Shown here piece after piece: positions 1-38,988 of a stretch of DNA of 38,988 bases. The DNA is taken from assembly GCA_030039155.1 (NCBI GenBank), contig JASHQL010000348.1, positions 1 to 38,988 on the forward strand, given 5' to 3'. This DNA is from Streptosporangiaceae bacterium. Lineage in GTDB: Bacteria; Actinomycetota; Actinomycetes; Streptosporangiales; Streptosporangiaceae. Below the pieces are notes generated by a model. That model did no database searches. It saw nothing but the letters and a program-made list of their open reading frames with translations, and was not told the origin of the DNA. Positions within the stretch are counted from its first letter, which is position 1. Every line of letters begins with the position of its first letter. A program made the position numbers and the translations under genes.

Positions 1-884
1 AGAACCTGGTCATCATCTCCGGCATCGGCTGCTCGTCCCGGCTGCCGTACTACGTGAACAGCTACGGCATGCACTCCATCCACGGCCGTGCCCCGGCCAT
101 CGCCACCGGGCTTGCCGCGTCCAGGCCTGACCTGTCGGTATGGGTGATCACCGGTGACGGCGACGCGATGTCGATCGGCGGCAACCACCTGATCCACGCG
201 CTGCGGCGGAACGTGAACATCAAGATCCTGCTGTTCAACAACCGGATCTACGGGCTGACCAAGGGCCAGTATTCGCCGACCTCGGAGCAGGGCAAGGTGA
301 CCAAGTCGACGCCGTACGGCTCGCTCGACACCCCGTTCAACCCGGTGTCGCTGGCCATCGGCGCCGAGGCCTCGTTCGTGGCCAGGACGATCGACTCCGA
401 CCGCAAGCACCTGACCGGCGTGCTGCGCGCCGCGGCCGACCACAAGGGCACCGCGTTCGTGGAGATCTACCAGAACTGCCCGATCTTCAACGACGACGCG
501 TTCCTGCCGGTGACCGAGCCCGGTTCGCGTGAGCTGCACGTGATCAGGCTGGAGCACGGCAGCCAGGTCAGGTTCGGCGCCGACAACGGCCAGGCGCTGC
601 GGTTCGGCAAGTACGGCGCGATCGAGGCGGTCGCCGCCGAAGGCGCCGACCCGGACTCGCTGATCAGCCATGACGCGCATGCCGCTGACCCCTCGTACGC
701 GTTCGCGCTGTCCCGGCTGGACAGCAGCGACTTCAGCCACACGCCGATCGGCGTCTTCCGGCAGGTCGAGCGGCCCAGCTACGACGAGCTGATGACCGGC
801 CAGATCGAGGCGGCGCGGCAAAAGCAGGGTGACGGCGAGCTGGCCCAGCTGCTGGCTGGCAGCGACACCTGGCAGGTGGTGTGA
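1..884 (+). CDS. korB: 2-oxoacid (2-oxoglutarate):ferredoxin oxidoreductase subunit beta, 5' truncated
   Basis: The reading frame is already open at base 3 and the gene begins upstream of the window; 293 codons remain of a family that is usually about 350 residues. This is the thiamine-diphosphate-binding beta subunit of the KorAB enzyme that oxidatively decarboxylates 2-oxoglutarate to succinyl-CoA, passing electrons to ferredoxin. The visible segment starts with the conserved GIGCSSR cluster (a Cys ligand region), then HSIHGRAPAIATG, the TPP/Mg motif GDGDAMSIGGN and LLFNNRIYGLTKGQ, followed by the Lys/Thr-rich STPYGS loop. The alpha subunit, normally directly upstream, would lie outside. 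The end overlaps the next start as GTGA (881-884), so the two are translationally coupled. Substrate assignment to 2-oxoglutarate rather than pyruvate is by resemblance to mycobacterial KorB and is not proven. Confidence 0.93.
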   Translation, partial: NLVIISGIGCSSRLPYYVNSYGMHSIHGRAPAIATGLAASRPDLSVWVITGDGDAMSIGGNHLIHALRRNVNIKILLFNNRIYGLTKGQYSPTSEQGKVTKSTPYGSLDTPFNPVSLAIGAEASFVARTIDSDRKHLTGVLRAAADHKGTAFVEIYQNCPIFNDDAFLPVTEPGSRELHVIRLEHGSQVRFGADNGQALRFGKYGAIEAVAAEGADPDSLISHDAHAADPSYAFALSRLDSSDFSHTPIGVFRQVERPSYDELMTGQIEAARQKQGDGELAQLLAGSDTWQVV

Positions 885-1654
885 CCGGACCGGCGGTCAG
901 GACAGAAGCGTCAGGCCCGGTCACGACCGTCATCATCGACCGGCCGCAGGTGCGCAACGCGGTCAACGGTCCGACCGCGGCGGCACTGGCCGAGGCGTTC
1001 GCCGACTTCGACGCAGATGCGGACGCCGCGGTGGCGGTGCTGTTCGGCGCCGGCGGCACGTTCTGCGCCGGCGCTGACCTGAAGGCCATGGGCAGCAGTG
1101 ATGGCAACAAGACCGAGCCGGACGGCAACGGCCCGATGGGCCCGACCAGGATGCGGCTGACCAAGCCGGTGATCGCCGCGGTGGCCGGGCACGCGGTGGC
1201 CGGCGGCCTCGAACTGGCGCTGTGGTGCGACCTGCGGGTGGCCGAGGAAGACGCGGTGTTCGGCGTGTTCTGCCGGCGCTGGGGAGTCCCGCTGATCGAC
1301 GGCGGCACGGTCAGGCTGCCGCAGATCATCGGCCTCGGACCAGCCCTTGACCTGATCCTCACCGGGCGAGGAGTGCGGGCGGACGAGGCGTACCGGATGG
1401 GTCTCGTTTCCAGGATCGTGAAACATGGCCAGGCGCGGGAGGCGGCGGAACAGCTCGCGCACGAGATCGCCGGCCTGCCGCAGGCGTGCCTGCGCAGCGA
1501 TCGCGCGTCGGCCCTTGAAGGCGTCTCGCTTGGCCACGCCGAGGCGATGGCGAATGAGTTCTCTCACGGCATGGCCACGCTCGCCGAGCCCGGCGTGGTC
1601 GAGGGCGTGTCCAGGTTCCGCGGCGGTGCCGGACGCGGCGGCGCCCCGGCCTGA
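881..1654 (+). CDS. Enoyl-CoA hydratase/isomerase (crotonase) family protein
   Basis: 257-residue crotonase-fold protein starting at a GTG inside the korB stop (GTGA). Oxyanion-hole elements are visible: GTFCAGADLKAM (about 59-70) and GHAVAGGLELAL (about 103-114). The first catalytic glutamate of classical hydratases corresponds to Glu111, but the position of the second (in mitochondrial hydratase the PEILLG motif) reads VFCRRWG, so that glutamate is absent; an Asp-Gly-Gly (LIDGGT, 139-143) follows. Many actinobacterial paralogues share this RRWGVPLIDGG form and their reaction is unclear. It probably acts on a CoA thioester, but hydration of 2-enoyl-CoA should not be assumed. Being coupled to korB and 4 bases from the sigma gene suggests a single transcript. 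Confidence 0.88.
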   Translation: MTGPAVRTEASGPVTTVIIDRPQVRNAVNGPTAAALAEAFADFDADADAAVAVLFGAGGTFCAGADLKAMGSSDGNKTEPDGNGPMGPTRMRLTKPVIAAVAGHAVAGGLELALWCDLRVAEEDAVFGVFCRRWGVPLIDGGTVRLPQIIGLGPALDLILTGRGVRADEAYRMGLVSRIVKHGQAREAAEQLAHEIAGLPQACLRSDRASALEGVSLGHAEAMANEFSHGMATLAEPGVVEGVSRFRGGAGRGGAPA

Positions 1655-1658
1655 TCCG

Positions 1659-2864
1659 GTGGCCGCGGACGAGCTTGAGCGCACCTACCGCGCGGAGGCC
1701 ACCAGGATCAGGGCCGCGCTGGCGGCCAGGCTCGGCGACGTCGGGCTGGCCGAGGATCTGGTGCAGGACGCGTTCGTGGCGGCGCTCGAGCACTGGCCGG
1801 CCGAGGGGACGCCGCCGAACCCGGTGGGCTGGCTGGCCACCACCGCCTGGCGCAAGGCCATTGACCGGCTGCGCCGGGCCGCCGCCGGAGAGCAGAAGCT
1901 GGCGCTGCTCGCCGCGGCCAGGCCGGCCGCGGCTGCCTGGCTCGAGGACGACGACGATGACCTGCTCAGCCTGGTGTTTGCCTGCTGCCACCCGGCGCTG
2001 CCGCACGACTCGCAGGTGGCGCTCACGCTGCGCTGCGTCTGCGGCCTGACCACCACGGAGATCGCCGCCGCGTTCCTGGTCAGCGAGCCGACCATGGGGC
2101 AGCGGCTGGCCAGGGCGCGCAAGTCGCTGCGCGAGGCCGGCGTGGTGGTGCGCGTCCCTGACCCAGATCAGCTCGGCGACCGGCTGGACGCCGTGCTCGG
2201 CGTGATCTACCTGGTATTCAACGAGGGCTACCTGGCCAGCGCCGGCCGAACGCCAGCCAGGCGCGATCTTGCCGCACAGGCGATCGAGCTGTGCAGGCTG
2301 CTGCACCGGCTGATGCCAGCCGAGCCCGAGGTGCTCGGGCTGCTCGCGCTCATGCTGCTGCACGAGTCGCGCGCCGCCACCAGGTTCGACAGCTGGGGAC
2401 GGCTGGTCAAGCTGGCTGACCAGGACCGGGCCAGGTGGGACCATGACCTGATCGCCGAGGCGACCGAGCTGCTCGACCGGGCGATCGCGCTACGCGCGGC
2501 CGGGCCCTACCAGGTCCAGGCCGCGATCGCCGCACTGCACGCGGCAGCCGTCAGCTACCAGCAGACCGACTGGACGCAGATCCGGCTGCTCTACGACCGG
2601 CTGCAGGCCATGACCCCGTCGCCGGTGGTGCTGCTGAACCGCGCGGTCGCGACCAGGTTCGCGGTGGGCGCGCAGGCGGCGCTGGCCGAGGTGACGCCGC
2701 TGGCGGCCGAGCTTGACGACTACCGGCTGTTCCATGCGGTGCGCGCCGAGTTGCTCGGCGCGCTCGGCCGCCCGCTGGAAGCGCGGGCGGCCAACGAACG
2801 GGCGCTTGCGCTGGCCGCGAACCCGGCCGAGCGCGAGCTGATCGGCCGCCGGCTGGCCGAGTAA
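1659..2864 (+). CDS. ECF RNA polymerase sigma factor, ECF42-type with C-terminal extension
   Basis: Starts at GTG 1659, four bases after the crotonase stop; upstream codons in the same frame lie inside that gene and are not credible. 401 residues, about twice a minimal ECF factor. Sigma region 2 spans about 5-75 (AEDLVQDAFVAALEHWP, WLATTAWRKAIDRLRR), region 4 about 118-160 with the helix-turn-helix TTTEIAAAFLVSEPTMGQRL. From about 175 on is the long conserved extension typical of ECF42 (LGVIYLVFNEGYLAS, then ELCRLLHRLMP and TPR-like alpha-helical repeats up to the end). ECF42 factors usually lack an anti-sigma partner, rely on this extension for activity, and neighbour genes for DGPF-domain proteins, exactly as here. 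A second link is the possible ECF42-type promoter in front of that DGPF gene (3321-3348). Confidence 0.92.
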   Translation: MAADELERTYRAEATRIRAALAARLGDVGLAEDLVQDAFVAALEHWPAEGTPPNPVGWLATTAWRKAIDRLRRAAAGEQKLALLAAARPAAAAWLEDDDDDLLSLVFACCHPALPHDSQVALTLRCVCGLTTTEIAAAFLVSEPTMGQRLARARKSLREAGVVVRVPDPDQLGDRLDAVLGVIYLVFNEGYLASAGRTPARRDLAAQAIELCRLLHRLMPAEPEVLGLLALMLLHESRAATRFDSWGRLVKLADQDRARWDHDLIAEATELLDRAIALRAAGPYQVQAAIAALHAAAVSYQQTDWTQIRLLYDRLQAMTPSPVVLLNRAVATRFAVGAQAALAEVTPLAAELDDYRLFHAVRAELLGALGRPLEARAANERALALAANPAERELIGRRLAE

Positions 2865-2919
2865 GTCACGTGGGGAAGATTACTGTCGCCAGGACGACGG
2901 CAATCTTCCCCACGTGACT
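2864..2919. terminator. Bidirectional hairpin with perfect 18-bp arms between convergent genes
   Basis: AGTCACGTGGGGAAGATT (2864-2881) is the exact reverse complement of AATCTTCCCCACGTGACT (2902-2919), separated by 20 bases that can add a short inner stem (GTCG 2885-2888 with CGAC 2895-2898). It fills the whole gap between the sigma factor stop codon and the DGPF gene stop codon. There is no U tract, as is usual for actinobacterial hairpin terminators. The position makes a two-way terminator the simplest reading; the arms also contain the palindrome CACGTG. Confidence 0.75.
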
Positions 2920-2923
2920 CCGG

Positions 2924-3265
2924 CTAGTTGACGACTACCGGCCTGACCTCGATGGTGACCCAGCCCCTGTCCACCCCTGGCCAGGTGCTGGCGATCTCGG
3001 CGGCCTCGCCGATGTCGTCGGTCTCCAGCACCGAGAAGCCGCCGAGCACCTCCTTGGCCTCCATGAACGGGCCGTCGGTGACGCCGGCCGCACGCACGGT
3101 CTTGGCCGTGCGAGCTGGCTGCAGCTGCTCACCGCCCTGCGCCAGCTTCCCGCTGCCGCCCCACTTCTCGTACCAGGCCATGACCTCGGCGTACCAGGCC
3201 TGGCTCTCGGCCTCCGGCAGGCTCTGCCCGGCCTCGGTGTCCATGATCAGCATCACGTAACGCAT
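2924..3265 (-). CDS. YCII/DGPF-domain protein (ECF42 partner)
   Basis: 113 residues beginning MRYVMLIM, with a clear GGAGG seven bases upstream of the ATG, which decides this start over an in-frame start six codons earlier. The whole protein is a single ferredoxin-like YCII-type domain carrying the signature DGPF (64-67) in the context TDGPFMEAKEVLGGF, and the conserved C-terminal part around ASTWPG. DGPF proteins are small cytoplasmic proteins of unknown biochemical role that co-occur with ECF42 sigma factors and are their typical regulatory targets. Here the gene converges on its sigma gene instead of lying in the same transcript, with a hairpin between them. Confidence 0.92.
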   Translation of the reverse strand: MRYVMLIMDTEAGQSLPEAESQAWYAEVMAWYEKWGGSGKLAQGGEQLQPARTAKTVRAAGVTDGPFMEAKEVLGGFSVLETDDIGEAAEIASTWPGVDRGWVTIEVRPVVVN

Positions 3266-3320
3266 CGGTAAACCTCCGGTCATCTGCGCAGGTGCTGCTC
3301 AGCACCCTCTCATTGACTGC

Positions 3321-3348
3321 TACGAATGCCGCCTCGCCGGTTTCGACA
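3321..3348 (-). promoter_or_regulatory. Possible ECF42-type promoter of the DGPF gene
   Basis: On the minus strand TGTCGA (3348-3343) is followed after 18 bases by CGTA (3324-3321), about 55 bases before the DGPF start codon. As I recall, ECF42 target promoters described in Streptomyces venezuelae have TGTCGA at -35 and a CGA/CGT-like -10. The -35 match is exact, but the spacer is slightly long, so this is a candidate site only. Confidence 0.42.
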
Positions 3349-3424
3349 GCGGCGCGTGACAACCTTTACCCGCAGTTGGCAGTCACATAGGCAACACCCG
3401 ATCTCAGGATCACGGGGTCCCCGC

Positions 3425-4291
3425 ATGTCACACGTACGTCAGCTCCGCCTCGTCAGCCTGCTCTGCGCTGCCTCGCTCGGCGCGACGGCGCTGCTCGCTG
3501 CAGGTGCAGGACCGGCCGCCGCGGCCAAGGCGCCGGCCATCTGTACCTCGGCCAAGCATCCCAAGCTGGCCGCTCACATCTCGGCGACGGTCTCCGCCTG
3601 GCTGGCAACCCGCACGGACTCTTATGGCCTGGCCGTGGACGCCGAGGACGGCGTCGGGCTGACCTGCAAGCTCAACCAGAACGAGCACTTCATCTCGGCA
3701 AGCGTGATCAAGGCCACGATCATCAGCGCGCTGCTGCTCAAGATCGGCGGCCCTTCGCACCTGACCAAGAAGCAGCGCGAGCTGGCCTGGGAGATGATCA
3801 CCGAGTCCGACGACGCCGCCGCCTCTGACCTGTACAACCAGGTCGGCATCCCGGCGATGCAGACCTTCCTGAACAAGGCGGGGATGCGGCACACCGTGCT
3901 GAACGTCGCCTGGGGCCTGACGCTGCTGACCGCGAACGACGAGCTCACCCTGCTGAAGAAGCTGACCAGCAAGAACACGGTGCTGACCACGGCCTCGCGG
4001 GAGTACGTGCTGTACCTGATGGCGCACGTGGTGGCGGACCAGCGCTGGGGCGTGCCTGCCGGGGCGCCGTCGGACGTGAAGGTGCACGTGAAGAACGGCT
4101 GGCTGAACTACCCGGCCAAGGCGCGGGACCCCTGGCACATGAACAGCATCGGCGCGTTCACCGGTCGGCACATCCTGTATCTGATCGTGGTGCTGACCAG
4201 CGGCAACCCCAACGAGGGCTACGGCATCGACACCATCCAGGGCGCCGCCAAGGTGGTCAACTACAGCCTGGCCGCGCTGCCCGGCACGTAA
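3425..4291 (+). CDS. Secreted class A beta-lactamase-like serine hydrolase
   Basis: 288 residues from ATG 3425; this start puts a good Sec signal peptide at the N-terminus (hydrophobic core 10-28, likely cleavage after AAAA near 34). The mature part has the penicilloyl-serine transferase fold motifs in order: SVIK (Ser93, Lys96), SDD (128-130) where class A enzymes have SDN, and KNG (223-225) where they have KTG/KSG. An omega-loop ExxLN is not visible. Cys40 and Cys81 could form a disulfide. Extracellular, probably a peptidoglycan-related or beta-lactam-binding hydrolase; the altered motifs make efficient beta-lactamase activity doubtful. The upstream region shows no convincing Shine-Dalgarno sequence. 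Its stop codon TAA forms the beginning of the probable -10 box of the next gene. Confidence 0.85.
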   Translation: MSHVRQLRLVSLLCAASLGATALLAAGAGPAAAAKAPAICTSAKHPKLAAHISATVSAWLATRTDSYGLAVDAEDGVGLTCKLNQNEHFISASVIKATIISALLLKIGGPSHLTKKQRELAWEMITESDDAAASDLYNQVGIPAMQTFLNKAGMRHTVLNVAWGLTLLTANDELTLLKKLTSKNTVLTTASREYVLYLMAHVVADQRWGVPAGAPSDVKVHVKNGWLNYPAKARDPWHMNSIGAFTGRHILYLIVVLTSGNPNEGYGIDTIQGAAKVVNYSLAALPGT

Positions 4292-4294
4292 TCT
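4289..4294 (+). promoter_or_regulatory. -10 box TAATCT for a leaderless transcript
   Basis: TAATCT lies exactly seven bases before GTG 4302; its first three bases are the stop codon of the serine hydrolase gene. No ribosome binding site lies in the interval, so transcription probably starts at or next to the GTG. No recognisable -35. Confidence 0.5.
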
Positions 4295-4301
4295 CGGCCG
4301 G

Positions 4302-5132
4302 GTGCAGCGGTTCCCTGACTGGCGGTATGCGCCGAACATCGGCGGCCACCGCGACGTCTACGAGCTGGAGAACCAGGCAGTGCTGCGCGCCGGGCACGTG
4401 CTGACCGCGATGCGCATGCTGGCGCCATGGGATGGCAGGCGCGTGCTCGATCTCGGCTGCGGCACCGGATTCTGGCTGCCGGTCTACGCAGCAGGCGCCG
4501 CGCAGGTGATCGGCATCGAGCCAGATCCTGGCCTGCTGCCCGCCGCGGCTGACCGGGTGGCCGGCCTGGCCGGGGTGTCGGTGCAGGCCGGCTCGGCGGA
4601 GCACCTGCCGCTGCCTGACGCATCGGTGGACGTGGTGCACGCCAGGTTCGCCTACTTCTTCCCGCCGGACACCGACGCGGGGCTCGCCGAGGTGCTGCGG
4701 GTGCTGCGGCCAGGCGGCACGCTGGTGATCGTCGACAACGACTACCGCTGGGGCGAGTTCGCCGGGCTGCTGGCGGGTTCGGCGACCAGGCCGCCGCTGC
4801 TGACCGCGGCCGCGGTCGACCGCTGGTGGCGCGAGCGCGGCGCCAGCAGGCACCAGGTCAGGTCAAGGCTGAGCTTCCGCAGCCGGGCGGAACTGGCTGC
4901 GGTGCTGCGGATCGAGGTGCCGGTCGCGGTAGCTGACAACTGGCTGGCCAGGCACCCGGCAGCCACCGGGCTGTCCTACGGCTACGTCCTGTTCGCCATC
5001 GCGACGCTGCCGCTCGGTGAGCACGACTCCGCGAGCGCATCGCCGCGGTTGCTGCTGGCCGAAGGCCGCCCGCGGAACCCCATGGTCGCGGCGAGCACCC
5101 CGCCGCAGACCAGCAGCGCGCCGCCCACCTGA
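4302..5132 (+). CDS. Class I SAM-dependent methyltransferase
   Basis: 276 residues. Rossmann-type SAM-binding motif I is VLDLGCGTG (48-56), the ribose-binding acidic residue is in GIEPD (71-75), motif II SAEHLPLPDASVDVV, and a post-motif LRPGGTLVIVDND about 130-145; this resembles the UbiE/Methyltransf_11 family. The acceptor is unknown. The GTG start is chosen because of the -10 box TAATCT seven bases before it and the short gap after the serine hydrolase. Oddity: the last 50 codons (from about 4982) overlap the C-terminal part of the EamA gene on the opposite strand; the methyltransferase fold is probably complete at about FAIATLP (residue 237), and the Ser/Pro-rich tail of about 40 residues looks unstructured. 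Confidence 0.85.
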   Translation: MQRFPDWRYAPNIGGHRDVYELENQAVLRAGHVLTAMRMLAPWDGRRVLDLGCGTGFWLPVYAAGAAQVIGIEPDPGLLPAAADRVAGLAGVSVQAGSAEHLPLPDASVDVVHARFAYFFPPDTDAGLAEVLRVLRPGGTLVIVDNDYRWGEFAGLLAGSATRPPLLTAAAVDRWWRERGASRHQVRSRLSFRSRAELAAVLRIEVPVAVADNWLARHPAATGLSYGYVLFAIATLPLGEHDSASASPRLLLAEGRPRNPMVAASTPPQTSSAPPT

Positions 5133-5977
5133 ATGACGGTCGGTCGCTGGCCGAGGATCAGGTCGGCGAGCAGCAGCGCGCAGGCTGGCTGCAACAGCAG
5201 CACCAGCGAGGAAAGCGCAGCCGGCAGCCGCGGCAGCGACGAGGTGATCAGCAGCCAGCCGACGGTGCCGCTGGTGAGCGCGAGCACGAGCAGCCAGCCG
5301 AGCGTGCGCAGCGGCGGCGTGAGCTGCAGCCCGCCGAACGCCAGGCCGAGCAGCAGCGCGCCGGCCGCCGCGCCAGCCGAGGCGTCGGCCACCTGGCCGG
5401 CCACATGCCTGATCGTGGTGCCGGCCTGCCGCAGGATCAGCAGAAAGCCGCCGTAGGCAACCGAGGTGCCAAGGCCGTAGTAGATGCCGGCGGCCGGATG
5501 CTGGCCGGTTGCGGTGTGGCCGGCCAGGCCGGACACCAGCAGCACGCCGATCAGCACCACGGGCAGCGCCGCGAAGAACCGCCTGCCTGGCCGCTCGCCG
5601 AACAGCAGCCATGCCGCCAGCGCGACGAACAGCACCTGCAGGTTGCCGAGCACGGTGGCAATGCCGGCGCCGACATCGGCGATCGCGTGGTTCCACAGCA
5701 CCAGGTCGACGCCGAGGAACAGGCCGGCCAGCACCGCCCACAGCCGGGCCCGCAGCGGCCTGGGACCGAGCCGCCGCCGCTCCAGCACAGCCAGCACGGT
5801 CAGTCCTGGGATGGCAAGCAGGCAGCGGTAGAACGCGGCGGTGGCGTACCCGGTATGCGCGAGCGTGACGTAGATCGCCGAGCACGAAATGGCGCCGGCG
5901 CCAAGCACCGCGAGGAGCAGGGCCTTCCTGTCCAGCTGATTGCCTGTAAGGACCGTCTTCTCGTACGGTACTGACAT
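4982..5977 (-). CDS. EamA/DMT-family transporter
   Basis: 331 residues with ten predicted membrane helices in two five-helix EamA repeats: first repeat about 15-150 (starts LLLAVLGAGAISCSAIYV, contains ATAAFYRC), second about 165-310 (YYGLGTSVAYGGFLLILR to VIQVGGALLVCGGVLAAT). Members export small metabolites or amino acids across the cytoplasmic membrane; the substrate cannot be read from sequence. The ATG at 5977 is the only good start before the first helix and overlaps by two bases the start of the divergent CGNR gene. EamA transporters are frequently paired with CGNR zinc-finger proteins, which supports a regulator-transporter unit. A hydrophilic tail of about 25 residues overlaps the methyltransferase gene. 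Confidence 0.88.
   Translation of the reverse strand: MSVPYEKTVLTGNQLDRKALLLAVLGAGAISCSAIYVTLAHTGYATAAFYRCLLAIPGLTVLAVLERRRLGPRPLRARLWAVLAGLFLGVDLVLWNHAIADVGAGIATVLGNLQVLFVALAAWLLFGERPGRRFFAALPVVLIGVLLVSGLAGHTATGQHPAAGIYYGLGTSVAYGGFLLILRQAGTTIRHVAGQVADASAGAAAGALLLGLAFGGLQLTPPLRTLGWLLVLALTSGTVGWLLITSSLPRLPAALSSLVLLLQPACALLLADLILGQRPTVIQVGGALLVCGGVLAATMGFRGRPSASSNRGDALAESCSPSGSVAMANRT
5940..5969 (+). promoter_or_regulatory. Promoter of CGNR gene (TTGCCT-N18-TACGGT), leaderless
   Basis: TTGCCT (5940-5945), 18-base spacer, TACGGT (5964-5969), then six bases to ATG 5976. It lies within the first codons of the EamA gene on the other strand. The spacing implies that transcription begins at the start codon. 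Confidence 0.55.
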
Positions 5978-6617
5978 GGGTACCAGGGTAGCATTCGATG
6001 CCGACCAGCTTGAGGCGATGACCGGCTGCGCCGAGCTGATCAATACCGGCAGGAATGCGGCGGGCGAGCAACTCCGCGTGCTCGCTGACCTGCAGCGGCT
6101 CGCCGACAGGTACGCGTTCGCCGGCAGCAAGGGCCAATTGGCCGACCTGGCCGCAGTGCGCGGGTACCGGGCCAGGCTCGACGCGATCGCCGTCGGCTGC
6201 GAGGCCGGCCGGCAGGCTGCGGCGATCAGCCAGCTGAACGCGCTGCTCGCGCAGACCGGGGCGACGCCGCAGATCGCCGAGCACCATGGCCGCGGCCCGC
6301 ATATCCACGTGTCAAGCGCCGGCTCGCCGCTCGCCGACCGGATGGCGGCGCACTTCGCGATGGGACTGGTCTGGCTGGTGGTGGCCGGCCAGGCGGGCAG
6401 GCTCCGGTCCTGCGCATCGGCCGGCTGCAGCGACGTGTTCATCGACCTATCCAGGAACCGGTCGCGCCGCTACTGCGACAGCAAGACCTGCGGGAACCGG
6501 ACGCACGTCGCCGCCTACCGCGCACGCAAGGCGAGCGGCAATGACGACACAGCGGCCCGGCCGTCGCCAGCCGCCGGCCGAGCGGGACCGGCCGGCCGAG
6601 CGGGACCGGCCGGGTGA
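5976..6617 (+). CDS. CGNR zinc-finger protein (ABATE-type), probable transcriptional regulator
   Basis: 213 residues. N-terminal ABATE-like helical domain about 5-140, beginning with the typical AFDAD...ELINTG, and C-terminal CGNR zinc finger: Cys146 and Cys151 (CASAGC), Cys167 and Cys172 in CDSKTCGNR (CGNR at 172-175), then a basic stretch THVAAYRARK. CGNR proteins are presumed stress-response regulators that bind nucleic acid. The start ATG 5976 shares the tetranucleotide CATG with the divergent EamA start; together with TACGGT six bases upstream this suggests a leaderless mRNA. Probably controls the neighbouring exporter. The C-terminus is a low-complexity (GRAGPA)2 tail encoded by an 18-bp tandem repeat. 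Confidence 0.87.
   Translation: MGTRVAFDADQLEAMTGCAELINTGRNAAGEQLRVLADLQRLADRYAFAGSKGQLADLAAVRGYRARLDAIAVGCEAGRQAAAISQLNALLAQTGATPQIAEHHGRGPHIHVSSAGSPLADRMAAHFAMGLVWLVVAGQAGRLRSCASAGCSDVFIDLSRNRSRRYCDSKTCGNRTHVAAYRARKASGNDDTAARPSPAAGRAGPAGRAGPAG
5985..5990 (-). promoter_or_regulatory. -10 box TACCCT of the EamA gene, leaderless
   Basis: On the minus strand TACCCT is followed by seven bases and ATG (5977-5975). It lies within codons 4-5 of the CGNR gene. No convincing -35. The two divergent promoters must overlap on the same roughly 60 bases of DNA and are likely to interfere with each other or to share a regulator. Confidence 0.5.
6574..6613 (+). repeat. 18-bp tandem repeat at 3' end of CGNR gene
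   Basis: CCGGCCGAGCGGGACCGG is present twice without mismatch (6574-6591, 6592-6609) plus four further bases, coding for two copies of a six-residue Gly-Arg-Ala-Gly-Pro-Ala unit just before the stop codon. In-frame slippage here would only change tail length. Confidence 0.85.
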
Positions 6618-6704
6618 GCGCACCGGCCCTGGTGGCATCGGCGACCCGCCGGCCAGACTGCGGCTGCCGGACGCGCCGCCGAACCTCCGGTAACTTCAGA
6701 CCCT

Positions 6705-6863
6705 GTGGCCACAGGCACCGTTGACCAGCAGCAGTCAGATCTCGCCGAAGAGTCGGCCATCCAGATGCCGACGCGGGAGTCAAAGCGCACCGTAGGCAAC
6801 TGCACGCCGCCGCCGCTTGACTCGCTGCGCCGGGTGCTCGACGGCCTGCGCAGGCTTACCTGA
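6705..6863 (+). CDS. Possible small protein, 52 aa, unrecognised
   Basis: A GTG frame of 53 codons between the CGNR gene and the roadblock gene. The product is hydrophilic, begins (M)ATGTVDQQQSDLAEE, has a central Thr/Pro part (NCTPPP) and ends with an amphipathic LDSLRRVLDGLRRL helix. TAACTT stands eight bases before the GTG, the same leaderless arrangement as several genes here, and no other gene covers most of this interval; it overlaps the 3' end of the convergent roadblock gene by eight bases. I do not recognise the family; existence is inferred from promoter-like spacing and composition only. Confidence 0.35.
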   Translation: MATGTVDQQQSDLAEESAIQMPTRESKRTVGNCTPPPLDSLRRVLDGLRRLT

Positions 6864-7383
6864 CCGCCTTACGCCGCACCAGCGGCGCCACCGGGCCTGG
6901 CTGTTCGGCAGCCTCGCCTGCGACCGCGGTGGCGGCATCGGCCGCGACCTGGACAGCCCAGCCAGCCTCGCCGCCTGCCGGAGCAGTCAGCGTCTCGAAC
7001 GTCGCGGACTGCGCGGCGATCCGCTCCACGACCTCGCGCACGTGATAGTTCAGCATCGCGATGTTCATCTCGTTCGAGCCGATCACCGCGACAATGGCCC
7101 GCTCTCCCGCCTCGTACACGACCAGGTAGCCGTGGGTACCGCGGGCGACCGCCTCCCTGAAGCCGCCGCGGCCAGCGGCCGTGGTGGTCCGCGCGGAAAG
7201 CGCCCGCGTCGTGGCCACCAGCGCCGCGATTTCGGTCGGTTCAAGATCGGGCACATCGTGCGCCACCAGGAAGCCGTCGCTGGTGGCCACCAGGCTGCCG
7301 TAAATGCCGCCGACCCGCCCTCTGATGTGCAGGAGTTCGGCGCGAACCCGGTCGGCCAGCGAGGCGCCGCTGTTCCCTGTCAC
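6856..7383 (-). CDS. Roadblock/LC7-domain protein
   Basis: 175 residues from GTG 7383 (GGAG ten bases upstream). A single roadblock/longin-like alpha-beta domain spans about 10-125 (GGIYGSLVATSDGFLVAHD, ALVATTRALS, GTHGYLVVYEAGERAIVAVI, NIAMLNYHVREVVERI), followed by an Ala/Gly-rich tail. In actinomycetes such proteins usually sit in a conservon with a sensor kinase, a DUF742 protein and a Ras-like GTPase and help regulate the GTPase; none of these partners is nearby, so this is an orphan copy. Longer in-frame extensions upstream would run through non-coding-looking sequence and were not used. Confidence 0.85.
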   Translation of the reverse strand: MTGNSGASLADRVRAELLHIRGRVGGIYGSLVATSDGFLVAHDVPDLEPTEIAALVATTRALSARTTTAAGRGGFREAVARGTHGYLVVYEAGERAIVAVIGSNEMNIAMLNYHVREVVERIAAQSATFETLTAPAGGEAGWAVQVAADAATAVAGEAAEQPGPVAPLVRRKAVR

Positions 7384-7536
7384 TGAGCGCCGACTCCGGA
7401 TAACAGCACGGACGCCATGGTAAGACCCTGATGACCGGCCGCGCCGGATAGACGGCAGATTGCAGTGTGCAAGATTCGCCAGGACTAAATCGGCTGCCTG
7501 ACTGTTGCAGTAGCGACGGGCCAGCAGGAGGGCGTG

Positions 7537-7872
7537 ATGGCAGCAGAAGCAGCCGGCACCAACCGGACCAGTGAGCCGCCGGTGGCATGTTCGCTCACGC
7601 CAGCTGACCTGGCTGGTCAGCGGCAGCGCTGGCGGCGGCTCGCCGCCAGCGCCGATGCGCAGCGCAGGCAGACCGATGACGGGCTGCGGATCGGCTTCCG
7701 GCCGGATGCCGAGGCGGAGCGGGAACTTCGCGCGCTGGTGGCCGTCGAGCAGGACTGCTGCGGCTGGGCCAGCTGGTCGGTCGAGGCGACCGGCGAGCGG
7801 CTGACCCTTGTCGTCACCGCCGCGGGCGAAGGCGTCGCCGCGCTGCACGGCATGTTCGCTGAGCTTGGCTAG
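7537..7872 (+). CDS. Small cytosolic protein with conserved Cys and Cys-Cys pair, unknown function
   Basis: 111 residues from ATG 7537, preceded by AGGAGGG (7526-7532); a GTG three bases earlier is too close to this site. No signal peptide or membrane helix. Visible features are VACSLTPADLAGQRQRW near the N-terminus (Cys18) and VEQDCCGWASWSV (Cys74-Cys75 with two Trp), then a beta-strand pair and an amphipathic end. I have seen this layout, a single N-terminal Cys plus an E-x-x-CC-x(2,3) motif, in small actinobacterial proteins close to MerR/metal genes, so metal or thiol chemistry is possible, but no such gene is adjacent and no function is claimed. It ends four bases before the VOC pseudogene on the other strand. 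Confidence 0.72.
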   Translation: MAAEAAGTNRTSEPPVACSLTPADLAGQRQRWRRLAASADAQRRQTDDGLRIGFRPDAEAERELRALVAVEQDCCGWASWSVEATGERLTLVVTAAGEGVAALHGMFAELG

Positions 7873-7876
7873 CCCG

Positions 7877-8105
7877 TCAGCCGGCGCCGCCGCGGCGGCG
7901 GACAAGCTCGTAGATGTGCCCGCCAGGGTCGGCGAAGTAGGCGGTGCGCGGGCCCCAGCGGCGATGTGTCGTCCTCCCGGTCGACTTCAAGGCCGAGCAC
8001 ATCGGTGTAGGACTCCTTCGCCTCGGCCAGGTCAGGAACGAACAGTTCGATGACGCCGATTTCGTTGTCCCAGGTGATCACGTGTGCGCCTTTCGTTCCC
8101 GTCAT
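7877..8105 (-). pseudogene. VOC (glyoxalase/bleomycin-resistance fold) protein, internally deleted and frameshifted
   Basis: Reading on the minus strand from ATG 8105 (or GTG 8081, which has AAAGG nearby), the first part encodes a normal VOC N-terminus: WDNEIGVIELFVPDLAEA, SYTDVLGLEVDREDDTS. The normal C-terminus, RRWGPRTAYFADPGGHIYEL, then TGA at 7879-7877, follows almost at once but in another frame. VOC domains of this type have about 120 residues; here only some 40 plus 27 remain, so roughly 50 codons between the EDD and RPWGPR motifs are lost and the frame is broken. The in-frame continuation is an Arg/Pro-rich string of no recognisable family. Could be an assembly error, but loss of a whole domain centre makes a real deletion more likely. 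Confidence 0.8.
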
Positions 8106-8183
8106 GATGGTGAGCCTGGCCCTCGCACCCCAGGACTGCGCGCGACAGCCAGGCTCATCGGCCGCGCTGTCGGTATCGGTCGG

Positions 8184-8189
8184 TACTGT
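8184..8189 (+). promoter_or_regulatory. -10 box TACTGT of the SigG-like sigma gene, leaderless
   Basis: TACTGT followed by seven bases and GTG 8197; no Shine-Dalgarno sequence in between and no clear -35. Confidence 0.5.
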
Positions 8190-8196
8190 TGCCAGG

Positions 8197-9288
8197 GTGA
8201 GCGTGACCGGGCGCACTGCCGTCGATGAGCTGAGCCTGCTGCGGGCGGCCGCGGCTGGCGACGAGGCCGCGTTCGGCGAGCTGGTCGAGATGCACCGGGC
8301 GGGGCTGCGGGCGCACTGCTACCGCATGCTCGGCTCGCTGCACGATGCCGAGGACGCGCTGCAGGATGCGTTGCTGCGCGCGTGGCGAGGGCTCGCCGGG
8401 TTCGAGGGCCGCAGTTCGGTGCGCGGCTGGCTGTACGCCATCGCGACCAACGCGGCCATCGACGTGACCAGGCACCGGGCGCGGCGCGAGCTGCCGGTCA
8501 GCTTCGGGCCTGCCGCTGGGCCCGGCGCCGACATGGACGAGGCGGTGCTCGACCCGATCTGGATCGAGCCGTTCCCTGACCGGCTGCTGCCCGCCGAGCC
8601 TGCCCTGCCGGAGGCCAGCTACGAGCAGCGTGAGGCCATCGAGATCGCGTTCGTCGTGGCGCTGCAGGCGCTGCCAGCGCAGCAGCGCGCGGTGTTCCTG
8701 CTCAGGGAGGTGCTCGGCTTCTCGGCCGCGGAGATCGCCGGCCAGCTCGGCACCTCGGTCGCCTCGGTGACCAGCCTGCTGCAGCGGGCCCGCGCCAGGG
8801 TGCAGCGGACCGGGCCGGCCACCAGCCAGCAGGCAACCTTGCGCGCGCTCGGTGACCAGCGGATCAGGCAGACGGTGCGGCAGTACGCCGATGCGCTTGA
8901 GCGCGGCGATGCGGACCGGCTCATCGCCATGCTGACCCGCGACGCTACCTGGTCCATGCCGCCGATCCCGACCTGGTTCAGCGGTCATGACCGGATCAGG
9001 GAGTTCCTGCTCAGGTGGCCGCTGACCGACACCTGGATGCACGCACCGGTCCGCTGCAACGGCCAGCTTGCACTCGGCTGCTACCTGTTCGACGACGAGA
9101 CCGGCAACTTCGAGCCCGCGGTGATCGACGTGCTGACGATGGCCGATGGCGGGATCTCGGCGATCACCGCATTCATGTCGTCGGACATGTTCAGGCAGCC
9201 GGCGGCAGCCGGCGGCTTCACCGGGCCCGAGTTGTTCGGGTTGGTCGGGCTGCCGGCCGTACCGGAGGCCACGGCCGCCGAAGACTAG
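8197..9288 (+). CDS. ECF sigma factor of the SigG/TIGR02960 type with SnoaL-like C-terminal domain
   Basis: 363 residues. Sigma region 2 about 10-95 (DEAAFGELVEMHRAGLRAHCYRM, HDAEDALQDALLRAW, WLYAIATNAAIDVTRHR); an acidic linker 100-140 with DPIWIEPFPDRLLP typical of this group; region 4 about 145-205 (LPAQQRAVFLLREVLG, AAEIAGQLGTSVASVTSLLQRAR); SnoaL/NTF2-like domain about 220-350 (YADALERGDADRLIAML, TWSMPPIPTWFSGHD). The C-terminal domain modulates sigma activity in related factors, so no anti-sigma gene is needed and none is seen. Start at GTG 8197 fits the TACTGT box seven bases upstream; a GTG two codons later is the alternative. It may control the hydrolase gene ten bases downstream or distant targets. 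Confidence 0.9.
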   Translation: MSVTGRTAVDELSLLRAAAAGDEAAFGELVEMHRAGLRAHCYRMLGSLHDAEDALQDALLRAWRGLAGFEGRSSVRGWLYAIATNAAIDVTRHRARRELPVSFGPAAGPGADMDEAVLDPIWIEPFPDRLLPAEPALPEASYEQREAIEIAFVVALQALPAQQRAVFLLREVLGFSAAEIAGQLGTSVASVTSLLQRARARVQRTGPATSQQATLRALGDQRIRQTVRQYADALERGDADRLIAMLTRDATWSMPPIPTWFSGHDRIREFLLRWPLTDTWMHAPVRCNGQLALGCYLFDDETGNFEPAVIDVLTMADGGISAITAFMSSDMFRQPAAAGGFTGPELFGLVGLPAVPEATAAED

Positions 9289-9291
9289 GCT
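9286..9291 (+). promoter_or_regulatory. -10 box TAGGCT of the hydrolase gene, leaderless
   Basis: TAGGCT begins with the TAG stop codon of the sigma gene and ends seven bases before ATG 9299; no ribosome binding site is present. Confidence 0.45.
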
Positions 9292-9298
9292 GCCAGCT

Positions 9299-10153
9299 AT
9301 GACAAAGGTGACAGAAGCCGATGTTACGGTCGGCGGCCGGCGGAACCTGCACTACTACGTGACGCAGTCAGAGCTGGCGCCCGATGCCGACGTGGTCGTC
9401 TGGCACCACGGCACGCCGAACCTGGGCTCGCCACCCGAGCCGCTGTTCGCGGCCGCGGCGGAGCACGGGCTGCGCTGGGTGTCTTATGACCGGCCAGGTT
9501 ACGGCGGCTCGAGCCCCGACCCGGAGCGCTCGGTCGCGTCGGCCGCCGCGGATGTCGCCGCGATCGCCGACGACATCGGGATCGGCCGGTTCACCGTGCT
9601 CGGGCACTCCGGCGGCGGGCCGCACGCGCTTGCCTGCGCGGCGCTGCTGCCCTCCCGTGTGCTGGCAGCGGTGAGCGTATCGGCACCTGCCCCGTTCGGC
9701 GCCGATGGCCTCGACTGGTTCGCTGGCTGGAGCTCGTCGGGGGTGGCCGAGCAGCAGGCCGCGCTGGCCGGCCGGGCCGCGCTCGAGGCGTACCTGCCGG
9801 ACGCCGAGTTCGATCCTGACACCTTCATCCCGGCCGACCAGCAGGCCCTCGGCGGCAACTGGGCGTGGCTGGCCGGGGTGGCCGGCGCGGCGATGGCGCA
9901 GGGCGACGCCGGCATGATCGACGACCTGCTGGCCGGCGCTCGGCCGTGGGGGTTCGCGGTTGCCGACCTGTCGGTGCCGGTGCTGGTCATGCACGGCGAG
10001 GCGGACCAGATGGTGCCCTGCTCGCATGGCGAGTGGCTCGCGGCGCATTGCGCCGGCGCCGAGTTCCTGCCGGTCGCCGGCGCCGGTCACATCACGGTGC
10101 TTGACCAGGCCCCGGTTGCTCTCGGCTGGCTGCGCGAGCGGCTGGCTGGCTAG
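9299..10153 (+). CDS. Alpha/beta-fold hydrolase
   Basis: 284 residues, cytoplasmic. Oxyanion-hole HHGTPNLGS (36-44), nucleophile elbow GHSGGGP with Ser104, acid Asp236 in HGEADQMVP, and His264 in GAGHITVL form a complete catalytic triad; a helical cap is inserted about 130-215. Typical of the haloalkane dehalogenase/esterase-like superfamily; the substrate is not predictable. Located ten bases after the SigG-like sigma gene and preceded by its own TAGGCT box, so it could be read both from that transcript and as a leaderless mRNA. The last 62 bases overlap the 3' end of the convergent membrane protein gene. Confidence 0.88.
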   Translation: MTKVTEADVTVGGRRNLHYYVTQSELAPDADVVVWHHGTPNLGSPPEPLFAAAAEHGLRWVSYDRPGYGGSSPDPERSVASAAADVAAIADDIGIGRFTVLGHSGGGPHALACAALLPSRVLAAVSVSAPAPFGADGLDWFAGWSSSGVAEQQAALAGRAALEAYLPDAEFDPDTFIPADQQALGGNWAWLAGVAGAAMAQGDAGMIDDLLAGARPWGFAVADLSVPVLVMHGEADQMVPCSHGEWLAAHCAGAEFLPVAGAGHITVLDQAPVALGWLRERLAG

Positions 10154-10583
10154 CCGCTTCGGCACCCTCCTGCTGGTCCTGGCTGGCCGGCCCGAGCGGG
10201 CGGTACTCGCTCAGCAACGCGGCGCGGTCGGCCTTGCGTGCCCTGCGCCGGCCCGCGTCGATGATCACTACTGCGGCCATCACCGCCACCTCGATGCCGA
10301 TCGTGTGCTCCACCACCGGCCGGTTCACCGCCTGGAACATCGAGCCGAGACCGAGGCTCATGCCGCCCTGCCTGCGGACCTGGATGGTCACATTGCCCGG
10401 CCGGCCGCCAGGGCCCCGCTGCAGCACGGTGCCGGGGTGCTGGCTGTCCACGATCTCCTTGCTGAACCGGCCGCCGACGTTCTGGACCAGCGTGCCTGAC
10501 CCGAAGTGGTTCCAGATCAGCCCGAGCACGACGACGGCGGCGACGACCAGCGTCGCCGCGGCTAGTTGCCTGACAAACTTCAC
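10092..10583 (-). CDS. Two-helix membrane protein coupled to DUF4405-like cytochrome, unknown function
   Basis: 163 residues starting with GTG 10583, which overlaps the TGA of the upstream gene (GTGA), so it is translationally coupled. Helix 1 about 5-26 (LAAATLVVAAVVVLGLIW), an extracytoplasmic segment of about 65 residues rich in Gly and Arg, helix 2 about 92-112 (HTIGIEVAVMAAVVII), then a basic and Gln/Ala/Pro-rich cytoplasmic tail. No catalytic motif or Cys recognised. The strict coupling suggests it is a partner or assembly factor of the preceding four-helix protein. Confidence 0.72.
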   Translation of the reverse strand: MKFVRQLAAATLVVAAVVVLGLIWNHFGSGTLVQNVGGRFSKEIVDSQHPGTVLQRGPGGRPGNVTIQVRRQGGMSLGLGSMFQAVNRPVVEHTIGIEVAVMAAVVIIDAGRRRARKADRAALLSEYRPLGPASQDQQEGAEAASQPAARAASREQPGPGQAP

Positions 10584-11110
10584 GCCCGCCGCCCTGCCCT
10601 GGTCAGCAGCCGGCGGCCGACCTGCAGGATCCACCGCCAGCGCAGCGCGACGTGGATCGGGACCAGGCCGAGCGTCACCTCGGCGGTGAGGATATGCAGT
10701 CGCTCCCAGAACGGCGAGCCCAGCATGTTGAAGCCGAGGAACGGCAGGGCAACCCTGGAGATCAGGATGCCGGAGGCCACGCACAGCACCATGGCGAACA
10801 GCAGCGCGAGGTTCACCGCCCAGATGAGCTTGTCGTGGCCGTGCGGGCTGAACAGCCGCTTGGTGGTCCTGATCACCCAGTCCCAGTGCAGCGTCAGGTG
10901 GACCAGCAGGACCAGGCCGAGGCCGATGCCCAGCCACTCGTGGATCCCGATCCCGGTGAACCCGTAGCTGTAGGCGAGCGTGAAGCCGACCAGCAGCACC
11001 GCGTCCAGCCAGAAGTCGACCCGGATGCGCGCCGCGATCCGGCGCCGCTTGGCGGCCGGCGATGCCGGGCTTGCGGTGGCGTCGGCGGCACTGGCCGAGG
11101 GTCCGTCCAT
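10580..11110 (-). CDS. DUF4405-like four-helix membrane protein, probable b-type cytochrome
   Basis: 176 residues. After a Ser/Ala-rich N-terminus come four predicted membrane helices: about 33-52 (WLDAVLLVGFTLAYSYGF), 57-80, 97-118 (NLALLFAMVLCVASGILI) and 133-155. Conserved histidines lie in helices 2 and 4: HEWLGIGLGLVLLVHLTLHW and ERLHILTAEVTLGLVPIHV, with spacings suited to two b hemes as in DUF4405/cytochrome b561-type proteins. Likely moves electrons in the cytoplasmic membrane, with a partner that may be the overlapping downstream gene. The ATG start at 11110 has no Shine-Dalgarno sequence; TACAGT occurs ten bases upstream. It diverges from the padR operon. Confidence 0.8.
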   Translation of the reverse strand: MDGPSASAADATASPASPAAKRRRIAARIRVDFWLDAVLLVGFTLAYSYGFTGIGIHEWLGIGLGLVLLVHLTLHWDWVIRTTKRLFSPHGHDKLIWAVNLALLFAMVLCVASGILISRVALPFLGFNMLGSPFWERLHILTAEVTLGLVPIHVALRWRWILQVGRRLLTRAGRRA

Positions 11111-11205
11111 GGCACTTGCAACTGTAGGTCGACTTGGTCAGCACCTCATCCAGGCCGCGTGTGGGATGCGTGTGACCGGAGCGGCCTGCTCTGGAGTTCT
11201 CTGCA

Positions 11206-11239
11206 TGTATACACTCGATATCTACTTCTGGTGTATGCT
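11206..11239 (+). promoter_or_regulatory. Operator-like inverted repeat and -10 box of the padR operon
   Basis: GTATACAC (11207-11214, inside the palindrome TGTATACA 11206-11213) and GTGTATGC (11231-11238) form an imperfect inverted repeat (7 of 8 positions, centres 24 bases apart). The right arm overlaps the hexamer TATGCT (11234-11239), which ends six bases before GTG 11246. Such AT-rich palindromes are the usual targets of PadR-type repressors, so self-repression by PadR is likely. Confidence 0.55.
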
Positions 11240-11245
11240 GCACGC

Positions 11246-11773
11246 GTGAGCGTCCCGCTGACCCTCCTTGGCCTGCTGCAGCGAGAGCCGAGCCACGGCT
11301 ACGACCTGAAGCGGGACTACGACGAGTACTTCGGCCGCGGGAAGCCGCTGCCGTTCGGCCAGGTCTATGCCACGCTCAGCCGTCTCGCCAGGGACGGCAA
11401 GGTCAGCGGCGGTGACGCAGAGCCCGGCGCGGGCCCCGACCGCAAGCGCTACGCGATCACCGAGCTTGGCGCGCGCGAGGTCGATACCTGGCTCGCCGAG
11501 CCGATCGAGCCGGAGCCGCACCAGCAGACGCTGCTGTTCTCCAAGGTCGTGCTGGCACTTATGCTGGACCGTCCGGCGGAGGACTACCTCGACGCCCAGC
11601 GGGCCAAGCACATGCAGCGGATGCGTCAGCTGACCGAGGTGAAGCGCAGCGGGGGCCTGCTTGACGCGCTTCTCGCCGATCACAGCCTGTTCCATCTTGA
11701 AGCCGATCTGCGATGGATCGACGTGACAGCGGCCAGGCTCAGCGCCCTGGCGGAAATGGTGCGTACTTCATGA
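11246..11773 (+). CDS. PadR-family transcriptional regulator
   Basis: 175 residues. N-terminal winged helix about 1-85 with the family hallmark LTLLGLLQREPSHGYDL, the recognition part LPFGQVYATLSRLARDGKV and the wing GPDRKRYAITELG; C-terminal helical dimerisation region about 95-175 (VirR/PadR_C type, ARLSALAEMV end). Subfamily with long C-terminal domain, usually a repressor that responds to a small lipophilic or drug-like ligand. The GTG start lacks a ribosome binding site and is preceded by TATGCT six bases upstream. Its stop overlaps the ATPase start as ATGA, so regulator and ABC transporter are one operon. Confidence 0.92.
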   Translation: MSVPLTLLGLLQREPSHGYDLKRDYDEYFGRGKPLPFGQVYATLSRLARDGKVSGGDAEPGAGPDRKRYAITELGAREVDTWLAEPIEPEPHQQTLLFSKVVLALMLDRPAEDYLDAQRAKHMQRMRQLTEVKRSGGLLDALLADHSLFHLEADLRWIDVTAARLSALAEMVRTS

Positions 11774-12489
11774 TCACCGACAGGCCGGCTCCGGGGGCCG
11801 GCAGCATGATCGAGGCCAGGGAGATCACCAAGTCCTTCGGCGCCACGCCGGCCCTGACCGGCGCCAGCATGTCGGCCGCGCCGGGCGAGATCCTGGCGGT
11901 GATGGGGCCGAGCGGCTCCGGCAAGTCGACGCTGCTGCACTGCCTGGCCGGGATCTTCACCCCGGACAGCGGCTCGGTCTGGTTGACCGGCGAGCGGCTC
12001 GACACGCTCAGCGACGACAAGCGCACCGAACTGCGGCGCACCGCCTTCGGCTTCGTGTTCCAGTTCGGCCAGCTGGTGCCCGAGCTGACGGTGGCCGACA
12101 ACATCGCGCTGCCGTTGCTGCTCAACCGGGTCAAGCGCAAGACGGCTTACGCCAGCGCTGCCGAGTGGTTGCCGCGGCTCGGCCTGGAGAACCTGGGCAG
12201 CCGGCGGACCGGCGAGTTGTCCGGCGGCCAGGCGCAGCGAGTCGCGCTCGCCAGGTCGATGGTCGCCAGTCCCAGGGTGCTGTTCGCCGACGAGCCGACC
12301 GGATCGCTGGACACGCTGACCGGTGAGATGGTGCTCGAGTTGCTGGTCGGGGCCGCCCGCGAGCACGGCACCACGGTCGTGCTGGTCACCCACGACGCCA
12401 GGGTCGCCGCGCACGCGGACCGGGAGATCATGGTCCGTGACGGCAAGGTGATCGACCGTACCGGCGCAGCCGTCGAGGCCGCGCGGTGA
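11770..12489 (+). CDS. ABC transporter ATP-binding protein (LolD/MacB-type)
   Basis: 239 residues from ATG 11770, which overlaps the padR stop (ATGA). Walker A GPSGSGKST (46-54), Q-loop FQFGQLVPELTV, signature LSGGQAQR, Walker B VLFADEPTGSLD and H-loop VTHD are all intact. The sequence class is that of ATPases partnering FtsX-domain permeases (type VII systems), which drive mechanotransmission or lipid/lipoprotein/antibiotic extrusion rather than import. Coupled to the permease downstream. With PadR upstream this resembles actinobacterial drug- or peptide-responsive export modules; the substrate is unknown. Confidence 0.94.
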   Translation: MITDRPAPGAGSMIEAREITKSFGATPALTGASMSAAPGEILAVMGPSGSGKSTLLHCLAGIFTPDSGSVWLTGERLDTLSDDKRTELRRTAFGFVFQFGQLVPELTVADNIALPLLLNRVKRKTAYASAAEWLPRLGLENLGSRRTGELSGGQAQRVALARSMVASPRVLFADEPTGSLDTLTGEMVLELLVGAAREHGTTVVLVTHDARVAAHADREIMVRDGKVIDRTGAAVEAAR

Positions 12490-14858
12490 TGTACCGGCTG
12501 GGGCTCCAGCTCACCCTGCGCAGCGGCCGCGAGCCGTTCGTGCGGCTCATCGTCACCGCGCTGGCGGTCGCCGTCGGCGTGGCCATCATGCTGGCCGTGC
12601 TTGCCGACTTCCACGCGTTCACCACGACCAACAACCGGCCGTCGTGGGAGTCCACGCAGGGCGCCGCGGTGACCACGGGCTACAAGCGCACTCCGCGCGC
12701 CGAGCTGTGGAACTACAGCAACGACATCTACCAGGGCCAGACCATCGAGCGGCTTGACCTGGCCGCCCTCGGTGCTGGCGCACCGGTCCCGCCTGGGATC
12801 CGCAAGCTGCCGGCCGCCGGTCAGTACTATGCCTCGCCGGCCCTGGCCGCGCTGATCCGCCGGGTGCCGGCCGACGAGCTCGGCGACAGGTTCCCCGGCA
12901 AGCTGGCCGGAACGATCAGCCAGGCGGCGCTCACCGGGCCGACGGAGCTGGTCGTCTACGTCGGTTACCCGGCGCAGCAGCTCGCGGCTCGGCCGGCCAC
13001 GATGGTCGTCACCAAGATCGCTCACTTGCCGGGCAAGCAGATCTGGACGCACTACTTCAGGGATGCGTTCATCGCCGGGGCGATCGCCTTCGTGTTCCCG
13101 ATCCTCATCCTGGTCGGCACCGCCACCCGGCTGGCGGCCGCCAGGCGTGAGGAGCGGTACGCCGCGCTCCGCCTCGTCGGCGCCACTACCGGGCAGATAT
13201 CGGTGATCTCCTCGGTCGATGCCGCGGTCAGCGCGCTGCTCGGCAGCCTGCTCGGCATCGTGATCTTCCTGCTGCTGCAGCCGGTGCTGGCCGGCTCGGC
13301 CATCACCGGGGTGAAGTACTTCGCTGACCAGGTCACCCCGACCCCGGCCGGGTACCTGATCGTGCTGATCGGCGTGCCGGCCGTGTCCGCGATCGCCGGG
13401 CTCATCTCGCTCAGGCGGGTAGTGATCTCGCCGCTCGGCGTGGCCCGGCGAACGACGCCCGCGCCCCCGACGGCCGCCCGGCTTATCGTGCTGCTGATCG
13501 GCATGGCGCTGTTCGGCTTCGGCATCGCAAGCACGACCAATAAGCAGATCGGCCCGGCCACTTACCTCGGCCTGATCGTGATCATGATCGGCCTGGTGGT
13601 CGGCGGCCCCTACCTGACGGCGCAGGCCGCACGGCTGCTCCGCGGCGTGCTGAACGGACCGTCCGCGCTGCTCGCGTCGCGGCGGCTAGCCGACAACCCG
13701 AAGGCAGCGTTCAGATCGGTCAGCGGGCTGGTGCTGGCGGTGTTCCTCGGCACGATGGTGGCCGGCATCCTGCCGACGGTGGAGGCACTGAACGCGTCGC
13801 CGAGCGCCAAGGCGCTCGACAAGGTCCTGCTCGACACGTTCACCGCATCTCCGGTCTGCGGCGCGGACGCGAACTGCTCTGGCAATAACTCGCCTGGCGT
13901 CCCGATGCACACCGCGCTTGAGCAGCGCATCGCCAACTATGGCCTGCCGCCCGCTGCCGCGTCCTCGCTGCTGACCGGGCTCAGCCAGTTCCGCGGCGCC
14001 ACGGTGGTCCCGGTCTACTCGGTCGCTGCACCCAAATCCGCCGGCCAGCCGGCGGCCAAGGGCGCGGGCAAGGGCTCAGGACCGCAGGGGCCCGGCGGAG
14101 GCGGCGGCGACATCAAGGGCCCCGGCGTACCTCCGGCGGGCGTGGTCAGCTGCGCTGGCCTGCGGGAACTGAAGGCCCTGGGCCAGTGCCGGGCAGGCAT
14201 CAGCGCCGTCGAAGTGCAGGCGCAGAACCTGTCCGATGACAACCCGACCTACAGCACCGAGGCGATCGCCGGCCAGGCAAGCCCGGCCTACACCGGCAGC
14301 GTCAGCAACCTCTACCTGCAGCTCGTGCTGGTGAAGGTGAACAACTCCGCGACGCTGGAGAAGGTCAGGACCTATCTGGTCACGCACACCCCGCTGTCTG
14401 AATCGGGTACCGCCGCGAAGACGTTCGGCGAGGCAGTCGAGGCGCGGGCGCAGGTGGCCTACTCCGTGCAGCGGCTGTTCTACGCGGCGGTCGGGCTGAC
14501 GCTTGTGGTGGCCGGCTGCAGCCTTGCGGTGACCGTCGGGGGCAGCCTGGTCGAGCGCAAGCGCCCGTTCACCCTGCTGCGGGTGACCGGCACGAAAACC
14601 GCCACGCTCTACCGGGTCGTGCTGCTCGAGGCGGTGCTGCCGCTGGCGGCGGCCACCATCGTGGCGGCCGGCATCGCCTACGGCGGCGCGGTGATCGCAG
14701 TGAGCCAGTTCGCCAGGAAGGGCACCCCGCTGCCGGTGCTCCAGCACTCCTACTACCTGACGGTGGGGGCAGGCCTGGTCGCATCGCTGCTGATCATCGG
14801 TGCCTCCCTGCCGCTGCTCAGCCGGCTGACCGGCGCCGAGCACGTCAGGTTCGAGTAA
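12489..14858 (+). CDS. FtsX-domain ABC transporter permease
   Basis: About 790 residues. ATG 12489 overlaps the ATPase stop by one base (TGATG); a GTG directly before it is equally possible. Predicted topology: helix about 20-42, extracellular domain about 45-190, a first FtsX helix bundle about 190-310 with RREERYAALRLVGAT, central helices about 325-445, a second extracellular region about 450-655, and a last FtsX bundle about 660-785 with ERKRPFTLLRVTGT. The second extracellular region has two Cys pairs (SPVCGADANC and SCAGLRELKALGQC) and a Gly/Pro/Lys-rich linker (about 510-540). Duplicated FtsX halves in one chain are common in actinobacteria. Works with the ATPase above. Confidence 0.92.
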   Translation: MYRLGLQLTLRSGREPFVRLIVTALAVAVGVAIMLAVLADFHAFTTTNNRPSWESTQGAAVTTGYKRTPRAELWNYSNDIYQGQTIERLDLAALGAGAPVPPGIRKLPAAGQYYASPALAALIRRVPADELGDRFPGKLAGTISQAALTGPTELVVYVGYPAQQLAARPATMVVTKIAHLPGKQIWTHYFRDAFIAGAIAFVFPILILVGTATRLAAARREERYAALRLVGATTGQISVISSVDAAVSALLGSLLGIVIFLLLQPVLAGSAITGVKYFADQVTPTPAGYLIVLIGVPAVSAIAGLISLRRVVISPLGVARRTTPAPPTAARLIVLLIGMALFGFGIASTTNKQIGPATYLGLIVIMIGLVVGGPYLTAQAARLLRGVLNGPSALLASRRLADNPKAAFRSVSGLVLAVFLGTMVAGILPTVEALNASPSAKALDKVLLDTFTASPVCGADANCSGNNSPGVPMHTALEQRIANYGLPPAAASSLLTGLSQFRGATVVPVYSVAAPKSAGQPAAKGAGKGSGPQGPGGGGGDIKGPGVPPAGVVSCAGLRELKALGQCRAGISAVEVQAQNLSDDNPTYSTEAIAGQASPAYTGSVSNLYLQLVLVKVNNSATLEKVRTYLVTHTPLSESGTAAKTFGEAVEARAQVAYSVQRLFYAAVGLTLVVAGCSLAVTVGGSLVERKRPFTLLRVTGTKTATLYRVVLLEAVLPLAAATIVAAGIAYGGAVIAVSQFARKGTPLPVLQHSYYLTVGAGLVASLLIIGASLPLLSRLTGAEHVRFE

Positions 14859-14860
14859 CT

Positions 14861-14905
14861 CGGCGCCGCCGCTCGCGGCGCCGGCCGAATCTTGGCCGGC
14901 GCCGC
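14861..14905 (+). terminator. Two overlapping, mutually exclusive hairpins after the ABC operon
   Basis: Hairpin A: CGGCGCCGC (14861-14869) with GCGGCGCCG (14875-14883), loop 5. Hairpin B: GCGGCGCCGGCC (14875-14886) with GGCCGGCGCCGC (14894-14905), loop 7, 12 perfect base pairs. The right arm of A is the left part of B, so only one can form at a time. No U tract. Most likely the terminator of the ABC operon, upstream of a separately transcribed methyltransferase gene. Confidence 0.65.
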
Positions 14906-14941
14906 ACTGCGTCCGGGTTACCTGCATAGCCGCCTGCTCGC

Positions 14942-14947
14942 TACCAT
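14942..14947 (+). promoter_or_regulatory. -10 box TACCAT of the methyltransferase gene, leaderless
   Basis: TACCAT is followed by seven bases and ATG 14955 and lies downstream of the hairpins; no Shine-Dalgarno sequence. This spacing is the reason for choosing ATG 14955 as the start. Confidence 0.5.
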
Positions 14948-14954
14948 GTCGCGC

Positions 14955-15827
14955 ATGTCGCTGAAGCAGCAGACGGCAAGGGCGCTCCGCGCCGTTGCGT
15001 GGCGCATCGAGCGCCCGCCGATTCGCCGCCGGTCGCAAGCCGCTCCGCCGAAGGACACCGGCCTGCCAGCCGCTGCCGATTCCGCGGCGGGTTCGCGGGT
15101 GGCCTCCTGGTTCTTCGAGCAGTACCCGCGGTTCTACACCACCAGCAGCACCGCACCGACCACCGCGCGGCTGAACCTGCGCTACGAGGCGATCTTCGGC
15201 GAGAACCAGGACATCTTCACCGACGCTGCGGTACTCGACCTTGCCAGCCACGACGGCCGCTGGTCGTTCGCGGCGCTGGCCAGCGGCGCGAAGACGGTGG
15301 TCGGCATCGAGGCACGGCCAGAGCTTGTGCAGGCGGCCGCGGAGAACCTGGAGAAATACGGGTACGGCGCAGATCGCGCCCGCTTCGTGGCCGGCGACGT
15401 GCACGAAGTGCTCGGCACCCAGGACTTCTCCGCGGACGTCGTGCTCTGCCTCGGCTTCCTGTACCACACGCTGCGCTACAACGAGCTGCTCGCCGGAATC
15501 CGCCGGACCAACGCCAGGTACCTGATCATCGACACGTTCAGCCCGTTCATGATGGGTCAGGTGCCGAACGTGAACGTCATCACCGAGGATGCCGACGAGG
15601 AGGGGAAGGCGGCCGCCGACAGCTACACGAGCGGGCCTTCGGTCCTGGTCGGGCGGCCGAACCTGGCCGCGATCAAGACCATGCTCGGGCCGTACGGCTA
15701 CCGGGTAGAGCGGCTATCGGACTGGGCCGGCCTGCTCCGCGACAATCCTGGCACGGACAACTGCGGCGACTACCAGAACGGGCGGCGGGTCACGATCCGC
15801 TGCGTCGACTCCAGGGTAGGTAGCTAG
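14955..15827 (+). CDS. Class I methyltransferase, DUF1698/FkbM-like unassigned
   Basis: 290 residues. A basic N-terminal segment (1-30, several Arg/Lys) precedes a Rossmann methyltransferase: motif I VLDLASHDGRWSF (93-105), acidic GIEARPE (117-123), a second acidic GDVHEVLG, and VLCLGFLYH where other families have a D-x-x-x-LYH motif (tRNA U34 carboxymethyltransferase-like and sugar-methyltransferase groups share LGxLYHL). Acceptor unknown. A transcript starting at 14955 could continue into the secreted propeller-like gene 15 bases downstream, so modification of a surface or secreted molecule is one possibility. Confidence 0.82.
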   Translation: MSLKQQTARALRAVAWRIERPPIRRRSQAAPPKDTGLPAAADSAAGSRVASWFFEQYPRFYTTSSTAPTTARLNLRYEAIFGENQDIFTDAAVLDLASHDGRWSFAALASGAKTVVGIEARPELVQAAAENLEKYGYGADRARFVAGDVHEVLGTQDFSADVVLCLGFLYHTLRYNELLAGIRRTNARYLIIDTFSPFMMGQVPNVNVITEDADEEGKAAADSYTSGPSVLVGRPNLAAIKTMLGPYGYRVERLSDWAGLLRDNPGTDNCGDYQNGRRVTIRCVDSRVGS

Positions 15828-15842
15828 CGACAGGGAGAGCCA

Positions 15843-17048
15843 ATGCGCCGAGCGCCGAGCGGAACTCGCGCCGTCAGGCTGGCCACGATCCTGGCACTGC
15901 TGGCCGGCTTCGGCTGGCTGGCCGGCACCGGCCCGGCGCAGGCGGCCACCGCCAGCGGGCGCACGTGGCAGGTCGAGCCGACGCCGAACGGGCGCGGCGC
16001 CGGGATCAACGTGCTGGCCGCGGTGTCGTGCACCTCGGCGCAGGCCTGCACCGCCGTCGGCTCGGAGTCGGCGAACGCATCGAGCCCGTCAGCCGCCCTT
16101 GCCGAGCGCTGGAACGGCAGCAGCTGGCGAGTCCAGCAGGCCGCTACCCCCAAGCACGCGACCAGCACCAACCTGTACGGCGTCTCCTGCCCGGCGGCGA
16201 CCGCCTGCACGGCCGTCGGCACCGCCTTCCACAAGACCGGCAGCATCGACGTGAACCTGGCAGAGACCTGGAACGGCACGCGGTGGCGGGTACGGGCGAC
16301 GCCGAACCCGGCCGGCGCAACCGACGGCGGGCTGTACGCCGTGTCCTGCACCTCGGCAACCGCGTGCACGGCAGTCGGCCAGTACAACAACGCAGCCGGG
16401 TTCACGCTCGCGGTCGCCGAGCGCTGGAACGGCTCGGCCTGGCAGATCCAGCCGGTCCCGCAGCCGGCCAAGCGCACCTGGTTCTTCGGCGTCTCCTGCT
16501 CGGCCGCCGACGCCTGCATCGCGGTCGGCTACAAGAACAACGGGTCAGGGGACGCGAAGCCGTTCGCCGAGGCCTGGAACGGCACGAGCTGGCAGGCGAC
16601 GAAGGTGCCGCTGCCGGCCGGCGCTCCCGGCGGGGCGTTGAGCGCGGTGTCCTGCACCGCAGCACGCGCCTGCACGGCGACCGGCACCGACTTCGGTACC
16701 ACCCAGCCGACGCTGGCCGAGCGGTGGAACGGCACAAGCTGGCGGGTGCAGGCCACGCCGAGCCCGGCGAATTTCCGGCAGAGCGCCTCGACCATCAGCC
16801 TGGACGGCGTCTCGTGTACATCGCGCACGGCGTGCGCGGCCAGCGGCGAATACAGCCCAGGCGGCCTGGCTGCCTACTTCATCGAGATGTGGAACGGCAA
16901 GAAGTGGCGGCTCGCTACCGCGCCGGTGCCGGCCGACTTCTCGCATGGCGCGCTGCTTGGCATGGCATGCGCAACTGGCCGGTGCACGGCGGTCGGTGCG
17001 TGGTCGGGCGGAGCGCTCCTGCAAGCGACGCTCGGCCTGGCCAACTGA
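15843..17048 (+). CDS. Secreted repeat protein, probable seven-bladed beta-propeller
   Basis: 401 residues from ATG 15843, with GGGAGA just upstream. Sec signal peptide 1-35 (hydrophobic core LATILALLAGFGWLA, likely AQA-ATA cleavage). The mature protein consists of seven units of about 45-55 residues, each with VSC-x5-C-(T/I)AVG followed by (A)ERWNG-(S/T)SW-(R/Q)VQ...P.P. The last unit stops after the CxxxxC part, and the missing WNG..W..Q-P strand is supplied by RTWQVEPTPN at the mature N-terminus, which is the ring-closing arrangement of propellers. Each blade would hold one disulfide. Extracellular; no enzymatic motif. Similar repeat proteins are widespread in actinomycetes without known function; carbohydrate or surface binding is a guess. 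Confidence 0.82.
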   Translation: MRRAPSGTRAVRLATILALLAGFGWLAGTGPAQAATASGRTWQVEPTPNGRGAGINVLAAVSCTSAQACTAVGSESANASSPSAALAERWNGSSWRVQQAATPKHATSTNLYGVSCPAATACTAVGTAFHKTGSIDVNLAETWNGTRWRVRATPNPAGATDGGLYAVSCTSATACTAVGQYNNAAGFTLAVAERWNGSAWQIQPVPQPAKRTWFFGVSCSAADACIAVGYKNNGSGDAKPFAEAWNGTSWQATKVPLPAGAPGGALSAVSCTAARACTATGTDFGTTQPTLAERWNGTSWRVQATPSPANFRQSASTISLDGVSCTSRTACAASGEYSPGGLAAYFIEMWNGKKWRLATAPVPADFSHGALLGMACATGRCTAVGAWSGGALLQATLGLAN

Positions 17049-17167
17049 CTCGCTCGACTGCAAGCGCCGCGGCCTGCCGGGACCACGATCGTGCGGACCG
17101 CGGGAGCCCGCGCGACCCCGGCCTGCTGGCACGGCGCGAGCCAGGCAGCCCGTTACTGTGCCGTGCG

Positions 17168-17791
17168 CTACCGAGATGCGGGGAACAGCCGGTCCAGCTG
17201 GTAGTCGATGACGGCTTGGGCTTGGTCGACCGAGGAATTGCCGGACAGCACGCTGGTGCTCAGGCCGGCGGCGATGGCCAGCAGGCCGAGGGCCTCCAGG
17301 TCAGGGTCAAGGCCGGCAGGCGTGTCGCCGGCATGCTGGGCGGCTCGCAGCTGACCGGCCACCACGTCGATCACCGAGCCGGTGTTCTTGACCAGCGGCG
17401 CGATGGCCAGCGCCGGATCGGTGAGGGACAGCGCGAGGTAGGCCGTGCTGAGTATGGCGAAGGTGCGCCGCTCTTCGTCGGCGGGCAGCGCCTCGGTCAG
17501 GATGGCCGCGATGATGTCGTGCGGGCCGGCCGGGCCGCCTGACCGGCCGGCCTGGCCGAGCCGGGCCCGCGCCATGGCCCGCTCGCCGAACCTGGCCAGC
17601 AGGTGCTGCATGGCGGCCAGCAGGAGCTGTTCCTTGGTGCCGAAGTAGTACTGGACCAGCCGCAGGGACACGCCAGCTGCTGCGGCGACCTCGCGCATAC
17701 CCGTGGCGTGCAGACCGCGGGTGGCTGCCGTCCGCAACAGCGCATCGGCAATCTGCCGCCGCCGCTCCGCGTGGTCGACCCGCTTCGGCAC
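17168..17791 (-). CDS. TetR-family transcriptional regulator
   Basis: 207 residues from GTG 17791. TetR N-terminal DNA-binding domain about 5-55 with the helix-turn-helix GMREVAAAAGVSLRLVQYYFGTKEQLLLAAM; the C-terminal ligand-binding helices (about 70-205) resemble the BetI-like C6 group (ILTEALPADEERRTFAIL, IDYQLDRLF). Diverges from the alpha/beta hydrolase, its likely target, with 84 bases between the start codons. TACGGT six bases upstream of the GTG implies a leaderless mRNA. Confidence 0.9.
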   Translation of the reverse strand: MPKRVDHAERRRQIADALLRTAATRGLHATGMREVAAAAGVSLRLVQYYFGTKEQLLLAAMQHLLARFGERAMARARLGQAGRSGGPAGPHDIIAAILTEALPADEERRTFAILSTAYLALSLTDPALAIAPLVKNTGSVIDVVAGQLRAAQHAGDTPAGLDPDLEALGLLAIAAGLSTSVLSGNSSVDQAQAVIDYQLDRLFPASR

Positions 17792-17797
17792 CCGCTC

Positions 17798-17821
17798 ACC
17801 GTACTCTCGCTGACCTGTCAG
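17798..17821 (-). promoter_or_regulatory. tetR promoter -10 (TACGGT) and adjacent operator-like palindrome
   Basis: On the minus strand TACGGT (17803-17798) lies six bases before GTG 17791. Just upstream, CTGAC-CT-GTCAG (17810-17821) is a perfect 5-bp inverted repeat with a two-base centre, placed where a repressor would block polymerase. It is a candidate TetR autoregulatory operator that could also control the divergent hydrolase. Confidence 0.45.
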
Positions 17822-17875
17822 GCAGTTTGATGATACGCTTGTACCATAATGAACGCGGCTGCGGGGAGGCAACAC

Positions 17876-18823
17876 ATGTCCGTGCTCAAGCGCATCACCG
17901 GTGCCGCGGACCTGGCATCAGAGGGCAAGCCGGGATCCTGGACCGACGATGCGGCGCGCGACCGGTTCATGACCGCTTACCAGCTGGCCTTCGCGCTGTG
18001 GCCGCAGCAAGCCGAGGAGTTCGACATCGAGACCGCGACCGCGACCACGCGGGTGCACGCCTACCGGCCGAACCCCGACGGCGCGCCGGTCGTGCTGCTC
18101 AGCGCGTTCAACGCGGCCGGCCTGTACCAGCACGTTGCGGCACTGGCGGCAGCCGGGCCGGTCTACGGGATCGACATGCCGGGCGACGCCAACCCCAGCG
18201 TCGCGCGGGCCCTGATGACCCCGCCGCAGAACTGCGCCGCCTGGCTTGACGAGCTCCTCGGCAAGCTCAGCGACCGCCCGGCGCACCTGGTCGGCTTCTC
18301 CTACGGCGGCTGGATCGCGATGAACCAGGCGATCCGCGCGCCAGGCCGGGTTGCCTCCATCACGCTGCTCGACCCGGCCGGGCTCACCAAGCTCGACGCC
18401 CGCTTCTGGTGGTGGCTGTCCATCACCGGCCTGGCAACGCTGACCCCGATGCCGGTGCGCCGCCGCCTCGCCCGGTGGCTGGACAGCCCAGGCATGCTGC
18501 AGCACGAGCTGATGACGCTCATGTGGGCAGGCACCCGCGGCTATCATGCCGAGCCCAAATTCCCCGCGGTCCTCACCGACGACCAGCTCCGGTCGATCAG
18601 CGTGCCGGCCCTGCTGGTCACCGGCGCGCGCAGCGCCCTGGTCGGCCCCCGGGAGGCGCGGGCACGCGGGAGCCTGATGCCGCACGCGCAGGTCGCCGTC
18701 GTGCCCGGCAGCCACGGCGGCTTCAGCAGGATCGATGAGGTCAACGACCGGATCGCCGCCTTCATCGAAGCGCACGCCGCCGGGGAGCAGGCGGCCAGCA
18801 ACGACACGGCCGCCGGCCGCTAG
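17876..18823 (+). CDS. Alpha/beta-fold hydrolase, probable TetR-controlled
   Basis: 315 residues from ATG 17876 with a strong GGGGAGG six bases upstream; earlier in-frame ATG at 17849 has no such site. Nucleophile elbow GFSYGGW (Ser142), late His280 in PGSHGGF; the acid may be Asp166 in LLDPAG because no Asp follows strand 7 (VTGARSALVGP). The first 60 residues before the fold are unusual (helical, SWTDDAARDRFMTAYQLAFALWP). The lid contains WWWLSITGLATL. Probably an esterase or lactonase-like detoxification enzyme; typical neighbours of TetR repressors. No signal peptide. Confidence 0.88.
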   Translation: MSVLKRITGAADLASEGKPGSWTDDAARDRFMTAYQLAFALWPQQAEEFDIETATATTRVHAYRPNPDGAPVVLLSAFNAAGLYQHVAALAAAGPVYGIDMPGDANPSVARALMTPPQNCAAWLDELLGKLSDRPAHLVGFSYGGWIAMNQAIRAPGRVASITLLDPAGLTKLDARFWWWLSITGLATLTPMPVRRRLARWLDSPGMLQHELMTLMWAGTRGYHAEPKFPAVLTDDQLRSISVPALLVTGARSALVGPREARARGSLMPHAQVAVVPGSHGGFSRIDEVNDRIAAFIEAHAAGEQAASNDTAAGR

Positions 18824-19032
18824 CCGGGGTAAGCGCAGCCCGCTGCTGTAACTCTCGTCACATTCCGTGGCGCTGCCACCGCGACGGGATGAGATCCCTT
18901 GAAGTTGCGTGTTCAACATAATGAATCGAGGCCGGGAGCCTGCGCACGGTGACGCTGACCGCGTCAGCCAGACAGGCGTGCCAGGTGATCCCGGCCTTTC
19001 GCATGCCAGGAACCGGACGGGGGGTCAGCCAG

Positions 19033-20097
19033 ATGCGCGTGACAGTGCTGATTCCCGCGCACAACGAGCGCGAGCAGATCGCCGGCACGATCGCGGCGCT
19101 GCGCCTGCAGACCAGGCAGCCTGACCAGATCGTGGTCGTGGCCGACAACTGCGGCGACGACACCGCCGCGGTCGCTGGGCAGGCGGGTGCCGACGTCTTC
19201 ACCACGGCCGGCAACACCGGCCGGAAGGCAGGCGCGATCAACCAGGCACTGGCGCTGTTCCTGCCCGAGGCTGCCGACGACGACTGCGTCCTGGTGATGG
19301 ACGCCGACACCGAGCTGAACGCGCACTGGATCGAGACCGCCGCCGGTGAGCTCAAGGCCGACCCCATGGTCGCGGTCGGCGGCACCTACCTGGGCAAGGA
19401 GGAGACGCCGAGCCTGGTACGCCAGCTGCAGATCAACGAGTTCACCCGCGCTTCCAGGCTGCAGCACCGCAAGAGCCGCAAGAGCGTGTGGTGCCTGTCC
19501 GGCACCGGGACCATGGCCCGTGCCGCCATGCTGCGCCAGGTCGCGGCCTGCCGCGGCACGGTGCTGCCCGGCCGGCCGGGCGATGTGTACGACGCGGAGA
19601 GCTGTACCGAGGATTTCGAGCTGACGCTCGCGGTCAGGACGCTCGGCTATTCCTGCATCATCCCGCGCGGCTGCGAGTCGCATACCGAGGTGATGCCGAC
19701 CGTCAGGACCTGGTTCAACCAGCGGCTGCGGTGGCAGCAAGGCACGCTGGAGTCGCTGCGTGATTACGGCATCACCAAGGTCACCTGGGGCTGGCAAGGG
19801 TGGGCCAGGCAAGGGCTGTTCCACTTCCGGTTCATGGCGCAGTTCCTGCTCTGGTTCGTGCTCATTCACTCGCTGCTGACCACCGGAGCCGGCTTCCCGC
19901 CGCTGATCATCGCAGCGCTGGTGGTGGTGTACTTCGAGCGCATCGTCTCGGTCTGGCGGGCCGGCTGGCGCGGCCGGATCCTCGCGGCGCTGATCGTGCC
20001 GGAGTTCCTGTACGGCTGCTCAGAAGGCGCCTACCTGCTGACCGCTGCCTACCAGGTCATCCGCCGCCAGCCGCTCGCTTCCTGGGGTCATCTGTGA
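19033..20097 (+). CDS. Processive family 2 glycosyltransferase (cellulose/PNAG synthase-like)
   Basis: 354 residues from ATG 19033 (GGGGGG eight bases upstream; an in-frame GTG at 18949 would add a 28-residue stretch of odd composition). The GT-A domain shows VTVLIPAHNE (3-12), Asp43, DAD at 90-92 for metal/UDP-sugar binding, TED 192-194 as catalytic base region and QRLRW 230-234, the QxxRW signature of processive synthases. Three membrane helices follow (about 262-283, 289-308, 315-340), none precedes. Expected to polymerise a sugar nucleotide into a polysaccharide and pass it across the membrane. The stop overlaps the next start (GTGA), tying it to the GH26-NodB protein. Sugar specificity is unknown. 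Confidence 0.9.
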   Translation: MRVTVLIPAHNEREQIAGTIAALRLQTRQPDQIVVVADNCGDDTAAVAGQAGADVFTTAGNTGRKAGAINQALALFLPEAADDDCVLVMDADTELNAHWIETAAGELKADPMVAVGGTYLGKEETPSLVRQLQINEFTRASRLQHRKSRKSVWCLSGTGTMARAAMLRQVAACRGTVLPGRPGDVYDAESCTEDFELTLAVRTLGYSCIIPRGCESHTEVMPTVRTWFNQRLRWQQGTLESLRDYGITKVTWGWQGWARQGLFHFRFMAQFLLWFVLIHSLLTTGAGFPPLIIAALVVVYFERIVSVWRAGWRGRILAALIVPEFLYGCSEGAYLLTAAYQVIRRQPLASWGHL

Positions 20098-21938
20098 GCC
20101 TGCTTGCCGCGTTCGCCGCCGTCATCACGCTGCTGTACGGCGTCTCGGCGCTGGCCAGGATCGCGCCGGTCAAGCGTCGCCATGACACCTGGCGGCAGCT
20201 GTGGGCCGGCGGCCTCATCACCGCGGTCACGCTGGGCGTCGCCGGCTCCGCGTATCTTGCGCTCGACCGCGATGCGATCTCGTTCCCGGCGGACGGCACG
20301 GCGCTGACCGCGCAGGCGACGTCGAGCGAGCTGCCGCTCGGCGTCTTCACCAAGGACGAGGGCAGCTCGTGGACCTCGGTCGCCGCGTTCGGCCAGCAGG
20401 CAGGCCAGCCGGTCCGGTATGTGCTTGACTACCTCGGCCCGTCGCAGCCGTTCCCGGCTCGGCTCGGCGCGGAGGCGGCCGCGCACGGGGCCGAGCCGGT
20501 GCTGCAACTCGAGCCGAAGATGACCATGCGGCAGGTGGCCGCGGGCGACGACGACGGCTACCTGAGCCGGCTCGCCGCCCAGGTGCGCGAATACCGCCAC
20601 CGGGTGGTGCTCAGCTTCGCGCCCGAGGCGAACGGCAACTGGTACCAGTGGGGCTACACCCGCACGCCCGCGGCGCAGTACCGGGCCGCCTGGGCGCATG
20701 TCATGCACGTCTTCCGCGCGGACCGGGACGTCACGTGGATGGACACCATCAACCGGACGTACCCGGGTGCCGGGCGGACAGCCGCCTATATCGTGCCCGG
20801 CGTCTCGATGATCGGCCTTGACGCCTATTACGAATACCCGCATGCGAACTTCGACAGCGTGTTCGGCCAGACGCTGCGCCAGATCCGCGCCGTGACCAGC
20901 AAGCCGGTCATGATCAGCGAGACCGGCGTGGGGCAGGTCAACAGCCAGGCCAGCGCGATCCCCAATCTCGTGCAAGGGGCGCGGGCCAATGGCATCGCCG
21001 GGCTCATCTACTTCGACGAGGACCAGGGCACCGGCAACATCCATCACCAGAACTGGGCGCTGACTCCGGCCGGCGCGGCGGCACTGCGGATAAGCCTGGC
21101 CAGCGGGCCGTCTTCGGTCCCGGTCCTGCTGTACCACGGCATCTACGGGCGGGACGACCCGGAGTCCAACAGCGTCAGCCTGGCCGCGTTCCGCGAGCAG
21201 ATCGCGTACCTGCACGCGCGCGGCTACCACACGATCAGCCCGCGGCAGTACCAGCGATGGGCAGCCGGCCAGCCGGTATCGCTGCCGGCCAGGCCGGTCC
21301 TCATCACTGTCGACTGCAACCAGAGCTCGTTCCTCCGGGCGCTGCCGGTGCTCCGCCAGTACCGCTACCGGGTGGTGATGTACGTGGTGACCGGGTTCGC
21401 CGACGGGGCGTACGGCGGACCAGCCGGCCAGCGCGGCTACTACCTTGACTGGGCGCAGCTGAAGGCGATGTACCGCGCTGGCTATATCTGGCCGCAGTTC
21501 CACGCTGGCCACTGCGGCCACGCGTACGTGACGGCCAGCTCGCCGTTCGGTTGCGGCAAGGGGCTGACTCCCACGCCCGATGCCATCTGGGGCCACCGTT
21601 ACTACAGCGACCCGATGGGCCAGCCGGTCGCCGGCTATCACGGCCGCGTCGAGCGCGATGTGCGGCAGGGGCTTGCCGCGATGGAGTCGGAGTTCGGCCT
21701 GAGCTGGCGGCAGCTCACGGACACGTTCGCGGTGCCGTGGAGCGACTACGGACAGCCGCAGACGACAAACCAGCCGTGGCTGGCCAGCTACTTCGGGCAG
21801 CTGTTCAAGGTCGTCTTCGTCCAGGACAACTGGGTCGCGAAGGACAACTTGCGGTACCGCTACGAGGTAGACCACGGCACGACGCTGGCGCGCTTCACCG
21901 CTGCGCTGCACAGCCAGCTCTTCACCCGGACCGGCTGA
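20094..21938 (+). CDS. Membrane-anchored GH26-like glycoside hydrolase fused to NodB/CE4 polysaccharide deacetylase-like domain
   Basis: 614 residues; GTG 20094 overlaps the glycosyltransferase stop. Two N-terminal membrane helices (about 2-20 and 37-57) anchor the chain outside the cell. Residues 80-335 resemble GH26: SFAPEANGNWYQWG holds the acid/base candidate Glu178 and VMISETGV the nucleophile candidate Glu276. Residues 340-610 resemble polysaccharide deacetylases of the PgaB/IcaB branch: VPVLLYHGIY (342-351), VLITVDCNQ where TFDDG is expected (Asp407 kept, metal-binding Asp replaced by Cys408), FHAGHCGHAY (His470/473/476) in the HSxxH position, and FAVPWSDYG in the FAYPxG position. Presumably trims and/or deacetylates the polymer made by its coupled synthase. 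The altered metal site leaves deacetylase activity open. Confidence 0.85.
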   Translation: MSLLAAFAAVITLLYGVSALARIAPVKRRHDTWRQLWAGGLITAVTLGVAGSAYLALDRDAISFPADGTALTAQATSSELPLGVFTKDEGSSWTSVAAFGQQAGQPVRYVLDYLGPSQPFPARLGAEAAAHGAEPVLQLEPKMTMRQVAAGDDDGYLSRLAAQVREYRHRVVLSFAPEANGNWYQWGYTRTPAAQYRAAWAHVMHVFRADRDVTWMDTINRTYPGAGRTAAYIVPGVSMIGLDAYYEYPHANFDSVFGQTLRQIRAVTSKPVMISETGVGQVNSQASAIPNLVQGARANGIAGLIYFDEDQGTGNIHHQNWALTPAGAAALRISLASGPSSVPVLLYHGIYGRDDPESNSVSLAAFREQIAYLHARGYHTISPRQYQRWAAGQPVSLPARPVLITVDCNQSSFLRALPVLRQYRYRVVMYVVTGFADGAYGGPAGQRGYYLDWAQLKAMYRAGYIWPQFHAGHCGHAYVTASSPFGCGKGLTPTPDAIWGHRYYSDPMGQPVAGYHGRVERDVRQGLAAMESEFGLSWRQLTDTFAVPWSDYGQPQTTNQPWLASYFGQLFKVVFVQDNWVAKDNLRYRYEVDHGTTLARFTAALHSQLFTRTG

Positions 21939-21974
21939 CGAGCCTGCCGCACCCCGGTCCCGAAGGCCGCGGGC

Positions 21975-22640
<666 letters not shown>

Positions 22641-22770
22641 AGCAGCCTCCTCACCCGCTGGCTCAGCTCCAGCATCTCACCGGGGCAGCACGTCAGCGCG
22701 ACCTGGGCTGGCCTGATACCACCCCCACCGGCTGCCAACCATGACGATCAGCAGCCGATTCCCTGGCCCG

Positions 22771-23844
22771 CTAGGCCTCTGGCTCGGCCCCGGCTGCGAC
22801 CGCCGCCGGCTCTCGCCCCCGGCCATGTGGCCACAGCGCGTAGCCGGCCGGGAGCAGCTTTGCCTTGTCGGGCAGCAGGCCCCAGATGCCGCGTGGCACC
22901 CAGATGGCGATCGCGATCGTCAGCAGGCCGAGCACGATGTAGGACCAGCTACCGTCTGGCGCGAGCCACTGCTGCACAGCGAACACCAGCACGGATCCGG
23001 CGATCGGGCCCTCGATGGTGCCGATGCCACCGATCAGCACAGCGAAGATCATCATGGCCGACCACTGGATTGAGAACGCGGACGACGACTGGAGATACGG
23101 TGCCCGCACGACCTCCAGTGCCCCTCCCGCGCCGCAGCCAGCCGCGGCAATCGCGAAGACAAGCAGCCGGGTGCCTCCGGCCTGGCCGCCGACGGTGCGG
23201 GCGGCTGACTGGTCATCATGCACAGCCCGGAGCACCCGCCCCGGCTTGCTGCGCATGATCACGTAGACGGCGGCTAGCGCGACGACAACGACGCCAAGGC
23301 TCAGCCAGTACACCGTGTCGGTCAGGGATGCGGGACTGCCCTTCGGCAGGCCGGGCAGCGTCCTGCCGATGGTGCCGCCGAGCGACGGGTACCTGCTGAT
23401 GATCAGGTAGCAGTCGGCTGCTATGACCAGGGTGGCAAGTGCAAAGAAGGGACTGCGCAGTCGCCAGAGCAGCGACCAGACCGCGACCCCGAGGGCGGCG
23501 CAGCCGAGCACTGCGGCCGGCAGGGCGAGCAACGGCTTGGTGCCATGAACCGCCAGGGCCAGGACGACGTAGCACCCGAGGCCGAAAAACGCCTGCTGCC
23601 CGAGCGAGATCAGGCCAGCGTAGCCAGCCAGCAGGTTCCACATGCTGGCCAGGATGATCAGGATGAAGAGCCTGGCGAGCAGGCTCGTGGCATGCCCGTG
23701 CAGCAGGCCGGGCAGGGCTGCCAGGCCGCACAGCAGCACCACCGCCACGGCGCCTGGCCACAGCGATGACCGGCCCGGCGTGCCCGGATCCGGCCCAGAT
23801 AGCACCGGAGCGGCCGCCGCGTGCTGCGGCCGAGACCTGGTCAT
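22771..23844 (-). CDS. LivM-like branched-chain-type ABC permease, second copy
   Basis: 357 residues from ATG 23844, which overlaps the stop of the preceding permease (ATGA). Nine to ten membrane helices with the LivM hallmarks MWNLLAGYAGLISLGQQAFFGLG near the N-terminus and the cytoplasmic EAA-type loop GGIGTIEGPIAG near the C-terminus. Ends in an Ala/Glu-rich hydrophilic tail. It is a clear paralogue of the permease at 24851-25939, sharing the block IFAVLIGGIGTIEGP and the tail layout. Forms the second permease pair of a HAAT-family importer whose only ATPases and binding protein are encoded upstream. Confidence 0.92.
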   Translation of the reverse strand: MTRSRPQHAAAAPVLSGPDPGTPGRSSLWPGAVAVVLLCGLAALPGLLHGHATSLLARLFILIILASMWNLLAGYAGLISLGQQAFFGLGCYVVLALAVHGTKPLLALPAAVLGCAALGVAVWSLLWRLRSPFFALATLVIAADCYLIISRYPSLGGTIGRTLPGLPKGSPASLTDTVYWLSLGVVVVALAAVYVIMRSKPGRVLRAVHDDQSAARTVGGQAGGTRLLVFAIAAAGCGAGGALEVVRAPYLQSSSAFSIQWSAMMIFAVLIGGIGTIEGPIAGSVLVFAVQQWLAPDGSWSYIVLGLLTIAIAIWVPRGIWGLLPDKAKLLPAGYALWPHGRGREPAAVAAGAEPEA

Positions 23845-24710
23845 GCCAGCTGCCGCCTGCCGGTGACGCCTTCCGGCCTGATCAGCAGCATCGCCAGGAA
23901 GAACAGCTGCGGCGCAAGGAGCTGGTCGCTCGGGCTGATCTGCGCGCCGATCTGCTGGACCACGCCGAGCAGAATGCCGCCCGCCAGGGTTCCCCACAGC
24001 GATCCGAGACCGCCGATCACCACCGCCTCGAAGGCGAGCAGCAGCAGCTGAGTGCTGCCTGTCGTCGGGTCTACCACGCTGTACAGGCCGTACGAGGTCC
24101 CGGCGATCGCCACGGCCACCATCGCGATGGCGCCTGCGATCCCGAACAGGTGCCCCTGGCCGACCGCTGACAGCTCAGCCGCGCCGCGGCCGTCTGGCAC
24201 GGCCCTGAACTGCCTGCCGAGCCCGCTCGCCGACAGCAGCAGCTGGAGGACGATCAGTACCACCACCGCGACGATGAGGAAGGCCAGGTCCAGGTAGCTG
24301 ACCGTGATCTTGGACCCGATGCTGAGCTGATTGGACAGCGCCCCGATCTGCAGGTTGTGCGGAGTCGCCGTGAGGAACTGCTGCAGGCCGCTCTCGATCA
24401 CGATCGACAGGCCGAAGGTGACCAGCAACGCGGTCGGCGCCCCCCGGTTCAGGCTGGCCTGCAGCAGGACGCGCTGGCCCACATATCCCAGCACGGCGAA
24501 CACCGGCACGGTCAGCACGATCGCTTCCGGTGTCGACAGGTGCCCGACTGCGACCAGGCCGGCCGCCAGGTAGGCAGCCACCACGGCGAGGTCGCCGTGC
24601 GCCACGTTGGTGAACTTCATGACGCCGAATACGACCGCGAGGCCGTAGCCGAGCAGGGCATACAGGCCTCCGAGCGCCACACCCTGCACGACGTCGTTGG
24701 CCCAGATCAC
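23841..24710 (-). CDS. LivH-like branched-chain-type ABC permease, second copy
   Basis: 289 residues beginning (M)IWANDVVQGVALGGLYAL, about eight membrane helices. Conserved LivH blocks: GVMKFTNVAHGDLAVVAAYLA near the N-terminus and AFEAVVIGGLGSLWGTLAGG before the last helices. The GTG start at 24710 is fixed by homology to the first copy, which begins at exactly the same residue; there is no Shine-Dalgarno site but the start overlaps the stop of a possible 14-codon leader frame. Pairs with the LivM-like protein that follows with ATGA overlap. Confidence 0.92.
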   Translation of the reverse strand: MIWANDVVQGVALGGLYALLGYGLAVVFGVMKFTNVAHGDLAVVAAYLAAGLVAVGHLSTPEAIVLTVPVFAVLGYVGQRVLLQASLNRGAPTALLVTFGLSIVIESGLQQFLTATPHNLQIGALSNQLSIGSKITVSYLDLAFLIVAVVVLIVLQLLLSASGLGRQFRAVPDGRGAAELSAVGQGHLFGIAGAIAMVAVAIAGTSYGLYSVVDPTTGSTQLLLLAFEAVVIGGLGSLWGTLAGGILLGVVQQIGAQISPSDQLLAPQLFFLAMLLIRPEGVTGRRQLA

Positions 24711-24751
24711 GGCACCATGGGCAGGACGGCATCGGCCGGGAGCATCCGCAT
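24707..24751 (-). CDS. Possible 14-residue leader peptide upstream of second livH
   Basis: ATG 24751 opens a frame MRMLPADAVLPMVP that ends with TGA at 24709-24707, overlapping the GTG of the livH-like gene by two bases (GTGA). TACTGT lies six bases before the ATG. The livH-like gene lacks a ribosome binding site, so translation could be initiated on this mini-frame and passed on by coupling. Inferred only from geometry. Confidence 0.35.
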   Translation of the reverse strand: MRMLPADAVLPMVP

Positions 24752-24757
24752 CTGGCC

Positions 24758-24763
24758 ACAGTA
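24758..24763 (-). promoter_or_regulatory. -10 box TACTGT in front of the second permease pair
   Basis: TACTGT on the minus strand, six bases before ATG 24751. If active, it gives the second permease pair its own transcript, separate from the upstream ABC genes. No consensus -35 at 16-18 bases. Confidence 0.42.
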
Positions 24764-24831
24764 GCGAGGTTGAGCTTGATTTCCTGCTGATTTGCCTGAT
24801 CAGGCGCTATCTGGTGGACCGCGCCCGGCCC

Positions 24832-24846
24832 GGCGGCCGGCCCGCC
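24832..24846 (-). terminator. Small GC hairpin after the first permease pair
   Basis: GGCGG-GCCGG-CCGCC on the minus strand begins four bases after the stop of the first LivM-like gene (stop at 24853-24851). Five GC pairs and no U tract: a weak terminator or attenuator in the 140-base gap between the two permease pairs. Confidence 0.35.
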
Positions 24847-24850
24847 GTGG

Positions 24851-25939
24851 CTAGGTCACCTGCTCGGCGTCTTCGCCAGCGACAGCAGCCTCCGGTGGTC
24901 CCAATCTTTGGCCCGCTGGCCACAGCCAGTATCCGACCGGGAACAGCTTGAGCCTGTCAGAGATCAGGCCCCAGATCCCGCGCGGCGCCCAGATGGCGAC
25001 CGAGATCGCGATCAGGCCGAGCACGATGAAATACCAGGTGCCGTAGTGGGCAAGCCACTGCTGCAGGGCGAAGAACACGATCGTGCCGATGATCGGCCCC
25101 TCGATCGTGCCGATGCCGCCGATCAGCACCGCGAAGATCATCTCGGCCGACCACTGCACCGAGAAGGCCGGCCCTGGCTGCAGGTACGGCGCGCTGATGA
25201 CCTCGAGCGCGCCCGCCGCGCCGCAGCCCGCGGCCGCGATCACGAACACCAGCAGCTGGGCCCGGCCGACCCTGACACCCACGCTGCGCGCGCCGGTCTC
25301 GTCGTCGCGCACCGCGGTGAGCTCGAGCCCGAGGCGGCTGCGCAGCACCAGGTAGACGCACACCAGGGTGATCGCGGTAACCGCGAGCGTGGTCCAGTAG
25401 ATGTACGCATCCAGGTATTTGATGTTGATGTTGGGCAGGCCAGGCATGAACTCGCCGGTGCCGCCGCCGAGCGACGGGTACCTGATGATGATCAGGTAGC
25501 AGACCGATGCGACGACCCAGGTGGCGATCGCGAAGTAGCCGCTGCGCAGCCTGGACAGCAGCCACCAGACGACCAGGCCGAGCGCGGCGCAGCCGACCAC
25601 CGCGATTGGCAGGCCGACGAACGGATCGACCCCGTGCAGGGCCCCGATCAGCACGAAGTAGGAGCCGAAGCCGAAGAATGCCTGCTGGCCGACCGACACC
25701 AGCCCGGTGTAGCCGGCCAGCAGGTTCCACATGCTGGCCAGGATCAGCAGGATGAAGAAGTTGACGAGCAAGCTCGTGGTGCCCGAGTACACCCGGTACG
25801 GCAGGTAGGCCAGCACCGCGATCACGGCGATCGCGCCAAGGCCGGACCAGATTGCGGACCGCCGTGACCTGGTCACCCTGACGCCGGGCGCCAGCCCGGC
25901 CGCCGAGACGCTGGCAGGCTGCCTGGTGCGGGCGCTCAT
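24851..25939 (-). CDS. LivM-like branched-chain-type ABC permease, first copy
   Basis: 362 residues from ATG 25939, overlapping the stop of the preceding LivH-like gene (ATGA). An Arg-rich N-terminus (RVTRSRRSAIW) is followed by nine to ten membrane helices; characteristic segments are MWNLLAGYTGLVSVGQQAFFG, YLIIIRYPSLGGGTGEF and the EAA-like loop LIGGIGTIEGPIIG. Together with the LivH-like partner it forms the membrane channel of a HAAT-family importer for amino acids, amides, urea or aromatic acids. Followed by a small hairpin and a second permease pair. Confidence 0.93.
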   Translation of the reverse strand: MSARTRQPASVSAAGLAPGVRVTRSRRSAIWSGLGAIAVIAVLAYLPYRVYSGTTSLLVNFFILLILASMWNLLAGYTGLVSVGQQAFFGFGSYFVLIGALHGVDPFVGLPIAVVGCAALGLVVWWLLSRLRSGYFAIATWVVASVCYLIIIRYPSLGGGTGEFMPGLPNINIKYLDAYIYWTTLAVTAITLVCVYLVLRSRLGLELTAVRDDETGARSVGVRVGRAQLLVFVIAAAGCGAAGALEVISAPYLQPGPAFSVQWSAEMIFAVLIGGIGTIEGPIIGTIVFFALQQWLAHYGTWYFIVLGLIAISVAIWAPRGIWGLISDRLKLFPVGYWLWPAGQRLGPPEAAVAGEDAEQVT

Positions 25940-26811
25940 GCTGTCCTCCGGCTGCCGGTGATGCCCTGCGGCCTGATCACCAGGACCAGGAGGAAGAACA
26001 GCTGCCCGGCCAGCAGCAGGTCGGCCGTGCTGATCTGGGCGCCGATGTCCTGCACGACGCCGAGCAGGATGCCGCCGACCAGCGTGCCCCAGAGCGAGCC
26101 GAGACCGCCGATCACCACCGCCTCGAACGCGAACAGCAGCAGCAGCTGCGTCGTTCCCGTGGTCGGGTCAAACGTGGTGTACACGCCGTAGGCCGTGCCG
26201 GCGACCGCCACGGTGCCGAACGCGATGGCCGCGGCGATGCCGAAGATGTGCCGGTAGTCGGCGCCAGCGAGCTGGGCCGCCTCCCGGTCGTCTGCCACCG
26301 CCCTGATCAGGCGTCCTTGCCTGGTCCTTGACAGGAAGAGCTGCAGCCCGAGCAGCACCACGACCGCGGCGATCAGGATGGCCAGGTCCAGGTAGCCGAC
26401 GGTGATCTGAGATCCGACGTTGAAGTGGTCGGTGGCGAGCGCGCCGATGCTCAGCGAGCGGGAGTTGGCGGAGAAGAACTGCTGCAGCGCATTCTCGATC
26501 ACGATCGACATGCCGAACGTCACCAGCAGGGTGGTCAGCACGCTCCGGTTCAGGCTGGCCTGCAGCACGGTGCGCCAGAGCACGTAGCCGATGATCGCGA
26601 ACAGCGGGATCGACACCAGGATCGACAGCGCGGTCGGCATGTGCAGCACGGTCACCAGGCCGGCCGCCAGGTATGCCGCGACCACTGCCAGGTCGCCGTG
26701 CGCCAGGTTGATGACCTTCATCACGCCGAACATCAGCGACAGGCCGCAGGCGAACAGCGCGTAGAGGCCGCCGAGCAGCACGCCCTGCACGATGTCGTTG
26801 ACCCAGATCAC
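25936..26811 (-). CDS. LivH-like branched-chain-type ABC permease, first copy
   Basis: 291 residues starting at GTG 26811, whose last two bases are part of the LivF-like stop (GTGA). The start is chosen for the (M)IWVNDIVQGVLLGGLYAL beginning shared with the second copy; the longer open frame upstream runs through the ATPase gene. About eight membrane helices with GVMKVINLAHGDLAVVAAYLA and AFEAVVIGGLGSLWGTLVGG. One residue longer than the second copy in the QLLLL(F)AFEA region. Couples by ATGA to the LivM-like gene. Confidence 0.93.
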   Translation of the reverse strand: MIWVNDIVQGVLLGGLYALFACGLSLMFGVMKVINLAHGDLAVVAAYLAAGLVTVLHMPTALSILVSIPLFAIIGYVLWRTVLQASLNRSVLTTLLVTFGMSIVIENALQQFFSANSRSLSIGALATDHFNVGSQITVGYLDLAILIAAVVVLLGLQLFLSRTRQGRLIRAVADDREAAQLAGADYRHIFGIAAAIAFGTVAVAGTAYGVYTTFDPTTGTTQLLLLFAFEAVVIGGLGSLWGTLVGGILLGVVQDIGAQISTADLLLAGQLFFLLVLVIRPQGITGSRRTA

Positions 26812-27548
26812 GGCCGCTCCTGGGGCAGCCCAGCCGGGCCGGCCAGGCCGAAGTAGGCAGCCTCGATGCTGGCAGGGGTCAGGCCAGCCGGCTCCCCCTC
26901 CAGCGTGGTCCTGCCCTCGAGCAGGCAATGCACCCGCGCGGCGACCGCGAGGGCCTGGCTCACGTCCTGCTCCACCAGCAGCACGGTGACTCCGGTGGCC
27001 AGCAGCTCAGGCAGGATGCCGTAGATCCGCCGGACCACCGCGGGCGCTAGCCCGAGTGACAGCTCGTCAAGCAGCAGCAGCCTGGGGTTGGCCACCAGCG
27101 CCCTGCCGATCGCCACGGCCTGCTGCTCGCCGCCGGACAGCTGGTCGGCCCGCTGACCGCGGCGGTCCCGCATCCAGTCGAACAGCTCGTAGACGCGGCT
27201 GATGGTCCACGGCCCCTTGCGCGCATAGGAGGCGCCGACCTTGAGGTTCTCCGCGACGGTCAGCGAGGAGAACAGCCGGCGGCCCTCAGGTACCAGCACG
27301 ATCCCGGACGCGACCCGGCGCTCCGGGCGGAGCTTGGTGACGTCCACGCCGTCCAGGGTGATGCTGCCGGAAGTCGGCCGGTCGAGGCCGGCGATCGCGC
27401 GCAGCAGGGTGGACTTGCCGGCCCCGTTCGCGCCGATCATGGCGTAGGTCTCGCCGACGCCGACGCTCAGGCTGACCTCGTACAGCGCACGAAGCTGGCC
27501 GTGGTGCACGGTGAGGTCCCGCACCTCCAGCAGCGGCCCGCCGGTCAT
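26808..27548 (-). CDS. LivF-like ABC ATPase
   Basis: 246 residues from ATG 27548, overlapping the LivG-like stop (ATGA). Walker A GANGAGKST (39-47), the LivF-type VLVPEGRRLFSSLTVAENL, signature LSGGEQQ, Walker B LLLLDELSLGL and the family-typical Q-containing switch VEQDV are intact. One of two nucleotide-binding subunits of the importer. With no other liv-type ATPase in the window, it must serve both permease pairs, unless the second pair uses remote partners. Confidence 0.95.
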   Translation of the reverse strand: MTGGPLLEVRDLTVHHGQLRALYEVSLSVGVGETYAMIGANGAGKSTLLRAIAGLDRPTSGSITLDGVDVTKLRPERRVASGIVLVPEGRRLFSSLTVAENLKVGASYARKGPWTISRVYELFDWMRDRRGQRADQLSGGEQQAVAIGRALVANPRLLLLDELSLGLAPAVVRRIYGILPELLATGVTVLLVEQDVSQALAVAARVHCLLEGRTTLEGEPAGLTPASIEAAYFGLAGPAGLPQERP

Positions 27549-28336
27549 GCCTGCTCCTGGTCCGGCTGGCCGCCCGCTGACTGCCCGGGCAGCGAGGTGC
27601 TGACCTCGGTGCCGAGGAAGACCTCGCGCACCGTGGGATTGGCTAGCACATCGGCCGGCCCGCCGTCGGCCACGAACCGGCCGCCGGCCAGGCAGAGCAG
27701 CCTGTCGACGGATCCGGTCAGCGCGCGTACCACGTGCTCGATCCAGATGATGGCCACGCCACCTGCCCTGATCGAGGTGACGATCTGGACAAGCTGGGCA
27801 ACCTCAGGGTCGGTCAGGCCGCCAGCCACCTCGTCAAGCAGCAGCAGCTTCGGCCTGGTCGCCAGCGCGCGGGCCATCTCCAGCCGCTTGCGCTGCAGCA
27901 GGCCAAGCGTGCCCGCCGGGCGGTTGGCCTCGGCGGCCAGGCCGGCGACCTCGAGCGCCTCTGCCGCGAACGCGTAGCTCGCCCGGCGCCGCAGCCTGCC
28001 CCCCTGCTGGGCTGCGACGAGCACGTTCTCGTACACAGTCATGCCGCCGAACGGCCGCGGCACCTGATAGGTCCTGCCGATGCCGACCCGGCACCTGGCC
28101 GCCGAACTCAGCCTGTTGACCTGCGCGCCGCCCAGCCTGATGCTGCCGGCATCCGGGCTGATATCACCGGCAATGAGCCCGAACAGGCTGGTCTTGCCCG
28201 CGCCGTTGGGCCCGACCATGCCGACGAAATCGGCTTCGCCGACGGTCAGCGAGAGTCCCTCAGCGACAACGACCCTGCCGAAGCTCTTGGAAACGCTGTC
28301 GAGCTCCAGCAGGGCCGGGACAGAACTGTCAGGCAT
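27545..28336 (-). CDS. LivG-like ABC ATPase with atypical signature motif
   Basis: 263 residues from ATG 28336; its first eight bases (ATGCCTGA) contain the stop of the binding-protein gene. Walker A GPNGAGKT (42-49), LivG-type GIGRTYQVPRPFGGMTVYENV, Walker B LLLLDEVAGGL and H-loop WIEHVV are present. The ABC signature, in LivG proteins usually LSYGQQRRLEIARAL, reads TLGLLQRKRLEMARAL: the Ser-Gly-Gly/Tyr-Gly core is replaced by Gly-Leu-Leu. The partner ATPase keeps a canonical signature, so the heterodimer may have one degenerate site. Confidence 0.93.
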   Translation of the reverse strand: MPDSSVPALLELDSVSKSFGRVVVAEGLSLTVGEADFVGMVGPNGAGKTSLFGLIAGDISPDAGSIRLGGAQVNRLSSAARCRVGIGRTYQVPRPFGGMTVYENVLVAAQQGGRLRRRASYAFAAEALEVAGLAAEANRPAGTLGLLQRKRLEMARALATRPKLLLLDEVAGGLTDPEVAQLVQIVTSIRAGGVAIIWIEHVVRALTGSVDRLLCLAGGRFVADGGPADVLANPTVREVFLGTEVSTSLPGQSAGGQPDQEQA

Positions 28337-29687
28337 TCGTAGGCTCGAGCGGAGCCTCGATCTTGACGCTCTTGTTCAGTGAGTTGTCGACGACCTTCAT
28401 CTCGAACGGGTACTTGCCCGTGGTCTTCTTCCACTGCACGCCGACCGGCGGGATGACGCCCACGCCTGGCGCCGGCGCGGTGCTCGCGCCGAAGTTGATC
28501 GGCCCGCACATGCCGGTGTAGTTGACGGTGTGCAGCGCGTTGGCGACCTCGGACTTGTCGTGCGGGTCGGACACCGCGGAGAACGCCTCCTTGGCGATCT
28601 CGAACAGCGCGTACGAGGACCCGATGGATTGCGTCCACTGCGTGCTGGTCGCGGTCTCGAACGCGGTGGCAAGCGAGGCTGCCGTCTGGCCGGTGAGCGA
28701 CGACGAGTACGGCATGTAGGGTCCCCACCACGAGTCGGTGGCGATGTTATTCACCAGCGACCCGAGCGCGGTCACGTCGGAGGGGAACAGCAGCACCTTG
28801 GCAACCGTCGCGAGCTTTGGCTTGAAGCCCTGCTGATTTGCCTGGTGCCAGAACGTGACGAAGTCGGGCGGCAGCGGGCAGTTGGAGTAGATCTCGCAGT
28901 GGTTGCTCTTGAACTTAGTGATCATCGAGGTGAAGTCGGTGGTGCCGTCCGGGTAGGCGCCGCCGTCCACCACCTTGTAGCCCACGGACTTGATCAGCGG
29001 TTCGAAGCCGTCCCTGAACGCGTTCCCGTCCGAGTCGTTGGGGTACATGCAGGCGACTTCCCGGTTGTTCGGGATGCGGTTCCACATCGGCTCGAAGCAG
29101 CCAAGGAACTGCTCGAGGCCGAAGAAGAACATCGTGCAGAACTCGAACTTCTTCGTCGGCTTCAGCGGGTCGCCGCCGAGACCGGCGTACCAGGACTCCC
29201 ACGGCACCACGGTGGACAGGCAGGGCGTGCCGTGGCTCTCGGCGGCGACCGCCACCGGGTTGGTCGTTTCCGGCGTGGACGTGGTGACGATCATGTCCAC
29301 GTTGTTGGACTGGATGAGCTGCTGGGCTACCTGAGTTGCCCTGGTCGCGCTCGACTGTGAGTCCTCGACGATGATGTTGACCTTGTACTTCTTGCCGCCC
29401 ACCGTGAACCCCTTGCGGTAGGTGGCAGTCGCCCTGATGGTGTTCAGCACGAACTTGTCGCTGGCACCGAAGTCGGCAAGGTCACCGGTCAGCGGCGTGA
29501 TGAAGCCGATGTTGATGATGTCCTTCTTGGTTACGCTCGATGCGCCCTTGATGCCAGAGCCGCAGGCGGCAAGCATGCCGCCCGCGCCAGCGGCCAGCGC
29601 CCCGGCACCAATGCCCTTCAAGACTGAACGCCGCGCTATCGGCAGGTTGAGCGGCGTCAAGTCGTGAGCCGTTTCCTGACGGTCCAT
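28329..29687 (-). CDS. Branched-chain-type (Peripla_BP_6) ABC substrate-binding lipoprotein
   Basis: 452 residues from ATG 29687 with AAGGAG five bases upstream; a longer open frame has no such site. The N-terminus combines a twin-arginine-like ARRSVLKG (Arg19-Arg20) with a lipobox LAAC (Cys42), so it is exported, possibly by Tat in folded form, and lipid-anchored on the outer face of the membrane. The mature domain begins INIGFITPLTGDLADFG, the classic opening of type I periplasmic-binding folds; VDMIVTTSTPETTNPVAVAAE follows. Many aromatic residues (WWGPYMPY, CTMFFFGLEQF) suggest an organic ligand, but it cannot be named. First structural gene of the importer operon, 204 bases after the IclR gene start of the gap. 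Confidence 0.93.
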   Translation of the reverse strand: MDRQETAHDLTPLNLPIARRSVLKGIGAGALAAGAGGMLAACGSGIKGASSVTKKDIINIGFITPLTGDLADFGASDKFVLNTIRATATYRKGFTVGGKKYKVNIIVEDSQSSATRATQVAQQLIQSNNVDMIVTTSTPETTNPVAVAAESHGTPCLSTVVPWESWYAGLGGDPLKPTKKFEFCTMFFFGLEQFLGCFEPMWNRIPNNREVACMYPNDSDGNAFRDGFEPLIKSVGYKVVDGGAYPDGTTDFTSMITKFKSNHCEIYSNCPLPPDFVTFWHQANQQGFKPKLATVAKVLLFPSDVTALGSLVNNIATDSWWGPYMPYSSSLTGQTAASLATAFETATSTQWTQSIGSSYALFEIAKEAFSAVSDPHDKSEVANALHTVNYTGMCGPINFGASTAPAPGVGVIPPVGVQWKKTTGKYPFEMKVVDNSLNKSVKIEAPLEPTNA

Positions 29688-29795
29688 TCCGTCTCCTTGC
29701 AGGTCGGCCCCGCAGGCTTGCCGGTCGGTCCGGCCAGCGGGCAACGTCAATGCTGCGGCTGGCTCTCTCGGACGGAGCTGCAGGATGTTCGCCTA

Positions 29796-29811
29796 GCGTA
29801 CGACTATACGC
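29796..29811 (-). promoter_or_regulatory. Operator-like inverted repeat over a TATAGT -10 box, ABC importer promoter
   Basis: GCGTA (29796-29800) and TACGC (29807-29811) form a perfect 5-bp inverted repeat with a six-base centre. On the minus strand it overlaps TATAGT (29808-29803), a good -10 hexamer about 115 bases before the binding-protein start. No consensus -35 at the right distance, as expected for an activator-dependent promoter. A second GACTAT copy at 29869-29874 lies 67 bases from the one at 29802-29807. The IclR product is the obvious candidate ligand. Confidence 0.42.
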
Positions 29812-29891
29812 AATGTAGAACTCAACCATGCTAGATCACTGACTGTCAACAGATGCCGCACTGCGCATGACTATGTCGTAATCTGCCCGCT

Positions 29892-30701
29892 TCAGCGAGC
29901 TGCGGACGCAGCAGAGCCCTGGGCTCGCAGGTCAGACTCGATCTGGCCGGCCGTGTGCAGCAGCGCGGGCAGTATCTCGCTGCGCAGGCCGGCCAGGCTG
30001 ATCCGGCTCGCGTGCGCGGACACGTTGATCGCCGCCATGCCGACGTCGGCGGCACCCCTGATCGGGGCGGCTACCGACCGCAGGCCCTCCTCGAGTTCCT
30101 GGTCCACGATCGAATAGCCCTGCCTGGCAACCTCGGCGAGCAACTCGCGGAGCCGGTCAGGATCGGTCACCGTGCGGCCGGTCAGCGGCTTCAGCGCCAC
30201 CTCGTCCAGGTACCGGTCGAGTTCCGCGGGCGGCAGCGCGGCCAGCAGCACGCGGCCCATCGAGGTGGCGTACGCCGGGAACCTGGTGCCAACCGAGATG
30301 GCCACCGTCATGATCCGCTTGGTCGGCACCCTGACCACGTACACGATGTGCTGGCCGTCGAGCACCGAGATCGACGACGACTCGTGCAGCCTGGCGACCA
30401 GTTCCTCCATGTGCGGCGCGGCCACCTCCGGCAGCGTCAGCCCGGACAGGTAGGCGTAGCCGAGCTCGAGCACCCGCGGCCGCAGCGAGAACTCCCTGCC
30501 GTCGCTGCGCACGTAACCGAGCCGGACCAGGGTCAGCAGGAAGCGGCGCGCGGCGGCCCTGGTCAGGCCGGTCGCCCTGGCCACCTCGCTGAGGCTGAGC
30601 CGCTCGCGGTCCGGGCCGAACGCCCGGATCACGGCAAGGCCGCGGTCCAGCGACTGGACGAAGTCACTGTCCCTGCTTGCCTGCTGGTCACCTGTGCTCA
30701 T
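29892..30701 (-). CDS. IclR-family transcriptional regulator (PcaR/PobR-like)
   Basis: 269 residues. N-terminal winged helix about 13-75 (FVQSLDRGLAVIRAF, LSLSEVARATGLTRAAARRFLLTLVRLGYV), C-terminal IclR effector domain about 85-255 (HIVYVVRVPTKRIMTVAISVGTRFPAYATSMGRVLLA, IRGAADVGMAAINVSAHASRISLAGL). The opening SDFVQSLDRGLAVI and the YVVRVP block are typical of the PcaR/PobR branch, which senses aromatic acids and often activates catabolic or uptake genes. Upstream of, and collinear with, the importer, so it very likely regulates it. TAGCAT lies eight bases before ATG 30701 (30715-30710), suggesting leaderless expression. Confidence 0.93.
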   Translation of the reverse strand: MSTGDQQASRDSDFVQSLDRGLAVIRAFGPDRERLSLSEVARATGLTRAAARRFLLTLVRLGYVRSDGREFSLRPRVLELGYAYLSGLTLPEVAAPHMEELVARLHESSSISVLDGQHIVYVVRVPTKRIMTVAISVGTRFPAYATSMGRVLLAALPPAELDRYLDEVALKPLTGRTVTDPDRLRELLAEVARQGYSIVDQELEEGLRSVAAPIRGAADVGMAAINVSAHASRISLAGLRSEILPALLHTAGQIESDLRAQGSAASAAR

Positions 30702-30709
30702 CGAGACAG

Positions 30710-30715
30710 ATGCTA
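30710..30715 (-). promoter_or_regulatory. -10 box TAGCAT of the iclR gene
   Basis: TAGCAT followed by eight bases and ATG 30701, with no Shine-Dalgarno sequence. Confidence 0.4.
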
Positions 30716-30798
30716 TCCCGCACGGCGCCAGGCGCCAGATGTGCGCGCGGCCGGCTTGCCGGGACTGGCGCTACCGCGTCACCTGGCCAGGCGGCAGG

Positions 30799-31476
30799 CT
30801 ATGAGTGAGCGAGCTGAGATATCTGCACGACCTGGCCCGGCGCCGGCTTGGCCGGCACGGTCGCGGTGTTCCAGTCAGAGAACCGCAGGCCCTGCCCGCC
30901 GTGGACATAGCCGAGCAGGTACGGCTTGCCCTGCCTGGCGATGTACACCGTGGTGCCGTTGTGCTCGGCGGACCAGGCGGGCTGCCCGCGGAAGGTGGTG
31001 GTCTTCAGCACCTTGTCCCCCTCGGCCCTGGTCGGCACCTTGGCGAAGATCCCGTCGACCAGGCGCGACATGCTCAGCCCCGAGGTCAGCTCTGACGTGG
31101 TCGACGCCGGCGCCACCACCCACTTGCCGCAGTACTTGGCGCAGGCCGACGCTGGCACCTTGGCCACGCTCAGGAACGTCCTGGTGATCTTGACGTAAGA
31201 GGTGCCGTCCGCCACCAGCAGGGTGAAGTCCTCACCGTCATGCCCGGTCGTGCCGCTCAGGTCACCCGACCTGGTCAAGATCATGTCCAGCGTGCTCGAG
31301 TTCAGCGCGCCGTCGATGTGCACGCTGCCTGCCGACTTGGCGGCCGCCTTCATGGCCGGGAACTTCTGGCCAACCGTAGGCTGTTGCGGCCCGGAACTGC
31401 CGCAGCCAGCGATGGCGGCCGCGGCCGCAACCGCCAGCGCCGCCCCCCCGAATCCCCCGGCAACGCGAGTCCGCAT
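30799..31476 (-). CDS. Hypothetical lipoprotein
   Basis: 225 residues from ATG 31476, with GGGGGAG eight bases upstream. Type II signal peptide with lipobox IAGC (Cys25). The mature part alternates short beta-strands (VHIDGALNSSTLDMILTRSGDLSG, FTLLVADGTSYVKITRTFL, TTFRGQPAWSAEHNGTTVYIARQGKPYLLG) and has one Cys pair (SACAKYC), recalling the LppX/LprG-type half-barrel lipoproteins of actinobacteria that carry lipids, though I cannot confirm that family. Located 36 bases after the polyprenyl synthase and possibly transcribed with it. Confidence 0.8.
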   Translation of the reverse strand: MRTRVAGGFGGAALAVAAAAAIAGCGSSGPQQPTVGQKFPAMKAAAKSAGSVHIDGALNSSTLDMILTRSGDLSGTTGHDGEDFTLLVADGTSYVKITRTFLSVAKVPASACAKYCGKWVVAPASTTSELTSGLSMSRLVDGIFAKVPTRAEGDKVLKTTTFRGQPAWSAEHNGTTVYIARQGKPYLLGYVHGGQGLRFSDWNTATVPAKPAPGQVVQISQLAHS

Positions 31477-31512
31477 CCGGCAAGCTCCCCCGATAGCCCG
31501 ACTGGACAGGAC

Positions 31513-32547
31513 TTACCCGGTGCGCTCCACAACGAACTCGCAGAGCGCCTCGAATGCGGTCCTGGCCGGAACATCCGGTAGGCCGAGAATCTCGCTTCGT
31601 GCCTTGTTTGCCCAGTCATGCAGGTCGGCCCTGGCCAGCTCCATGGCCTTGTGCGACCTGAGCAGCCTGAGCGCCTCGGCGTGCAACCCCGGATCGGTCA
31701 GCTCGCCCATGCTGAGCAGCTCGACCAGCCGCCGATCGGCTGCCCTGGCGGGTCCAGGTGCGTCGTCCCCCCAGGATGAAGAGCCCGCGCTGCGCAGCGC
31801 GTGCAGCACCGGCAGCGTCCTGATGCCCTCGCGCAGGTCCGTGCCCGGCGTCTTGCCCGACTGCGCGGACTCGCTGGCCACGTCCAGGATGTCGTCGGAC
31901 AGCTGGAAGGCCACGCCGAGCGCGGCGCAGGCGGGCTTGATCCTGGCGATGATGTCCGCCGACGCGCCGGAGAACATCGCGCCGAACTGGCCGGCCGTGG
32001 CAATCAGCGAGGCGGTCTTCTGCGTCACCACGCCGAGGTAGTGCTCGAACGGGTCATCGCCTGGCTGCGGGCCCACGGTCTCGGCGATCTGGCCGGTGAC
32101 CAGCCTGGTGAACGTCTCGGCCTGGATCCTGATCGCCTCGGGCCCGAGGTCGGCGAGTATCTGCGAGGCGCGGGCGAACAGGAAGTCACCGGTCAGGATC
32201 GCGACGGTGTTGTTCCAGCGCGAGTTCGCGCTTTCGCTGCCTCGCCTGGTGTCCGCCTCGTCCATCACGTCGTCGTGATACAGCGTGGCCAGGTGGGTCA
32301 GCTCGATCGCCACGGCGGCCGGCACGACGCGCTCGTCGCGCGCGTTGCCGAACTGCGCGGCAAGCAGCACGAGCGTCGGCCTGAGCCGTTTCCCGCCCGC
32401 CTCGATCAGGTGCGCGGACGCTTCGGTCAGCACCTGGTGCTGCGCCTGCGCGGCGAGGCGCAGCCGCTTCTCCACCAGAGCGAGTCCGTCGACCACGTCG
32501 GCGGCCAGCGCCGCGTCGGTCAGCTCCACGGGTACTGCGGTGATCAC
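31513..32547 (-). CDS. Long-chain polyprenyl diphosphate synthase (menaquinone side chain)
   Basis: 344 residues from GTG 32547 preceded by AAGGGGG. All-alpha trans-prenyltransferase: first Asp-rich motif DDVMDEAD (92-99) with following TRRG, GGKRLRP (51-57) binding IPP, and second motif DDILD (218-222). Ala87 at the fifth position before the first Asp-rich motif, rather than an aromatic residue, fits a long-chain product (heptaprenyl or longer). It elongates farnesyl/geranylgeranyl diphosphate with IPP for the isoprenoid tail of menaquinone. Its place just after nuoN, as in Streptomyces, links quinone supply with complex I. Separate subunit partners, as in the heterodimeric Bacillus enzyme, are not seen. 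Confidence 0.94.
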   Translation of the reverse strand: MITAVPVELTDAALAADVVDGLALVEKRLRLAAQAQHQVLTEASAHLIEAGGKRLRPTLVLLAAQFGNARDERVVPAAVAIELTHLATLYHDDVMDEADTRRGSESANSRWNNTVAILTGDFLFARASQILADLGPEAIRIQAETFTRLVTGQIAETVGPQPGDDPFEHYLGVVTQKTASLIATAGQFGAMFSGASADIIARIKPACAALGVAFQLSDDILDVASESAQSGKTPGTDLREGIRTLPVLHALRSAGSSSWGDDAPGPARAADRRLVELLSMGELTDPGLHAEALRLLRSHKAMELARADLHDWANKARSEILGLPDVPARTAFEALCEFVVERTG

Positions 32548-32573
32548 ACGGATCCCCCTTCAGCCGTTCGACC

Positions 32574-32607
32574 GGGAGGGTCCAGGGGGGTCGTCCTCCC
32601 AGGGAGG
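32574..32607 (-). terminator. GGGAGG/CCTCCC hairpin between nuoN and the polyprenyl synthase gene
   Basis: Minus strand GGGAGG (32600-32595) pairs with CCTCCC (32579-32574) across 15 bases; a competing CCTCCC (32607-32602) pairs with the same GGGAGG over a very short loop. In the 108-base gap after nuoN. Could be a partial terminator or merely leader structure. Confidence 0.3.
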
Positions 32608-32655
32608 TACCGCAGACCGCCGGCCGACCCTATGAGGCTAGCCAATCGCGCTCGG

Positions 32656-34233
32656 TTACCTGACGAAGAGGTGACTTGCCGCGTGATTGGCGATGTTCAA
32701 CAGCGGCTGCGGGATGATGCCGAGCACCAGCGTCGCCGCGGCGCCGACGGCGACGGCTGCTGAGGTGAAGCCGCTCGGCCGGACCACGACCGGCCCGTCG
32801 GGTGCCGGATCGCTGAAGAACATCAGCACGATGACCCGCACATAGGGGAAGGCGAGGATCGCGCTGCTGATCACGCCGATGATCACCAGGGGCAGCGCGC
32901 CACCCTGGATCGCGGCCCTGAACACGGCGAACTTGCTGGTGAACCCGCTGGTCAGCGGGATGCCGGCGAACGTGATCAGGAACAGTGCGAACAGGCCGGC
33001 CACCAGCGGCGACCGCTTGCCGAGCCCGGCCCAGCTGGACAGGTGCGCGGCCTCACCGGTCTGGTCGCGGACCAGCGTGACGATCGCGAACGCGCCGATG
33101 GTGGCGATGCCGTAGGCCGCCAGGTAGAACATGCTGCCGGACAGTCCCGCGGTGTTGGCCGCGATCACGCCGGTCAGCACGTAGCCGGCCTGCGCGATCG
33201 AGGAGTAGGCGAGCAGCCGCTTCACGTCGGTCTGGGTGATCGCCACGATCGAGCCCACCAGCATGGTGAGGATCGCGACCCCCCACATCACCGGCCGCCA
33301 GTCCCAGGTCAGCTGGCCGAACGCGACGTAGAACACCCGCAGCAGCGCGCCGAACGCCGACACCAGCGTGCAGGACGCCATCAGCGCGGTCACCGGCGTG
33401 GGCGAACCCTGGTACACGTCAGGCTTCCAGTTCGCGAACGGGATCGCGCCGATCTTGAACAGCAATCCGATGCCGAGCAGCGCGATGCCTGCGTACAGCA
33501 GCGTCGCCGAGCCGACCCCTGACTGCGCCGCGGTCGCGATCGCTGCCAGCTGCACCGACCCCGAGTAGCCGTACAGCATCGCGACGCCGAACAGGAAGAA
33601 CGCCGAGGAGAACGCGCCGAGCAGGAAGTACTTCATCGCGGCTTCCTGGGACAGCAGCCTGCGCCGCCTGGCCAGCCCGCAGAGCAGGTACAGCGGCAGC
33701 GACAGCACCTCGAGCGCGATGAACATGGTCAGCAGGTCGTTGGCGGCCGGGAACAGCAGCATGCCGCCCACCGAGAACAGGGTCAGCGGGTAGACCTCGG
33801 TGTGCGTCAGGCCGGCCAGCAGTCCCTCGCGCTCGGCCGCGCTGCCCGGTACCGCGGCCGCCTGCGCGGCGAACGCATCGTGCGATGACTCGGCGATCAG
33901 CAGCACGCTGACGAACGCCAGCACCAGGATCGTGCCCTGGATGAACAAGGTGGGCTTGTCCACCGCCACCGCGCCGACCGCCGCGACCACCCCTGGCTTC
34001 CCGCCGGCGAAGATGTGGCTGTGCGCGACCACGATGGTCAGCACGAACGCGCCGGCCAGGCCGCCGAGGCTGATCGCGATGTGCAGTGCCCGGCGCAGGT
34101 CACGCGGCGCGAACGCCTCGACCAGCACGCCCACCGTCGCAGCCGCGAACACCAGCACAAGTGGCGAGAGCAGGCTCCACTCGATGGACGGGGCGGCGAT
34201 GGTATGGGTGATCGCCGCTACTGACCCGGTCAC
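32656..34233 (-). CDS. nuoN: NADH-quinone oxidoreductase subunit N
   Basis: 525 residues; GTG 34233 overlaps the nuoM stop (GTGA). Antiporter-like subunit of complex I with about fourteen membrane helices. The proton-channel core around FKIGAIPFANWKPDVYQG (conserved Lys and Trp-Lys-Pro-Asp-x-Tyr-x-Gly) and SPTPVTALMASC is intact, as is the KRLLAYSSIAQAGY broken-helix segment. It forms the innermost of the three large proton-pumping modules. Last gene of the nuo cluster. Confidence 0.97.
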   Translation of the reverse strand: MTGSVAAITHTIAAPSIEWSLLSPLVLVFAAATVGVLVEAFAPRDLRRALHIAISLGGLAGAFVLTIVVAHSHIFAGGKPGVVAAVGAVAVDKPTLFIQGTILVLAFVSVLLIAESSHDAFAAQAAAVPGSAAEREGLLAGLTHTEVYPLTLFSVGGMLLFPAANDLLTMFIALEVLSLPLYLLCGLARRRRLLSQEAAMKYFLLGAFSSAFFLFGVAMLYGYSGSVQLAAIATAAQSGVGSATLLYAGIALLGIGLLFKIGAIPFANWKPDVYQGSPTPVTALMASCTLVSAFGALLRVFYVAFGQLTWDWRPVMWGVAILTMLVGSIVAITQTDVKRLLAYSSIAQAGYVLTGVIAANTAGLSGSMFYLAAYGIATIGAFAIVTLVRDQTGEAAHLSSWAGLGKRSPLVAGLFALFLITFAGIPLTSGFTSKFAVFRAAIQGGALPLVIIGVISSAILAFPYVRVIVLMFFSDPAPDGPVVVRPSGFTSAAVAVGAAATLVLGIIPQPLLNIANHAASHLFVR

Positions 34234-35876
34234 GCCTGACCCCCTCGCTTGGTGATCTCGATCCGCTGCATGGTGACGGCTGGGTGCGGTGGCACGGGAT
34301 CAGGCGAGTGCACGTGCACCAGGGTGCTGTGCACCGCGGGGTTGATGATGTCGAGCACCGGCTTGGGGTACACGCCGAGCACGATGATCAGCGCGATCAG
34401 CGGCCCGACCGCCCACAGCTCGCGCGGCCGCAGGTCGCGCATCTTCGCAAGCTCTGGCTTCACCGGCCCGTGCATGGTCCGCTGGTACATCCACAGGATG
34501 TAGATCGCGGCCAGGATGATGCCGGTGGTGGCCAGCGCGGCCGCCACCTCGTACCTGGTGAACGTGCCGACCAGCACCAGGAACTCGCTGACGAACGTGG
34601 ACAGCCCTGGCAGCGACAGCCCGGCCAGGCCGGCGATCAGGAACAGCCCGGCGAGCAGCGGCGCCACCTTCTGCACCCCGCCATAGTCCTCGATGAGCTG
34701 CGAGCCGCGGCGGGCCACCAGGAACCCGGCGATGATGAACAGCGCCCCGGTGGCGAACCCGTGGTTGACCATGTACAGCGTGGCGCCGGCCTGGCCCTGG
34801 CTGGTCATCGCGAAGATGCCAAGGGTGATCAGCCCCATGTGCGACACCGAGGTGTAGGCGATCAGCCGCTTCATGTCCTTCTGGCCGATCGCCACGATCG
34901 CGCCGTACAGCACGCCGACCACCGCGAGCACGATGATCAGCGGCGTGAAGTAGTGCGCTGCCGACGGGAACAGCTCGAGGCAGTACCTGAGCATCCCGAA
35001 CGTGCCCACCTTGTCGAGCACGCCGACCAGCAGCACGGCGGCGCCCGGCTGCGCCGACGTTGCGGCGTCTGGCAGCCAGGTATGGAACGGCCACAGCGGC
35101 GCCTTGATCGCGAACGCGATGAAGAACCCGAGGAACAGCCACTTCTGCACGGTCGGGCTCAGCGACACCCGCAGCAGGCTGGAGAACAGGAACGTGCCCG
35201 GATGGCTGCCGTGCGCCGAGTAGACGTACAGCGCGATCACCGCGACCAGCATGAGCAGGCCGCCGAGCAGGCTGTAGAGCAGGAACTTGACCGCGGCATA
35301 CTGCCGCTGGCCGACCCCGTAGCTGCCGATCATGAAGTACATCGGCACGAGCATGGCCTCGAAGAACACGTAGAACAGGAAGACGTCGGTGGCCGCGAAG
35401 ACACCGATCATCATGGTCTCGAGCACCAGCATCAGGATGAAGTAGCTCTTCGCGCTGCGCTGCTTCCGCGGCGCGGTCTCAAATCCAGGCACCGCGACCC
35501 CGGCTGCGTCCGGATCGGGGTCGACGTCGTGCCAAGAGGCGAGCACGACCACCGGCATCAGCACCGCGGTCATCAGGATCAGCACCAGCGCGATGCCGTC
35601 GACCCCGACCGCGTAATGCACGCCGAACTGCGGGATCCACTGGTAGACCTGCCTGAACTGGAACCGCGGCCCGCTGGTGTTGAACTGGGTGGCCATCACG
35701 GCCAGCACGGCCAGCGTCACCAGCGAGGTGGCCAGCGCGATGTACTTGACCAGCTGATCTCGCGCGCGCCGGTCCGCGGCGCTGCCTGGCGCCGACCTGC
35801 CGGGCGTGAACCCGATCGCAAGCGCGCCGACCAGCGGGACGGCACCCGCCACGGTCAGCCAGGGGAAGTGGTCCAT
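34230..35876 (-). CDS. nuoM: NADH-quinone oxidoreductase subunit M
   Basis: 548 residues from ATG 35876. Middle antiporter-like subunit of complex I. Shows the FYVFFEAMLVPMYFMIG helix with the conserved Glu, KAPLWPFHTWLPDAATSA with the channel Lys/His, VGVLDKVGTFGMLR, and KRLIAYTSVSHMG. About fourteen membrane helices. 22 bases after nuoL, overlapping nuoN at the other end. No irregularity seen. Confidence 0.97.
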   Translation of the reverse strand: MDHFPWLTVAGAVPLVGALAIGFTPGRSAPGSAADRRARDQLVKYIALATSLVTLAVLAVMATQFNTSGPRFQFRQVYQWIPQFGVHYAVGVDGIALVLILMTAVLMPVVVLASWHDVDPDPDAAGVAVPGFETAPRKQRSAKSYFILMLVLETMMIGVFAATDVFLFYVFFEAMLVPMYFMIGSYGVGQRQYAAVKFLLYSLLGGLLMLVAVIALYVYSAHGSHPGTFLFSSLLRVSLSPTVQKWLFLGFFIAFAIKAPLWPFHTWLPDAATSAQPGAAVLLVGVLDKVGTFGMLRYCLELFPSAAHYFTPLIIVLAVVGVLYGAIVAIGQKDMKRLIAYTSVSHMGLITLGIFAMTSQGQAGATLYMVNHGFATGALFIIAGFLVARRGSQLIEDYGGVQKVAPLLAGLFLIAGLAGLSLPGLSTFVSEFLVLVGTFTRYEVAAALATTGIILAAIYILWMYQRTMHGPVKPELAKMRDLRPRELWAVGPLIALIIVLGVYPKPVLDIINPAVHSTLVHVHSPDPVPPHPAVTMQRIEITKRGGQA

Positions 35877-35898
35877 CAGTTCCGCAGCCTCACTTGCT

Positions 35899-37842
35899 CT
35901 AGAGCTTCACCAGCAGCAGCGCGCCTACCAGCAGCACGGCTCCGACCAGCATGGACAGCGCATACGACCGGACGAAGCCGTTCTCCACCCTGCGCATCCG
36001 GCCGGACGTGCCGCCGAACGTCGCGGCGACCGTGTTCACCAGCGCGTCGATTCCCTTGTTGTCGAAGAACACCGACAGCCTGGTCAGCCACTGGCCAGGA
36101 CGCATCAGCAGCGACTCGTTCACCGCGTCGCCGTACAGGTCCTTGCGCGCTGCCACGGTGACCGGGTTGCCGGCCGGCGCGGTGGCCGGTACCGGACGGC
36201 GGCCGTACAGCGCCCAGGCGATGACCATGCCGACCGCGACCAGCACCAGCGCGGCGAGGCCCGCCTTGGTCCAGATGCCGTGCGAGGTCGGCGGGACGCC
36301 GGTGATCGGGCCGAGGAAGTTCAGCAGCCGGTTGCCCAGGATCAGGAACCCGCCGGCCGCCACCGAGCCGATCGCGAGCACCACCATCGGCGAGGTCATC
36401 ACCGGCGGTACCTCGTGCGGATGCTGGTCGGCCTCCCAGCGCCGCTCGCCGGCGAAGGTCATGAACATCACCCTGGTCATGTAGAACGCGGTGATGCCGG
36501 CCCCGAGCAGCGCAGCCGTGCCGAGCAGCGCGCCGGACGTACCGCCCTTGGCAAACGCCGCGTCGATGATCGGATCCTTGGTGAAGAAGCCGGAAAGCGG
36601 CGGGACGCCGATGATCGCGAGATAACCCAACAGGAAGGTAACGAAGGTCACCGGCATGATCTTGTCCAGACCACCGAATCGGCGCATATCCACTTCGTCG
36701 TTCATCTCGTGCTTCACCGAGCCAGCCCCGAGGAACATGCCGGCCTTGAAGAAGCCGTGCGCGAGCAGGTGCGCGATCGCGAAAACGTACCCGGCCGGCC
36801 CGAGGCCAGCGGCCAGCATCATGTAGCCGATCTGGCTCATCGTCGACCCGGCCAGCGCCTTCTTGATGTCGTCCTTCGCGCAGCCGATGATCGCCCCGAA
36901 CAGCAGCGTCACCGCGCCCACGATGGCCACCGCGAGCCTGGCGCCTGGCGACAGGTTGAAGATCGGGCCCGACCGCACGATCAGGTACACCCCGGCGGTC
37001 ACCATGGTCGCCGCGTGGATCAGCGCGGACACCGGGGTCGGGCCTTCCATCGCGTCAAGCAGCCAGGACTGCAGCGGCACCTGCGCGGACTTGCCGCAGG
37101 CGCCGAGCAGCAGCAGCAGGCCGATCGCGGTGATCACCTCGTGGCTGGCCTTGGGTGCCTCGTGGAACACCCCGGAGAAGGTGACCGAGCCGAACGTGGT
37201 GAACATCAGCATGATCGCCAGCGACAGGCCGACGTCACCGACCCGGTTGGCGATGAACGCCTTCTTGGCGGCGACCGCGGCGGCCGGCTTGTACTGCCAG
37301 AACCCGATCAGCAGGTAGGAGGCCAGGCCGACGCCCTCCCAGCCCGCGTACAGGCCGAGGTAGTTGTTCGCGATGACAAGCAGCAGCATGGCGGCGACGA
37401 ACAGGTTCATGTAGCCGAAGAACCTGCGCCGTTCCGGGTCGTGCGACATGTAGCCGACCGCGAAGATGTGGATCAGCGAGCCGACGCCGGTGATCAGCAG
37501 CACGAAGCAGATCGACAGCGGATCGATCCTGATGCCCATCGGCACCCGGAACCTGGACACGATGACCCACTGGTAGATGGTCATGCTGCGGACCCGGTCG
37601 CTGGCCGGCTGGCCGAGCATCTGCACGAACATGGCCACGCCGACGCAGAACGCGGCGACCGGCATCGCGACCCCGACCAGGTGCCCCCACGCGTTCGTGC
37701 GCTTGCCGCCGAGCAGCAGGATCGCGGCGCCTGCCAGCGGGAACACCAGCAGCAGCCAGGCGACGTGCTCTACCCCGGTGGCTGGCAGCGTGGCAGGCGG
37801 CGTCGATGCCGCCCTGAGCGTGCCAACGGCTAGGCCGGTCAT
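35899..37842 (-). CDS. nuoL: NADH-quinone oxidoreductase subunit L
   Basis: 647 residues from ATG 37842 (AAGGG seven bases upstream). Distal antiporter-like subunit with about sixteen membrane helices plus the long lateral helix that braces the membrane arm near the C-terminus. Conserved blocks include [38 protein letters not shown] and [15 protein letters not shown], and [15 protein letters not shown]. Only 12 bases separate it from nuoK. Complete, no missing key residue. Confidence 0.97.
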
Positions 37843-37854
37843 GGCATCCCTTCG

Positions 37855-38157
37855 TCAGTACTTCATCAGGTTCGCGTCGTCCACCGACGCGGACCGCCTG
37901 GCCCGGAAGATCGAGGTCAGGATGGCCAGGCCGACCACCACCTCGGCGGCGGCGACCACCATCACGAAGAACGCGATGATCTGGCCGTCGAGGTTGCCGT
38001 GCATCCTGGCGAAGGTCACGAACGCCAGGTTCGCCGCGTTCAGCATCAGCTCGACGCACATGAACACCACGATCGCGTTCCGCCTGACCAGCACGCCGAC
38101 GGCGCCGATCACGAACAAGATCACTGCGAGCGCGATGAAGTGCGCGGGCGTTACCAC
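37855..38157 (-). CDS. nuoK: NADH-quinone oxidoreductase subunit K
   Basis: 100 residues from GTG 38157, overlapping the nuoJ stop by seven bases (GTGGTAA). Three membrane helices; the two glutamates needed for proton pumping are visible, Glu36 in [14 protein letters not shown] and Glu71 or so in [12 protein letters not shown]. Normal length for the family. Lies between nuoJ and nuoL as usual. Confidence 0.97.
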
Positions 38158-38963
38158 CGTGCCTCCTCGGGTTCGGTATCCGCCGCCTCGAGGGCGGGCA
38201 GCTCGCTCGCGGTGTCGCCGCCTGGAGCCGGCTGCTCAGGCGGCTGCAGCACGCCAGAGATGACCGGGCTCACTGATATTTCGGCGGGCGTGCCGTCGGG
38301 CAGCAGGGCCGGCATGTCCACGGCGTTGTGCTGGGCGTAGGTGCCGGGGCCCGGCAGCGGGGTCGGCCGGCCGCTGGCGATCCTGTCCCTGGCCATGGCC
38401 CGCTGGGTGGGCTTGGCGGTCAGCCGTTCCCGGTGCGCCAGCACCATCGCGCCGAGCGCCGCGGTGATGAGCAGGGCGCTGGTGACCTCGAAGGCGAACA
38501 CATATCTGGTGAAGATGAGATGAGCCAGGCTGTTCACGTTCCCGGCCCCGAAGGCCCTGGTATTGGGCGTCGCGGGGCCGATCACGGCGTGCCCGACGAC
38601 CAGGCTGAGCAGCACCAGCAGGCCGATGCCGGCCAGTGCCGCCCACAGCCGCTGGCCCCTGATCGTCTCGATGATCGAGTCGGCGGCGCTGATGCCGACG
38701 ATCATCAAGACGAACAGGAACAGCATGAGCACTGCGCCGGTGTAGACGATGACCTGCACGAACGCCAGGAACGGGGCACCGAGCATGGCGTAGAACACCG
38801 CGATCGAGAGCATCACGACTGCGAGCATCAAGGCACAGTGCACGGCCTTGCGCGCCAGCACCATGCCGAGGCCGGCGGCCACCGAGATGATCGCGAGGAT
38901 CCAGAAGGCCAGCTCCCTGGTGATCTGGGCCGCCGGGGAGGCGAGCAGCACATGCTGGCTCAT
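38151..38963 (-). CDS. nuoJ: NADH-quinone oxidoreductase subunit J
   Basis: 270 residues from ATG 38963, with a G-rich ribosome binding site upstream. Five membrane helices within the first 170 residues; helix 3 has the conserved [17 protein letters not shown] with the Tyr/Gly that forms a pi-bulge in the active complex. The C-terminal 100 residues are a hydrophilic Pro/Ala/Glu-rich extension, common in actinobacterial NuoJ but absent from E. coli. nuoI and the earlier nuo genes should lie just beyond the right edge of the window. Confidence 0.96.
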
Positions 38964-38988
38964 GCCGTCCCCCCTGGCTCTTCGTGCT

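Follow-up and report, generated by a model that had tools for sequence, protein, structure and literature searches.

Introduction

Two overlapping genes of a Streptosporangiaceae bacterium raise the question of whether a GT2 glycosyltransferase is served here by a single membrane protein that carries both a GH26 and a NodB domain, and what such a pair would make. The genes are located in a 38,988-nucleotide stretch of DNA, which was analysed as a whole (the window) and corresponds to contig C175 of an incomplete 4.8 Mb genome in 599 contigs. They had been singled out earlier, from the letters of the DNA, as an exopolysaccharide module consisting of a processive synthase and a membrane-anchored GH26-NodB protein, a combination that was thought to be new.

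Organization of the gene pair

The GT2 gene and the gene for the 614-residue fusion protein are both on the forward strand and share four bases, GTGA, between the stop codon of the first and the start codon of the second (Table 1). The coordinates, the overlap, the DAD, TED and QRLRW motifs, the protein length and the two membrane helices given in the original prediction are all exact. Third-position GC is 0.91 in the GT2 gene and 0.92 in the fusion gene, a strong coding bias that is typical of real genes here.

The pair stands alone. A TetR regulator gene (on the opposite strand) and an alpha/beta hydrolase gene are located upstream, and MsrA and putative branched-chain amino-acid ABC genes, on the opposite strand, are located downstream. 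No dedicated export, regulatory or precursor genes adjoin the pair, which counts against reading it as an exopolysaccharide unit.

Table 1. Features of the GT2 and fusion genes, in coordinates of the window.
Feature	Position	Strand	Evidence
GT2 glycosyltransferase, 354 aa	19033..20097	+	ATG 19033, stop 20095-20097; PF00535, EpsU, PgaC_IcaA matches
GT2 motifs	DAD 19300-19308 (res 90-92), TED 19606-19614 (192-194), QRLRW 19720-19734 (230-234)	+	
Membrane-anchored GH26-NodB fusion protein, 614 aa	20094..21938	+	GTG 20094, stop 21936-21938; whole-length homologue in G135, 79%
Two N-terminal membrane helices (res 3-21, 39-57), basic loop ARIAPVKRR between	20094..20264	+	Hydrophobicity, weak sequence similarity
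GH26 domain, res 80-335	20331..21098	+	PDB and Pfam matches, alignment of relatives
Glu178, predicted acid/base, in PEANGNWYQWG	20625..20627	+	Glu in 60/61 relatives; aligned to CtCelH Glu
Glu276, predicted nucleophile, in MISETG	20919..20921	+	Glu in 56/56 ungapped relatives
PgaB/IcaB-like NodB (CE4-type) domain, res 336-614	21099..21935	+	TIGR03938, PDB matches, dN/dS ~0.22
NodB motif 1, TVDCN (not TFDDG): Asp407, Cys408	21312..21317	+	Alignment of NodB domains
NodB motif 2: His470 and His476, metal His pair	21501..21521	+	Alignment of NodB domains

The GT2 glycosyltransferase

The complete DxD, TED and QxxRW motif set of processive GT2 synthases is found in the window GT2, which matches the Pfam family PF00535 with an E value of 2e-20. 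Its nearest curated families are EpsU (E=1.5e-15) and PgaC_IcaA (E=1e-14), both far under the equivalog cut-offs; for PgaC/IcaA the score is 54.3 bits against a cut-off of 422.3. No PDB chain was matched at E<0.01. In the GT2 tree the protein is located in a PgaC-like, not a CelA-like, clade (23 sequences, support 100/99).

About three membrane helices are present at the C-terminus and none before the GT-A domain. The N-terminal membrane helices of the PgaC/IcaA synthase are therefore absent. From its motifs the synthase may be processive; with the N-terminal helices missing, this part of the original prediction is weakened.

The GH26 domain

The best PDB match to residues 80-313 of the fusion protein is CtCelH/Lic26A (2bvd/2vi0; E ~1e-10), and Glu178 and Glu276, the two residues proposed earlier, align with both catalytic Glu residues of that enzyme and are conserved among the relatives (Table 1). 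The Pfam GH26 match taken by itself is marginal, with 18.3 bits against a cut-off of 20.2, and 20.4 bits in the genome search. With the Pfam Polysacc_deac_1 match to the NodB domain also below threshold, library annotation may miss both domains. A structure prediction for the GH26 domain, made together with three Frankia relatives, had a mean pLDDT of 41.8, too poor for a fold search.

The original prediction drew on the mannanase and mixed-linkage glucanase activities of GH26 to suggest that the polymer may not be PNAG. In the mannanase BoMan26B the Arg of subsite -1 and the His of the HE motif are Arg-197 and His-200 (PMC6556568). In the window protein the Arg of subsite -1 is replaced by Ser174 and the His of the HE motif by Pro177, so that mannan specificity is unsupported. 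In the actinobacterial GH26 set this Arg is present in 7 of 61 sequences and the His in 41 of 61; the HE motif is also missing from the xylanase branch and from GH26 branches of unknown function (PMC6556568). An inference to mannan or mixed-linkage glucan is weakened as well by the pairing of related GH26 domains with CelA-, NodC- and PgaC-like synthases (see below).

The NodB domain

The PgaB model TIGR03938 matches residues 343-536 with an E value of 4.7e-17, and the PDB matches are to PgaB/BpsB and IcaB-like chains (5bu6, 3vus, 4wcj), which bears out the PgaB/IcaB-like domain that had been proposed. The match is confined to the NodB part, with a score of 61.5 bits against an equivalog cut-off of 321.9. 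The C-terminal GH153 domain of PgaB is absent, and the fusion protein ends after NodB. A structure prediction for the NodB domain alone had a mean pLDDT of 42.4, too poor for a fold search.

Motif 1 of CE4 enzymes contains two Asp residues, a general base followed by a metal ligand (PMC5855634). The general base is kept in the fusion protein, as Asp407, and Cys408 replaces the metal-binding Asp, so that the CE4 motif-1 pattern TFDD is lost. This TVDCN motif was absent from the original prediction. Among about 40 NodB domains, a Cys in motif 1 is found only in the window fusion and its homologue in genome G135, and the NodB relatives encoded by separate genes have TVDDG or TFDDA. The two metal His residues of motif 2 are separated by five residues, compared to four in the PNAG type.

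As the metal-ligand Asp is a Cys, the deacetylase assignment made earlier is uncertain with regard to activity, and only the PgaB-like homology behind it stands. On the other hand, the same Asp is also missing from MurNAc deacetylases, and the replacement thus does not prove inactivity (PMC5855634). Between the two fusion loci, dN/dS (NG86, for which dS is rough in such GC-rich genes) is 0.17 for GT2, 0.18 for GH26, 0.22 for NodB and roughly 0.55 for the helix/linker region. The metal-binding Asp has been lost from a domain that is under purifying selection and still constrained, including Asp407, His470 and His476. A decaying remnant is not favoured, as the value for NodB is like that for GH26.

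Occurrence of the fusion and linkage of GH26 to GT2

The whole fusion is also found in a second genus (genome G135), with 79% identity over 613 residues, and this is the only other carrier among 343 genomes of the same family. The window fusion is consequently neither a chance product nor an assembly chimera; a chimera of the metagenome-assembled genome was considered and is ruled out by the second genus. Among 395 genomes drawn from across the class, no full fusion was found and the matches were to the GH26 half only. Further copies of this half are located on contigs C362, C48, C577 and C598 of the genome to which the window belongs. In named genomes, the related loci found are distant Frankia GH26 genes only.

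GH26 genes are strongly associated with GT2 genes. Upstream sequence of 900 nt or more is available for 67 GH26 domains. A GT2 stop codon is located no more than 450 nt ahead of 42 of these, in the same orientation, compared to 5 of 337 for the remaining genes of these loci (Fisher p=8e-34, uncorrected for relatedness). The other 25 homologues do not have a GT2 directly upstream. With 42 of 67 directly behind a GT2, the coupling of GH26 to GT2 in the original prediction is upheld, and the objection from unlinked homologues fails. The linkage spans several families (others being represented by loci L187-L193, L197 and L198) and several GT2 clades, with partners that are CelA-like (L052, L099, L103, L187, L188 and L093), NodC-like (L092, L057 and L054) or PgaC-like (the clade of the window). 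The pairing of GT2 with GH26 is common in actinobacteria, and NodB is a rare add-on.

A comparison of gene layouts among the 23 sequences of the window's GT2 clade identified four that include GH26 or NodB. GT2 is followed by a two-helix GH26 protein in G376, G378, G128 and G131, and by a two-helix GH26-NodB protein in the window and G135. The order in G379 and G378 is a small helix protein, GT2, NodB and a GH26 lipoprotein, and that in G031 is GT2, a small helix protein and NodB. In the GH26 tree the fusions group with the GH26 lipoprotein from the operon that also has NodB (SH-aLRT 98), whereas in the GT2 tree they join the NodB-less pair of G376 (100/98). The disagreement between the two trees indicates that parts have been exchanged.

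Membrane helices and a small helix partner

Membrane anchoring of the fusion protein, also part of the original prediction, is supported by the two N-terminal helices. The basic loop between them, considered with the positive-inside rule, suggests an outside location for both the N-terminus and the large domains. The GH26 partners have an N-terminal helix or a lipobox nearly throughout.

Fourteen GT2s of the clade have no GH26. Within a few bases 3' of these is a gene for a small single-helix protein of 52-66 residues (about 54), with the pattern MYNxPPxGGV...FTLxSAxLAVKRILPxR. An HMM built from eight sequences finds such a protein behind all 14. In a set of 11,624 ORFs, the HMM ranks next the small proteins encoded in the G031 and G379/G378 operons. 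The protein is a candidate synthase subunit, unnamed in current family libraries.

Helix 1 of the fusion protein and its GH26 relatives ends in a motif that resembles the small helix protein: SALARIAPVKRR. The signal is weak, with an E value of 0.0017 and a probability of 15% in hhalign. The HMM of the small protein does not match the fusion helix directly at E<50, and it weakly picks two GH26-only relatives (L090 and L086), at the right spot, with 4-6 bits. Position, topology and motif agree in the suggestion that helix 1 resembles the small GT2 partner.

The number of helices in the GH26 partner varies with that in the synthase. The GH26 partner has two N-terminal helices whenever a complete GT2 next to it has none (5 of 5), and a single one whenever that GT2 has one or two (37 of 37). 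This tally leaves out two pairs, one in which the GT2 is truncated at the end of its contig and one whose GT2 is not a synthase, and the five two-helix cases are from one clade and thus correspond to one evolutionary event. The idea of helix substitution leans on the weak similarity and on this one clade.

Proposed function of the gene pair

We consider, with moderate confidence, that the two genes form a synthase-dependent exopolysaccharide unit, in which the fusion protein would contribute helices and edit the chain as it emerges. The GT2, with its catalytic face in the cytosol and its three C-terminal helices, would polymerise the chain and pass it across the membrane. The fusion protein would have its N-terminus outside, the basic loop inside and the GH26-NodB part outside, and its two helices may stand in for those missing from the GT2. 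The GH26 domain would trim or release the emerging polymer, in a manner comparable to BcsZ, the C-terminal domain of PgaB or the N-terminal domain of PelA. NodB may be in contact with this chain as well, and could be either a deacetylase with a Cys-His-His site or a non-catalytic chain guide.

A more specific version is offered only tentatively. A GT2 without N-terminal helices could obtain them in trans, from a small-helix segment that became fused to GH26 and, in two genera, also to the Cys-His-His NodB, such that a single polypeptide both forms the missing part of the channel and edits the polymer on its way out.

The kinship of the GT2 and NodB to PgaC and PgaB makes an amino-sugar polymer the first guess for the product. 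The GH26 domain points to a beta-1,4 hexan, and neither indication is decisive. The pair could be a divergent PNAG system, with the GT2 as the equivalent of PgaC/IcaA, NodB as a working PNAG deacetylase and GH26 replacing GH153 as the hydrolase. This would fit the matches to PgaC_IcaA, EpsU and PgaB, the TVDDG or TFDDA motifs of the separate NodB relatives and the normal absence of the Asp from MurNAc deacetylases (PMC5855634). However, the equivalog cut-offs are far off (54 vs 422 and 61 vs 322 bits), the metal Asp is a Cys, the His spacing is five rather than four and the GT2 lacks N-terminal helices, and we regard this reading as unlikely. It also counts against it that we know of no PNAG activity of a GH26 enzyme.

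A beta-1,4 hexose polymer (a cellulose-like glucan, glucomannan or mannan), with GH26 trimming it like BcsZ and NodB having lost deacetylation and only binding the chain, is quite unlikely. CtCelH/Lic26A is the nearest solved GH26, many GH26-paired GT2s elsewhere are CelA-like and the metal Asp is gone from both fusions; moreover, the CE4-like proteins BA0330 and BA0331 have roles in cell integrity without deacetylase activity (PMC4505593). The window GT2, in contrast, is in the PgaC-like clade, the equivalents of the mannanase residues R197 and H200 are absent, and the constraint on NodB still includes Asp407 and the two His residues. Finally, modification of a cell-wall glycan or lipid carrier by the GT, with the second protein as a cell-wall remodelling enzyme, would agree with the lack of dedicated export and precursor genes nearby and with the close GT2 relatives that stand alone with the small helix protein only, but it is improbable given the QRLRW and TED motifs and the repeated linkage of GH26 to clear synthase-like GT2s of the CelA and NodC types.

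For the preferred reading, an exopolysaccharide unit, the locus is a compact two-gene system for addressing the identity of the polymer and the role of GH26 as a biosynthetic editor versus a degrader of plant biomass. A further question is whether a Cys can serve as the metal ligand of a working CE4 fold. Compared with the fusion, the GT2-GH26 pair and the small helix protein may prove useful more generally.

Comparison with known systems

In the literature searched, which covered papers outside subscription, no description of a GT2-coupled GH26-NodB protein was found, and WpsE was the only description of GH26 in an operon with GT2. The three-way arrangement of GT2, GH26 and NodB is rare and apparently undescribed. 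The novelty claimed in the original prediction would hold for the rare NodB fusion and not for the GT2-GH26 coupling, which is common, with GH26 in an exopolysaccharide cluster already published (PMC13390465).

The PgaBC system of E. coli and the IcaAB system of Staphylococcus also have a GT2 with DAD, TED and QxxRW motifs and, on the outer face, a NodB domain of the PgaB type. PgaB unites CE4 and GH153 in one protein (PMC5933820), so that GH and NodB domains share a polypeptide as in the window fusion. In contrast to these systems, the window has an N-terminal GH26 instead of GH153, a Cys in place of the NodB metal Asp, a GT2 without N-terminal helices and a partner that spans the membrane. 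PgaD and IcaD are small membrane subunits that assist the synthase (PMC7112194).

PelA is a GH166-CE21 protein, with the hydrolase at the N-terminus and the deacetylase later, that acts on the polymer of a membrane synthase (PMC12022489). The window fusion likewise has a hydrolase and a later deacetylase-type domain in a single protein. However, the GH and CE families of PelA are different, the protein has four domains and it belongs to a large pel operon; none of this is found here.

MatAB of Streptomyces is a PNAG locus of two genes that encode GT2 and CE4 domains, and an IcaD-like role was suggested for MatA (PMC5972031). It is therefore an actinobacterial two-gene locus with the GT2 and CE4 domains, as in the window. 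Unlike the window, MatB fuses the GT2 to a CE4 domain that is nearest to PgdA rather than PgaB, and there is no GH26.

WpsE, from the wps-1 cluster of Actinoplanes missouriensis, is a GH26 protein in an actinobacterial exopolysaccharide cluster that contains a GT2 (PMC13390465). This is a Wzx/Wzy-type cluster of 11 genes, however, and there is no NodB fusion.

The BcsA-BcsZ system also combines a synthase with an endo-hydrolase that trims the product, and many of the GH26-linked GT2s are CelA-like, whereas the window GT2 is not. BcsZ belongs to GH8. The principle of joining synthase, hydrolase and deacetylase, as in the PNAG, Pel and cellulose systems, would be extended by the window pair to GH26 in actinobacteria.

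Genes associated with other GT2s

Across many of the family's genomes, a PgaC-like GT2 gene is followed directly by one encoding a conserved single-helix protein of 52-66 residues, with the motif MYNxPPxGGV...LAVKRILPxR. This small protein falls in no Pfam family, and its sole NCBIfam match is LAXTG_small_WW, below threshold (E=9e-4). It is a candidate synthase subunit.

The GT2 of locus L158, from the same clade as the window GT2, has an FHA domain fused at its N-terminus (Pfam E=1.5e-15). The ORF upstream carries a GEIDFFE motif, suggestive of a GH16 enzyme. In L086, the GT2 gene is interrupted by a stop or frameshift, reflecting either decay or a sequencing error, and the GH26 gene behind it is intact.

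Motif 1 is also altered in the NodB protein of L024, which reads TFDTG, with Thr at the position of the metal-binding Asp. Its gene adjoins a GT2 in that genome.

The genome that contains the window has a second co-occurrence of GH26 with NodB, in a separate exopolysaccharide (EPS) cluster (L047). The GH26 there is divergent and the NodB deacetylase canonical; the cluster also has three GT2s and a flippase-like gene.

Other genes in the window

The secreted-looking protein has repeated Cys pairs of the CTSAxACTAVG type and no confident family assignment. Another gene joins a SnoaL-like domain to an ECF sigma factor. By eye, there also seem to be two tandem permease pairs, LivM/LivH-like, from an ABC transporter of the branched-chain amino-acid type.

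Locations of the features described
Feature	Location	Strand	Remark
Small single-helix protein	L153-L166, L171; e.g. L159:6531-6731, L166:4875-5039, L155:5282-5443		
FHA-GT2 fusion	L158:4780-6813		
Interrupted GT2	L086:2630-3847		genome G378, contig C146
NodB protein, altered motif 1	L024:538-2067		
Separate EPS cluster	L047:8345-18898		own genome, contig C598
Secreted-looking protein, 401 aa	window 15843-17048	+	
ECF sigma factor-SnoaL-like domain fusion	window 8050-9288	+	
Two apparent tandem permease pairs	window 22771-26928	-	assigned by eye
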